From: an archaeon
GTDB lineage: Archaea > Thermoplasmatota > Thermoplasmata > Methanomassiliicoccales > Methanomethylophilaceae
Assembly (NCBI GenBank): GCA_024399275.1
Contig: JAKSHS010000005.1
Coordinates: 1 to 51,733, forward strand
Direction: 5' to 3'
Length of the DNA stretch: 51,733 bases
Below, piece by piece: positions 1 to 51,733 of the stretch. Each line of letters starts with the position of its first letter. Within the stretch, counting starts at the first letter, position 1. A program made the translations under genes and the position numbers. The notes under the pieces are model-generated. The model searched no databases and was not told the origin of the DNA. It worked only from the letters and a program-made list of their open reading frames with translations.

Positions 1-303
1 TTCAAACTTCTGTTCTGAGTGCTTTATTAGTGTACCATACTCTCCTGTCGAGTTAATCATAGAGGCAGTTATCCAACCTGGGCCAGAAACATGATAATCG
101 ACGTTTTGCGAAAATACGGGTATACATACGTTCCTCGCTATAGTCCCAAGTTCAACTACAGGGGGACATACGATAATAGATACATCATTTTCATTCGAAA
201 CACTTTCGCAAATCTTCGCAAATTTAAGAGCTCCCTCGCCATCTACTTCCCTGTAACTCTTAAAATTAACAAACATTGCAGGCGTTCTTAGCTTCTTATT
301 CAA
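1..303 (-). CDS. tpiA: Triosephosphate isomerase, partial (C-terminus beyond window edge)
   Basis: Interconverts dihydroxyacetone phosphate and glyceraldehyde 3-phosphate in the cytoplasm (glycolysis/gluconeogenesis). Reading leftward, the frame stays open to the window edge. It shows the archaeal TIM features: an N-terminal FVNFKSYRE strand with the substrate-binding N and K, a CPP segment, a FSQNVD segment and the GTLIKHSE block holding the catalytic histidine. There is no upstream ATG next to the conserved N-terminus. A TTG at 303-301 has a GAGGT Shine-Dalgarno nine bases upstream and overlaps the fbp stop codon, so I choose it; the ATG at 276 is the alternative and has no ribosome site. 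It follows fbp directly, so the two gluconeogenic genes are probably one translationally coupled transcript. Roughly 100 codons are visible of an expected ~220. The family call is firm; the start is less so. Confidence 0.85.
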   Translation of the reverse strand, partial: MNKKLRTPAMFVNFKSYREVDGEGALKFAKICESVSNENDVSIIVCPPVVELGTIARNVCIPVFSQNVDYHVSGPGWITASMINSTGEYGTLIKHSEQKFE

Positions 304-1435
304 GATTCTCAAACCTCTTAGTAAGATTTCTGAGGACCCCCGGTTTTGATGTATATTCCATTTCCTCTGGTCCTAAGATAGCGGGCATGAACGGTCCATG
401 TGTTCTAATAAACTTACTTACCTTGATAGCATTTTGCCTAGCATAGTCCCACTCTGAACCGGCAAAATAATCAATCGGAATGTGAACTCCAACTTCTGCG
501 TTTGTGGGTTCGAGACCTTGGAAATGGCCGTTTACAAGTTGAAACCCAAGACAACATATTCTTGGAGGCCCATCAAAGTATGTAGGTGTCGAAAACTCAG
601 GGGAACATGGATATAATGCACCGTAGTGGGAACCCCTCATCCATCCTGAAACAAGCATTGTACTCATAAAGGGTTGAAGATATTCGCCAACTGACGGCAT
701 TCCATTTTGAGCTCTTACTACACAAACAGGATCATCCTTTCCGATATACTTTCCAGCCATAAGATTAAGTTTATCTGTAGAAACAACTGCTACTGGACCT
801 AAGCCAGAACGACTAAAAATTTTCTTAATCGCATACCGCGACGTATCGCCAAGAATGCTCAGAATGTCAAGTGTCTCCTCTGGTGAGGACATAACGACTT
901 TTTTATTGTTAATAACATCATGTATTTCAACGTCAAATCCCTTTTTAGCTTTTGTATCGATAACGAGCCCTGTTGTAGTAAATGGATCAAAAAATACTCT
1001 ACTAAGTGGAAGAGAATATGCTGACGGCTCTGTTTTATCAGCCATAAAAAACATCACAGGCTCGGATTCCCTCTCTGTAAAAGTCATTTCTGCAGACCCA
1101 GGACCTGCCCCCTTTACATTTCCTGAAAATGCATCTGCCAAGAGATCTTGCCCAGCCCCATATAAATGCATTTTTTTGGCTAGATATGTTGCCTCGTGAA
1201 ATGCACTCCAGGCCAATTCGTGAATATTTCGGTTATTTTCTCCGCTGTGATGAATCATGAACAAATTGATATCGTCACCAACGTGTGTCACGTAATAATC
1301 TGTTAAAAGGCCGTCTTTTGTTGCATCTTTAAGAATTAGATTACATTTCTCTAGCATGGATGGATGGGGCCTTGTGTGCCCACATACTGAACCAACATCT
1401 GCTTTAATTATAGAAATTGTGACATTTTCCGTCAT
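296..1435 (-). CDS. fbp: Fructose-1,6-bisphosphate aldolase/phosphatase (FBPase class V)
   Basis: Bifunctional archaeal gluconeogenic enzyme that condenses triose phosphates to fructose 1,6-bisphosphate and dephosphorylates it to fructose 6-phosphate. At 379 aa it has the family's usual length. It opens with the diagnostic TISIIKADVGS strand followed by a GH..PHP metal-binding block; GDD, GAGQDLLADAF and the PVxFFxADKTEPSA block that supplies catalytic Mg/Lys residues follow in order, then FDGPP near the C-terminus. The open frame extends ten codons further upstream. I choose the ATG at 1435 because GGTGA lies about seven bases before it and the conserved N-terminus starts there. It is the first gene of an fbp-tpiA unit, with a TATA-like box about 40-50 nt upstream. 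Confidence 0.95.
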   Translation of the reverse strand: MTENVTISIIKADVGSVCGHTRPHPSMLEKCNLILKDATKDGLLTDYYVTHVGDDINLFMIHHSGENNRNIHELAWSAFHEATYLAKKMHLYGAGQDLLADAFSGNVKGAGPGSAEMTFTERESEPVMFFMADKTEPSAYSLPLSRVFFDPFTTTGLVIDTKAKKGFDVEIHDVINNKKVVMSSPEETLDILSILGDTSRYAIKKIFSRSGLGPVAVVSTDKLNLMAGKYIGKDDPVCVVRAQNGMPSVGEYLQPFMSTMLVSGWMRGSHYGALYPCSPEFSTPTYFDGPPRICCLGFQLVNGHFQGLEPTNAEVGVHIPIDYFAGSEWDYARQNAIKVSKFIRTHGPFMPAILGPEEMEYTSKPGVLRNLTKRFENLE

Positions 1436-1473
1436 ATGAATCACCGAACACAATGATTCGCTCACTACAGAAT

Positions 1474-1486
1474 CATATAATATTTT
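1474..1486 (-). promoter_or_regulatory. TATA-like promoter element for fbp-tpiA
   Basis: Read on the minus strand, an AT-only run (ATATTATATGA type) lies 39-51 nt before the fbp ATG. This places a transcription start about 15-25 nt before the start codon and leaves room for the GGTGA ribosome site. Inferred from position and composition only. Confidence 0.45.
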
Positions 1487-1670
1487 TTCTTAACTTTATT
1501 TGTTCTCGTGAAATGGATCGAGTGGAAATCTAACAGTGTGAAGTTAAGCATATTTTACTAAATTCAAAATTATGCTATTCATTTCGATAGCTTCTGAACA
1601 ATAAAATTTTAGCGATTTCATATGTCACATAGATACTTTATTGCTCATATTTTTCGAATATTCGGATAAC

Positions 1671-1679
1671 GTTAATAAC
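1671..1679 (+). promoter_or_regulatory. TATA-like box for aspS (leaderless arrangement)
   Basis: GTTAATAAC lies about 30 nt before the aspS ATG, and no Shine-Dalgarno sequence is present between them. This is the spacing expected when transcription starts at or just before the start codon. Inferred. Confidence 0.4.
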
Positions 1680-1707
1680 TTGTTTTACATCCACGGATCG
1701 CGTTTGT

Positions 1708-3015
1708 ATGATTGGTCTAATTAGAGATTCCAGCACCATTAAAGTTGATGATAAGATTGTTACTGTGAAAGGATGGATTCAGGACATAAAGAATCTCGGA
1801 GGAATATCTTTTATAACGCTAAGAGACAAATGTGGAACGATACAAATCACGCTTCCGAAGAAAAAGGTTGAAGAAAATATTTTCAGAAACCTCGTAACTC
1901 TTACAAGGGAATCAACTGTAATTATAACAGGGGAAACCAAAAAAAGTGATCAAACGGCTCTTGGATTAGAAATTGTGCCTATAGATGTAAAAGTTTGTTC
2001 TAGAGCAGATACGCCCCTGCCTATGGGGATCGTGGATAAGGTTAATGTTGAAATGGACACACGATTGAATAACCGATTCATAGACATTAGAAGACCTGAT
2101 GTCAGATCTATTTTCGAATTGAGAAGCATAATGATGAAATCAATCGTGGACGTAATGACTAGAAACGGTTTTGTACAGGTCCATACACCCAAAATTGTCG
2201 GTTCCGGAGCAGAAGGTGGGGCAACACTTTTTAAAATTGATTATTTTGGAAGATCTGCGTATTTGGCGCAGAGTCCTCAGCTTTATAAGCAGATGTTAAT
2301 GTCTACAGGACTTGATCGCGTTTTTGAAATTAGCCCTGCATTTCGTGCAGAAAAGTCAAATACTAATCGTCATGTTACCGAGTTTATATCCTTTGATGGA
2401 GAGCTTGCCTGGATTGATAGTCAGAAAGATGTTATGAGTGTCATCGAAATTGTTATTGATCATGTTCTCAAAGAAGTTAGTGAAAAGGGAAAAAAACAAC
2501 TAGAGATTCTTGGAAAGAAAATTAAGATACAATCGCCTCCATACCCAGTTCTGACTTACAGCGAGTGTATAGAAATTATCAACAATTTGGGAGTTAATCT
2601 TAAAGATGGGGATGACTTTGGCACAAAAGAGGAAAAAATTATTGGAGATTATATGGCATCTAAAGGAAAGGACTTGTATTTCATTACCGAGTACCCCTCC
2701 GCGTCAAAACCATTTTATATTATGAACAAAGACGATACGTCGTATTCCTATTCGTTCGACCTTGACTTTAAAGGTCAGGAAATTTCTTCAGGCGGACAGA
2801 GGGAGCACAGATTTGATAGACTTGTTTCGAGAATGAAAGAGTCAGAACTCGATCCCAATGATTTTGTCTTCTATACAAACGCATTCAAGTATGGAATGCC
2901 GCCGCATGGCGGATGGGGAATTGGAATTGATAGGCTTCTCACAAAAATGTTAGATCTGCAAAATGTGAGAGATGGAATTCTCTTTCCAAGAGATGTTTCA
3001 AGACTTTCTCCCTGA
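1708..3015 (+). CDS. aspS: Aspartyl-tRNA synthetase, archaeal type
   Basis: Charges tRNA with aspartate; archaeal versions are often non-discriminating and also load tRNA-Asn. At 435 aa it matches the compact archaeal/eukaryal family. An N-terminal OB-fold anticodon domain (about 1-105) is followed by the class II catalytic core: motif 1 near residue 130, the AQSPQLYKQ substrate loop, motif 2 (FRAEKSNTNRH), the ISSGGQREHR aspartate loop and motif 3 (GGWGIGIDRL). The family-typical ending LFPRDVSRLSP is intact. In the OB fold, the position that is Trp in discriminating and His in non-discriminating enzymes appears to be Gln (GWIQD), so specificity cannot be read from it. The gene is a single transcription unit converging on the Sel1 gene, with six bases between stop codons. 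Confidence 0.96.
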   Translation: MIGLIRDSSTIKVDDKIVTVKGWIQDIKNLGGISFITLRDKCGTIQITLPKKKVEENIFRNLVTLTRESTVIITGETKKSDQTALGLEIVPIDVKVCSRADTPLPMGIVDKVNVEMDTRLNNRFIDIRRPDVRSIFELRSIMMKSIVDVMTRNGFVQVHTPKIVGSGAEGGATLFKIDYFGRSAYLAQSPQLYKQMLMSTGLDRVFEISPAFRAEKSNTNRHVTEFISFDGELAWIDSQKDVMSVIEIVIDHVLKEVSEKGKKQLEILGKKIKIQSPPYPVLTYSECIEIINNLGVNLKDGDDFGTKEEKIIGDYMASKGKDLYFITEYPSASKPFYIMNKDDTSYSYSFDLDFKGQEISSGGQREHRFDRLVSRMKESELDPNDFVFYTNAFKYGMPPHGGWGIGIDRLLTKMLDLQNVRDGILFPRDVSRLSP

Positions 3016-3020
3016 ATGCT

Positions 3021-3554
3021 TCATTCATCTTCATCATAAACTTGAGAAACATCCTCGCCGCAGTAAGGGCATTTACGCATTATCACGTTTCTGTTTATAT
3101 TTGAAAAATAGAAATTACACCCATCATCGTCTTCGAAAGGAACGATTTTACCCATCCTAATGTGTTCTCTAAGTCTACTGCAGCAAAGTGTTATCTTAAA
3201 ACTGTTAGAAATCGTAAGGCGACCAGTTATTGGCATTTCCGTTATGAGTTCTTCAACCACATGTTCGATAGCCTTTCTTGCACCTGGAAGTTTCATACTG
3301 TATGCATGTCTATAAAGGGCATATGCGGTCCAAAGATCTTTTTTAATTCCCCATCCATTTTCGTACATTTTTCCAAGATTTAACTGAGCTTCGCCATTAT
3401 TTTTAATTGCGGCATCTTGGAGATAAATGAATGCTTGTACATGATCTATTGCGACACCATATCCATAAAGATAGGTCATTCCAAGTTGGGCAACGGCGTC
3501 TGGGGCCCCACTCTCTGCTTTTCGTTTTATTTCATTAATGTCTCTGTAAATCAT
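3021..3554 (-). CDS. Sel1-repeat protein with C-terminal CPYC zinc-ribbon-like motif
   Basis: A 177-aa protein of unknown role. Residues ~15-90 form two to three Sel1-like repeats (a TPR-related helical-hairpin repeat used as a protein-binding scaffold), recognisable from the A..LG..Y..G.GV..D...A and NLGKMYENGWGIKKD patterns. The second half has no repeats but ends with a CPYCGED pair and has a CC pair about 50 residues earlier, suggesting a metal site. The start has GAGGT six bases before it. The gene overlaps the end of the upstream YgiQ gene by 20 nt, so it is translated from the same mRNA and may act with that radical SAM protein; this link is inferred from position only. No signal peptide or membrane segment is seen. 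Confidence 0.8.
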   Translation of the reverse strand: MIYRDINEIKRKAESGAPDAVAQLGMTYLYGYGVAIDHVQAFIYLQDAAIKNNGEAQLNLGKMYENGWGIKKDLWTAYALYRHAYSMKLPGARKAIEHVVEELITEMPITGRLTISNSFKITLCCSRLREHIRMGKIVPFEDDDGCNFYFSNINRNVIMRKCPYCGEDVSQVYDEDE

Positions 3555-5250
3555 TTCTTGACCTCACTTTCGAATTAAGAATTACATCTTTCTGTTTCTG
3601 TCGCGCTTGTTTCAAGTACTCAACTTTTACATTGTTTGTATTTTCCAAGTTCCTATGCGTATAATACATTGTCGTAGATATCGTAGAAGGAGTAGGAGTA
3701 AATATCTGAATCTGCTCCGGGCTGATTTTGAGGTAATTTCTGCAAAATTGGGATAGTTCTCTCATATGATATTCATGACATCCTGGATGTGCTGCAATAA
3801 GATAATATGTAAGATATTGATCCCTATTTAATTCATTGTTAATGGCGTCAAACATTGATTTAAAAGATAAAAGAACGTCAACTCCTGGTTTTCCCATCAA
3901 ATTAAGAACACTCTTAGATATATGCTCAGGAGCAATTTTCAGCTGTCCAGATGTATGATATTTACAGACATTATATAGAAAATCTCTTCCATAAGATTTA
4001 TCAGCAACTATCAGGTCATGCCTTAGACCTGATGCAATTAGAACTTTCTTTATATTCGGCATATGTCTCACTCTGTTCAGAAGGCCCATATACTTGGAAT
4101 GATCGACAGGCAGATCTTTGCAAGGGTTTGGATATAGACATCTCTTATTCTCACAGGGCCCATGTGCTAGTTTTTTTGCACATTCAAATCCATATGTATT
4201 TGCAGTGGGCCCGCCTATATCATTAATAATACCGTTGAACCTCTCTCTGGATGCAATCTTTTTTACTTCTCTTACTATAGAATCTTCACTTCTGCTTACA
4301 ACTGTGCGCCCCTGCATTAACGAAATAGCACAAAAATTACACTCACCGTAACATCCTCTAGTCGCAGTAATAGAATTTTTAATAGTTTCCATAGATTTGA
4401 CCAAGCCCTGCTTTAAATAATACGGATGAACAGCATCCTCAAAGTCCATTTCGTAGATACGATCTAACATCTCAGTTCTAATGATTTCGGCCGGTCGATT
4501 ATGAATAAGGTACTTATCTCCATGTTTTTGAACTAGTCCTTTAGACATTGTTGAGCTGTTATTTTTATAAAATATCCTGAATGCTTTAATGAAGGAATCT
4601 TTTGATCTAACACAATCTTCGTAACTTGGAATTTCAATATATTCATTAGGCTTATTTGAATCGATGTAGCATATTCCTTTAATTAAGCGCCAGTCCTTTC
4701 CATCCTTCATGTATTGTGCAAGAAGCAAATTGCTGATTTCTGCCATACCATAAGTAATAATGTCTGCCTTTGCGTCAAAAAGTATCGATCTTCTAAGAGA
4801 GTTAGACCAGAAGTCAAAATGTACAATACGTCTTAAGCTTGCTTCTATACCGCCAAGAACGATAGGTTTTCTTTTACAAAATTTCTTGATAAGGTTTGTA
4901 TACACAATGCAAGCTCTGTCAGGTCTTTTGTTATTTAGACCTCCGGGAGTAAAATCATCATCTTTTCGAAATTTTAGTGTAGGAGTATAGTTCGCAACCA
5001 TGGAGTCTACACAACCTGAAGATACACTCCAAAATAATTCCGGTTCTCCTAATCTTCCAATATCATTATTAGAGCTAAGGTCAGGTTGACATATAATGCC
5101 AACCCTAAATCCATTTTCTATAAGCCAATGTCCTATAATTGCTGATCCATTAAACGATGAGTCAATGTATGTATCGCCAGATACCAATATTATGTCAAGT
5201 TTTTTCCAACCTTTTTTTGCTATTTCTTCCAAAGTGGTTGGTATAAACAT
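3535..5250 (-). CDS. YgiQ-family (UPF0313) radical SAM protein
   Basis: A 571-aa radical SAM enzyme of the YgiQ/UPF0313 family, whose reaction is not established. It begins with the family's FIPTT start and an N-terminal B12-binding-like domain (LDIILVSGDTYID, HWLIENGFRVGIICQP). The characteristic GGIEASLRR segment follows. The radical SAM core carries the cluster motif CYGECNFC (CX3CX2C) around residue 300. The later IAPEHISKSVLNLMGKPG and FTPTPST blocks are also family hallmarks. Length is slightly below the bacterial ~600-700 aa because the long C-terminal tail is short. GAGGT lies four to five bases before the ATG. It heads a two-gene unit with the Sel1-repeat gene. Confidence 0.92.
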   Translation of the reverse strand: MFIPTTLEEIAKKGWKKLDIILVSGDTYIDSSFNGSAIIGHWLIENGFRVGIICQPDLSSNNDIGRLGEPELFWSVSSGCVDSMVANYTPTLKFRKDDDFTPGGLNNKRPDRACIVYTNLIKKFCKRKPIVLGGIEASLRRIVHFDFWSNSLRRSILFDAKADIITYGMAEISNLLLAQYMKDGKDWRLIKGICYIDSNKPNEYIEIPSYEDCVRSKDSFIKAFRIFYKNNSSTMSKGLVQKHGDKYLIHNRPAEIIRTEMLDRIYEMDFEDAVHPYYLKQGLVKSMETIKNSITATRGCYGECNFCAISLMQGRTVVSRSEDSIVREVKKIASRERFNGIINDIGGPTANTYGFECAKKLAHGPCENKRCLYPNPCKDLPVDHSKYMGLLNRVRHMPNIKKVLIASGLRHDLIVADKSYGRDFLYNVCKYHTSGQLKIAPEHISKSVLNLMGKPGVDVLLSFKSMFDAINNELNRDQYLTYYLIAAHPGCHEYHMRELSQFCRNYLKISPEQIQIFTPTPSTISTTMYYTHRNLENTNNVKVEYLKQARQKQKDVILNSKVRSRNDLQRH

Positions 5251-5390
5251 ATTGACCTCATAGTTTTCCTAATATGATTTAGTTATTGTATTGTTTAAGA
5301 GGATAGAAATATTATGTCTCCTCTGTGCCATAGAATCTGCCTCTATTCTAAAATTGTTTAAGTTATAGCTACTCGATATTCTAGCAATGG

Positions 5391-6251
5391 TTATGCCCTT
5401 GGTGTATAACAATTCTTGATATTTTTTACAAGCGTTTGAAGGCCTTCTTCGAAGTTTATTCCAAATCTTGTATCGGTTCTAGCATCATAAGTCCTCTTGA
5501 TGCTTTCTGCGGTGTAATTTACTGCAACCCTATTAGCATCTGAAAGGGATAGGCCACTGAGAATAGAAGCTACCATAGTAGATCCAAAAATATCTCCTGC
5601 CCCATAGTAGCTACCAGGTATTTTATTGCATAAATATGTTGATTTTTCATCGATGCTAACATCATATACCGATGAACCAATTCTTTTGTTATCGAAATAT
5701 ACTCCTGTTAAGACAATTTTCTTTGGTCCAATATTAGTAAGTTTGTTCATTATAGTGTCTATAAACTCAACTGTATAGGGCCCACTGACATACTTTTCTC
5801 CGAGTAACATTATTGCTTCGGTCATATTCGGTATAATTATGTCCGCTTTTGCGCAAAGTTTTTTTATCTGTTTAGGGAACTCTCTATTAAATGTAGGATA
5901 TAATTTTCCATTACTAGCCATGCACGGATCAATGACGACAACTGTATTCTCTCCAAATTTATCGATTATGTCGCATATTATGTCAATTTGTAAGAACGAA
6001 CCTAGAAATCCCACGTATATTAAATCAAATTTAAGGTTTAAAGTTACCCAATGATTCACTATCTGTTCCATATCTTTTGTAAGACTATGATATCTGTAAT
6101 TTTGGAATCCGCCAGTATGAGTCGACAGTACAGCAGTTGGGATAACAGTACATTCAAGTCCAACGGATGAAATAATGGGCAAAGCAACAGTTAATGAACA
6201 TTTTCCTAAACATGAAATGTCATGAATTGCTAAGACACGCTTCTGAACCAC
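5391..6251 (-). CDS. Pyridoxal/pyridoxamine kinase-like PfkB-superfamily kinase
   Basis: Probable vitamin B6 kinase that phosphorylates pyridoxal or pyridoxamine for PLP salvage. The body matches the pyridoxamine kinase branch of the ribokinase superfamily: the N-terminal HDISCLGKCSLTVALPI strand-helix, an AVLSTHTGG loop that contacts the ring, DLIYVGFLGS, a PDP-like VVIDPCMASNG block, an IIPNMTEA segment, and the C-terminal GAGDIFGS anion-hole motif with the catalytic Asp. No ATG precedes the conserved N-terminus. The frame extends to a TTG at 6317, but a GTG at 6251 gives the usual ~286 aa, with AAGGA close before it. The start is therefore uncertain. The gene stands alone with gaps on both sides. 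Thiamine-type hydroxymethylpyrimidine kinase is a less likely alternative. Confidence 0.82.
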   Translation of the reverse strand: MVQKRVLAIHDISCLGKCSLTVALPIISSVGLECTVIPTAVLSTHTGGFQNYRYHSLTKDMEQIVNHWVTLNLKFDLIYVGFLGSFLQIDIICDIIDKFGENTVVVIDPCMASNGKLYPTFNREFPKQIKKLCAKADIIIPNMTEAIMLLGEKYVSGPYTVEFIDTIMNKLTNIGPKKIVLTGVYFDNKRIGSSVYDVSIDEKSTYLCNKIPGSYYGAGDIFGSTMVASILSGLSLSDANRVAVNYTAESIKRTYDARTDTRFGINFEEGLQTLVKNIKNCYTPRA

Positions 6252-6719
6252 TGTCCTTTCATACAGACCCAAATATAAATAATTACAACGGCTCAAAAAT
6301 GTTAAAAGTATCTTCAATAACGCAAAGTTTGTAGAGTGTCTGACCTATAAAAATAATGTCGTAAGCTGTACCTTTACAAGTGCCTTGTGTATCTTTAATA
6401 CTTTCGTGAAGACGATCCATTTGAGATTTAGCCTGCTAATAGATAAATATACAAACTTTGAGATACAAGGTATGGGCCCACTTCTATTATCGTGTACGAT
6501 AGAGAAAAGCAAGTCTACAAACCAAATTGAATGTCGTTATATCACCAGGCATAATTTACGGCTATTCAATAGCTGTAGCGGACGTAAAAAATCATCTAGT
6601 CCTATCAAAAAGTTCTGCACGCCGTTGTACGGGAGAAGATAATACGTTTTTACTTTCTGTATATACCACTTTGAGGATATGAAGGCTGAATAATAAAACA
6701 CAAATCCATAATTTCAGAG
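6252..6719. other. Gene-poor interval
   Basis: This stretch lies upstream of the pyridoxal kinase-like gene. A plus-strand open frame of 85 codons (6385-6642) has no ribosome site and no recognisable motif, so I do not call it a gene. No tRNA, repeat or strong hairpin was seen. It may hold the kinase promoter. Confidence 0.4.
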
Positions 6720-7004
6720 CTAACGATGTCTTGATTCAATTTCTTTCTTGAGAGCCTGTTTGGTTGTTGTAATGTATTTCCTTATATCGGAGTCACACAT
6801 TCCTCTCAATATTGTCATGGCCAAGTGTTTGTTGCTTGAATAGTTACTAGACAAATACATGATTGCAATTTCTCTGTCAAAATTTTCTTCTATCATTTCC
6901 AGTTCCAGCAGTAGCTGTCTTATTCTTTCCTCGATCATGCTCGGTAGAAGTAGATGTATATCTGCAACGAAGTTCTTAATATCGCTTTTAGAATAATTTT
7001 CCAT
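6720..7004 (-). CDS. Small hypothetical protein, helical, 94 aa
   Basis: I do not recognise this protein. It is 94 aa, charged, predicted largely helical (a Leu/Glu/Ile-rich segment around 15-45), with no Cys cluster, signal peptide or membrane span. An AGGCG element lies about five bases before the ATG, and the codon choice resembles neighbouring genes, which supports it as real. It ends in TAG, with TGA two codons later. It stands alone between two gene-poor stretches, so it could also be a remnant of a larger lost locus. Confidence 0.5.
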   Translation of the reverse strand: MENYSKSDIKNFVADIHLLLPSMIEERIRQLLLELEMIEENFDREIAIMYLSSNYSSNKHLAMTILRGMCDSDIRKYITTTKQALKKEIESRHR

Positions 7005-7374
7005 ATTGACGCCTATGTACTGATTGATAAATAAAGTCTACACGTATACTGTTATCGGGCAAGAATATTTGCCATTGATTGTTGCTTAGCATTTTTTGAT
7101 ACAGTACTTAAATCCAATTTTACAAAAGATGACTTGAGTGCATAGAAGAACGTAATGTTCCCTATTAAAACAATATAACAAAATGTGCACATTGATAGTA
7201 AAAAGAGTAGTTGGAACATCTAAACGTCCACTCTATAATGCATAAGTACTACGCCATTAAATTCTGCTAAGTTTCAAATTCTTGAAATATTCTGCAATAA
7301 AAATTGAGTTGAATATATTGGAATTGATTGAGAAACGATTTAAAACTACATAGCAGAGTCGATAGGAGCATTAA

Positions 7375-7575
7375 TTTTTCTCCGCTTTAGTTGACGATAA
7401 CTCTTACATTTTATGTAGACATACCCGAGTAGATGTAGAAATAGAAGAAAAACGCTGCGATGTGCGCTTCACAATCATTGGAGAATCCCCTAATAATTTA
7501 AAGAAAACTAAACAATATCGCATGTCATGTACTGAAGAGATAAAGGTACAATGCGGCGTTGGCAAAGCAGTTTAG
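7375..7575 (+). pseudogene. Coding-like remnant lacking a start codon
   Basis: From a stop at 7372-7374 to a TAG at 7573-7575 there are 66 open codons that translate to a protein-like sequence, including VDVEIEEKRCDVRFTIIGES and a later EEIKVQCGVGKAV ending. There is no ATG, GTG or TTG before the middle of the stretch, and the sequence upstream is broken by stops. The C-terminal pattern faintly recalls OsmC-type proteins, but I cannot confirm that. Most likely the tail of a decayed gene. Confidence 0.35.
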
Positions 7576-7741
7576 TTAAATCCCTTCATTTGAGTGGTGG
7601 GTTTCTTTTATCTAACCAGGTGCATAGACATGCCGTGTAAAATTTAAAGTCATTATATATTACTACCATACGCGTTGATAGAGCAAAATCCTGAGACTTC
7701 AGCGGAATTACATTAGTGTTGAAAATCCATCGCAGTCAGTA

Positions 7742-7750
7742 TTTAATATA
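7742..7750 (+). promoter_or_regulatory. TATA box for tRNA-Ser
   Basis: TTTAATATA centred about 25 nt before the mature tRNA 5' end, the expected place for an archaeal TATA element driving a tRNA gene. Confidence 0.55.
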
Positions 7751-7770
7751 GGGATTATATCTCCGCGTGA

Positions 7771-7858
7771 GCGGAGATAGCTAAGCCCGGACTACGGCGC
7801 TAGACTTGAAATCTAGTGGTGTTTCACCTCGGGAGTTCGAATCTCCCTCTCCGCGCCA
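7771..7858 (+). tRNA. tRNA-Ser (anticodon UGA)
   Basis: Acceptor stem GCGGAGA pairs with TCTCCGC (7848-7854), then discriminator G and an encoded CCA (7856-7858). The anticodon stem CTAGA/TCTAG encloses loop CTTGAAA with anticodon TGA. A long variable arm forms GGTG-TTT-CACC, as required for a class II serine tRNA. The T arm is GGGAG-TTCGAAT-CTCCC. No intron is visible. It lies upstream of the rps13-rpoD cluster on the same strand but has its own TATA box. The five bases before it can fold back onto the acceptor strand. Confidence 0.95.
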
Positions 7859-8028
7859 TTCTGGTTTATGGATAGCTTGTTCGTTAGCAGCCACTTCTTG
7901 TAATGCCTGGATGTAAGACACACCATGTGTGATCGGACATACATTGCTCGCATATCGTTCTCCTAACGAAGCAATATAGCTGTATTTAGCTTGAAATCTT
8001 TCGTATAATGCCTTATTGCTGAAGATAA

Positions 8029-8038
8029 TATTTATAAT
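8029..8038 (+). promoter_or_regulatory. TATA-like box for the rps13 operon
   Basis: TATTTATAAT-type element about 140 nt before the rps13 start. It would produce a leader of ~115 nt that includes a GC-rich patch (8048-8105). A second candidate, ACTATAAATGG at 8106-8116, would give a leader of about 40 nt. The two cannot be separated by eye. Confidence 0.4.
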
Positions 8039-8175
8039 AGAGAAATGGATCGGCCCGACCGCCGTAAACTCTGGGGGCATCGTTCTGCGTGACCGCTGAG
8101 AGCACACTATAAATGGACGTTAGTGAGACAGTGCTTGGCAACTTCCCAGGCGGGAACATTTACGGAGGGGTAGTT

Positions 8176-8652
8176 ATGTCGGAGAAAATATCTAGGAAGC
8201 AAGTTGAGGATGAGGATTTCAACTTTATAGTTCGGGTAGCGGATAGCGATATCGATGGTCTGAAGAGTGCTGTAATAGGCGTGCAGCAAATCAAAGGTGT
8301 CGGAAAGAGAGTGGCGCAAATTGCTGTTAGAAGGGCGGGTATCAATCCGATGACCAAGATTGGTTCGCTTACAGATGATGATATTAAAAAATTGGAAGAG
8401 TCCATTACGACGTACTCAGAGTACGCACCTGAATGGATTATCAATAGACAACTTGATTATGAAACAGGGGCAGACATGCATCTTATAGGAAGTAACCTTG
8501 AAGTGATTCAGAAAGATGATGTAAACAGAATGAAGATGATTCGCTGCTACCGTGGAATTAGACACGAGACACATCATAAGGTCAGAGGGCAAAGGACAAG
8601 ATCCAATGGACGCCATGGCCTCACGATGGGAGTCAGTAAAAAGAAGGAGTGA
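8176..8652 (+). CDS. rps13: 30S ribosomal protein S13
   Basis: Component of the small-subunit head that contacts the P-site tRNA and the inter-subunit bridge. The protein (158 aa, archaeal length) shows the IKGVGKRVAQIAVRRAGI helix-turn-helix region, the central archaeal insertion, and the C-terminal CYRGIRHETHHKVRGQRTRSNGR rRNA-binding tail. The frame is open 21 codons further upstream (ATG 8113), but family homology starts at the ATG at 8176, which has a strong GGAGGGG sequence five to six bases before it. First gene of the rps13-rps4-rps11-rpoD cluster, an order widely conserved in archaea. Confidence 0.97.
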   Translation: MSEKISRKQVEDEDFNFIVRVADSDIDGLKSAVIGVQQIKGVGKRVAQIAVRRAGINPMTKIGSLTDDDIKKLEESITTYSEYAPEWIINRQLDYETGADMHLIGSNLEVIQKDDVNRMKMIRCYRGIRHETHHKVRGQRTRSNGRHGLTMGVSKKKE

Positions 8653-8662
8653 GGTGTCTTAA

Positions 8663-9328
8663 ATGGGAGATCCCAAGTTTTCTCGCAGATCATACGATAC
8701 CCCTTCACACCCTTGGCAAGGAGAGAGAATCAAGGCAGAAGGAGTTCTCGTTAGTAGGTATGGTCTTAAAAACAAGACAGAAGTTTGGAAAGCGCAATCA
8801 GTACTTAGAAATTTCAGAGGACAATCAAGAGATCTTCAGGCACGTTTAAGAGGGGGTGAAGCGCAAGCTAAGATAGAAGCGGATGCGCTTCTCGCTAAGT
8901 GTGGACGTATTGGAATTTTGCCATTGGAGGGTGCGACATTGAACGATATTCTAACACTTTCAGAAGAGGCGATTCTTTCGCGGAGGCTTCAGACAGTTGT
9001 TTTTGAAAGGGGGATGTCAAATACGGTTAATCAGGCGAGGCAGATGATTACACACGGACATATTTTCATGAATGGTCACAGAATTACTATTCCAGGATAT
9101 ATCGTTACGAGAAAGGAAGAGTCTTCCATTATGTACAATCCAGCTTCACCGTTTAACAATGAATTACACCCTATGAGAGTCTCTACAAAACAGACACCAA
9201 CCAGTAATGCAAAAAAATCATCAAAATCAGGAACAGAAACTGCTAAGAAAGCAATGAGAGCTAAAAAGGATGCAGAAGAAGCTGGTATCGGTGTGGAGGA
9301 TGCCAAAATAGCGGAAGGTGACCAGTAA
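8663..9328 (+). CDS. rps4: 30S ribosomal protein S4
   Basis: Primary 16S rRNA-binding protein that nucleates 30S assembly. At 221 aa it includes the N-terminal [10 protein letters not shown] archaeal block, the S4 RNA-binding fold ([26 protein letters not shown]) and a lysine/alanine-rich C-terminal tail of about 45 residues that is probably disordered. GAGGTG precedes the ATG by six bases. It sits ten bases after rps13, and its TAA overlaps the ATG of rps11 (TAATG), so the two are translationally coupled. Confidence 0.97.
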
Positions 9329-9714
9329 TGGCAGCTAAGAAGGGAATTGCCAACATTTATGCCAGTTACAATAACATCATGATCACACTTACGGACATCA
9401 CCGGCGCTGAGACGGTAACGAAAGCCACGGGTGGAATGGTCGTTAAACAAGCAAAAGATCAATCTTCACCTTATGCCGCGCAACGGGCAGCAGAAAGGGT
9501 TGCAGATGTTGCAAAAGAGAAGGAGATTGTCGAAGTCAACGTTAGAGTTCGTGCGCCTGGAGGTAATGGTCCAACATCTCCAAGTCCAGGAGCGCAAGCT
9601 GCAATTCGTGCGCTTGCTAGGGCCGGCCTTAAAATTGGCCGTATTGAAGACGTAACTCCTATACCTCATGATGGTACCAAGAAAAAGGGTGGGCGTAGAG
9701 GACGCAGAGTTTAA
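9328..9714 (+). CDS. rps11: 30S ribosomal protein S11
   Basis: Platform protein of the small subunit that contacts the E-site mRNA region. At 128 aa it is family-typical. It carries the [19 protein letters not shown] opening, the AAQRAAERV helix, the [31 protein letters not shown] core and the [20 protein letters not shown] tail. Starts at the ATG shared with the rps4 stop codon; rpoD follows after 12 bases. Confidence 0.97.
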
Positions 9715-9726
9715 GTAGGCTTTATT

Positions 9727-10554
9727 ATGGAAATTAAGATCATCGAGATGAAGGAGCGGAAGTGTAAGCTTGTTCTCAAAAATTCTTCCCCTGCTAAAGC
9801 GAACGCGTTAAGAAGGACGATATTGTTTGATATACCAAAAATGGCGATTGACAATGTAGAGTTCTGGTTGGGTCATGCAGATTGGGGAAATGAAACAAAC
9901 ACACCACTATTCAATGAAATCATTGCTCATAGGCTTGGTATGATTCCTATTCCAACCGATGAGAGTTTCGAGATGGACGATTCTAACTCCGATGGAGACT
10001 ATAGAAGTAGTGCAATAAAATACGTCATTAAGGAAAATGGTCCAAAAACTGTTTACTCTGGAGATCTTAAACTCGTTGATGGACCTATTGATTTTGAAGA
10101 CAAGTCATTGTTAGAAATAAAAGATAAGAAGATTCCTATTGTTGAACTTGGTAAAGGGCAATCGATTCTCGCTTACGCCTATGCAGTAATGGGAACGGCA
10201 AAGAAGCATGTGAAGTGGCAAGTTGCTAGTGGCGTCGGATATAAGTACATGCCGATTATAGACATAAACGATGAAGTGATTGATTCTGCCGAGGACATTG
10301 TAAAATCTTGTCCTAAAAAAGTATTTGATTTTAGAGATGGAAGACTTACTATAAGAGATGCGCTTGTATGCTCGCTGTGCAAGACCTGTGAAGAATTAAG
10401 TGGCGGATCTATTACTGTTACGGGAGATAGTTCTCAATTTTTGTTTACGTTTGAAACTGATGGTTCGTTAACGGCTGAGCAAGTCATCAACAAGGCGATG
10501 TCAATACTTTCTAAAAATGCAAAGAAAATTGCGGATGACGTTATTGCTCTCTGA
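9727..10554 (+). CDS. rpoD: RNA polymerase subunit D (alpha/Rpb3 homologue) with Fe-S-type cysteines
   Basis: Alpha-like subunit that dimerises with subunit L to start RNA polymerase assembly. At 275 aa it has the conserved NALRRTILFDIP assembly motif near the N-terminus and the LGMIPIPTD block. An inserted ferredoxin-like domain (roughly 165-230) holds four cysteines at 195, 215, 218 and 221. That 20-3-3 spacing is the one known from archaeal RpoD proteins that bind an iron-sulfur cluster, so this enzyme probably carries one. The ATG lies 12 bases after rps11. It is the last gene of the cluster and faces polC convergently across about 50 bases. The partner gene rpoL is present at 39294-39548. 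Confidence 0.96.
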   Translation: MEIKIIEMKERKCKLVLKNSSPAKANALRRTILFDIPKMAIDNVEFWLGHADWGNETNTPLFNEIIAHRLGMIPIPTDESFEMDDSNSDGDYRSSAIKYVIKENGPKTVYSGDLKLVDGPIDFEDKSLLEIKDKKIPIVELGKGQSILAYAYAVMGTAKKHVKWQVASGVGYKYMPIIDINDEVIDSAEDIVKSCPKKVFDFRDGRLTIRDALVCSLCKTCEELSGGSITVTGDSSQFLFTFETDGSLTAEQVINKAMSILSKNAKKIADDVIAL

Positions 10555-10602
10555 TGACCCATATTCGCCATGTTGTTTATGAGTACCAGTTAACCAACGA
10601 CG

Positions 10603-13600
10603 TTAGAGGAAATCTGTAAGTTTGCACTTTTTTATCTTATCACTGTTAAATAATGAGTTCATACTTATAGTGAGAATTTCTATCCTTTCCTTTACATATT
10701 GAGACAATTCAAACTCTTCGCATATTTTCTTAGAAATTTCAAGATACTTTCTTGCGTTAGCCTCGTGAACTGTGAGTGTAAGATTATTTCCACAGTGACA
10801 TTTGCCATTTAACGGAATTCTACGATATTTCTCACCACATTTTACGCACCTAACACTTTGCGTAGAAAAAGTCCTTAGATTTCCTATCATATCTGGCATA
10901 AAATGTTGATTAATAACTCTTAATGCAACATCTTTGGCATCCACAGCTCGAATTTTACGTCCAAGATCCAGCTGTGCCATCATTTTATCTTCCATAGTTG
11001 ACAGGGTCGTATACGCAGACTGAATTGGACCTTCCGAAATATTATTAGTGTCATGAGTAAATCCAATTTTTTCATACTGAAGATTGGTTCCTATTCTCCC
11101 ACTAATAAGATCCATCGATTTTTCAATGTCTTTTGCATCTGCAAGTCGCTGTGCTGCCTCGTATAACTCTAGAGGATATTCTCTAAGGCAATCGATATTA
11201 TGTGCTTCTTTATCAATTTCGTTTGGATCTATTCTTGTTGTAAGAACGAGAGGCGTATCCATAAGCCCTCCTCTTCTATTTGGGATGTACGCCCTAGAAA
11301 AATTCAAAAGACCGTCTAAAAGGAGCATTATACAATCTTCATCTCCATCGCAATTCCTTCTTTTTCCCGCGTGGAAAAAAGGGTGACCGTAACATCCAGA
11401 TACTTCTGTATATCCTATTATTCGGCAGAGAATACCCCCGGATGTATGCGGTGCTAATCCTATGCCTAGTTGGCCAATGATGTCACTTTCATTTTGTACA
11501 TTATAGTAGCTTTCCATGTTGTAAAATTTGACCAGTAACTCATCGACATAATTAGCAACTTTTACAAGATGTTTTCCACAATTAATATTCGGAATTATAT
11601 CGTGAATTTTTAACTCACATAACTGTGTGTCACTAACAAGTGGATGTCCATTCCAGTCATGATCATAACCTAGATCTTTTGCCTTCTCAACAGATATCCC
11701 TATTTCTTTGGGTCTAAAGTGTGTGAGAGGAATATCAGTCATATCGAACCTAATCGTCCCATCTTTATAGACAGTTACATCGTGTTTACATCTAAGTATC
11801 GCTTTTTCTAGTGCTTCAGGTACCTTCAATTTCGACGGATATTTATCAGATAGTTTAACTTCTCTTGAAAGATCTCCCATTTTTAATAACAACAAAGCCT
11901 CACTGCGTTCTTTAGAAAGATCTATAGGCATCATTTTAATAACCGGCTTTCCACCACTAGTTATAGTTTCAGTATGCATATTGCAATTTCGACACCATGT
12001 TCGATATGTTTCTTGGTTACACTTGGGACATCTTCTCGCTCCAGTTTGTAATAAAACGTTACCACTTTTATTAAGTAAAACTAAGTTTTTTTCTCTGTAA
12101 ATTTCATTTTTAGTCATATTAAAATTATGGGATTGTTTTATGGCCCTATTTAGTTCCTTTTTAAATGGTGTCGCTTCAGAAACTGCAAATAGACCGTGTT
12201 GAATAGTGGAGTTTGATTTTCTATCCTTGGCTTTTTCTGGTCTACCCATTCTAGTTCCAATTCTTACTCCAGCTCTTGCACGAACTTCTATTCCCATTGC
12301 TTTACTTACAGCATCTAACGATTTCTCTCCATAAAACTTTGCCATTTCAACTATTTTTTGATTATTATTACCCAGTCCAAGACCCATAAGTAATGGGGAG
12401 GCGTATTTCTCAATGACTATGTATCCATCTTTTACACAATGCAAAACACCGAGATCCTCTAAAATTCTTTTCTGTATAGTGTTGTTATTCGGCAGATATA
12501 GTTTGTTTTCATCGAATCTACCCTGCTCCAGTATTAATTGACGAAGTAATGAAAGTCTGTCTATAGAAATATCTGACCAGTAAAGATTAAAGTCCGGGTG
12601 GAGAGGAACTTTCATATTAATAGACATCTCAATGGCACGTGCCCATGTAGGATGTTCCCAGTCGTCTGGTAAAAAGTTATTATTCTTTTGAATTTCTAGT
12701 TTGTGCCACTCTGCTGTATATCCGCACGGTACAAGAAAGTGATTGTTTTCACAAAATTCACCAAAAGGAATCAATATTTCGCCGCAATCTGTTATTTCTG
12801 ATATAAGTGGTTTGTAGTTTAACGCGTCTTTTTTTGTATTGCATTGTACAAGATCTCCATTTCTGAGAAGAACAGTAGGTCCTTCAAGTTCATCGCACGG
12901 AGTGACCACACATGCCTTACCTGGCCTTTCAATTTTCAGCTGTGTGCCCAATGCAAGAAAGTCATCTAAAATATACATGCTAGCGGGAGAATAAGCTAAC
13001 GATGCTAATCCACTGGTTCTTGCTCTTCCATAACGTAATCTGAAAGCACCAATTCTTGATGGGTGTCCGAATATTGGACGGCCTGCAATGATGTCCTTTA
13101 AGTATTTCTCTTCTGGCCTTACCTCCTTAGAATTATTTTCAGAAACAGAAATATTTTTTCCTTTGATATATTCGGCCATGAACTCCCAACCTTTAATATC
13201 TAGTCTGTTAACGTGCTTGTTTATTTTTGCAGCCTTTTGACATAAACCTTCTGCAATGACTAAGCAGGCTCCTCCTCTAACTTGATTAGTCTCAATTCTT
13301 GGTAAATCCCTAAAGCCAGAAAGCTCTAGTTTTTCTGTACCCTCGCCATCAATACAAACAGGGCAGTTTCCAACAATTAATCGTATTTCTTCGGGCGTGG
13401 GAGAATATTGAAGATGCTGGCATTGCTTGTACAGGGGAATCTCTTCAATAAATCTATCAATTTCTTGTTGGGTAGGAATATACTTTCCAATACCGACAGC
13501 TTGCCTAACAACATCGGCAATGAGGACACTCATCGCTTGCGCTGTTCCTCCTGCCGCACGAATTGGTCCAGCGAATATGAGATCAACGTATTGTGATCCA

Positions 13601-14013
13601 TCTATGTTTTTTTTTATTTTTGTATTCGCTAAACCTTCTAATGGAGCGACCAAAATGCCTTCGGTAAGGACGGCAAGCCCCACCCTAATACCTTTGTCTA
13701 TGGCACATTCAATATCGTCTGTAGACCTTTTCGCAACTTCTTCAGCGATCTTTAAAGATACAAGCTCTCTATTTTTTAACTCCTTAGTAAGACGTCTAAT
13801 ATCGTCAGCTACTTTGCCAATGTTATAATCGTCTAACAACTTCTCAACTCTTGAGGCAAGGTCTTCAGCTCTTGGAATTTCCACTCTTGTCTCAACATCT
13901 CTTCCAAGCATTCTTGCCCTGGCCGCTATGTCGTAACATTTGTCACATTCTGCGGAAAGTCTAGAAAAGTATTGTCGTATCTCCTCGCTAGAAACAGGTT
14001 CTTCCGCTGGCAT
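10603..14013 (-). CDS. polC: DNA polymerase D large subunit DP2
   Basis: Catalytic subunit of the archaeal replicative polymerase D. At 1136 aa it is full length and intein-free. Visible landmarks are the N-terminal EIRQYFSRL region, the GPIRAAGGTAQA block, ARTSGLAS, RMGRPEKAK, a zinc finger CPKC...CRNC near residue 665, the catalytic FFHAGKRRNCDGDED motif with its acidic pair, and a C-terminal zinc finger CVKCGEKY...CHCG. The small exonuclease subunit DP1 is not in the window. The start codon overlaps the stop of the upstream Nog1-type gene (TAATG), so the two are coupled. Convergent with rpoD. Confidence 0.97.
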   Translation of the reverse strand: MPAEEPVSSEEIRQYFSRLSAECDKCYDIAARARMLGRDVETRVEIPRAEDLASRVEKLLDDYNIGKVADDIRRLTKELKNRELVSLKIAEEVAKRSTDDIECAIDKGIRVGLAVLTEGILVAPLEGLANTKIKKNIDGSQYVDLIFAGPIRAAGGTAQAMSVLIADVVRQAVGIGKYIPTQQEIDRFIEEIPLYKQCQHLQYSPTPEEIRLIVGNCPVCIDGEGTEKLELSGFRDLPRIETNQVRGGACLVIAEGLCQKAAKINKHVNRLDIKGWEFMAEYIKGKNISVSENNSKEVRPEEKYLKDIIAGRPIFGHPSRIGAFRLRYGRARTSGLASLAYSPASMYILDDFLALGTQLKIERPGKACVVTPCDELEGPTVLLRNGDLVQCNTKKDALNYKPLISEITDCGEILIPFGEFCENNHFLVPCGYTAEWHKLEIQKNNNFLPDDWEHPTWARAIEMSINMKVPLHPDFNLYWSDISIDRLSLLRQLILEQGRFDENKLYLPNNNTIQKRILEDLGVLHCVKDGYIVIEKYASPLLMGLGLGNNNQKIVEMAKFYGEKSLDAVSKAMGIEVRARAGVRIGTRMGRPEKAKDRKSNSTIQHGLFAVSEATPFKKELNRAIKQSHNFNMTKNEIYREKNLVLLNKSGNVLLQTGARRCPKCNQETYRTWCRNCNMHTETITSGGKPVIKMMPIDLSKERSEALLLLKMGDLSREVKLSDKYPSKLKVPEALEKAILRCKHDVTVYKDGTIRFDMTDIPLTHFRPKEIGISVEKAKDLGYDHDWNGHPLVSDTQLCELKIHDIIPNINCGKHLVKVANYVDELLVKFYNMESYYNVQNESDIIGQLGIGLAPHTSGGILCRIIGYTEVSGCYGHPFFHAGKRRNCDGDEDCIMLLLDGLLNFSRAYIPNRRGGLMDTPLVLTTRIDPNEIDKEAHNIDCLREYPLELYEAAQRLADAKDIEKSMDLISGRIGTNLQYEKIGFTHDTNNISEGPIQSAYTTLSTMEDKMMAQLDLGRKIRAVDAKDVALRVINQHFMPDMIGNLRTFSTQSVRCVKCGEKYRRIPLNGKCHCGNNLTLTVHEANARKYLEISKKICEEFELSQYVKERIEILTISMNSLFNSDKIKKCKLTDFL

Positions 14014-14993
14014 TACTCTTCCTCGTTAGGTTCTACCTTTCTTAATTCAGAAATTAACTTTTTACGAAGCTGATCTATATTGTCTCCAGATTTTGCAGAA
14101 AAGTTAATATTTCCGCTTTTGGAGATCATGATGTCATTTTTGCTTTCAGCAACAATGATAGGAATTCCTTTGAATCCTTTTTTGACTGATTCTAACAAAG
14201 CGTTCTGTCTCTCTATGCTGTACCCGCACGTTTCTGATGGATCTAATATGAATAGAATAACGTGCGTTAGATATTTTAGCGCTAGGATGGCTCGTCTTTC
14301 GATGTTGTTGCGATCATTTGAATCTCTGTCGAAAAGTCCTGGGGTATCAATTATTTGGAACTTTCTCCACTCATCACTAATGTGTCCAACGATAATGTCT
14401 TTAGTAGTAAATGGATATGGAGCAACTACTGGTGTAGCAGTACTTAATTTAGACACTAGTATGCTTTTTCCAACATTCGGGAATCCAGCAACAACAGCCG
14501 TTGCTATTTTTGGATCAATAGATGGGATAAATTTAAATTTACTCCTGCATGACTGGAGGAAAATTAGCTCGTCACTGATTTGATTGATGACGGAAGAAAG
14601 TCTTCCGTAGAAACCTTTTCTGGTTGATTCTATAATCTTTATGTCTTTTGAGCGTCTAACGTTTCTTATAGCCTCGATTTTAAGTTTCTCTATCTTTTTC
14701 TCCGCCCACCTTATTGCACCGAGGGACTTCTTATATTTATCAATACCAATAATAAGATCAATTAATTCCGGAAAAAAGTCTTCTTTTTTATCTATTCTTG
14801 GGAATTTGTCTACACAGTTTGATAATACATTTTCTATAATGTCCCCTAATGCTGTAATTTTGGCCAATGTCGTTTTTTTATTCTTATCAAGAGCATTGAC
14901 TCCGTTTACACTGATTTTCACTACTCTGTGAAATCCTTTATTCTTAAGTTCTTCAGCTGAGAGAACAGTTGGAATCTCGAAAGATCTCACCAT
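14013..14993 (-). CDS. Nog1/Obg-type GTPase
   Basis: GTP-binding protein of the Nog1 branch of the Obg/TRAFAC group, implicated in large ribosomal subunit assembly. At 326 aa it is the short archaeal form: an N-terminal helical bundle (1-160) with the IRNVRRS element, then a G domain with G1 GFPNVGKS, G2 at PFTT, G3 DTPGL and a late G4. The G4 motif reads SKND rather than NKxD, an odd but conservative replacement of the first Asn. The ATG has GAGGG five bases upstream and a TATA-like TTTAATTAAT further up, so this gene probably heads the nog1-polC unit. Confidence 0.9.
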   Translation of the reverse strand: MVRSFEIPTVLSAEELKNKGFHRVVKISVNGVNALDKNKKTTLAKITALGDIIENVLSNCVDKFPRIDKKEDFFPELIDLIIGIDKYKKSLGAIRWAEKKIEKLKIEAIRNVRRSKDIKIIESTRKGFYGRLSSVINQISDELIFLQSCRSKFKFIPSIDPKIATAVVAGFPNVGKSILVSKLSTATPVVAPYPFTTKDIIVGHISDEWRKFQIIDTPGLFDRDSNDRNNIERRAILALKYLTHVILFILDPSETCGYSIERQNALLESVKKGFKGIPIIVAESKNDIMISKSGNINFSAKSGDNIDQLRKKLISELRKVEPNEEE

Positions 14994-15528
14994 ATCTTCC
15001 CTCTATAATCACAATTAATTAAATCTTTCATATCAATAGCTTGCCAGAACAACGTCACAATGACAAAAGATGTATTTTACATCATTAAAAAGTTATTTCT
15101 AGCAATATATGAAAGCGACCTATGTGTCTTTAAATAATGTATGCGTGTGACGTTTTGAAACATACAGAATCAGTGATATATCTGCGGATATTCAGAAATT
15201 TTAAGAGAGTATCAAAAATAGATGGAACGATGCATGTGTTTCTGTACATCACATGCAAGAATAGCTTTGAGTTACAATTTTAACATTAGTTGTTGTAATC
15301 AAAAGGCGACTGAAACATAGTAGCGTACTGTTTCTGTGAATTTCACAAATGCAATTACGATGTCATTTGATACACATGTGTTTAACATAAAGTGTGACGA
15401 GTTGTGCATCATCACGATGCTTCTTATATCCGCAATAGCACAGAAAGTTCTATCAGAGCTGGTACTTACTAATAAATAGAGCATTAGTCTCATTAGGGTA
15501 GTTTGACTATACATAGGAACGTGGTTTA
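14994..15528. other. Gene-poor interval between divergent nog1-polC and ferredoxin-GGR units
   Basis: About 535 bases holding the divergent promoters. A TATA-like TTTAATTAAT lies near the left edge (for nog1) and an ACTAATAAATAG element near 15465-15476 (for the ferredoxin). A minus-strand open frame enters from inside the reductase gene, but its C-terminal part (15299-15514) resembles nothing I know. A small hairpin GCATC-ATCAC-GATGC is visible near 15402-15420. Confidence 0.4.
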
Positions 15529-15702
15529 ATGAATGTGGATTATGACAAGTGTCTACATTGTGGAGGATGTGCAGGTTCATGTCCGTCGAATGCCATATAC
15601 CTAAATGATTGCATTCTTGAATTCTATGACTCGTGTACACGGTGTGGCATTTGTATAAGAATATGCCCCGTCGGTGCATTATCAATGGAGGCATTAAATT
15701 GA
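15529..15702 (+). CDS. 2[4Fe-4S] ferredoxin, 57 aa
   Basis: Small electron carrier of the clostridial/methanogen type. Two cluster motifs are complete: CLHCGGCAGSCP and CTRCGICIRICP, each CX2CX2CX3CP. The gene is only 57 codons and ends at TGA 15700-15702. The start ATG at 15529 follows AGGAAC and GTGG elements. The stop codon overlaps the start of the geranylgeranyl reductase gene, and the reductase ribosome site (GGAGG) lies inside this gene's last codons. This makes it very likely the dedicated reductant for that enzyme, as a ferredoxin partner has been shown for GGR in methanogens; the specific pairing here is inferred. Confidence 0.93.
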   Translation: MNVDYDKCLHCGGCAGSCPSNAIYLNDCILEFYDSCTRCGICIRICPVGALSMEALN

Positions 15703-16886
15703 GATATTTTTGTGATATAGTTGTAGTGGGAGCTGGCCCTGGTGGATGTATGGCTGCAAAACATGCAGCTAAGAAAGGGGCAAACGTAATTCTCATCGAG
15801 AAAAAATCAGAAATAGGAGCACCCCTTAGATGCGCGGAAGGTATTTCAAAGAGAGATCTCACAGATCTGGGGATTGAATTAGATCCGGCGTGGATATCTT
15901 CTAGTATAAAAGGTGCGGTTATTAGATCGCCGTCTGGCATTGCCATTCAACTTAATGAAAGAGGTAAAGGTCCAGAGGTTGGATATATACTCGAGAGACA
16001 TCTTTTTGATAAATATCTTGCAGAAGAAGCATCCATAGCCGGAGCTAAAATTATGTTACGCACCGGATGCACCGGTGTTTTAAAAAACGAAAATGAAAAA
16101 ATTGTGGGCATTAAAGCTAGATCAATGGGAGAAAAAATCGAAATTTACGCCAAATGTATCATCGCAGCAGATGGTTATGAATCTCAAGTTGGAAGATGGG
16201 CGGGCATAGATACATCTGTCAATCCTGACAATATCGATACATGTGTTCAATACAGAATGACAAACGTCGCATTTGAAACAAGTGTGTGTGAGTTTGTCGT
16301 TGGATCAATGGCTCCTGGAGGATATATTTGGATTTTTCCGAAAAGTCATAATGTAGCTAATGTTGGTATTGGTATTATGGCAAGTAAATGTAAACATAAG
16401 GCCGATCCTAAGTACTATCTTGACAAATTTATCAGAGAAGATTCTCGTTTCAAAAACGGACAGATTCTAGAAATGACATGCGGAATGGTTTCAACTGTGC
16501 CTGGACTAGAAAAAACCACTATGGATGGTCTTATTCTAGTTGGAGATGCAGCAAGAATGATTGATCCGATTACAGGTGGAGGCATAGCACATGCGTGTAA
16601 ATCAGGAAAATTTGCTGGGAATGTTTCTGCAGCTTGTCTTGAAAAAATGGATTTTTCTAAAGAGGCGCTTGAAGCGTATGAGAAAATGTGGCGTGATGAT
16701 ATGGAAGATAAGCTTTATAGAGATTGGATAATAAAAGAAAAGTTTACGGCACTGAGTGACGACAAATTGGACAGGGTAATTAAACGAGTTAAAAACCTGT
16801 CTATTAAAGAAATCAATGCACAGAATCTACTTGAAGTAATAAAAGAAAATATACCTGACCTCATTGCAGAGCTAGAAGGTAGTTAG
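15699..16886 (+). CDS. Geranylgeranyl reductase (digeranylgeranylglycerophospholipid reductase)
   Basis: FAD enzyme that saturates the isoprenoid chains of archaeal membrane lipids. At 395 aa it shows the N-terminal FAD-binding DIVVVGAGPGG, the LIEKK..IGAPLRCAEG block with the conserved Cys of the GGR family, the AADGYES motif, the PGGYIWIFPK substrate region and the VGDAAR.IDPITGGGIAHA second FAD motif. No ATG fits the start. A TTG at 15699-15701 has GGAGG seven bases before it and overlaps the ferredoxin stop, so I choose it over the upstream ATG, which would read through the ferredoxin. Ends in TAG, with the next in-frame stop 17 codons on. Converges on mevalonate kinase. Confidence 0.94.
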   Translation: MRYFCDIVVVGAGPGGCMAAKHAAKKGANVILIEKKSEIGAPLRCAEGISKRDLTDLGIELDPAWISSSIKGAVIRSPSGIAIQLNERGKGPEVGYILERHLFDKYLAEEASIAGAKIMLRTGCTGVLKNENEKIVGIKARSMGEKIEIYAKCIIAADGYESQVGRWAGIDTSVNPDNIDTCVQYRMTNVAFETSVCEFVVGSMAPGGYIWIFPKSHNVANVGIGIMASKCKHKADPKYYLDKFIREDSRFKNGQILEMTCGMVSTVPGLEKTTMDGLILVGDAARMIDPITGGGIAHACKSGKFAGNVSAACLEKMDFSKEALEAYEKMWRDDMEDKLYRDWIIKEKFTALSDDKLDRVIKRVKNLSIKEINAQNLLEVIKENIPDLIAELEGS

Positions 16887-16923
16887 AAAATGGAAAACAT
16901 TGCTCAGGGATCTGGCAGTATTT

Positions 16924-17892
16924 TTAATTTGATATAAGATCTCCTGTTTCTACGTTCGTACCTTCTACACTTGTACTCACTATAAATGGAAATCCTCCAT
17001 GGAGAGATATTGTCTGACACACTTTACCGGGTTCATCTGTGAGTGCAATCATACTGCCCCCTCCTCCAGAGCCAGTTAGTTTGGCTCCATATGAGTATTC
17101 TAGTGAGGCATTTACGAGTTTGTCAAGTTCCCTACAGGATACGCCAAGAGATGCCAAGAGTTTATGATTTTTTGTCATTAGTCTACCAAGGTGTTCTGTA
17201 TCATTTTTTGATAATGCTTGCATGCCATCTATTGTGACGTTTCCGATTTCATCAATTAGATTTTCTGCGACTGGGCTCTGTTCCTTATATTTCTTAACTT
17301 TTTCGACAATAGACGCAGTTAGAGATCTTATTCCAGTATAACCAACGACAAATGTCATCTTTGGAATAGGAATATTAAAAATGTCCCATGTATCTCCATT
17401 TTTAGAAGCAGTCCAAAGATATTGACCTAAGTTTTTGGGGCAATTAACGGCAATACCGTTTCCAAAGGTACAACATGACGTATCTACTGGGCTTGCTCTA
17501 CCTTGTGCTCTATACTCAGCTTCAAATGCCTCTGATGCTATGTCTTTTCTATTGTGTGATTTTCCAAGCATTCTTTTTATAGATGTTAACAGAGACGTGC
17601 ATAGAGCACCGGAAGAACCTAAACCTGAACCAGGAAGGAGCTCACTTTTTATGGATATAGAGGCGGTGGTAAGATTATTAGCGGAAAGAATGCGACTAAC
17701 GTATGAGTTATCATCTGGAGCAACGCATAATCCGTTAATTGTGAGTTTAGTACTTTCACTAATAGTGCAAGTAAGGCGTTTATTAATTGCTAATGCCACA
17801 GCTGGTTTGCCATAGACAACAGCGTGTTCTCCCATTAGAATAAATTTCCCTGGCGATGAAGCAGTGAATTTCTTGTGAGAGGTTTTATTCAT
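16924..17892 (-). CDS. mvk: Mevalonate kinase
   Basis: GHMP kinase that phosphorylates mevalonate at the 5 position, the entry to isoprenoid lipid synthesis. At 322 aa it has all three family motifs: SPGKFILMGEHAVVYGKPA at the N-terminus, the ATP-binding PGSGLGSSGAL near residue 88, and KLTGSGGGGS in the C-terminal domain. Together with phosphomevalonate dehydratase (29055-31018) it indicates the archaeal mevalonate route through trans-anhydromevalonate 5-phosphate rather than the Thermoplasma 3-phosphate route. The first eight bases overlap the end of the upstream hypothetical gene, implying coupling. Convergent with geranylgeranyl reductase, so two lipid genes face each other. Confidence 0.95.
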   Translation of the reverse strand: MNKTSHKKFTASSPGKFILMGEHAVVYGKPAVALAINKRLTCTISESTKLTINGLCVAPDDNSYVSRILSANNLTTASISIKSELLPGSGLGSSGALCTSLLTSIKRMLGKSHNRKDIASEAFEAEYRAQGRASPVDTSCCTFGNGIAVNCPKNLGQYLWTASKNGDTWDIFNIPIPKMTFVVGYTGIRSLTASIVEKVKKYKEQSPVAENLIDEIGNVTIDGMQALSKNDTEHLGRLMTKNHKLLASLGVSCRELDKLVNASLEYSYGAKLTGSGGGGSMIALTDEPGKVCQTISLHGGFPFIVSTSVEGTNVETGDLISN

Positions 17893-18457
17893 TCAATTTG
17901 TACTTCCTTAACATTTCGATTATAGCATCATTTGCACTGCGCATTTCTAGTGCAGGTTGCCCGATTGACCACCAATGATCTTCAATAGCTTCAAGGGCTC
18001 GCTCGTAATCGTCATCAGTATCATAATCTTCCCTTTTAACAACAGATATGGCCTTCTCTTCCTCCTCAAGGATGTTAACGTCATAGTTCTTATTAACTAA
18101 GGCCATAGCTATGGCATTGTCAATAAAATATGACATTTCAACTGCCAATTCTTCAGGCACTGAATCCATAATTAAGTCTATAACATTGTTGACAGTCATG
18201 AGGAAGGCAAGACGATTCTTTACAATGTTGTTTTTATTACTCTTTTCAAGATTTTTTTGTAGATCTTCATACCAAAGATCTTCTAATGCCTGAGATCGAT
18301 TCGAATTTTTCCCCCAGAGTTGTTTATCAATGTTAATGCTATCGTCCTCAAAGACGCGCTCAATCAAACCTGTGTTTGGATCAATTTTTAAAGTTGGTTC
18401 TTTTGCTTCGGACATATTGCCAATAAATTGATCTTTATTTCTATCTTTTCTTTCCAT
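17885..18457 (-). CDS. Conserved-looking acidic hypothetical protein coupled to mevalonate kinase
   Basis: I do not recognise this 190-aa protein. It is rich in Asp, Glu and Asn, predicted helical, with a WYEDL segment near residue 65, an EEEEK run and a YDTDDDYERALEAIEDHWW segment near the C-terminus; no signal peptide, cysteine cluster or membrane span. The frame can start at a GTG (18466) or an ATG (18457). GGGGAG lies three bases before the GTG and twelve before the ATG, so the start is open; I list the ATG. Its stop lies within the first codons of mvk, so the pair is translationally coupled. A scaffold or regulator for the lipid pathway is possible but unproven. Confidence 0.75.
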   Translation of the reverse strand: MERKDRNKDQFIGNMSEAKEPTLKIDPNTGLIERVFEDDSINIDKQLWGKNSNRSQALEDLWYEDLQKNLEKSNKNNIVKNRLAFLMTVNNVIDLIMDSVPEELAVEMSYFIDNAIAMALVNKNYDVNILEEEEKAISVVKREDYDTDDDYERALEAIEDHWWSIGQPALEMRSANDAIIEMLRKYKLNE

Positions 18458-19314
18458 AATTACCACTGACTCCCCGTATAATCTGTATATTTTATTCTCT
18501 GTTTTGTTTGTTTACGTGAGTGAACCTTTGAAGCATTTTCATAGTTGCGGATCTGTTGATTTGATGCTAACTAGATACTAATAAACACGTCGTTGAAATT
18601 AGTATTGAATATAATCATGTTCGCACTCATTCTGTTTAAAAATAATAGTTTAACGCTCTGGTTAATGAAAGATATGTAAGTTAGATTTGGAAAATAAAAC
18701 GCTAATTTTTCGGGCGATTTTTATTGGTATTATTTATTGAATAGTTACGCCTCTCTACGCACAGTCCTGTGCTACAAAATATCAACGCTGTGTATAGCTA
18801 CATAATTTAGTTGTATTTCGGTGAATCTACGTGAACTTTGATATGTTAGTTAATCGTCCTCACTTGAATTGTCATCATATGCCCATGGAATTTCTAACAT
18901 GATTTGTCGTTAGAAAGAGGTATGAAAGGTGTTAACCTTACTTTGAGCCCTCTGCCTGATTTATATGTTGTCTATATATCACGTGAATAAATATTTCATG
19001 TCTCTAAATATGTGTTTTAGTTGTGTAATTGGCCATGGAGATCGCTGTGTTTAGTGTCTTCGGATGCGATATTGAAAGCTTAAATATGATTTCTGAAAAA
19101 ATAAATGTGAAATTGATTGAGAGGTATGTAAAAAGTAGGATACTTACGGAAGACTGACATATCTCAAAATTGATGTATGTATAACTGGAGATTGCATGTA
19201 CGGTGGATGGTGTATTCGAAGTGACTAATCTAAAAGAAAAATTGTTAAGATTTCAATTTGCATTTTTGATTGTTGTTTTCGTCAAATTTCTTTTCTACAG
19301 GGACGTTGAGAATT
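18458..19314. other. Long gene-poor interval with small coding-like stubs
   Basis: About 850 bases without a full-length gene. Two plus-strand stubs stand out: 18922-18990 (22 codons from ATG, ending TAA, reading NLTLSPLPDLYVVYI) and 19035-19157 (40 codons from ATG, ending TGA). Both have protein-like composition. The first recalls the N-terminus of small ACT-domain proteins, but that is a weak impression. No tRNA or repeat was seen. Probably a decayed locus plus the promoters of the flanking divergent genes. Confidence 0.4.
19035..19157 (+). CDS. Possible small ORF, 40 aa
   Basis: An ATG-started frame of 40 codons with a balanced, protein-like composition (MEIAVFSVFGCDIES start, Lys/Ile-rich middle). 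No good Shine-Dalgarno sequence. It may be a genuine small gene or a fragment of a decayed one. Function unknown. Confidence 0.25.
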   Translation: MEIAVFSVFGCDIESLNMISEKINVKLIERYVKSRILTED

Positions 19315-20457
19315 ATGGGTCGTATGCTCAATATAAGTCTAGTTTATTGTTTTTTTGACGCGGCTAATATACACAGATGGAATGATCATCTTCGTCCAAT
19401 AGACTTAACAGAAATAGACAAACAGGCACATAAAGCCGCTATTGCATGGATTCTTGGAAAATACGAAGAGCATGAGAATAGAGTGGAAATTAATTGGAAA
19501 GGATTAATTGAAGACATGATGTTTTCCTTTCTAAAAAGAGTGGTTTTAACGGATTTGAAGCCCCAGGTTTTTCATAGAATAGAAAGAGAAAGGTCTGAAG
19601 AAATTAACAAATATGTTTTGTCAGAGGTGAAGAAAGAGGTATTAGGTGTTGACCCTGAGTTTATATGTCGTTTTGCTACGTATCTCCACAGCACTAATGA
19701 ATCTGTTGAAAGGAGAATTGTTTCTGCAGCTCATTACCTTGCGACAAAGTGGGAGTTTGACCTCATTTACGAAATGAATAAACATTCATTCGACATAGAT
19801 CACACAAAATGTGAATTGGATAGAAAAATAAAGGAATTCTCTGACGTTGCCGGAGTGAATAAAGTTATTAAGTCAAAATCGAAGTCATTTATTGACTTAG
19901 TTGGACAACTTAGGTTCCAACAAAGGTGGACAAAGGTTCCAAGATATCCAATTACAACTGTTTTAGGACATTCGTTGATAGTTGCTAATACAATGTTTTT
20001 ACACGATTTAGATAGTGGTGCGGGAGATAAACAAATTTATAATGATTATTTTACTGCATTATTTCATGATCTTCCAGAGGTGTTAACCAAAGATGTTATT
20101 ACTCCTGTGAAAAGCATACACGGATTGGAGAAAATTCTAAACGAGTACGAGCAGGAGTTAGTAAATTCAAAAATTACTCCACTTATACCCGAGCATTGCC
20201 GTAGTGAGTTTGAATTCTTGATTTATAATCCTTTTCAGAATAAGTGTGATGAAAAATTTGGCCCTGTGAATGGAATGGATATTAAACTTTGTGATTTGCT
20301 TGGGGCGTATATGGAGGCATATGCGTCAATAAGATGCGGAGTGTATCCGTCAAGACTCAAAAAAGCTAAGAAATTCCTACGTCTTAGATTGGAAAAGGAA
20401 GGGGAAAGTATCGATGCTGCTTACCTCATCCATGAGTTGGAGAATATTGAAATTTAA
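19315..20457 (+). CDS. HD-domain hydrolase (YfbR/PDEase-like)
   Basis: Probable metal-dependent phosphohydrolase. A 380-aa protein with an HD domain: LGHSLIVA gives the first metal-binding His, and FHDLPEVLTKDVITPVK carries the HD dyad followed by the helix typical of YfbR-like nucleotidases and related HD proteins; a later Asp is in MDIKLCDLLG. The N-terminal ~120 residues include HRWNDHLRPIDLTEIDKQAHK, which I believe is conserved in this archaeal group. Starts are possible at TTG-type codons upstream, ATG 19315 or ATG 19324; none has a strong ribosome site. Substrate unknown. It converges on serS with three bases between stop codons. Confidence 0.82.
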   Translation: MGRMLNISLVYCFFDAANIHRWNDHLRPIDLTEIDKQAHKAAIAWILGKYEEHENRVEINWKGLIEDMMFSFLKRVVLTDLKPQVFHRIERERSEEINKYVLSEVKKEVLGVDPEFICRFATYLHSTNESVERRIVSAAHYLATKWEFDLIYEMNKHSFDIDHTKCELDRKIKEFSDVAGVNKVIKSKSKSFIDLVGQLRFQQRWTKVPRYPITTVLGHSLIVANTMFLHDLDSGAGDKQIYNDYFTALFHDLPEVLTKDVITPVKSIHGLEKILNEYEQELVNSKITPLIPEHCRSEFEFLIYNPFQNKCDEKFGPVNGMDIKLCDLLGAYMEAYASIRCGVYPSRLKKAKKFLRLRLEKEGESIDAAYLIHELENIEI

Positions 20458-20460
20458 AAG

Positions 20461-21726
20461 TTAGCCTTCGATTATTTCTTGTCCACCCATATAAGATCTG
20501 AGAACTTCTGGAATTGTGATTGTTCCGTCTTCATTTTGGTAATTTTCCATAACGGAAACTATCGTTCTGGGAAGCGCAAGCCCGGAAGCATTGAGTGTGT
20601 GAATAAATTCACTTTTCAGATGCGGTTTTGGTCTGTATTTAATTTTGGCTCTTCTTGCTTGAAAATCAGTAAAATTAGAACACGAAGATACTTCCAGCCA
20701 CTTATTACTTCCAGGAGCGTAAGTTTCGAGGTCATAACACTTGGAGCATGAAAAACTCATATCGCCTGTGCACAAAAGTAACACTCTGTATGGGAGTTCA
20801 AGGCCATTTATTATATCCTCTGCGTTTTTTCTAAGCTCTTCAAGTCTTTCGTATGAATTTTCGGGTAGTACAAAATTAACCATTTCAGTTTTTCTAAATT
20901 CATGAACTCGAATAATCCCTCTTGTATCTGCGTGTTTTCCGACTTCACGTCGGTATGACGTGAGGTTTGCGGTATAGTATATAGGGAGTTGTTCTTTTTC
21001 AAGAATCTCATTCTGAAGAAGATTTGTAATTGGAACTTCAGCGGTCGGATTAAGGAACATATCGTCCTTTTCAAGATAGTACATGTCGTCTTTGAGATTG
21101 GGATACTGCCCAGTCCCAATAACTGCATTTTTATTGATAAGACCAGGAACAATGAGTTCGGTGTATCCCTGTTTATAATGTGTGTCAAGGAAGTAGTTTA
21201 TAAGAGCGCGTTCAAGTCTTGCGCCATCACCTTTCATAACATAAAATCCGCTTCCTGTAATTTTGGCCCCTCTTTCAAATTCGATTATATCTAGAGCCTC
21301 TGCAAGTTCCCAATGTTCTTTAGGCTTAAAATTAAACTTCTTCTTTTTTCCAACTTCGTAAACAACAACATTTTCTGTATCATCTTTGCCAATTGGAACT
21401 GACTCATGTGGAATATTGGGAATATTGAGGAGGCAATCTGTCCTAATATTTTCAAGTTCAGTTATTTTTTCATTATTTAATTTAATTTCATCAGAAACTT
21501 TACGCATATCAGAAATTTTGGAATTCTTTTCCTCACCCATTGTCTTAGAAATTTCTATAGAGACATTATTTCGGATTTCTCGGAGGCGATTGTTTTCATT
21601 TATAAGAGTCCTCCATTTAGAGTCGGCATCAAGAAATTTATTCAAAGCAGACTCGTCTTTATTCCTGTTTCTTAGCATGATCCTAATTCTTTCAGGATTT
21701 TGGCGGATTAAGTTAATATCTAACAT
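20461..21726 (-). CDS. serS: Seryl-tRNA synthetase, bacterial/common type
   Basis: Charges tRNA-Ser (a tRNA-Ser is at 7771). At 421 aa it is the common SerRS, not the rare methanogen-specific SerS2. An N-terminal antiparallel coiled coil spans about 25-105. The catalytic core shows the TAEVP motif, motif 2 in YRREVGKHADTRGIIRVHEF, and motif 3 in NASGLALPRT. Presence of the common form argues against the methanogen orders that carry only the rare enzyme. Last gene of the rnp4-yhbY-serS unit, nine bases after yhbY. Confidence 0.97.
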   Translation of the reverse strand: MLDINLIRQNPERIRIMLRNRNKDESALNKFLDADSKWRTLINENNRLREIRNNVSIEISKTMGEEKNSKISDMRKVSDEIKLNNEKITELENIRTDCLLNIPNIPHESVPIGKDDTENVVVYEVGKKKKFNFKPKEHWELAEALDIIEFERGAKITGSGFYVMKGDGARLERALINYFLDTHYKQGYTELIVPGLINKNAVIGTGQYPNLKDDMYYLEKDDMFLNPTAEVPITNLLQNEILEKEQLPIYYTANLTSYRREVGKHADTRGIIRVHEFRKTEMVNFVLPENSYERLEELRKNAEDIINGLELPYRVLLLCTGDMSFSCSKCYDLETYAPGSNKWLEVSSCSNFTDFQARRAKIKYRPKPHLKSEFIHTLNASGLALPRTIVSVMENYQNEDGTITIPEVLRSYMGGQEIIEG

Positions 21727-21735
21727 TAAAAGCCC

Positions 21736-22041
21736 TCAATTTTTTTGACATAGACACTTCCAAGTTTTTTTATCTGTCATAATTGCAATTCCACCGCGAA
21801 CATCTACAATAATTGATTGCGTCATTGCTGCAACGGTATCCATAATACTATCGTCCCTGCTTCTCATACTAGGTAGTACCTTCATTTTTATTAAACGATT
21901 CTTTTTTAGTTGGATTTTAATTTCATCATAGACACTATTTTCAAGACCACGCTTTCCAATATACACTGTTGGCTCAATTTTCAATGCTCGACGCATTATT
22001 TCCTTCTTGGCTTCCTTTTCTGTCACCTTTTTACCTCTCAC
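21736..22041 (-). CDS. YhbY/CRM-domain RNA-binding protein
   Basis: A 101-aa single CRM domain, an RNA-binding fold linked to pre-50S ribosomal particles in bacteria. The core VYIGKRGLENSVYDEI contains the GxxG loop (GKRG), followed by the strand LIKMKVL and IVDVRGGIAIM. The N-terminus overlaps the end of rnp4 by 11 nt and serS follows closely, a tight three-gene RNA-processing and translation unit. Similar rnp4-yhbY pairs are common in archaea. Confidence 0.92.
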   Translation of the reverse strand: MRGKKVTEKEAKKEIMRRALKIEPTVYIGKRGLENSVYDEIKIQLKKNRLIKMKVLPSMRSRDDSIMDTVAAMTQSIIVDVRGGIAIMTDKKTWKCLCQKN

Positions 22042-22342
22042 TATATGAAAAACGCTTAATACTGCTGCAGCTCAAGCATGTGATTTTTATTCTGTTAGTA
22101 TTTAATCTAACACGGCAGTTATTTCCTGTTATAAGAGGAATATTGCACTTCTTACAAAAAAGAAGTTCTTTTGGAATTGAAATATTTACTCTTTGACTAA
22201 TACGCCTTATAAGACGGATATATCTTTTAGCCAGATCCTCGTCGCCATCTCTTAAAGATGTAAAAGCTAATTTTGATAGCAATGCAATGCGTAAGGATGC
22301 AATTTTAATGGCTATTTTTAAGGGTACAGGTTTTCTAGACAT
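22031..22342 (-). CDS. rnp4: RNase P protein component 4 (Rpr2/Rpp21 homologue)
   Basis: Protein subunit of the archaeal RNase P that matures tRNA 5' ends. At 103 aa it has the N-terminal helical region (IASLRIALLSKLAF) and the C-terminal zinc ribbon: CKKCNIPL, then NC, then CLSC. This gives two CXXC pairs spaced as in Rpr2. It heads the unit with yhbY and serS. Neither the RNase P RNA nor the other protein subunits lie in this window. Confidence 0.92.
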   Translation of the reverse strand: MSRKPVPLKIAIKIASLRIALLSKLAFTSLRDGDEDLAKRYIRLIRRISQRVNISIPKELLFCKKCNIPLITGNNCRVRLNTNRIKITCLSCSSIKRFSYSER

Positions 22343-22559
22343 CTGGATGTCAGATTCACCGTTTAAAATAATATATAAAATGTTCGTGCTGCTACGTAAA
22401 AATATATTTTGCGTTTACGTTTGATGAGTGGTATAGAGAAATCTATGGTTATTAATTTCAAAATTGGCGTAAAACTAGCCGAAATTCTTTGAAAACATGA
22501 TAAGAGAAGTTGGAAGGTATTAACTGAAAACTTGAGGTTATGAATATCGATACGTAGGC

Positions 22560-23534
22560 CTATGTTCTAAATGTCACTTGTTCCTTAATCCCATCCGATT
22601 TTGATAAGATAGAGATTTGAGATAAGCAATCATTTATTTTCTTTTCGTATCTGGGCGCTCCCATCTCATGAGTTATATAGTCTGGATTTAGCCTTTGTAC
22701 TAATCCTGCTACACGTTTTGTGGTAAAGGGTTCGTGCTGATCCATATTACATACATGGCTATAAGCAAGTTCAATAAGTTTTGTTATTGATGTAAGTTCT
22801 ATGTGCGGAGGTTTGTAATTTTTTAGATAGTTGTAGCATGTGTTTGTATGAAGATGAATCGTCATAATAGACTCCAACATATCATCTGAAAACTTATCAA
22901 CGACATTTTCTAAAATGTCTATTGCCTGATCTTCTGTTTGCGCGCCTTTTGTGGCAACTAGAAGATGTCCAGTGTCAAAACATAGCCCCCAATTCTCGAA
23001 TTCAATTTTATTACAAAGTATTTTATAATCGGTACTATCAAGCATTCTTAATCCGGGCCACCATTGATTTTCAAATAGTATACGGAAAGGGGGCTCTGTA
23101 TTAGGAAACAAGGCAATCACCGAATTAACAAGCTCAGTGAAAGCTGATAGTATTTTATTGTCACTGTCAGAGTATGTCAATTTAAGAACTTCAGATATAC
23201 TTACATTACCGGCGTGTAGAATTCCGTATTTTGGATCTAACGTCGATGCTAACTTGATGGCAGAGTGTAAATTATCTATAATATCTCCTTTGTCGCGGCC
23301 GTAAAAGATATGTTTTACACTATCGTCTGGAATTTCTTTTGGTATTTTTTTATTCCCTGACCATGCGGCATACCAATCAATTGCGTATGGTAAATGAACA
23401 GAGACTACCCTGCTTCGAAAAAAGGACTCTGGAATGGGGTTGTACCCCGTTAATAATTCTATTCCTTCAACTTGCTCTGGGAAATTCGTCTCCGTAGGTG
23501 GATCATAAATAGAACTGTTAATGAGGTGCTTCAT
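22560..23534 (-). CDS. TIM-barrel protein, sugar-phosphate isomerase/epimerase-like
   Basis: A 324-aa protein of the xylose isomerase-like TIM-barrel superfamily (endonuclease IV fold). Visible elements: VVSVHLPYAIDWYAAW near residue 45, YGILHAGN with a conserved His-Ala-Gly, ILFENQWWPGLRMLD carrying the metal-binding Glu, CFDTGHLL with Asp and His, TIHLHTN, and ITHEMGAPRYE with the final Glu. All metal ligands seem present, so it is probably an active lyase or isomerase, but no substrate can be named. Two bases follow the regulator gene upstream and it shares a transcript with SAM synthetase. It ends in TAG, and the next in-frame stop is about 35 codons further. Confidence 0.8.
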   Translation of the reverse strand: MKHLINSSIYDPPTETNFPEQVEGIELLTGYNPIPESFFRSRVVSVHLPYAIDWYAAWSGNKKIPKEIPDDSVKHIFYGRDKGDIIDNLHSAIKLASTLDPKYGILHAGNVSISEVLKLTYSDSDNKILSAFTELVNSVIALFPNTEPPFRILFENQWWPGLRMLDSTDYKILCNKIEFENWGLCFDTGHLLVATKGAQTEDQAIDILENVVDKFSDDMLESIMTIHLHTNTCYNYLKNYKPPHIELTSITKLIELAYSHVCNMDQHEPFTTKRVAGLVQRLNPDYITHEMGAPRYEKKINDCLSQISILSKSDGIKEQVTFRT

Positions 23535-23536
23535 AG

Positions 23537-24121
23537 TTACAAAAGGTCAAATGCTGCATCTAGAGCGGCAACAATTGCTGCGTTTTTATCAGAACTTCCC
23601 CCTACGATCAATGCATCGTCCTCTGTTAGATTTGTAGCCATCCGTATCCTTCTAGCAGTTTCAGGACGTTTAACATCTAAATTCCAGTCAGGCGGGATCA
23701 TCAAGACACCATTTCTAACGACAATTGTAGTGCAACCATTAGCGCCCGCTCTGATACCAACGTCCCTTTGTTGCATTCCGTTTTCTATTTTATTACCAGC
23801 ACCATAAACTATTATTGCTTGACTGAAACAACCAACAACAGCGTCTCCAATATCTACATTCACAACTTTGAGGGGTATATTGCCTAAAAAGTTAAGTCCA
23901 GTTTTTGTGATGGTAGTACCAGTTCTCTTAATTTGAACCATGCCTTTATCTAAAAGCATTTTCAAAATGCGTCGCATACTGCCTTCTCCTACCCCCGATT
24001 CTTCGGCAAGTTTTTTACGACCTAGTTTTCTCCCATCGGAAAGGGTGTGAAGAGCCCAATATACATTGGCATCCGTAAAGCGAGACATCGGTCCGTACTG
24101 CGATTTGTTAATTATCTTCAT
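23537..24121 (-). CDS. Winged-helix regulator with DUF4443-like C-terminal domain
   Basis: A 194-aa protein. The first ~75 residues form a winged helix-turn-helix: WALHTLSDGRKLGRKKLAEESGVGEGSMRRILKMLLDKGMVQI is a recognition helix plus wing, close to the CggR-type HTH annotated in archaeal DUF4443 proteins. The C-terminal part (85-194) has Gly-rich strands (VVNVDIGDAVVGCFSQAIIVYGAG, DALIVGGSSDKNAAIVAALDAAFDLL) that look like a ligand-binding sensor domain. It lies five bases after SAM synthetase and two before the TIM-barrel gene, so it may regulate this operon in response to a metabolite; the ligand is unknown. Confidence 0.8.
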   Translation of the reverse strand: MKIINKSQYGPMSRFTDANVYWALHTLSDGRKLGRKKLAEESGVGEGSMRRILKMLLDKGMVQIKRTGTTITKTGLNFLGNIPLKVVNVDIGDAVVGCFSQAIIVYGAGNKIENGMQQRDVGIRAGANGCTTIVVRNGVLMIPPDWNLDVKRPETARRIRMATNLTEDDALIVGGSSDKNAAIVAALDAAFDLL

Positions 24122-24126
24122 AGCTA

Positions 24127-25353
24127 TCAGAACGTTCTCACTTTACCATTTATAACGAGATCTGTGACTTTATCAATGTTACCTAACCATTCTTCTGCTA
24201 TAGCCTCTGCTTCAGATTTCCATTTGTTAAATTCACTACTTCTGTATCCAGATACAAGTTGAACATTGCAATTAAGTGGGTTAGATACTGGTTTTCCAAT
24301 TAGTGAAAGAATTCTAACACGAACCTCGACATCAGGAGAGACTTTTCTGGCAACATCTTCAGCAATAAGTTTTGACATAATATTGTAAAGCTTGCCGACA
24401 TGAGTTACAGGATTCTTTCCTGAAGCTGCTTCCATTGACATTGGTCGATATGGTGTTATAAGGCCATTACATCTATTTCCTCTTCCTACAGATCCGTCAT
24501 CTCCCATTTCCTGAGAAAGGCCTGTAACCGTGAGGTAGTAAACATCGTTCGAATAATCATCTCCAGTGTTTATCCTCAATTTGAAATTGATATCTTCTTC
24601 GGACTTGTCTATTATATCAAGCGCATTTTCTTTTACCTTGTCACAGACATCTCTAATTACAGATTCATAGTGAGATTTGTCAGGAATATACCGGCCTATC
24701 ATTGCGCATGCAACTGTCATCTCTAAATTTTTTCCAACTCTTGAGCCCATAACTTTGACATCTTGCCCCGTTTCAGGAAAGAGGTGTTTGAATGTGTTGC
24801 TATTGATGAACTCTTCTGTTTGAAGAACAAGCTTATCCGTAATCGAATATGGGGCATAACCGACTCCAAATGATGTATCGTTGGCGAGGACGCCTGATGC
24901 TTTGTAAACTCCTGTGAGATCATCTGATCCCATTCCAAACTTTGCATCAATGACGACATCCGAGTCGATGTCAAGATTAGGAGCTAAATTTTTTAGGTAT
25001 TCACGAGCTGCCTTGAGAGCGACAGGCTTGCAAGGAAGTTCTCTAAGAACTTTATTCACAATTACATTCGTTGTTGCGCGGCCAACTAGGAGAATGTATG
25101 CTGGATCTATGATTGCTCCCCCGCCAAAGTCAGGCGCTGCCCTACCAGCCACAACTTGCGTTTCATCTGTGTTGTGATGGAGAATTTCCCCGACTTCCTT
25201 CCTATACAGTTTGCAGAGAGTTCTAGAGACTGTCTCGGACAACCCGTCCGCTACGCTATCCGGATGTCCAATGCCCTTCCTTTCAACAATCTCGACGTCC
25301 CTAAGTGGCGTAGGAACCTCTGTTACGTCCTCTACATAAATATTTCGTGACAC
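24127..25353 (-). CDS. mat: S-adenosylmethionine synthetase, archaeal type
   Basis: Makes SAM from methionine and ATP; methanogens need it for methylations and for their many radical SAM enzymes. At 408 aa it is the archaeal family, unrelated in sequence to MetK. Landmarks: [19 protein letters not shown] at the N-terminus, [17 protein letters not shown], the nucleotide-binding [28 protein letters not shown] and [17 protein letters not shown]. The start is GTG at 25353, with GGAGG nine bases upstream. It heads a three-gene unit with the regulator and the TIM-barrel gene. Confidence 0.97.
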
Positions 25354-25771
25354 ATTCGCCGTCCTCCTTCACATTGTAGACAGAGAGTACGCGTTTTCCT
25401 TTAATATATATGGCGCCGGTATAAATACTCACACATTGACGAGGTGACAATCTACTTTAAACTTCTAAGCTTTTACAATAAAGAGAGACGTACTTTCATT
25501 TGTCGTGGTTTGCAGATAGTAGAGGAATTACAAGAGGAATAGATCCATCGGTGATATGTGGTAAGAACAGACTTACATTGAGATTTGATTGAGTAGCAGG
25601 TGTAATTGCAATATTTAGGTTTTAAGAGATTTTCCGTGGGAAGGGAAACCGTGATATACGTTAGCTTTGGAAAGTTATGGAAACCGGTTACATTGTTGCT
25701 TATGAAGGTTGTCTCCACAATGAAGAAGCGCAACATCGAAATTTGTGGTATTAGCTGTATGAATCCTCGAA
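25354..25771. other. Intergenic region with mat promoter
   Basis: About 418 bases. Two minus-strand TATA-like elements lie at 25401-25411 and 25420-25430, either side of a GGCGCC patch; either could drive mat with a leader of roughly 25-45 nt. I looked for a SAM riboswitch-like fold and saw none; the leader is too short. An 87-codon minus-strand frame (25473-25736) has no features of a gene. Confidence 0.45.
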
Positions 25772-26719
25772 TTATATAGTTGAACGATGCTGCATGATGT
25801 TACGTGTCTGGTCTATCTTGAAGCTGTTACGTGATATAGTTACCATGTCAAGGTCAGACGGCGCAATGGTATTAGCGAATAATGTTCTTGCCTCGGATAG
25901 GGATTGTTCATTAGATTTATAGCGATTACTTATATGCACCAATGCGAGCATTCGAGCTCCACATGATCGGGCTATTTCTGCGGCGTCTCTCGCTGTAGAG
26001 TGAAAATTACTTTTTGCTAGGTCGGAGTCTTTGTCTATGTATGTGGCTTCGTGGATGAGCATGTCAATATCCTTTGCAGCTTCTGATACTGAATTACACA
26101 TTTTTGTGTCCCCTGTATACATTACAGAGCATCCTTTTCTCGATGACCCGATGATTTGAGATGGAAAAATCCCACGGACTATTTTCCCCATTTCAATTTT
26201 TGCAAAGTCAGGACCTGGACTTAAGCCAAGCTTCAAGGCCTTCTTTACATCGAATAAGCCTCTAGAGTCTGGCTCTTTGTAGATATATCCTACCGATGGA
26301 ACACTATGTTCAGTCTTAATTGTCGAAATTGATGCATAATTAATGTCAAATTTATCGCCGGATTTTGTTTCTATCAAATTAATGTTGAATCCCAACTCTT
26401 CATTGCAAGCGTTTAAGAGGTGGGTTATGGACAGCTTAGTGCCAATGGGCCCATATATTGAAATTGGTTTTACCCTTCCCAGCAAATTCATAGTTTGTAC
26501 TAATCCAGGAACGCCCAAAATATGGTCTCCATGAAGGTGTGTGATGAATATATTTTCAATTTTCATAATTGAAAATCGGGATCCCAACATCTGTCTCTGT
26601 GACCCTTCCCCACAATCGAACATTGTAATGTGATTATCCTGCCTTATGGCAATACAAGGCAAAGCTTTAGTTTTAGACGGAACGGACGCTCCAGTACCAA
26701 CGAATAGAATATCGAACAT
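25772..26719 (-). CDS. rnz: Ribonuclease Z (tRNA 3' endonuclease)
   Basis: Metallo-beta-lactamase nuclease that cleaves the 3' trailer of precursor tRNAs. At 315 aa it has the N-terminal FVGTGASVPS strand, FDCGEGSQRQM, the metal-binding THLHGDH motif, the TEHSVPSVGY region, VMYTGDTK, and the C-terminal HEATY and LVHISNRY blocks. Both window tRNA genes encode CCA, which usually limits RNase Z action, so its main substrates may be others. The ATG follows the small zinc protein gene by ten bases. Confidence 0.95.
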   Translation of the reverse strand: MFDILFVGTGASVPSKTKALPCIAIRQDNHITMFDCGEGSQRQMLGSRFSIMKIENIFITHLHGDHILGVPGLVQTMNLLGRVKPISIYGPIGTKLSITHLLNACNEELGFNINLIETKSGDKFDINYASISTIKTEHSVPSVGYIYKEPDSRGLFDVKKALKLGLSPGPDFAKIEMGKIVRGIFPSQIIGSSRKGCSVMYTGDTKMCNSVSEAAKDIDMLIHEATYIDKDSDLAKSNFHSTARDAAEIARSCGARMLALVHISNRYKSNEQSLSEARTLFANTIAPSDLDMVTISRNSFKIDQTRNIMQHRSTI

Positions 26720-26729
26720 GATAGTCGTT

Positions 26730-26936
26730 TTAGCGAATATAATCCAAAACGTCTTTTCTAGTGTCTTTTTTTACTACTTTGTAATGTTGCTTGCACAGAT
26801 GAACTTGTCTAACATCTTTATTTTTAAGCTTTAGAGATGATTTTACGATTTTGTTTATATTTATGGACCTTTCAGCAATATTACTACAACCTTCCGTATC
26901 ACAGATCTTTTCCTTTTCTAAGCGAGGTGATATCAT
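26730..26936 (-). CDS. Small zinc-binding protein, 68 aa
   Basis: Short protein with a probable zinc site made of C...C (CDTEGC near the N-terminus) and C..H (LCKQHY near residue 50). The pattern CxxxxC...SxxxxK...VHLCKxHYK resembles a small conserved archaeal zinc protein, function unknown. The frame is open 37 codons further upstream, but that part is hydrophobic and unlike the family. I start at the ATG at 26936, which has no Shine-Dalgarno but a TATA-like element 22-34 nt upstream, consistent with a leaderless mRNA. Probably co-transcribed with rnz. Confidence 0.7.
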   Translation of the reverse strand: MISPRLEKEKICDTEGCSNIAERSININKIVKSSLKLKNKDVRQVHLCKQHYKVVKKDTRKDVLDYIR

Positions 26937-26957
26937 AAGTGTATGATCGGCAACGCA

Positions 26958-26970
26958 AGATATTATTTGT
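26958..26970 (-). promoter_or_regulatory. TATA-like box for the small zinc protein and rnz
   Basis: Minus-strand ACAAATAATATC ends about 22 nt before the ATG, matching a leaderless promoter layout. Inferred. Confidence 0.35.
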
Positions 26971-27076
26971 TTATCAATCTTGAGGCGGTGAGATACTAAA
27001 AAAATAATTTTCTTGATAAAAGTGAATAAATAAAAATAAAATGACAATCGTGCCGTTGTTGGTGGTTGATTAAGAC

Positions 27077-27724
27077 ATGATTAAAGTGTCTCCATCTATG
27101 TTGTCTGCAGATTTTTCTAGACTTGGTGATGAAGTTTTGAGAGTTGTTAGGGCGGGCGCTGACTGCATACACCTCGATGTTATGGATGGCTTATTTGTCC
27201 CCAGCATAACTATTGGACCTCCAGTTATAGCTTCAATCAGGAGATGTACTGATATTCCGTTTGATGTACATCTCATGATAGAAAATCCAATAGAGTACAT
27301 TGATGACTTCGTAAAAGCGGGTGCTGACTACTTAACTGTGCATTGTGAGTCGAAGAGTGACATAGATGATACAATTGATAGAATACATACATTAGGTAAG
27401 AGAGCAGGTATTGCACTCAATCCCGAAACACCTGTACGAAAAATAGTTCAGTATCTCGATACAGTAGAGTTGGTTCTTGTCATGACTGTCCATCCAGGGT
27501 TTGGGGGACAATTGTTTATCGAAGAAAATCTTGAGAAGATCCGTTATCTTAAGGGGTATGCAGAAAAATATGGATTAGAATATGAAATTTCAGTCGATGG
27601 TGGTATAAATCGAGGAACTGGTATAAAATGTGTTGAATCTGGCGCAACAGTACTGGTATCTGGAAATTATCTGTTTCAAACGGCAGATTTGGGCCGAGAG
27701 ATAGAAATATGGCACTTATTGTAG
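27077..27724 (+). CDS. rpe: Ribulose-phosphate 3-epimerase
   Basis: Interconverts ribulose 5-phosphate and xylulose 5-phosphate in the pentose phosphate pathway. At 215 aa the TIM barrel is complete: SPSMLSADF at strand 1, HLDVMDGLFVPSITIGPPV with the metal-binding His and catalytic Asp, DVHLMIENP, LVMTVHPGFGGQ with the second metal/catalytic site, and ISVDGGIN with the last Asp. It is uncommon in methanogens, which mostly use the ribulose monophosphate route to pentoses. It ends in TAG with TAA fifteen codons later. Divergent from the zinc protein gene. Confidence 0.95.
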   Translation: MIKVSPSMLSADFSRLGDEVLRVVRAGADCIHLDVMDGLFVPSITIGPPVIASIRRCTDIPFDVHLMIENPIEYIDDFVKAGADYLTVHCESKSDIDDTIDRIHTLGKRAGIALNPETPVRKIVQYLDTVELVLVMTVHPGFGGQLFIEENLEKIRYLKGYAEKYGLEYEISVDGGINRGTGIKCVESGATVLVSGNYLFQTADLGREIEIWHLL

Positions 27725-27869
27725 ATTCAAGGCTTTTATTCTGGAATCTTTCAACGGAAATTCAGAAGCTAATTTTTGGTCAGCTTGCTTATTACAGCGA
27801 TTCCTTCGTCGAGACACGATGGTATATTTAATGGGTGTTTAATTCCTGCCTAATGTGGTGAAGCATCAA

Positions 27870-28046
27870 ATGTCTAAACTTTCGGGTAGTCTGATTTCGT
27901 TAGTTATTTTCGGAGTGTTATCAGTGGCATTGATAATATTTGCACTCATGAAAATTAATCTGGTGGTTATCTATGCGGTGGTATTTCTGATATTGTTTGT
28001 TGCACTCTTTGGAATATTACCACATGTATTCGAGAGTGAAAAGTGA
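27870..28046 (+). CDS. Small membrane protein, two transmembrane segments, 58 aa
   Basis: Two hydrophobic helices (roughly residues 8-28 and 31-51) separated by a short polar turn, with a charged C-terminus. No recognisable family. The ATG at 27870 has GGTGA about eight bases upstream, which is convincing. It ends eight bases before the fen1 ATG, so the two are probably co-transcribed. No function can be assigned. Confidence 0.65.
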   Translation: MSKLSGSLISLVIFGVLSVALIIFALMKINLVVIYAVVFLILFVALFGILPHVFESEK

Positions 28047-28053
28047 AAGTTCA

Positions 28054-29082
28054 ATGGGAGTTAATCTTTCAGGACTTGTTAAATCGAGGAGTATTAATAT
28101 TTCGGATCTTCGAGGAAAATCCGTTGCAATGGATGCGTATAACACCATTCATCAACTCCTTTCTGCGATCCGACAGCCAGACGGTCACCTTTTGGTGGAT
28201 GATAAAGGAAGAGTAACGTCGCACTTGTCAGGTCTTCTTCATAAAATTACAAGTCTTACAGAGGTGGGAATAGAGCCTTCATTCGTATTTGACGGCAAAC
28301 CTCATAAGTTGAAGTTAAGAACGATCGAAGAAAGAAGAAAAAGGAGAGATAAGGCGGTTAAAGAATGGGAATTAGCCATAAACGAAGGAGACATTAAAAA
28401 GGCATTTTCTAAGGCTCAACAAACGTCCAGGATAACAGCTGAAATATCAGATTCATCTGAAAAACTTTTAAGATTTCTTGGTATTCCTGTTATACATGCC
28501 ATTCATGATGGCGAAGCACAGAGCGCATATATGTGTTTAAGGGGTGACGTGTGGGCTTCCGCCTCTCAAGATTTTGATTCTATACTTTTCGGTGCCCCGA
28601 AGCTTGTGAGGAATATAGCAATTTCAGGAAAAAAGAAAATTCTTGGAAAAGATAAATACAGGTATATTGATGTTGAAGCGATAAACACAGAGGAATGCTT
28701 TGCAGAGTTGGGAATATCAAGAGAACAGCTTGTTGATATGTGCATTCTCATTGGAACCGACTTTAATCCTGGAATTTCTGGAATTGGTCCAAAAAAAGGT
28801 CTTAAATTAATTAAATGCTATAAAAACATAGAAAATGTTTTAGAAAATCTTCACGTCGAGATTCCAGAGTACCAGCAGATCCGAGATATCTTCCTTTCTG
28901 GGCCTTATGTTGACAATTATAATCTTGAATTTGAAGATGTAGACTATGATGGAACAATTAACTTTCTTGTAGAGTATGGATTTTCGAAAGATCGTGTTAA
29001 GCTGTCGCTGGACAGAATTGAACATTCTAGAAAAATAAATAGGGCCACGAAACATCAAAAGTTGTTGGACGCATGGTTATGA
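28054..29082 (+). CDS. fen1: Flap endonuclease 1
   Basis: Structure-specific nuclease that removes 5' flaps during Okazaki fragment maturation and repair. At 342 aa it has the N-terminal MGVNLSGLV motif, the active-site acidic residues in AMDAYNTIHQ and FVFDGKPH, the internal domain HDGEAQSAYMC, ASQDFDSILFG, and the helix-hairpin-helix GTDFNPGISGIGPKKGLK. The C-terminus QKLLDAWL looks like a PCNA-interacting (PIP) box. Starting at ATG 28054 restores the catalytically needed N-terminal MGV; the open frame extends further up but overlaps the small membrane gene. The end overlaps the converging phosphomevalonate dehydratase small-subunit gene by 28 nt. Confidence 0.96.
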   Translation: MGVNLSGLVKSRSINISDLRGKSVAMDAYNTIHQLLSAIRQPDGHLLVDDKGRVTSHLSGLLHKITSLTEVGIEPSFVFDGKPHKLKLRTIEERRKRRDKAVKEWELAINEGDIKKAFSKAQQTSRITAEISDSSEKLLRFLGIPVIHAIHDGEAQSAYMCLRGDVWASASQDFDSILFGAPKLVRNIAISGKKKILGKDKYRYIDVEAINTEECFAELGISREQLVDMCILIGTDFNPGISGIGPKKGLKLIKCYKNIENVLENLHVEIPEYQQIRDIFLSGPYVDNYNLEFEDVDYDGTINFLVEYGFSKDRVKLSLDRIEHSRKINRATKHQKLLDAWL

Positions 29083-29849
29083 TCTACCAGACAATTTTTT
29101 ATGGCATTAAGTATCTGGCGATTGATATTCATACTTGGCATTTGGTTGTAACTGAATAGTTTACATTCAAAATTATTGCTTTTTATGTTTGGTATGGGGT
29201 GTTCCAAATAGACGGCGAAGAAGTGTATGTTCCAAACTGTCTGTCTCTTTCTAATTGTAACCGGCTCATGCAATTTTTTGGGTGATATGACATTTATTTT
29301 AAATTTTTCTCTAACTCCTCTTATAGCGGCATGTTCTGGTGCCTCGCTTTCTTTGATATCGCTAGTCAAGAGTGCCCATTCATTTAGATGTATGTCATGC
29401 CACTCTGGCTGATTAAAGAGCATTATGCTTTTGTCAATAATCACTGCCGACGATGCTACCTCTTTTACTTCAATATTCTTTATTTCTATCACCCCTTCGT
29501 TAGCATTCACAATTACTTGATCTCCATTCGTGATCAAGTCTATGTTAATGGAGTCTATCATGGGAATGGAAGAAATTACCGCTCCGGTGGCTATGATCGT
29601 CTCGGCTGATGAGTTAACTATTGCCGCGGGTGCTTTTCCATGGGCTTTAAGGTTGTATATAACGAAGGAGCTTACGGTACTTCCTTTTCCTCCTGGAAAT
29701 ACAAGTATTTTATCCCGTATTATTACCTCTTCATCCTTGATTCTTCCAGTTGATATATCTACGTCTCCAAGAAAACTAAGTGGCTTATTAAATTTAAGGA
29801 CATTTCCTTCCGCATATCCTTTGGAAATCATGCGTCCTTTTAGTATCAT
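29055..29849 (-). CDS. Phosphomevalonate dehydratase small subunit fused to a degenerate Nudix-like domain
   Basis: Residues 1-128 are the AcnX swivelling domain, the small subunit of phosphomevalonate 5-dehydratase: KGRMISKGYAEG, the substrate loop VFPGGKGSTVSSFVIY and GDQVIVNANEGVIEI. The family normally ends here at ~130-140 aa. This protein continues for ~135 residues (131-264). Within the extension, SIMLFNQPEW..NEWALLTSDIKESEAPEHAAIRGVREKFKI aligns with the Nudix fold and Nudix box (GG..E.GE.P..AA.REV.EE.GI), but the glycines and the first Glu of REXXEE are replaced, so catalysis is unlikely. The ATG at 29849 overlaps the large-subunit stop (ATGA) with GAGGAT upstream. Swivel call firm; Nudix call tentative. 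Confidence 0.88.
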   Translation of the reverse strand: MILKGRMISKGYAEGNVLKFNKPLSFLGDVDISTGRIKDEEVIIRDKILVFPGGKGSTVSSFVIYNLKAHGKAPAAIVNSSAETIIATGAVISSIPMIDSINIDLITNGDQVIVNANEGVIEIKNIEVKEVASSAVIIDKSIMLFNQPEWHDIHLNEWALLTSDIKESEAPEHAAIRGVREKFKINVISPKKLHEPVTIRKRQTVWNIHFFAVYLEHPIPNIKSNNFECKLFSYNQMPSMNINRQILNAIKNCLVDHNHASNNF

Positions 29850-31018
29850 TGTACTATCCTCAATAAATCTACGATGTCCCGACACATAACTTTTTGAGAG
29901 CAAAGTGCTGAAAGGTAATTCCCAGCTTTACATGAATTCGTTCCAGTTCTTGAAAATACTCCCTCAATTGGAGAGACGACTACACAGGTATCAGCTAACA
30001 CATGGCCAAACTCTTCCATTATTTTAACGTCACTAGGACATTTTGTCCGTATAGAGCTTGATGTGCAGAACCATACTTCAATGCCGGCCTTCTTTTTCTT
30101 CCCTTTTAATAGTGATGCAATTTCATGCATTTCTTTTTCTGTGAGATGGGGACACCCAAATGCTATTAATTGAACATCGTTCGTATCGTTTAGGTCTTCA
30201 CGTGCAGCTTCAAGATCTTTTTTTCCAATGTTTATAACATCAAGGTTAGATGTGTCGAAGTCTTTGTGCTCAGGCGTAATGTTTTCGATATGAAATAGTG
30301 CTATAGCTCCTGAAGATGCCATTGAAGCTGCCATGGCTTTTACTTCTTCAATTCCAGGCGTGATTCCTCTGTAATAAGGGATACCATTTCCTATCATAGA
30401 GCCCACTACATGACCTAATAGAGAATATTCGAAAATAGAATTAGCGATATCAACATCAACTACTACAGTGGGGCATCTATTCTTTTTTTGATGAAGACCA
30501 TAATTGGCAGTTTTTCCTAAAATTGCGGCTGCTAGTGCTCCGGGACCGCCCTCTCTATTAGTTCTTGCACCAATGTATGAATTCACAAAAGATAGTGCAG
30601 ATGATTCCGCCCATGCCACGTGATCACCGAATTTTGGTATGTTTGTACCAGTGTAAGGGATACACGAGCAAGTAGTTTTAACACCCATTGTATTGTACAA
30701 TTCTAGTATTTCGGCTTGCTTCTTTGCAAAATGCTCGGATACGTGCATTTTTGTCCACCTAGTTCTGTCCATTCCAATGGGATTTAAAGTTGAGGTTACT
30801 TTGACTTTGACACCTTTTCTCACCATGTTTTTAAGATAAAGAAGCCCGCCGTCACCGATGGTTTTATATGAAGCCCCCGACAGGTGCGCTGAAGTAATAT
30901 CTACTAGATTTTTTGCGCCGTAGATTTTTCCTAATGCAACAATAAGTTCCATTGCCTGTTGGGTGCCTTCCCCAAATTCTCCGTCTAGAATCTGTTGCTC
31001 TTCTTTGTTAAGATCCAT
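29846..31018 (-). CDS. Phosphomevalonate dehydratase large subunit (aconitase X catalytic)
   Basis: Dehydrates mevalonate 5-phosphate to trans-anhydromevalonate 5-phosphate, using an Fe-S cluster. At 390 aa it matches the DUF521/AcnX large subunit: ITSAHLSGASYKTIGDGG at the N-terminus, STLNPIGMDR, TCSCIPYTGTNIP with cluster cysteines, the ESSALSFVNSYIGARTNREGGP substrate block, AFGCPHLT, and FCTSSSIR. Later cysteines include the NSCKAGNY segment. The ATG at 31018 is preferred over the upstream TTG. Overlaps the small subunit by four bases (ATGA). Confidence 0.93.
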   Translation of the reverse strand: MDLNKEEQQILDGEFGEGTQQAMELIVALGKIYGAKNLVDITSAHLSGASYKTIGDGGLLYLKNMVRKGVKVKVTSTLNPIGMDRTRWTKMHVSEHFAKKQAEILELYNTMGVKTTCSCIPYTGTNIPKFGDHVAWAESSALSFVNSYIGARTNREGGPGALAAAILGKTANYGLHQKKNRCPTVVVDVDIANSIFEYSLLGHVVGSMIGNGIPYYRGITPGIEEVKAMAASMASSGAIALFHIENITPEHKDFDTSNLDVINIGKKDLEAAREDLNDTNDVQLIAFGCPHLTEKEMHEIASLLKGKKKKAGIEVWFCTSSSIRTKCPSDVKIMEEFGHVLADTCVVVSPIEGVFSRTGTNSCKAGNYLSALCSQKVMCRDIVDLLRIVQ

Positions 31019-31104
31019 GATCCGTTGTATCAATTTGTTCTTATCTTATAATGCCTGCCCTAGAAAACAATTATAAAGAAAACTAGCGTAAGTGGCCTAA
31101 TTCG

Positions 31105-31113
31105 AATAAATTA
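31105..31113 (+). promoter_or_regulatory. TATA-like box for ileS
   Basis: AATAAATTA lies 26-34 nt before the ileS ATG, which would give a leaderless or nearly leaderless transcript. A GGGGGC run lies between and might act as a weak ribosome site. Confidence 0.4.
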
Positions 31114-31138
31114 GTTTCGGCATTGGGGGCGACTCGCG

Positions 31139-34100
31139 ATGATAAAACAAGTTCGTGACAATTATACAGCGCCAGTTATTGAGAGAGATATTCAGAGATA
31201 TTGGGATTCTATAGATGCGTATCACAAAACCAAAAAGCTTCGTGAGAATGGAGAAAATTTTTACTTTGTTGATGGTCCCCCGTATACGTCTGGTCATGTT
31301 CACATGGGAACGGCCCTTAATAAGACTATAAAAGACATCTTTCTCAGATATTGGAGAATGAATGGGTTTAATGTTAGAGATCAGCCTGGGTTCGATATGC
31401 ACGGTCTTCCAATTGAAATTCAAGTAGAAAAAATGATTAGAGTTCCTGGAAGAACCAATAAAGAGGGAGAACTAGATGAGGTTGGAGTCAGGTCCAGGAA
31501 GGAAATTGAAAGTAAAATTGGAATAGGAGATTTTGTTAGAGCATGTAAACAACGTGCGATTACACTCCAGAAAGAGATGACCCGAGAGTTTAAAGAACTT
31601 GGAGTGTGGATGGATTGGGAGAATCCATATCAAACAATTAAAAATGAGTACATCGAATCCGCGTGGTGGACAGTGCAGAAGGCATACATGAACGGTATGC
31701 TAGATTTATCAAGCAGAGTTGTTACATGGTGCCCCAGATGTGAAACGGCTCTCGCGGAGGCTGAAGTAGAATATTGGGATGAAACTGATCCATCGATTAT
31801 TGTAAGATTTCCGTTGATCGATGACCCTGAAACATCTTTACTTATCTGGACTACAACGCCGTGGACATTGCCAGCTAATATGGCTGTAGCAGTTCATCCA
31901 GACGCGGATTATGCTCGTGTTGAGTTTAGTGACGGCAATAGATGCGAAAAAGTCATTTGCATGGAGTCACAGATTGAATATGTAAAAGATAAGGGGCAAT
32001 TCACTGAGTTTGACATTTTGGAAAGAGTTAATGGCAAAGATCTTGTGGGAGTTGCATACATCCCTCCTTTTTATATTGACGAAAAATACCTTAAAAGAAG
32101 CGAGTATGTTTTTAAGGTAGTGAATGCAAGTTATGTTGAGGCTAGTGATACAGGACTTGTTCACATCGCACCTGGATTTGGACCAGACGATTATGACACA
32201 GGGAAAGCATATAAAATAGATCCATTTTGCCCAGTCGAAGAATCAGGGAGATATACAGAAGAATTTTCAATGATGAGTGGTCGTAAAGTGAAGACCGCGA
32301 ATAATGATGTCATTGAGTACTTGAAAGAAAAAAGATTACTTTTCAAGTCGGAAAAAGCTAAACATAGATGTGGGCATTGCTGGAGATGTAAGACACCAGT
32401 GATTTATAGAAACACGAGACAATGGTTCCTTTCAATTCCTAAAGTTAAACAAAAAATGCTTGATGAGATTGATCGTGTTAAATGGGTACCAAGTTGGGCA
32501 GGATCTACCAGAGAGAAAAATTGGGTTGGTAATGCGAGGGATTGGTGTATATCTAGACAGAGATACTGGGGCATACCATTACCAATTTGGGAGTGCTCTT
32601 GTGGAGAGAGGAAAGTTATTGGCCAGATCTCAGACCTGAAGGATTGTGATGGATATTTTGATGGCATGGATATTCATAGACCATGGATTGATGACATTAA
32701 GTTTAAATGCCCAATATGTGGCGGGGTCATGAACAGGATACCAGATATTCTTGATGTTTGGTTTGATTCTGGGATAGCAGCATGGGCCTCTTTGGGATAC
32801 CCATCAAGAAAAGATGAGTTCGATAAATGGTGGCCTTGCAGGTTTATTGTGGAGGCGCACGATCAGACGAGAGGGTGGTTCTATTCGCAACTTGGTGCAG
32901 GAGTATCCTCCTTTGGTAGAGCACCTTATGATGAAGTTATGATGCACGCCTGGGTACTAGACACCAAAGGACAGAAAATGTCGAAATCTCTTGGAAATGT
33001 GGTTGAACCTAGGGAGGTTATCTCTGAATTTGGTGCCGATTCTATGAGATTTCATTTAGTGAGAGCAAATGCTCCATGGGAAGACTTGTGTTTTCAATGG
33101 GATTTAAGAAAAAATCCCCCGCTTAAAGATGGTCCGAAAAATGCGTGGAAGGTGCTTAACACACTTTGGAATGTGGTAAAATTTGCGTCAATGTATATGG
33201 AGATTGACAGATTTGATCCAGAAATTTTTACACTTTCAGCAGTGAGAGATTTCCTTAGATGTGAAGATAAATGGATACTTTCTCGTACTGAAAGAATGAA
33301 GTCCGATGTTGAAGATGGCATTAGGTCAAGAAATCTTCACAAATCGGCGCGTGCAATTGAGGAATATATCATCGAGGACCTTTCGAAGTGGTATGTTAAA
33401 ATTGTTAGAGGACGAAGTTGGACAGAGGATGTAGATTTACAAACAGATAAATTAGCATCTTATTGTACGTTATATTATGCAATCATGCAAACTGCAATTG
33501 TAATGTCTCCGTTTACTCCCTATATTGCTGAGGAAATTTATCAGCACATGGGAGGGAGATTGGACACAATACATATGGAAAACTGGCCTGTAAAAAATGA
33601 TTCGTATATTTCGGAGGATGTTGAATGTAGAATGTCTGTTATTAGAGAACTTACGGAAATTATTGCCTCTGAAAGAGCGAAGGTGGGTAGTAAACTTAGA
33701 TGGCCCTTAAAACAGGTTTACATTGTTGGAAACGAAGAGTCTATTGATGCAGTCAGAATGTTTGAAAATGTGTTAAGGCAACAGTGCAACATTAAAAAAG
33801 TCGTTTATACAGAGACTGAAGGGGTACCGATTGATAAGACAATGTGTACGTATAGTGGTGGGCAAGTGGCTATAGATTTTGATATTACGCCCGATGTTGA
33901 AGCAGAAGGACATGCAAGAGAAATTGTTAGAAGGATTCAACAGATGCGTAAAGATATGAAACTTGATGTTGAGCAGTTTATTGATGTAGAAATTAGTGCA
34001 GACAAAGGTATTGCCGAAATCTGTAAGACTATGGTGGAGTTTATTTGTAAGGAAGTTAGAGCGAATAATGTCAAGTTCCCGTGTGAGATAGGGGACGGTG

Positions 34101-34171
34101 CCGTGTCCTGGAGCGTGGCAGGGAGTACTATTAAAATTCTGATCAGAGCATTGGATGATGAGACATTATAG
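31139..34171 (+). CDS. ileS: Isoleucyl-tRNA synthetase
   Basis: Class I synthetase, 1010 aa. Signature motifs are GHVHMGTA (HIGH type) near residue 53 and KMSKSLGN near residue 610. The CP1 editing domain contains WTTTPWTLPAN and a GFGPDDYD segment; a CX2C...CX2C zinc motif (CGHCWRCKTP) sits before the second half of the core. The anticodon-binding domain follows, and the C-terminal region ends at IKILIRALDDE. The gene stops with TAG, so amber is a true stop in an essential gene here. It overlaps the converging tcdA by six bases. Confidence 0.97.
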   Translation: MIKQVRDNYTAPVIERDIQRYWDSIDAYHKTKKLRENGENFYFVDGPPYTSGHVHMGTALNKTIKDIFLRYWRMNGFNVRDQPGFDMHGLPIEIQVEKMIRVPGRTNKEGELDEVGVRSRKEIESKIGIGDFVRACKQRAITLQKEMTREFKELGVWMDWENPYQTIKNEYIESAWWTVQKAYMNGMLDLSSRVVTWCPRCETALAEAEVEYWDETDPSIIVRFPLIDDPETSLLIWTTTPWTLPANMAVAVHPDADYARVEFSDGNRCEKVICMESQIEYVKDKGQFTEFDILERVNGKDLVGVAYIPPFYIDEKYLKRSEYVFKVVNASYVEASDTGLVHIAPGFGPDDYDTGKAYKIDPFCPVEESGRYTEEFSMMSGRKVKTANNDVIEYLKEKRLLFKSEKAKHRCGHCWRCKTPVIYRNTRQWFLSIPKVKQKMLDEIDRVKWVPSWAGSTREKNWVGNARDWCISRQRYWGIPLPIWECSCGERKVIGQISDLKDCDGYFDGMDIHRPWIDDIKFKCPICGGVMNRIPDILDVWFDSGIAAWASLGYPSRKDEFDKWWPCRFIVEAHDQTRGWFYSQLGAGVSSFGRAPYDEVMMHAWVLDTKGQKMSKSLGNVVEPREVISEFGADSMRFHLVRANAPWEDLCFQWDLRKNPPLKDGPKNAWKVLNTLWNVVKFASMYMEIDRFDPEIFTLSAVRDFLRCEDKWILSRTERMKSDVEDGIRSRNLHKSARAIEEYIIEDLSKWYVKIVRGRSWTEDVDLQTDKLASYCTLYYAIMQTAIVMSPFTPYIAEEIYQHMGGRLDTIHMENWPVKNDSYISEDVECRMSVIRELTEIIASERAKVGSKLRWPLKQVYIVGNEESIDAVRMFENVLRQQCNIKKVVYTETEGVPIDKTMCTYSGGQVAIDFDITPDVEAEGHAREIVRRIQQMRKDMKLDVEQFIDVEISADKGIAEICKTMVEFICKEVRANNVKFPCEIGDGAVSWSVAGSTIKILIRALDDETL

Positions 34172-34891
34172 TTTGTGTGTTTTTGTTGCATCTTTTATAA
34201 CTTCATTCGCGAGAATCATGCCAAATATCGCCGGGATGGTTGGAAGAGATCCTAGTATACTCTTTCCGTAAATGTCCTTGTCGCATGGCTTTGCGAGTAT
34301 CTGTTCCTCACTGTACACGCAAGTTATGTTTGATGTGTCTAAATCCCTCATATTGGATCTCACCAAAGATGCCAAGGGACATACTTTTGTCTTCTTGAGG
34401 GATGAAACTTTTATCATATTAGTGTTCGAGTGTAGGGCAGCACCCATTGACGAAAACGTTCTAATGTTCCTGTGTACTGCCTCCTTCAGTATTACGACCT
34501 TATTTTTGACTGTGTCGATTGCATCTACGAAATAGTTAGGTTCCCCAGAAAATATTTCATCTAAGTTTTCTGCCGATGCCATCGCTTTTATCGTCTCGAC
34601 AGTAATATTTGGATTTATTGTCTTGGCCCTTTTTCTAGCGACTTCTACTTTGAAACATCCTACTGTCTCCTTAGTAGCTAAAATTTGTCTATTCATGTCT
34701 GTTTCACTAAAAATATCAGAGTCCACCACTCTTATATGTCCGACACCTGCTCTCACTAGACCCTCAAATGCATATCCTCCAACAGCACCTATGCCCGCAA
34801 TAACAACGAAAGAATTTCTTAAACGCTGTATTCCATCATCCCCTAGCAAGATTTGTGTTCTATTAAATATACCACTTGTTGTCTCAGTCAT
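34166..34891 (-). CDS. tcdA: tRNA threonylcarbamoyladenosine dehydratase (TcdA, ThiF/E1-like)
   Basis: ATP-dependent enzyme that cyclises t6A37 to ct6A in ANN-decoding tRNAs. At 241 aa it has the E1-like Rossmann motif IAGIGAVGGYAFEGLVRAGVG, the VDSDIF..TDMNRQ adenylation site, DAIDTVKNK, FSSMGAA, and a Cys near KVCPLASLVR. The final GSLPTIPAIFGMILANEVI is characteristic of TcdA. The upstream ATG (34903) is possible, but ATG 34891 has GAGGAT five to six bases before it. Converges on ileS. General ThiF-family activity is the alternative. Confidence 0.88.
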   Translation of the reverse strand: MTETTSGIFNRTQILLGDDGIQRLRNSFVVIAGIGAVGGYAFEGLVRAGVGHIRVVDSDIFSETDMNRQILATKETVGCFKVEVARKRAKTINPNITVETIKAMASAENLDEIFSGEPNYFVDAIDTVKNKVVILKEAVHRNIRTFSSMGAALHSNTNMIKVSSLKKTKVCPLASLVRSNMRDLDTSNITCVYSEEQILAKPCDKDIYGKSILGSLPTIPAIFGMILANEVIKDATKTHKL

Positions 34892-35010
34892 GTAAATCCT
34901 CAAATTGCAAGGCAGAAAAAGAATCGTTTAAAGATGAGTGATGCGCCGCTGCGGAAAGTAAGGCGTATTAAGATTCAAAGAAGTCAGAACGCATTCGATA
35001 GGACGAAAAC

Positions 35011-35166
35011 CTACCAATGCCCTTCCCATTTGATATCCTTTATACAAAATGGAACTTTACTTTTCTTTGTCCTGTGAAAAGCAATACACTCACAGCACTT
35101 TTTGTGCCTGGGACAGTCGGTATTTGGGCATGTACATTCATTGCATACTGTACTGTATTCGCACAT
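35011..35166 (-). CDS. Cys-rich mini-protein, DUF6485-like, 51 aa
   Basis: A short gene easily missed by length cut-offs. The 51-residue product has nine cysteines: positions 2, 8, 11, 13, 18, 24, 25, 27 and 44, with His 21 and His 32. The CPNTDCPRHKKCCECIAFHR core matches my memory of a small DUF6485-type family (CPN..CPRHG.CC.C..YHR) found in anaerobes. It probably binds zinc or an Fe-S cluster. No Shine-Dalgarno; a TATA-like box 25-34 nt before the ATG implies a leaderless transcript. The stop is TAG, with TGA eight codons on. It lies downstream of tRNA-Gly on the same strand. Function unknown. Confidence 0.82.
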   Translation of the reverse strand: MCEYSTVCNECTCPNTDCPRHKKCCECIAFHRTKKSKVPFCIKDIKWEGHW

Positions 35167-35189
35167 CAGACGGGTTATTAAGGATGCGA

Positions 35190-35200
35190 CATAAATACTT
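35190..35200 (-). promoter_or_regulatory. TATA-like box for the Cys-rich mini-protein
   Basis: Minus-strand AAGTATTTATG ends about 24 nt before the ATG, as expected for a leaderless archaeal transcript. Confidence 0.45.
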
Positions 35201-35218
35201 TATCAAGTGGCACAGTAT

Positions 35219-35280
35219 GGTCGGCTTTGCGACTTAAACAGTGGGAATGCGCCCCCCGCAAGTGCTAGGCCTGCGGCGCC
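35219..35280 (-). other. GC-rich structured patch, possible ncRNA
   Basis: In otherwise AT-rich intergenic DNA this stretch is strikingly GC-rich and can fold into two hairpins: GTCG-gctttg-CGAC (35219-35232) and a larger one pairing CCGCA with TGCGG (35256-35260 with 35272-35276), flanked by GCGCC/GGCGC. It lies between tRNA-Gly and the Cys-rich gene. It contains no tRNA or 5S rRNA hallmarks. Strand is assumed from its neighbours. Confidence 0.35.
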
Positions 35281-35335
35281 CATATGTACGCAGAGAAAAT
35301 TCTCAGTATAAGGGGAAGTTTAGATTTTGGATTAA

Positions 35336-35410
35336 TGGTGCATCCGCCGGGAATCGAACCCGGGCAACAAGCTTGGAAGGCTTGAATCCTAGCCCCTAGA
35401 TCACAGATGC
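35336..35410 (-). tRNA. tRNA-Gly (anticodon UCC)
   Basis: On the minus strand: acceptor GCATCTG (35410-35404) pairs with CGGATGC (35346-35340) with one G-U pair, then discriminator A and an encoded CCA (35338-35336). The anticodon stem CAAGC/GCTTG encloses CTTCCAA, giving anticodon TCC. The T arm is CCGGG-TTCGATT-CCCGG. No intron. Confidence 0.95.
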
Positions 35411-35480
35411 AACTAGCTCTGCTATTTTTGAACGGATATTTAATAGTCACTACGATGAGAACACGCGAAGTTTGTATCAC

Positions 35481-35490
35481 CTATTTAAGA
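35481..35490 (+). promoter_or_regulatory. TATA-like box for the TPR gene
   Basis: CTATTTAAGA lies 24-33 nt before the ATG at 35514 and no Shine-Dalgarno is present, so the mRNA is probably leaderless. Confidence 0.45.
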
Positions 35491-35513
35491 TGTGAATACT
35501 TAATGGCTTATCT

Positions 35514-37916
35514 ATGGATGATTCCACTCCAGTATTCACTAAGAATTCTGATTTTAAAATTTGGAGGACTTTATGCAAGGTGGAACGTAGTATAGGCAAC
35601 CTAGCGAACAAAAGGAATAATCTAATAAATAGGCTCAAAGCTGCTGTGTACAAATACAAACTCAAGAAGCAGATCAAAGAAGTATGCACTAGGACTGAAG
35701 ATGTCAGTTCTATAATTTTAGCAAAAATAACTTCTGTTGCAGATTACTATTTTCCTGACCGTCTTGGTGATGTAATTTCTGATCTTTTAAAGAAATGTAG
35801 TGTAGATGACAGTATTTTCAGGATTAATGCTGCTAAGCTCCTTATTTCTAGAGAGAGATACGACCAAGCAGAGGCTATACTATGTAGAATAAATTCTATT
35901 TCTAATGTAGCAGAGTGGGAATTTGTCCATGGATTAATAAACATGCATCGTGGAGACATCAATGCTGCAAAAAAACATTTTTATAAAGCGTATGAGTTTG
36001 ATGACGGCTACATTCCCGTTTACGATGGATTGTGTAAGGTTGACTCCGAAGATGAATGGACACTGAGAAAGTGGATGTCTACACTTTTCAATGGAGGAGT
36101 GTCAGTTTGCCGGAATATAACAGAAATTGGACCTCTAAGTAGATTGTGCAATATTTTGGTTAGTATGAAGGACAATTTGGTTGGTGCCGTAGAGACAATT
36201 GTTAACTCTGTGGAATATTTATCGGGAAATAGAGATTTTGTACTAGCGGCTGCGAGAATTTACAAAATTGATAAAGATTATAGAAGGTCTATATGTAATT
36301 ATGAAAAGATTATAGGAGAACCTGATGAAACGTTTTCTATCCATCTTGAGCTTGCGGATTCTTATGTTTGTGCAGGCATGATCAAAGAAGCTCTTTATAT
36401 ATGTGATAAACTGGGTTCAGTATGTGATTGTGACCGTAGGCTTATTGAGATAATGATAAGAGCATATGTCAGGGAAAAAGATTGTTATCATTTGACCAAT
36501 GTTGTAAATCTACTTTTGTCGAAAGACTATGCTGACTTGGGAGCTTATATAACCTCGATGTCAGCCTTTATTGAAATGGGAATGCACTCTGAAGCGAGTG
36601 GGTTAATCGCAAGGTTGGAAAAATTGGATGATGCGAGAATTTATTATTACCAGTCACTGAATGATTTTAAATCGACAAGATTAAGGAGTGCAGAATTATT
36701 AGCAAGAAAAGCTTGCAGGAAGGAGCCAAATAATGTTACTTACAAAATTCATTACGCTAGAGTATGTCTGGCTACAACTGGTAGGTTTAGTAAAATAAAA
36801 AAGAATAAGGCGAAAAATATAGTTGATACGATTCTTTTAACTGATCCCAGAAATCGTATTGCACTTGTTCTTAAAAAGGATCTATATGAATCGCTAAATG
36901 ATTATCAGGCGGCGTATTATGTTTGTGAACAAATTCTTATTGATAATCCAAAGGACACAAACGTTTTGAAAAATTGCGCGGAACTTCTTAAAAAATTAGG
37001 AAGAAAGAATGATGCTATTGATATGTATAGAAGAGCGTTGGACATCAAGGAAGATTCAGCGCTCTTTGTAGAGATAATTTCTTCTCTGGTATCAAACGGA
37101 AGAAATGAAGATGTTGTTAATTTTATTAACGAGTACTCTGGCTCGTATGAACACATTGCCGATGTACAGGTTATTAAAGGTAATGCACAATTTGCGCTTA
37201 AAAGATATACGGAAGCTGCGAAATCATATGGTAAAGCGGTTAGTACGAAATACAACAACCACGTGATCTGGCATTCGAAAGGGTTGGCAGAGGAAATGGC
37301 CGGAGATTATGAAAGTGCAGAAATATCCTTTAATAAAGCAGTTTTAATGGATCTTGAAAATCCAGATTATTGGATTTCTAAGGCCCTTATCCAAGAAAAA
37401 AAAGAAGAGTATAGAAGTGCAGTTGACTCCCTAAATAATGTTATTTCAATTTACCCAGACAATATTTTTGCGTTGGTGCGTAAAGCAATGATTTTAGCTC
37501 GAGTGGGGCATGAAAGAGACGCACTGATATTCATTGATATGGCCATTAGCATAGATGCAAATAATGTGAGTATTAGAAAAATTAAGAGAGACATATGTGT
37601 CCATTTGAAAATGAATGATTTAGCTATTGCCACATGTAAGGGCATCTTACGAAACAATCCTGAAGATTTTGACACAATATTGCTATTGTCTAAGTTGTAT
37701 ATTGTAAAAAAAATGTATGACAAAGCGATTGATGAGCTTAGTAAGGCGAATCATCTTAAAGCGGATAGTGTGGAGATTCTCGCGCTAATGTACGAGGTAT
37801 ATAGTAACCTGAATATGTATGAAGATGCGGCTAATATATGCGATAATATCTTTGCGATGGGTCAAGGTGAACAGTGTATCAAGGCCGTATTGGAAAACGT
37901 ACAAGTTAGACTTTAA
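35514..37916 (+). CDS. Large TPR-repeat protein, 800 aa
   Basis: A long solenoid protein of unknown role. Apart from a basic N-terminus (about 1-90, with a KLKKQIKEV helix), it consists of tandem helical pairs of about 34 residues. TPR signatures such as A..LE...DY..A.....A..LDP are clearest in the C-terminal half, for example NALFALKRYTEAAKSYGKAV, GDYESAEISFNKAVLMD, YDKAIDELSKANHLKAD. No signal peptide, membrane span or catalytic domain. It probably acts as a protein-binding scaffold. It is a single-gene unit converging on truD across a short hairpin. Long TPR proteins like this are common in Thermoplasmata and methanogens. Confidence 0.9.
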   Translation: MDDSTPVFTKNSDFKIWRTLCKVERSIGNLANKRNNLINRLKAAVYKYKLKKQIKEVCTRTEDVSSIILAKITSVADYYFPDRLGDVISDLLKKCSVDDSIFRINAAKLLISRERYDQAEAILCRINSISNVAEWEFVHGLINMHRGDINAAKKHFYKAYEFDDGYIPVYDGLCKVDSEDEWTLRKWMSTLFNGGVSVCRNITEIGPLSRLCNILVSMKDNLVGAVETIVNSVEYLSGNRDFVLAAARIYKIDKDYRRSICNYEKIIGEPDETFSIHLELADSYVCAGMIKEALYICDKLGSVCDCDRRLIEIMIRAYVREKDCYHLTNVVNLLLSKDYADLGAYITSMSAFIEMGMHSEASGLIARLEKLDDARIYYYQSLNDFKSTRLRSAELLARKACRKEPNNVTYKIHYARVCLATTGRFSKIKKNKAKNIVDTILLTDPRNRIALVLKKDLYESLNDYQAAYYVCEQILIDNPKDTNVLKNCAELLKKLGRKNDAIDMYRRALDIKEDSALFVEIISSLVSNGRNEDVVNFINEYSGSYEHIADVQVIKGNAQFALKRYTEAAKSYGKAVSTKYNNHVIWHSKGLAEEMAGDYESAEISFNKAVLMDLENPDYWISKALIQEKKEEYRSAVDSLNNVISIYPDNIFALVRKAMILARVGHERDALIFIDMAISIDANNVSIRKIKRDICVHLKMNDLAIATCKGILRNNPEDFDTILLLSKLYIVKKMYDKAIDELSKANHLKADSVEILALMYEVYSNLNMYEDAANICDNIFAMGQGEQCIKAVLENVQVRL

Positions 37917-37936
37917 AAAGATATGATTCTCAATAT

Positions 37937-37954
37937 TCCGAGTATCCTCTCGGA
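37937..37954. terminator. Hairpin between convergent genes
   Basis: TCCGAG-TATCCT-CTCGGA forms a six-base-pair stem with a six-base loop, 21 bases after the TPR stop and 23 before the truD stop. Its position suggests a bidirectional termination or mRNA 3'-end element, although archaeal terminators usually rely on T-runs, so this is tentative. Confidence 0.4.
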
Positions 37955-37976
37955 GTGTTGTGCGTTGGATGTAACG

Positions 37977-39281
37977 TTAGTAATTGATCATTTCGGATTT
38001 CATGAATTCTCGCATCAAACATGTTGCATAATTGCCTTTAGGTAGTGAAAACTTAACGTTGTATCCTTCACTATTTACTGCTGATTCAAAGGTCCATATG
38101 GGACAAATGATCTCTCGTTTGCTTCCTTTTGACGTGCAGTGTGGCAGACCAGTAATAATAAAATCATCTTTCGTGATTTTTTCTTGTTCTATGACCTTTC
38201 TTTCAATTTCACCCATTTCCCCTTCAGCAAAGACACTATTGGCTCCGAAGATGGTAATAGCGATGCAAGCTCTTTTGTTATAAATTTGGTGTTTTACGAG
38301 GTCAATATTTTTGGAAGTAGTTAAAACGGGATTCTCATGTATAGGACAGCCATTTTCATCTAGTGGTAAGACAATATCCCCTTCGATTGGATCATTTAAT
38401 GGAATGCTACGTTCCATTCTTTTGCTAAGCATTAGGTTGAAGAGATAAGATTGATAGGCATGAACAAACATCATTTGTAGGTTTGATGGCATTTTGGCAA
38501 TGGCACCTATGTAATCTTCAGGTTTTTTAATGAGGTGTTCTGCAATAGTTTTTTCGAAGCCCATGGTTTTAGGCATTTCATTTATAATGGATGCGTAGTC
38601 ACCATCACACTCGCAAAATTTTTTTCTTGTAATTTGGACTTCTATGTCCTCATCGTCAGAATGATACGATAGGTATGTTTCTATGGCCTTCTTTAGATTT
38701 CCGCGAACAATTAGTTCTCCAATAATGTGCGTAATTGGTCTATTCACACCAAATCTTTGAACGCCAAAATAGTTGGGGAACCCCCCTACCTTAGTAATAT
38801 TAGAAAAAATCGTATGAATAACGGACTTTATTTTACCTAGCTCTGCGGAGCATTTCTTTACTTTTATATCAAACGTATTTCCAATGAGATCGCCAATCTT
38901 CACACTCCTGTTCGATGTGTAGATGTTGCTAAACTCTACATCTTTAAGATTTACACATGACATATTTTCTAACGGACAATTGAATGACATAGTTTGTGTT
39001 GTTACTGCTCTTTTATCCTTTGTGCCAGCAAATCCAATCTTTTCACGTGATATGCGCATGGTTCTTGAAAGAAGTCTTATGAGTCTGTTGGTTTCCCAGT
39101 TTTTAGAGGTAACGTCTGCTATAACAAAATGTCCATCAGTTTTTTTTGCTGGATATAGTGACATTTCTTTTACAACAAAATCTTCTGGACAAACCTTAAT
39201 GCGCCCGCCTGTGCCATCTATGTCTGTTAAATAATAATGCATGCCCACGGCAGCTTCTTTAGTTATACATGTGCGATACAT
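37977..39281 (-). CDS. truD: tRNA pseudouridine(13) synthase TruD
   Basis: Isomerises U13 in certain tRNAs. At 434 aa it is the archaeal/eukaryal form. It contains GGRIKVCPEDFVVKE near residue 25, NWETNRLIRLLSR, the catalytic motif GFAGTKDKRAVTTQ (the Asp of TKDK is the nucleophile), and the PNYFGVQRFG block. A TRUD insertion domain follows, and it ends with FSLPKGNYATCLMREFMKS. The ATG at 39281 keeps the EAAVGMHYYLTD N-terminus typical of the archaeal family; the internal ATG (39242) is the alternative. It follows rpoL by 12 bases and probably shares its transcript. Confidence 0.96.
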   Translation of the reverse strand: MYRTCITKEAAVGMHYYLTDIDGTGGRIKVCPEDFVVKEMSLYPAKKTDGHFVIADVTSKNWETNRLIRLLSRTMRISREKIGFAGTKDKRAVTTQTMSFNCPLENMSCVNLKDVEFSNIYTSNRSVKIGDLIGNTFDIKVKKCSAELGKIKSVIHTIFSNITKVGGFPNYFGVQRFGVNRPITHIIGELIVRGNLKKAIETYLSYHSDDEDIEVQITRKKFCECDGDYASIINEMPKTMGFEKTIAEHLIKKPEDYIGAIAKMPSNLQMMFVHAYQSYLFNLMLSKRMERSIPLNDPIEGDIVLPLDENGCPIHENPVLTTSKNIDLVKHQIYNKRACIAITIFGANSVFAEGEMGEIERKVIEQEKITKDDFIITGLPHCTSKGSKREIICPIWTFESAVNSEGYNVKFSLPKGNYATCLMREFMKSEMINY

Positions 39282-39293
39282 GTTACTGCCGTA

Positions 39294-39548
39294 TTATTGT
39301 GAAATTGTACTGTAATAGTCGGATAGAGAAAGAGCTGCCTTGATGACGGTGTCTCTGGCATTTCCCTTATACATCTTAACATATATCGCAGGCATAGTGA
39401 GCTCTGGATGTTCCTCAATAAATCTGACAACTTTTACATCTTTATATGTGCTAAGTTCTTCGACGATTGGCATAATGAGTGTTGTATCTGCGTTAATAAG
39501 TCCAATTTTAATTGAGTCCTCTGTTTCTTCTATAAGTTTGAGTTCCAT
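39294..39548 (-). CDS. rpoL: RNA polymerase subunit L (Rpb11 homologue), divergent
   Basis: Small alpha-like subunit that dimerises with RpoD (encoded at 9727). At 84 aa it has the right length and overall pattern: an N-terminal strand MELKLIEETEDSIKI, the helix after DTTL, the EEHPEL segment that corresponds to the conserved YxxxHPL, then strand AIYVKMYKG and a C-terminal helix. However, the usual DHTLxNxLRxxL signature reads DTTLIMPIVEEL, so the conserved His, Asn and Arg are absent. No Shine-Dalgarno; a TATA-like TTTTAAAT 22-32 nt upstream suggests a leaderless mRNA. The call rests on pattern and context. Confidence 0.8.
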   Translation of the reverse strand: MELKLIEETEDSIKIGLINADTTLIMPIVEELSTYKDVKVVRFIEEHPELTMPAIYVKMYKGNARDTVIKAALSLSDYYSTISQ

Positions 39549-39569
39549 GCCGCCGCGTATGTGGTTGTT

Positions 39570-39580
39570 GTTTTAAATGT
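39570..39580 (-). promoter_or_regulatory. TATA-like box for rpoL-truD
   Basis: Minus-strand ACATTTAAAAC ends 22 nt before the rpoL ATG; no ribosome site follows, consistent with leaderless transcription. Confidence 0.4.
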
Positions 39581-39604
39581 TTTTTTTTGAAAGAAAGGTT
39601 TTTG

Positions 39605-41368
39605 TTAGGTTGTGAGATCGAAGTCAGTAAATTGCATATTATACATTTTGATCATTTCAGATACTGTTGTACTTTGTTCTGGTTCTTTGTCATATCTAAC
39701 GCGTCCAGTAAATCTTGGAAATCTTATGCCTATTCCTGATCCTTCTTTTATGACGTTCATGCCGGCAGCATGATTCGGACTTATTGTAACTTCGGCTCCT
39801 ACAACTTCAAGAACAATGCCAGGTTGAAACCAGATGTCGGGGATTATCTTTGCATCCAATAGATGTGGTTTTTCATTTGATTTGTATTCATTTAGTAAAT
39901 TGGGTAAGTTATCCAGAAAATTGTCATCAAAACCAGTTCCTAATTTACAAACAGTACCGTATCTTCCCGACTTTGAATCATACGAGGCCATGAGCAATGC
40001 ACCATACTTTCCTGCTCGCCTGCCCATACCATAAAATGCACCAACTACGACGAGGTCGAATGAGTCGATAAAGTTTCCGCAATAATCTTTTTTATATTTT
40101 ATCCAAAGAAATCCCCTTGAACCGGCACGGTAAACTGATTCGTTTTTTGTAGATTTGGCAATAATTCCTTCGCACCTTTCCTTAATAGCATCATTAAAAA
40201 ATCTCTCAGCTTCTTCTGTTGAATGTATAATTTTCATACAAGACATTTGAACAATACCAGCGATGTTGAACCATTCCTCGATTAATTTCCTCCTTTCAAA
40301 ATAAGGCTTTGAAGTAAGATCTATGCCATCTAAGTAAAGCATATCAAACAGAAAAATTCTGACTGGTATGTCTTTTATAGTTTCATTTATGTTGTATTTC
40401 CTTCGCCGATGTGCAATGTCTTGAAAGGACTGTATATGTCCAGTCTTAGCACTAATTGCTACACATTCGCCCTCAACTATCACTTCTTTTCCTCGGAAGT
40501 GACTTATTAAGGATTTTGCAATATCTGGGAAGTTATCTGTGAGGTCCTCTAACCTTCTTGAGAATATTTTAACGTAGTTCCCACTAATGTGAATTTGTGC
40601 TCTGATTCCATCATATTTGTATTCAACAGCACACGTTCCTCCCATTTTCTCTATGATTTCAGAAAGTGATGAAAGACGCTCAGCAAGCATTACTTTTATT
40701 GGATTTCCAATTCTAACACTAATGGCACGTATGCCTCTCATTCCATTTTTTGCTAAAGTTTCAGCAACAAGTCCAGAATCGCATGTAATATTGAATGCTC
40801 TTTCAATTTCAGACCGTTCTTCCTTGGTGGCAAAAGTTATGGCTATAGCATCCAATATTGTCATTATTGATGCTCCGGTTCTCATTTTGCCGGTAACTAT
40901 TCTGCACAAATATTTTGCTTCGATTGGCCCGGAATCGTGAAGCATGCTTGCAAGATATTTTGTTTTTAGCATCTGTGATTCTTTTCCTTCACAGATTTCA
41001 ATAAGTTTTAAATTCTTGACAACTCTGGCAACCGATAGAGTCTCAGAAAATAGAGTTATCTGTTTTTTTTCCTTAATAAGCTTCTCTGCAACTTCACCAG
41101 AGTCTCCAATCTTTGTCCATGTATTTTCAATAACTTCATAAGGCACACCAGTTGTAAGTGAAATAGCTTTTAGGACGAGTTTATCTGCCATTCCAAATTC
41201 TACTTGATAAAAATCGGGATGTAATTTTCCCTGTATAATGTAAATAACGTCTCTGAGTTCATCTCTTGGAACTGTTTTAAGGAAGTTTACTATAACCGAA
41301 GTCATTTCTAAACGCGCCTCGGTTGACTCTAGGACTCTAAACATTTCTGCAACGTCGGCGAAGTTCAT
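39605..41368 (-). CDS. lig: ATP-dependent DNA ligase
   Basis: Seals nicks after FEN1 processing. The start chosen gives 587 aa, typical for archaeal ligase I: an N-terminal DNA-binding domain (SVARVVKNLKLIEICEG, YLCRIVTGKMRTGA), the nucleotidyltransferase core with the adenylated Lys in EYKYDGIRAQIH, motif III FLFDMLYLDG, motif IV EGIIAKS and motif V LWIKYKKDY, and a C-terminal OB fold. The open frame begins 23 codons earlier, inside the end of the upstream helicase gene, but family homology starts at MNFADVAEMF, so I use the ATG at 41368. A TTTATAGA element 25 nt upstream might be an internal promoter. Confidence 0.95.
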   Translation of the reverse strand: MNFADVAEMFRVLESTEARLEMTSVIVNFLKTVPRDELRDVIYIIQGKLHPDFYQVEFGMADKLVLKAISLTTGVPYEVIENTWTKIGDSGEVAEKLIKEKKQITLFSETLSVARVVKNLKLIEICEGKESQMLKTKYLASMLHDSGPIEAKYLCRIVTGKMRTGASIMTILDAIAITFATKEERSEIERAFNITCDSGLVAETLAKNGMRGIRAISVRIGNPIKVMLAERLSSLSEIIEKMGGTCAVEYKYDGIRAQIHISGNYVKIFSRRLEDLTDNFPDIAKSLISHFRGKEVIVEGECVAISAKTGHIQSFQDIAHRRRKYNINETIKDIPVRIFLFDMLYLDGIDLTSKPYFERRKLIEEWFNIAGIVQMSCMKIIHSTEEAERFFNDAIKERCEGIIAKSTKNESVYRAGSRGFLWIKYKKDYCGNFIDSFDLVVVGAFYGMGRRAGKYGALLMASYDSKSGRYGTVCKLGTGFDDNFLDNLPNLLNEYKSNEKPHLLDAKIIPDIWFQPGIVLEVVGAEVTISPNHAAGMNVIKEGSGIGIRFPRFTGRVRYDKEPEQSTTVSEMIKMYNMQFTDFDLTT

Positions 41369-41396
41369 GAGCGGGGTACACACTCTATCTATAAAA

Positions 41397-42926
41397 TTAG
41401 TAGTCGGATAAGTGTAATTGTTTTTCGGTATGCTCATTACGGATCCATGTATTGAGGAACTCCATATTATTTTTCATGTTTCTTTCCATCTCTTGATTTA
41501 TTTCCTCAAAAATTTCGTCGGCTGTGTTTCTAGCTATTAGTACAAACACCCTTCCAAAATTTTTTCTCCCAGTACGACCTTTTCTTTGAATTGTTCTTAT
41601 AACGGACGGCACTGGTTCGTAAAAAATTACCATATCTGTGTTTTCAACATCGAGGCCTTCTTCTCCCACAGAAGTTGACACAAGGATGTTGAACACTCCA
41701 CTTCTAAAATCATTTAAGAGGCGTATTTGCTCCTTCTGTTTCAGACCACCATTTGATTGCCCAATAAGTTTTGTGACTCTTGCTCCATATATTCTAGATA
41801 ATTTATTTGTGAGAAGTTCACATGTTTCACGGTATTGACTGAAAATCATGATCTTACTGCTATTGTTTTCTTTGATACGATCATTTACAAGCTGCATTAT
41901 TTGTCCAAATTTTGGGTGTTCAATTTTCGTTTTTCTTAGAATGTTCTGTAGCTCTTTGTAGGGGCTAGATGAAGAAATTAATTTAGATACTCTATTAGTA
42001 CTTTCATTGACTTTTTTTATGTATGATCGAAGTGTTGTTGTACCTTGCGTTCCCACAAGATTGATTGCGTGTTGTATCTTTATGCATACAGATTGTGCAA
42101 TTAATCCACGAATTATTGAAGAATCTCTAGATTTAGATTCTGAAATTCTTTTACGGATAATTTCACCTATAAGCAACATGTGTTTCACAGACGTAAATTT
42201 ATCAGAATCCAAAAATCCCAGGTACTTTAGACTTTTAAGATAAGGATTCATTGTTTCATCAAGAAGACCAATTGATTTTTTGATGTCGTTGGGAAGATTT
42301 ACAAAAATCTTTTCTACATGAATTCCGAACGTATACGGCGTAACGTCCGAATCGTTTGCATTTCTATATTCTACTTTCCTAATGTTAAGATTCTGACAGA
42401 CTTCCTTCATCTTTGACTTGTTGGATCCAGGTGATGCAGTTATTCCCATTGATAGGGAGTGACTGTAGCTTGCTATGTTGACATAGGCGTAGTTTCCAAT
42501 GGCTCTGTGAGCTTCGTCAAAGACAATGAGTCCAAATCTGCTTAAATCGTATTTTTCGTTCTTAAGATCATTATTAATAACCTGTGGTGTGCACACAATG
42601 ATATCATTATTTTTTATTATCTGTACTCGTTCTGATGAGTGAGTGTTGCCGTTCATTACACCAATTTTTACATCGACAAAAAAGTCACACATTGTTGTGT
42701 AATGCTGTTCCACCAAAGGTTTCGTAGGAGCTAGTACAAGCGCGCTCTTTCCCTGTTCTAGAATGCCTGCTATGGCTAGTGTGGCGATAACCGTTTTACC
42801 CAATCCTGTTGGGAGGACTACTAGCGTGCTGCTCTCCAAGCATTTCGCGGCCAGGTCTTTCTGGTATACACGCTCTTCGATAGTACCTGGTCTAATTTTA
42901 GGGTGCGAAATAAAGCTAATTGACAC
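41397..42926 (-). CDS. Hef/FANCM-type superfamily 2 helicase without nuclease domain
   Basis: DNA helicase for stalled or branched replication forks. At 509 aa only the helicase half of Hef is present. Motif I is PTGLGKT, motif Ia APTKPLVEQH, motif II DEAH, motif III TASPG, motif V NILVSTSVGEEGLDV, motif VI QRKGRTGR. The helical insertion domain typical of Hef lies between the two RecA folds (about 200-330). It ends soon after the helicase core, lacking the ERCC4 nuclease and HhH domains of euryarchaeal Hef, a state I associate with Thermoplasmata. Start is GTG 42926, with GGAGAGGAT directly upstream. Upstream of, and probably co-transcribed with, lig. Confidence 0.9.
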   Translation of the reverse strand: MSISFISHPKIRPGTIEERVYQKDLAAKCLESSTLVVLPTGLGKTVIATLAIAGILEQGKSALVLAPTKPLVEQHYTTMCDFFVDVKIGVMNGNTHSSERVQIIKNNDIIVCTPQVINNDLKNEKYDLSRFGLIVFDEAHRAIGNYAYVNIASYSHSLSMGITASPGSNKSKMKEVCQNLNIRKVEYRNANDSDVTPYTFGIHVEKIFVNLPNDIKKSIGLLDETMNPYLKSLKYLGFLDSDKFTSVKHMLLIGEIIRKRISESKSRDSSIIRGLIAQSVCIKIQHAINLVGTQGTTTLRSYIKKVNESTNRVSKLISSSSPYKELQNILRKTKIEHPKFGQIMQLVNDRIKENNSSKIMIFSQYRETCELLTNKLSRIYGARVTKLIGQSNGGLKQKEQIRLLNDFRSGVFNILVSTSVGEEGLDVENTDMVIFYEPVPSVIRTIQRKGRTGRKNFGRVFVLIARNTADEIFEEINQEMERNMKNNMEFLNTWIRNEHTEKQLHLSDY

Positions 42927-43005
42927 ATCCTCTCCGCCGCATTGGCTGAAGACAAGACAACAAATTACTCTTTTGGCAAACTAGAATGTGTGGGACTTCC
43001 GGAAT

Positions 43006-43329
43006 TTAATGACATCCGCCACCACACGACTCACAACCCTTTACATTAGGATCGCGGATCGTAATACCTGTGCCGAAGTTAACATCATTAACAAATTCGA
43101 TGCTGCATGGTTCCAGGGCTTCTTTGGTTTCATCGTTGCAGAAGAAGTCCAGTCCACCTATAGATATTGTGTTTTCTCCCTCCGCAGCTTTTTCCTGAAA
43201 TGCCATTCCGAATTGAGGTCCCGCGCATGACAGGCCTGTCATGTATATCTTAATGCCATGACTTGTTTTGCCGTTCTTCTCAAGGAAGTCTTTAATAAAT
43301 TTTGAAGCCTCCGGAGTGATTGTTACCAT
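43006..43329 (-). CDS. IscA/HesB-like iron-sulfur carrier
   Basis: A-type scaffold/carrier for Fe-S cluster assembly, 107 aa. It opens with VTITPEASKFIKDFLEK, the standard HesB start; GLSCAGPQFGMAFQ holds the first conserved Cys; the C-terminus has GCESCGGGCH with three more cysteines, a longer variant of the family's CGCG end. The open frame runs 42 codons further upstream into the neighbouring gene, but ATG 43329 has GGCGGT five bases before it and matches the family start. Follows the CMD-family gene. Confidence 0.88.
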   Translation of the reverse strand: MVTITPEASKFIKDFLEKNGKTSHGIKIYMTGLSCAGPQFGMAFQEKAAEGENTISIGGLDFFCNDETKEALEPCSIEFVNDVNFGTGITIRDPNVKGCESCGGGCH

Positions 43330-43414
43330 TATACCGCCTAAGTACCCTCCATCTTCTCTTTCGTTAAATAACTTATGACGCAACTTTCTGTGATAAAATG
43401 CCGTTATCGCGTCA

Positions 43415-43798
43415 TCACTTAGAATCAAACATAGATTTGTATTTTCGAAACGCATACGATTGTGCTTTAGTCATTGTTATAAAAGAACCGATCAGAATCG
43501 CTTCGAAGATGTCTTCTTTTGTTGCACCTGCGCTGAGTGCATGTTTGGCATGTACTTCTAAACAGTACTCGCCTCCAGAGGCGGCTGCTGCAGATACTGC
43601 GCAGAGATATTTTGTTTTGCTATCCAATCTTTGATTGTCGTTCTCTAAAATCGCGTTAGCGAGATTGACTGAGGGTACAAATATATCTGGGCGCTCGGAG
43701 AGGACTTGGTTTACTAATGGAATAAACCCGTACTGTTTTTCTATGGCGTTAAGAATTTTATTTACAATTTTGTCTTCTGCTAGCTTTCCACTACTCAT
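43415..43798 (-). CDS. Carboxymuconolactone decarboxylase-family protein (AhpD-like)
   Basis: A 127-aa all-helical CMD-family protein. The core GEYCLEVHAKHALSAGATKEDIFEAI contains EXXCXXXHXXXA, close to the CMD active site, but only one Cys is present where AhpD peroxidase partners have CXXC. A role in redox or thiol chemistry is plausible; the substrate is unknown. The gap to the IscA-like gene start is 85 bases on the same strand, so they may share a transcript. Confidence 0.85.
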   Translation of the reverse strand: MSSGKLAEDKIVNKILNAIEKQYGFIPLVNQVLSERPDIFVPSVNLANAILENDNQRLDSKTKYLCAVSAAAASGGEYCLEVHAKHALSAGATKEDIFEAILIGSFITMTKAQSYAFRKYKSMFDSK

Positions 43799-44255
43799 AT
43801 GGCTATGTATTGCCTTGAAGGTATATCAATAGACTCGAATAATTTTCATTTATCTAAACTTTGGGCGTGGCGTGCTAGTTTGTTCATTCACTGTTAACTT
43901 AAAGTTTCTACAGTTTTATGCGAAGATTTGCTTTATCTTGAACAAGAAGCACGATTGCTGTCTATTGTATGCATCATAGCGTAATGATTGCTACTTTTAC
44001 AGGGAAGAGAGTATCCCTCATGTGCTAACGTATTTTTTCATCGCTCGTCATAGTGGCGGTCTCGAAATATTGACCTGCACAGAGGGAATTTATCGGGCCT
44101 TAAGTTGGATTCTGGTCACTGTATATGATGTCTCATCACTACTACCACAAGCTCCCAATAGGCATAAGGTCACTATTGGCTGTCCCATACATACGACAAT
44201 CACTAAATCATGCCTCTCTGTTAGTACAGTCGAGAGTTTATCTGTAGATTAGTAC
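43799..44255. other. Intergenic interval
   Basis: About 457 bases between the CMD-family gene and the end of dphB. The right half (44022-44252) is less AT-rich than the left and holds a plus-strand open frame of 76 codons with no motif and no ribosome site. I see no tRNA, repeat or strong hairpin. Confidence 0.4.
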
Positions 44256-45053
44256 TTATTCCTTCTCAATAACCTCCTCTGGAGCTTTTGCAAAATAGAC
44301 GAGCGAATATTGTTCCATATAGTGCAGACTTCCTGGAAGGATGATCGTAAACAGTGGTTCGCCGAGGTTCATATTGATGAGATCTTTAACATACCCTGCA
44401 GTAATTTTCTCGTTTGATGATCCCACTTGAGATGCTACCACGAGGAGCGTATTTTCATTTATGAGTCCTCCTTTCCATCTTTTTTCACTCATAATAAGCC
44501 ATTCAATGGCCTCTTTGGCCGTCATGTATCTCATTTCATCGGCATGAATATCTAGGAGGATCATAGTATGCAGCCCTCTTTTTTTGTTTTCTAGGATGTG
44601 ATCATAAGGGGACCGTGGCTGATAGTCTCCATCTAAAAAGGGAATGGTGATAGTTCTTCCAAATTTGTATGGCTGAAGACCGACAGACGACGGACAGGCA
44701 GAAAAGATGGATACTCCGTGAAAAATACGTACTGGAATGTCAAGTTCCCTTGCTTGTATCCTAAGATCAACATGAGTGGTAGCTGCCATAACATCGCCTG
44801 CAGTGATAAATCCGACGCACATGGTTTGGGCATCTCTTATAACGATGGATTCTTCCTCAACCTGTTTTCTGCATAGCACTTCGATCTTCTTACTAATTGC
44901 TTTTTCGATGTCGCTGGTGTTTGTATTGATAAGGAAAGAGGTATAGAATTCTGCATAAACCTTATCACATAACTTCAGCGCTTCTAGGGCTTTCACTGTT
45001 ATTCCGTCTACACCACTAAGGCCGAGGCCCACTAGAATAAGTTCCGACGCCAT
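44256..45053 (-). CDS. dphB: Diphthine synthase DphB
   Basis: SAM-dependent methyltransferase in the synthesis of diphthamide on archaeal elongation factor 2. At 265 aa the tetrapyrrole-methylase fold is complete: LILVGLGLSGVDGITVKALEAL at the N-terminus, the VYAEFYTS motif, FITAGDVMAATTHVDL, the VRIFHGVSIFSA segment and QPYKFGRTITIPF, all specific to DphB. GGGGAT lies shortly before the ATG. A single gene divergent from the cfb operon. Confidence 0.95.
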   Translation of the reverse strand: MASELILVGLGLSGVDGITVKALEALKLCDKVYAEFYTSFLINTNTSDIEKAISKKIEVLCRKQVEEESIVIRDAQTMCVGFITAGDVMAATTHVDLRIQARELDIPVRIFHGVSIFSACPSSVGLQPYKFGRTITIPFLDGDYQPRSPYDHILENKKRGLHTMILLDIHADEMRYMTAKEAIEWLIMSEKRWKGGLINENTLLVVASQVGSSNEKITAGYVKDLINMNLGEPLFTIILPGSLHYMEQYSLVYFAKAPEEVIEKE

Positions 45054-45221
45054 TGCATCCCCATTATAAACACATCTTAAAAGATATGGACATGAAGCAA
45101 TCGATAACTATTGTGAATATGAAGTTGTAGAGACATTTTAGTGAAACCAGACAGTAATAAAACATCCATTACAATCAGCTGATCTTTGGACACAGTTCTA
45201 AATATAATGTTTTCAGGAAAA

Positions 45222-45229
45222 TTATTAAA
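45222..45229 (+). promoter_or_regulatory. TATA-like box for the cfb operon
   Basis: TTATTAAA lies 24-31 nt before the cfbC GTG, which has no Shine-Dalgarno, suggesting a leaderless mRNA. A second AT-rich element at 45201-45208 (AATATAAT) would instead give a leader of about 20 nt. Confidence 0.35.
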
Positions 45230-45252
45230 CCGTCTTTCTATTCTGCCGATTT

Positions 45253-46026
45253 GTGAGGAGAATTGCCATCTACGGCAAAGGGGGAATAGGCAAGTCGACG
45301 ATTTCCTCTAATGTTACTGCTGCGCTCTCCGATATGGGATTTAAAGTGTTGCAGATTGGGTGTGATCCAAAATCTGATTCTACAAGCTTGTTAACTGGGA
45401 ATAGCAAACATCAGACGGTTCTTGGAGCTGTTAAGCGATGTAGAAATGTCGGCATGGATGATATTGTATCTGTAGGGTATGGAGGCTCGTATTGTGTTGA
45501 GTGCGGTGGCCCTAGCCCAGGTACAGGCTGTGCAGGGCGAGGGGTAATCACAGCATTCGAGACGTTAGAGAAGGTTGGAGCGATAGAGAAGTGTAACCCA
45601 GATGTTATAATCTACGATATTCTTGGAGACGTTGTTTGCGGAGGTTTCGCTATGCCTATGCGGAACGGATATGCAAATGATATATTCATCGTGACGTCTG
45701 GCGAACTCATGGCTCTATACGCTGCAAATAACATCGCGACGGCCATTAAAAACTTTTCAGGAATAGGCTATGCGCGTTTGGATGGATTGATCCAAAATTC
45801 GCGTAATGTTACGAACGAGGATGAATTAGTGTCAAATGCAGCAACAGATATTGGGACAAGCGTTATTGCACGTATTAAAAGATCGCCGATCGTTCAGGAC
45901 TGTGAGGCTGTACATAAGACGGTTATAGAGGGAGCACCCGAATCTGAGCAGGCTTCTGCGTACCGCATGTTGGCAAAGCTAATACTAGAGAGGTCAAGAG
46001 ATACGGTCGGAGGTATGAAACTTTGA
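45253..46026 (+). CDS. cfbC: CfbC, NifH-like reductase of F430 biosynthesis
   Basis: Iron protein that delivers electrons to CfbD for the reductive cyclisation of Ni-sirohydrochlorin a,c-diamide in F430 synthesis. At 257 aa it has the P-loop GKGGIGKS at 8-15, CDPKSDST, and cysteines 93 and 129 (GCAGRG and VVCGGF), which bridge a [4Fe-4S] cluster between two subunits. No nitrogenase genes are near, and the neighbours are the other cfb genes, so this is CfbC rather than NifH. The start is GTG at 45253, matching the family's [10 protein letters not shown] opening; AGGAG lies inside the first codons, not before them. Confidence 0.95.
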
Positions 46027-46056
46027 CTTGATAACAAGTAATGGAGTGATGTTAAA

Positions 46057-46845
46057 ATGACAAAGAAAGCTATATTGATTATTGGGCACGGTTCTAGGTA
46101 TGAATACAATGAAGCAACCATGGATGAGCAAAAAAGTCGCCTTGAAAAGATGGGTTACGAGAATGTCTACATAGGTTTTAATGAAACTTCTCATCCTTTC
46201 ATCGGGGAAGTTATGATTCAAATGGCTAGAGATGGGGTCGAAGAAGTCGTGGCAGTACCGTTTTTTATTACAGCTGGAAGACACACAATTGAACAGATTC
46301 CTGAGAAGCTTGGGTTAAAAGAGAATGAGAATAACACATATGTCGAATTTGAGGGCCATAAGATAATGATGCATTACGGCGATCCATTTGGGGACGACCC
46401 TGTTCTTGCAGAGATTATAAGAGATAGAGTGAATGAGGCTAGAACCCATAGAAATATAGGGATACTCGTGATTGGACATGGGTCCAAATTGCCGTATAAT
46501 AAAAAGACTATAGAGTTTACTGCGCAGCGTCTTAGAAATATGGGATATGACAATGTCCGTTTTGCGTTTAACGAATTTGATGAACCACACATTGAAGATG
46601 CGATGACAGAGCTTATGTTGACAGATATTGACGAAATTTTGGTGGCTCCATTGTTTATAGCGTTGGGTGACCACTTGAAAAATGACGTACCAGCAAAAAT
46701 TCGTGTAGGGGCTAATACTAGCAGCAACAAAAGGCTTGACGGGGGGTATGTTAAAGTGAAATATTTACAACCAATTGGAAGAGATATTCGTTTAACAGAA
46801 GCTTTTGTTGCAAAGATCGAGAAGTATTATGGAGCGCTGGAATGA
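46057..46845 (+). CDS. cfbA: CfbA, sirohydrochlorin nickelochelatase, two-domain form
   Basis: Inserts Ni(II) into sirohydrochlorin, the first committed step to F430. Most archaeal CfbA/CbiXS proteins are ~130 aa and dimerise; this one is 262 aa and consists of two copies. Copy 1 (about 1-125) has His 11 in IIGHGS and His 76 in FFITAGRH. Copy 2 (about 135-262) has His 141 in VIGHGS and His 206 in LFIALGDH. Both pairs of metal-binding histidines are kept. GGAGTGATG precedes the ATG. It overlaps cfbE by four bases (ATGA). Cobaltochelatase activity for B12 is also possible. Confidence 0.93.
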   Translation: MTKKAILIIGHGSRYEYNEATMDEQKSRLEKMGYENVYIGFNETSHPFIGEVMIQMARDGVEEVVAVPFFITAGRHTIEQIPEKLGLKENENNTYVEFEGHKIMMHYGDPFGDDPVLAEIIRDRVNEARTHRNIGILVIGHGSKLPYNKKTIEFTAQRLRNMGYDNVRFAFNEFDEPHIEDAMTELMLTDIDEILVAPLFIALGDHLKNDVPAKIRVGANTSSNKRLDGGYVKVKYLQPIGRDIRLTEAFVAKIEKYYGALE

Positions 46846-48059
46846 AGATTCTCATTTTGGATATTACTCATGGAGGAGATATTCTTGCGGAGGAATTTAG
46901 GAAAAGGGGAGACGATGTATCGTGTGTTGACGTCTATGCTAATGTATCAGGTGATAAAAAACTGTACTTAAAATCAATCGGAGTGGAAGTGCTCAGTTCC
47001 ATTTCAAAATGTTTGTTCGATCTTGTTTTATCTCCGGCACATTGCCCTGATGAGTTTCTTAACGGTGTGAAGTACAGAGAAAGGAAAACATTCAGCAGTG
47101 CTGTGAAAATGCTTGCTAGCAGGGGCATATTTAGAATAGAGGTTACAGGTGTTAAAGGGAAGACTAGTACGTGTTACCTTCTGGCACACATTTTAGACCA
47201 TGCAGGTAAGAAAGTATTCCTGCATACGTCTAGGGGACAAGGGCCATACGTTAATGGCGTACATCACATAGAAAGAGTCATGAGTATTGCGCCTACGTCG
47301 TTACTTAGACTCCCGGAGGATGGTTACGACATCAATATTGCAGAAGTGTCTCTCGGAGGAAGTGGAAGAGCAGATATTTCCGTAGTTACAAACTTACTAG
47401 AAGACTATGGAATAGCAAGGAATACGAGAAAGGCATCTAGCGCGAAGGCTGAGATTTTCGGCGATGGAGTTAACATCGTAAGAAGTGACGAAGTTAAAAC
47501 GTGGTCTGCCGTTAGTAATCACAAATTACATCCTTTCGATGACAGTACTAGAGTTGTTGGTAATCCACATGTTGGAGAAAAAGTACAAATAATTTTTTCA
47601 TATGGTGGCAAAGCGCATGAGGCTACGCTAGATTCTTCGTATCTTTCTGTTCAATATATCCCTTCAGTTGACGTCGTGCTTAGTGTATGTAGCGAGCTAC
47701 ATGTTGAGATTGGTCATGTTATAGCTGGATTAGAATCGTTTAAAGGTGTTCCAGGCAGGGGAGAAATTTCAGTTGAGGGGAATTCGATTTACATAATGGA
47801 AAGGAATCCCGGCATTTCTCATATATCTGTCAAGAAAACTCTAGAGTCGCTGAAAGAAATGAATGGATTGAACAACGCATTTGTTATTGTCAATCCTGTA
47901 AGTAAGAAAGTTTGCGATAAGATGAGATGTGACTTAATTTCTGAAGTAACTAAAGAGTACGGGATCGAGGCTGTGTTTACGAATGGTGTTGACGACTATG
48001 TTAACGTTCCGCGTGGAAAGACAACAATTGTTAAATTTATCAAGGAGGGATTCCGATAA
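46842..48059 (+). CDS. cfbE: CfbE, coenzyme F430 synthetase (Mur ligase-like)
   Basis: ATP-dependent ring-closing step that forms the six-membered carbocycle of F430 from seco-F430. A 405-aa Mur ligase homologue with an N-terminal Rossmann-like domain (ILILDITHGGDILA), the ATP-binding VTGVKGKTST near 101-110, then a central ligase domain with the NIAEVSLGGSG segment, and a C-terminal domain with NPVSKKVCDKM. It lacks peptidoglycan neighbours and lies in the cfb operon. Start overlaps the cfbA stop (ATGA). Its TAA stop overlaps the proposed AUA start of cfbD. Confidence 0.92.
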   Translation: MKILILDITHGGDILAEEFRKRGDDVSCVDVYANVSGDKKLYLKSIGVEVLSSISKCLFDLVLSPAHCPDEFLNGVKYRERKTFSSAVKMLASRGIFRIEVTGVKGKTSTCYLLAHILDHAGKKVFLHTSRGQGPYVNGVHHIERVMSIAPTSLLRLPEDGYDINIAEVSLGGSGRADISVVTNLLEDYGIARNTRKASSAKAEIFGDGVNIVRSDEVKTWSAVSNHKLHPFDDSTRVVGNPHVGEKVQIIFSYGGKAHEATLDSSYLSVQYIPSVDVVLSVCSELHVEIGHVIAGLESFKGVPGRGEISVEGNSIYIMERNPGISHISVKKTLESLKEMNGLNNAFVIVNPVSKKVCDKMRCDLISEVTKEYGIEAVFTNGVDDYVNVPRGKTTIVKFIKEGFR

Positions 48060-49135
48060 GAATTATACACCCGCGCCCAAACCCGATTGTTGCTGCAATG
48101 TATACGTTAAGAGATCTCGATGTGGATGTCATTATTGTTCATGGGCCGGCAGGTTGCGGGTTCATGGCGTCTAGAATGCTTGAAGAGACAGGAGTTAGAG
48201 TGGTAACGACTGCTATGAAAAATGATGATCTTATTTTTGGTGGGTCTGAATCTCTAATATCAACACTAAGAATCGCTGAAGAAAAGTTTCGTCCTACGGT
48301 AATGGCAGTAGTTGGGACGTGCTCTAGTATGATAATTGGAGAGGATATGGAATCCGCAATTAGACAGTCTGGCGTTAGTGCCAAGGCATTTGCTGTAGAT
48401 TGTAACGGGTGTATGGATAACAACACTGAAGGTGCCATTAGAGCTATAGATTCGGCGTATAGAGCTGGTTTAATATCTATAGAGGAAAAATTGCGTCAGT
48501 CAATGTTGATGACTGCAGCCACTGAGATGGAAATGAGGAGTGGTATGGCGTCTCGTGATTATCTTTCACCAGTCAAAGGACCAACAAAGCTTTTGGTATG
48601 TAGGAAAATAGCTAGAAGTCTCAAAGATGGGAAGAAGATTGCTTGTGTAATGTTAGCGAAGAAGGAGCTGGCATATCGCTTTTCGGATATTTTCTTGGCG
48701 TTAAAGGATGCACAGTCAGCGCTTGGTGGAAAATTATTCTTTATTGGAAATTTAAGAACTGATGTTGGATTGCCGAGAATTAGAGGATACGCCAAGACAA
48801 TAATCGATGAAATGTCAAAGAAAGGTGTTAGGTTGAATGATGTTGTTGGAGGACTTGACGAATACGCGATAATTGGGCAGACAATGAGAGAGAAAGTTGA
48901 TGCGTTCGAACCAGATCTTACGATAATTGTAGGTATTCCACATGGATACCCGGGATATTCAACTAACGACATTTTGATAACTGATCAACCTAGACAACTG
49001 GCAAACTATCTTTCGAAAGGATACGATTTTGCTGTTGGGGAGATATCGTCTCATTCCATGGTAATGAATACGAAAAACATAATTCCGTTAGAGACAGGTG
49101 ACACTTTAAGGGAAGTTATCAAGGAATTTGTATGA
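48056..49135 (+). CDS. cfbD: CfbD, NifD-like catalytic subunit; probable AUA start
   Basis: Catalytic component of Ni-sirohydrochlorin a,c-diamide reductive cyclase, working with CfbC. The body shows HGPAGCGFMASRM with the cluster-ligand Cys, VGTCSSMIIGEDM, the DCNGCMDNN segment and LPRIRGYAKTI. The first ATG in frame is at 48098, but the 14 codons before it read RIIHPRPNPIVAA, which is the family's conserved N-terminus. The frame is open back to 48035 and contains no ATG, GTG or TTG. An ideally placed GGAGG (48044-48048) lies seven bases before ATA 48056-48058, which overlaps the cfbE stop. I therefore extend to AUA. With AUA the protein is 359 aa. Confidence 0.85.
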   Translation: MRIIHPRPNPIVAAMYTLRDLDVDVIIVHGPAGCGFMASRMLEETGVRVVTTAMKNDDLIFGGSESLISTLRIAEEKFRPTVMAVVGTCSSMIIGEDMESAIRQSGVSAKAFAVDCNGCMDNNTEGAIRAIDSAYRAGLISIEEKLRQSMLMTAATEMEMRSGMASRDYLSPVKGPTKLLVCRKIARSLKDGKKIACVMLAKKELAYRFSDIFLALKDAQSALGGKLFFIGNLRTDVGLPRIRGYAKTIIDEMSKKGVRLNDVVGGLDEYAIIGQTMREKVDAFEPDLTIIVGIPHGYPGYSTNDILITDQPRQLANYLSKGYDFAVGEISSHSMVMNTKNIIPLETGDTLREVIKEFV

Positions 49136-50469
49136 AGGGAGTGGTTATTGCTGGAACTGGAAGTGGTGCTGGGAAGACTTCTATTGCCACTGGCCTTATG
49201 TCTATCCTCTCGAAGGAGATGAATGTTCAGCCGTATAAGGTCGGACCTGACTTTATTGATACAATGTATCATTCTGCTGCTACTGGAAATTTTTCGCGGA
49301 ATCTTGATACATTTATGAATTCTGAAAATACTATTAGAAATTTGGTGGGATACACATCGAAAGGTGCGGATATATGTATTGTTGAGGGCGTTAGGGGACT
49401 GTATGAAGGACTCTCAGCAACGTCAGACCAATGTTCCACAGCGCAAATTGCAAAAATCTTGGGACTTCCTGTGGTATTAGTTATGGATGTTAAATCATTG
49501 ACTAGAAGTGCAGCAGCGATACTGAATGGTTTCAGATCCTTTGATAAGGGCGTCAAGATTGGAGGAGTAATATTAAATAATGTATCCGGACCACAGCATG
49601 AAGAGAAACTTAGAACGGTACTAAAGGAACATTGTGAAGGTGTGAATATAATAGGAGTGGTGGGGCATCACAACGAGTGTGTACTTAAACAGAGACATTT
49701 GGGATTGAATGTTATTAGAGGTTCGAGGGAGGAAATTGAGCCTCTGGAGATTCTTGCAGGGGACGTAGATATTGATCAGTTCTTGAGCGTGGCTGAGGAC
49801 GCAGATGTTGACCTTCCAACATCTGATGTGTATTGTAAACATAATTTTGGGACTACTGTGGCCATTCCGATGGATGCCGCATATTGCTTTTACTATAGAG
49901 AAAATATAGAATGTCTTCGGTCTGCGGGAATGAATATAAAGTTTTTCAGCCCGTTGAGAGGGGATATGCTGCCCAGTGCTGATGCTTACTATATAGGTGG
50001 AGGATATCCGGAGCTATACCTTGAGGAAATTTCTTCTAACAAGGACTTTATGGATGGTTTAAAAAATTCTTGTGACGATGGGAAGGCAATTATTGGCGAG
50101 TGTGGAGGCCTTATGACGATGTGTCAGGATACGATCGTGGGACATGATGTTTATAGAATGTCTGGGATTTTCAATGCTGATGCAAAGATTTGTGGAAGGC
50201 ACGGTCCGAAATATGTGATTGCACGGTGCACTGAGTTCAATAAGATGTTTAATTATCCAGTAATTAAAGGGCATGAGTTTCATTATTCAAGCATTCAACC
50301 AAAGCAAAAATATGAGTTTTTTTATTCTCTGAGTAGAGGGGCGGGCATTATTGATTGTATGGATGGAATTACAATCAAAAATTCGGTTGGATCGTACATG
50401 TATCAACATTGTCTCTCAGTACATGATTGGGCTTCTGGCGTACAAAGAATGGTGGGGAGGGGCAATTAG
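49132..50469 (+). CDS. cfbB: CfbB, Ni-sirohydrochlorin a,c-diamide synthase (CbiA-like)
   Basis: Glutamine-dependent amidase that converts the a and c acetate side chains of Ni-sirohydrochlorin. At 445 aa it has the N-terminal dethiobiotin-synthetase-like domain (AGTGSGAGKTS P-loop, KVGPDFIDTMYH, VEGVRGLYEG) and the C-terminal class I glutamine amidotransferase domain with YIGGGYPELY, the nucleophile Cys in GECGGLM, and the catalytic His region in KGHEFHYSS. The start overlaps the cfbD stop (ATGA). It ends in TAG, with TAA one codon later. Last gene of the cfb operon. It could also serve cobalamin synthesis. Confidence 0.94.
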   Translation: MKGVVIAGTGSGAGKTSIATGLMSILSKEMNVQPYKVGPDFIDTMYHSAATGNFSRNLDTFMNSENTIRNLVGYTSKGADICIVEGVRGLYEGLSATSDQCSTAQIAKILGLPVVLVMDVKSLTRSAAAILNGFRSFDKGVKIGGVILNNVSGPQHEEKLRTVLKEHCEGVNIIGVVGHHNECVLKQRHLGLNVIRGSREEIEPLEILAGDVDIDQFLSVAEDADVDLPTSDVYCKHNFGTTVAIPMDAAYCFYYRENIECLRSAGMNIKFFSPLRGDMLPSADAYYIGGGYPELYLEEISSNKDFMDGLKNSCDDGKAIIGECGGLMTMCQDTIVGHDVYRMSGIFNADAKICGRHGPKYVIARCTEFNKMFNYPVIKGHEFHYSSIQPKQKYEFFYSLSRGAGIIDCMDGITIKNSVGSYMYQHCLSVHDWASGVQRMVGRGN

Positions 50470-50600
50470 ATATAATTGCTGTTCTTCGTTTTGACTACTC
50501 AAGTGGGTTTGGGCGGTGAATTTTGGCGAAACGGAGGATTCGCATAGATTTTTAGAATGCTCTCGTGCAGGAGCATTATATAAATTTGTGTTCTTTGGGA

Positions 50601-50614
50601 CTATTTTTTTAAAA
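50601..50614 (+). terminator. T-rich putative terminator after cfbB
   Basis: An uninterrupted run of seven T residues within CTATTTTTTTAAAA about 135 bases after the cfbB stop. Archaeal RNA polymerase often terminates at such runs. Tentative because of the distance. Confidence 0.35.
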
Positions 50615-50629
50615 TAAGTTGTTTAATTG

Positions 50630-50643
50630 GTACGATATCGTAC
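50630..50643. promoter_or_regulatory. 14-bp perfect palindrome, possible operator
   Basis: GTACGATATCGTAC is a perfect inverted repeat without a spacer, in AT-rich intergenic DNA 157 bases upstream of trm5 and 161 bases after cfbB. A dyad of this length is a plausible binding site for a dimeric regulator of the rightward gene. I do not see a second copy near the cfbC promoter. Confidence 0.4.
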
Positions 50644-50799
50644 TGTTTTCACTATTAGTATGACATGTGTGTTAATCTATGTTTAGAAAGAGAAGCAAGA
50701 TGTCTGAGGATGGAAATTCATTTTTATCACTGTTTAGATGTCAATGTTGTATCAAAATATTACCTAGATTTTGTTTTTATGGTGTACAGGATGTGAGTA

Positions 50800-51733
50800 A
50801 TGGTTAAGTGTGTTCGTGTCCCTAAAAAGGATGCAAATTCTGTAAGGATTAGTATGAAATTAGATAGTGTGTTCGACTCTTATTATAAAATTAGGTCAGA
50901 ACAAAGCAGCGTCTTGATCCCTTTAATTGGAGATCATTATGAAAATTATGATGTTGTAGAGGCTGATCTTGAAATGTTAAAACATATTGATACAAATTAT
51001 AAGGCACTCTTACCGACTAACATTAGAAATCTACTTCCAAGCTCGTATGATAAAATTGGAAATGCTGTAGTTATTAGACTTGTTAATGAACTTCTTCCTT
51101 TGAAGCATGAAATCGGTAAAGCGTTAATGGAGACTTCATCTAATGTAAGGTGTGTTTTCTTGGACTCTGGTATTGTTGGGAATTTTAGAGTACGAAATCT
51201 CGAGATGATAGCAGGAAGTGGCCCAAGTGAGATACAATATAAGGAGTTTGGAGTGACAATTAATGCGGATTTGACAAAAGCTTATTGTAATCCTCGATTA
51301 GCAACAGAAAGAATGAGAGTAGCGTCCCTAGTCAAGGATGATGAAATTGTTATTGACATGTTCACTGGAATAGCGCCTTTTCCACTGATAATCTGTAAAC
51401 ATGCACATCCAAAGATTGTTTATGCAATAGATCTTAACCATAGTGCAATAGAATACGCCAAAAAAAATATTGTCGAGAATCATTTTGATAATGTGGTCGT
51501 GACGGAGGGAGATGCAAGAGAAATTATCAAAAATTTGCCTTTGGCTGACCGTATAATAATGAATCTGCCGCAGATTGCCCATAGCTTTTTACCTGACGCA
51601 CTTATGAGAACAAAAGTTGGTGGGACAATACATTTATACAAGGTTATAGACCGAAATTTCGCTGGAGAATTTTGTAGCAATATAATTTCAGAGATGGCGA
51701 AAAAGGGTCTTAATTGCGAGTTATCCGGGATTC
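50800..51733 (+). CDS. trm5: tRNA (guanine37-N1)-methyltransferase Trm5, partial (3' end beyond window)
   Basis: Methylates G37 next to the anticodon to prevent frameshifting. The frame is open from ATG 50800 to the window edge (311 complete codons). It shows the N-terminal D1/D2 region with LLPSSYDKIGNAVVIRL, the CNPRLATERMRV block, the SAM-binding IDMFTGIAPFPLIICKHA and AIDLNHSAIEYAKKNI segments, GDAREI, and the class-defining NLP catalytic motif (MNLPQIAH). A GGATGTGAG element lies just before the ATG. Little of the C-terminus seems missing (family ~330-340 aa). Confidence 0.94.
   Translation, partial: MVKCVRVPKKDANSVRISMKLDSVFDSYYKIRSEQSSVLIPLIGDHYENYDVVEADLEMLKHIDTNYKALLPTNIRNLLPSSYDKIGNAVVIRLVNELLPLKHEIGKALMETSSNVRCVFLDSGIVGNFRVRNLEMIAGSGPSEIQYKEFGVTINADLTKAYCNPRLATERMRVASLVKDDEIVIDMFTGIAPFPLIICKHAHPKIVYAIDLNHSAIEYAKKNIVENHFDNVVVTEGDAREIIKNLPLADRIIMNLPQIAHSFLPDALMRTKVGGTIHLYKVIDRNFAGEFCSNIISEMAKKGLNCELSGI

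Follow-up and report, generated by a model that had tools for sequence, protein, structure and literature searches.

A probable AUA start codon of archaeal cfbD at a conserved cfbE/cfbD stop-start overlap

Start codons outside the usual set are established in bacteria: infC (IF3) starts at AUU or AUC and sigR of Streptomyces starts at GTC (PMC5472188). Here, we describe an archaeal gene, cfbD, which appears to start at AUA. Like cfbD with its proposed AUA start, infC is essential and begins with an AUN rather than an NUG codon; it differs in that the infC start serves IF3 autoregulation. The sigR gene, likewise a natural gene with a non-canonical start, is bacterial and IF3 repressed and is described without the stop-start overlap that cfbD has (PMC5472188). 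In a survey of bacteria and archaea that covered 36 sets of related genomes, two of 61,358 AUG starts were found to have switched to CUG and one to AUU (PMC5622118). Another related arrangement is the prokaryotic ATGA overlap with translational coupling, which has the same four-base geometry with the Shine-Dalgarno (SD) motif inside the upstream gene; cfbE/cfbD has ATAA in its place, and the coupling here is putative. Our search of the open-licence literature turned up no archaeal core gene reported to start at AUA or ACG. NCBI translation table 11 permits ATA as a start.

The window, that is, the whole stretch of DNA analyzed, comprises 51,733 nucleotides of contig JAKSHS010000005.1 from a gut methanogen of the Methanomethylophilaceae, whose genome is called G000 below. 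Table 1 lists its features of interest. The product of cfbD covers positions 1 to 351 of the 352 in the TIGR03282 profile with its residues 5 to 354 and passes the curated cut-off. The adjoining cfbE also scores above its cut-off, and the cfbB- and cfbC-like genes have their best matches below the respective cut-offs. Two nearby junctions of the operon, before cfbE (46842-46845) and between cfbD and cfbB (49132-49135), carry ordinary ATGA overlaps. The mcrA gene is intact.

Table 1. Positions of the features discussed, in the window unless a locus is named
Feature	Position	Strand	Remarks
cfbC-like reductase subunit, GTG start	45253..46026	+	Best NCBIfam match NF033200, under cut-off
CbiX/CfbA-like chelatase	46057..46845	+	By eye from translation only
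cfbE, coenzyme F430 synthase, TAA stop	46842..48059	+	NF033197, 289 bits (cut-off 250)
AAGGAGG, SD motif within cfbE Lys-Glu-Gly codons	48042..48048	+	Strongest form observed; complementary to 16S 3' end of G006
ATA, inferred cfbD start codon	48056..48058	+	ATG in sister; overlap codon in 98/98 loci; SD spacing 7
cfbE/cfbD stop-start overlap ATAA	48056..48059	+	ATGA in sister
cfbD, 359 codons from ATA plus stop	48056..49135	+	TIGR03282, 378 bits (cut-off 268.4)
Met15 codon, first canonical codon in frame	48098..48100	+	Judged internal: invariant residues upstream; model helix 10-20 spans Met15
cfbB-like a,c-diamide synthase	49132..50469	+	ATGA overlap with cfbD; best match NF033195 under cut-off, cobB subfamily TIGR00379 over cut-off
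rpl13, ACG at start column	L159:7684-8106 (G000:C11)	+	In-frame ATG-TAA just before; SD GAGGTGAT
rpl13, ACG at start column	L193 (G003:C24)	minus	In-frame ATG-TAG just before; SD GAGGTGAT
pgk, ACG at start column	L352 (G006), L345 (G013), L349 (G027)		No canonical start in frame upstream

The first-pass annotation had read an apparent AUA start of cfbD from the sequence of this junction, and its observations were borne out. The cfbD frame, open from 48035, reads ATT TAT CAA GGA GGG ATT CCG ATA AGA ATT ATA CAC CCG, and its first ATG, GTG or TTG is the ATG at 48098. The GGAGG that had been placed seven bases ahead of the ATA lies at 48044-48048, and the ATA does overlap the cfbE stop (TAA, 48057-48059). 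Upstream of the ATA, the cfbD frame is open for 21 bases, all inside cfbE. When begun at 48056, CfbD would contain RIIHPRPNPIVAAMYTLR. The frame lacks any canonical start upstream of the conserved N-terminus.

That conserved residues precede the first ATG was confirmed by alignment: in 19 CfbD sequences, H5, P6, R7, P8, P10, A13 and A14 are invariant, and all seven lie upstream of Met15. The codons ahead of Met15 differ from those of the nearest relative by six synonymous and two non-synonymous changes (dN/dS 0.07), which points to purifying selection on this segment; over the whole gene, dN/dS is 0.048, indicating strong purifying selection. The AlphaFold model of CfbD (mean pLDDT 89.6) places a first helix at residues 10 to 20, with residues 1 to 7 at low confidence.

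The nearest relative of the window is G003, with 91% protein identity; its junction, L003, is on the same contig as L066 (MAG Horse_feces2, JAKSHT010000003.1). The cfbE/cfbD junction reads ATTCCAATGAGAATT in this sister and ATTCCGATAAGAATT in the window (in a second excerpt, CCAATGAGAATT and CCGATAAGAATT, respectively). It had been proposed that an ATGA overlap became ATAA by one G-to-A change, and the sister carries ATGA at exactly the same site, so the predicted state exists in the closest relative. The change is silent for cfbE (TGA to TAA). Both G000 and G003 are 0.70 to 0.75 Mb in size, with an estimated completeness of about 79%, and their congeners have 1.3 to 1.8 Mb; the small sizes could be due to genome reduction or to missing contigs.

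We then compared 98 distinct cfbE/cfbD loci from Methanomassiliicoccales, including that of the window. The four-base overlap of stop and start is present in all 98, and in 97 of them the Lys-Glu-Gly codons of cfbE form an SD-like motif with a spacing of exactly seven bases to the overlap codon, the position that AAGGAGG also takes in the window. Overlap and spacing are more than chance. The overlap codon itself is ATG in 41 loci, GTG in 40, CTG in 10, TTG in 6 and ATA in 1. The CTG loci are spread over five genera (g11, g19, g20, g23 and g26); in two of them (L015 and L056), no ATG, GTG or TTG at all precedes the conserved N-terminus within the open frame. For several others, the nearest alternative is a GTG located three codons further on; this GTG stands 16 bases away from the SD motif and is not retained in neighbors with GTG at the overlap.

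The cfbD start codon shares its first base with the last codon of cfbE, of which it is the third base. With a Gln codon (CAA or CAG) at the end of cfbE, cfbD has ATG or GTG; with a four-fold degenerate codon there, each of the four NTG codons is found. Since the range of start codons tracks the degeneracy of the last cfbE codon, the constraint on the shared base seems to come from cfbE at least as much as from cfbD.

The strongest form of the SD motif, AAGGAGG, was found in 9/41 loci with ATG, 25/40 with GTG, 4/6 with TTG, 10/10 with CTG and 1/1 with ATA. Taken together, CTG and ATA loci had it in 11/11 cases versus 38/87 for the others (Fisher p = 0.0005, a value inflated by kinship). The trend persists within groups: counted by eye, AAGGAGG was present in 1/1 (ATA) versus 0/3 (ATG) in the genus of the window, in 3/3 (CTG) versus 0/2 in g11, and in 7/7 versus 4/7 in family f6. 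The anti-SD sequence was taken from the outgroup G006, whose 16S 3' end is GGATCACCTCCT and is complementary to AAGGAGG, because a search for the 16S gene in G000 and G003 found none. That a weak start codon is offset by a stronger SD motif is a known compensation (Belinky et al. 2017, PMC5622118). The climb in SD strength at cfbD from ATG to GTG to CTG/ATA agrees with it, while the analysis of those authors was limited to AUG, GUG and UUG and the cfbD series includes CTG and ATA (PMC5622118).

The comparative data thus favor the AUA at 48056 as the start of cfbD, because of the fixed overlap and SD spacing, the ATGA of the sister, the invariant residues and the CTG at the same position in 10 other genomes. 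The first-pass annotation had left open AUA (or AUU) initiation versus a sequence error. Of the two codons, AUA is the better supported and the AUU at 48050 is disfavored, since it lies two bases past the end of GGAGG (48048) against the fixed spacing of seven. Under the error alternative, base 48058 would have been called wrongly in the consensus or would represent a minor allele, in a population that really has ATGA and a normal start. The ATA was seen in one assembly only, no second genome with an ATA start, at cfbD or another gene, was found among those compared, the sister has ATG, and the cfbE stop is TGA in 97/98 loci and TAA in the window alone. Furthermore, among 403 coding-like ortholog pairs, cfbD was the clearest start lost in the genome of the window yet kept in the sister. 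On the other hand, the genome gives no sign of poor assembly, as almost every split gene turned out to be an antisense shadow frame, and the unusual ACG start of rpl13 in the same genome recurs in an independent MAG. We consider such an error unlikely, although it keeps appreciable weight.

Other readings of the junction fare less well. Initiation could occur at another near-cognate codon, AUU 48050, AUU 48062 or AUA 48065, all of them AUN codons close to the SD motif; conservation of the spacing-seven position in 97/98 loci makes this improbable. That CfbD begins 14 residues later, at ATG 48098, would agree with this being the first canonical codon in the frame. Such a start would drop all seven invariant residues and would cut about half of the first helix of the model, it would leave the selection on the preceding codons unaccounted for, no relative begins CfbD at the position of Met15, and this ATG lacks an SD motif placed by the conserved geometry; we regard it as very improbable. 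Much the same holds for the proposal that the start has just been lost and the protein is no longer made, or is made at a negligible level. The lost start and the small genome (0.75 Mb) would fit, and had the loss been very recent, it would have left no mark, but the 359-codon frame is intact and under the purifying selection described above, and the cfbE, cfbB-like and cfbC-like genes and mcrA are intact as well. A ribosomal frameshift out of cfbE, giving a CfbE-CfbD fusion, might use the 21 open bases ahead of the ATA; in every relative, cfbD retains a start of its own at the SD spacing, and the fusion is the least credible of these readings.

The AUA at 48056-48058 is the codon from which cfbD is probably translated. 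In the proposed mechanism, an ancestral ATGA overlap would have become ATAA through a single G-to-A change that cost cfbE nothing. Initiation would have been kept since the strong SD motif in cfbE codons, at its standard spacing, fixes the site, and ribosomes finishing cfbE atop the start probably assist. The ordinary initiator tRNA (CAU) would read AUA as a near-cognate codon. Initiation at AUA, help from coupling to cfbE and Met as the first residue are all inferred. We know of no IF3-type autoregulatory loop for cfbD. An altered initiator tRNA and loss of aIF1 were considered as causes and rejected, as an initiator-type CAU tRNA is present and aIF1 was found in 10/10 genomes searched.

Non-canonical starts were also screened for by comparing stretches of G000 and G003 with part of the outgroup G006. 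In early ortholog screens, antisense shadow frames and also conserved leaders crowded the results, and stricter filters gave short lists. The three-way screen passed over cfbD itself, since the local alignment happened to extend upstream, so its counts are lower bounds. It also flagged several genes of G006, the control genome, which were rejected as only alternative starts.

The start column of rpl13 has ACG in both G000 and G003 and ATG in relatives. Begun at ACG, the N-terminus would read MVTVING and aligns without gaps with MVTIIDG of congeners. For pgk, most genomes have ATG at the start column, and G013, G027 and the single-contig genome G006 have ACG; in these ACG loci, in-frame stops lie 3 to 8 codons upstream, and another canonical codon follows only 20 to 50 codons downstream. 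The pgk genes of G018 and G015, also with ACG, were left out of the count because of a GTG three codons upstream. Since ACG in rpl13 and pgk was found in separate assemblies, error is an unlikely explanation there.

Weaker candidates for non-canonical starts are three other genes. In a DNA adenine methylase-like gene (L159, minus strand; L193:485-1510, plus strand), both species lack ATG, GTG and TTG before the conserved N-terminus and share an ACG two codons before the conserved part; a relative close enough to fix the start was sought and none was found. In a Pcc1-like gene (L160:15571-15948, plus strand), the genome of the window offers no canonical start codon close to the conserved N-terminus; an ACG is common to both species, followed one codon later by TTG in the sister. 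An RIO-kinase-like gene of G006 (C1 near 112,750, in L286) has an apparent CTG start right after an in-frame TGA, and the genome of the window has ATG. A conserved small gene of G003 (C1 near 56,600, frame + 56583) was also seen to have no canonical start at its aligned N-terminus, where the genome of the window has GTG.

Near-cognate initiation thus looks recurrent in Methanomassiliicoccales, as judged from these alignments, and AUA in cfbD would fit the pattern. We lean towards the view that start choice is relaxed in this order, with CUG and AUA in cfbD and ACG in rpl13 and pgk being genuine, recurrently evolved starts of core genes that strong SD motifs hold in position, together with the stop-start overlap in the case of cfbD.

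If this is true, an archaeal enzyme gene required for F430 starts at AUA in the window, and the relatives of the window provide a natural series of ATG, GTG, TTG, CTG and ATA at a single, fixed site of initiation. Along this series, the strong SD form is commoner as the start codon weakens. These native sequences would make start-codon fidelity testable in archaea, from which, to our knowledge, IF3 is absent. In these methanogens, CfbD, ribosomal protein L13 and PGK would come out truncated from gene finders restricted to ATG, GTG and TTG, and start-codon choice seems looser than gene finders assume.
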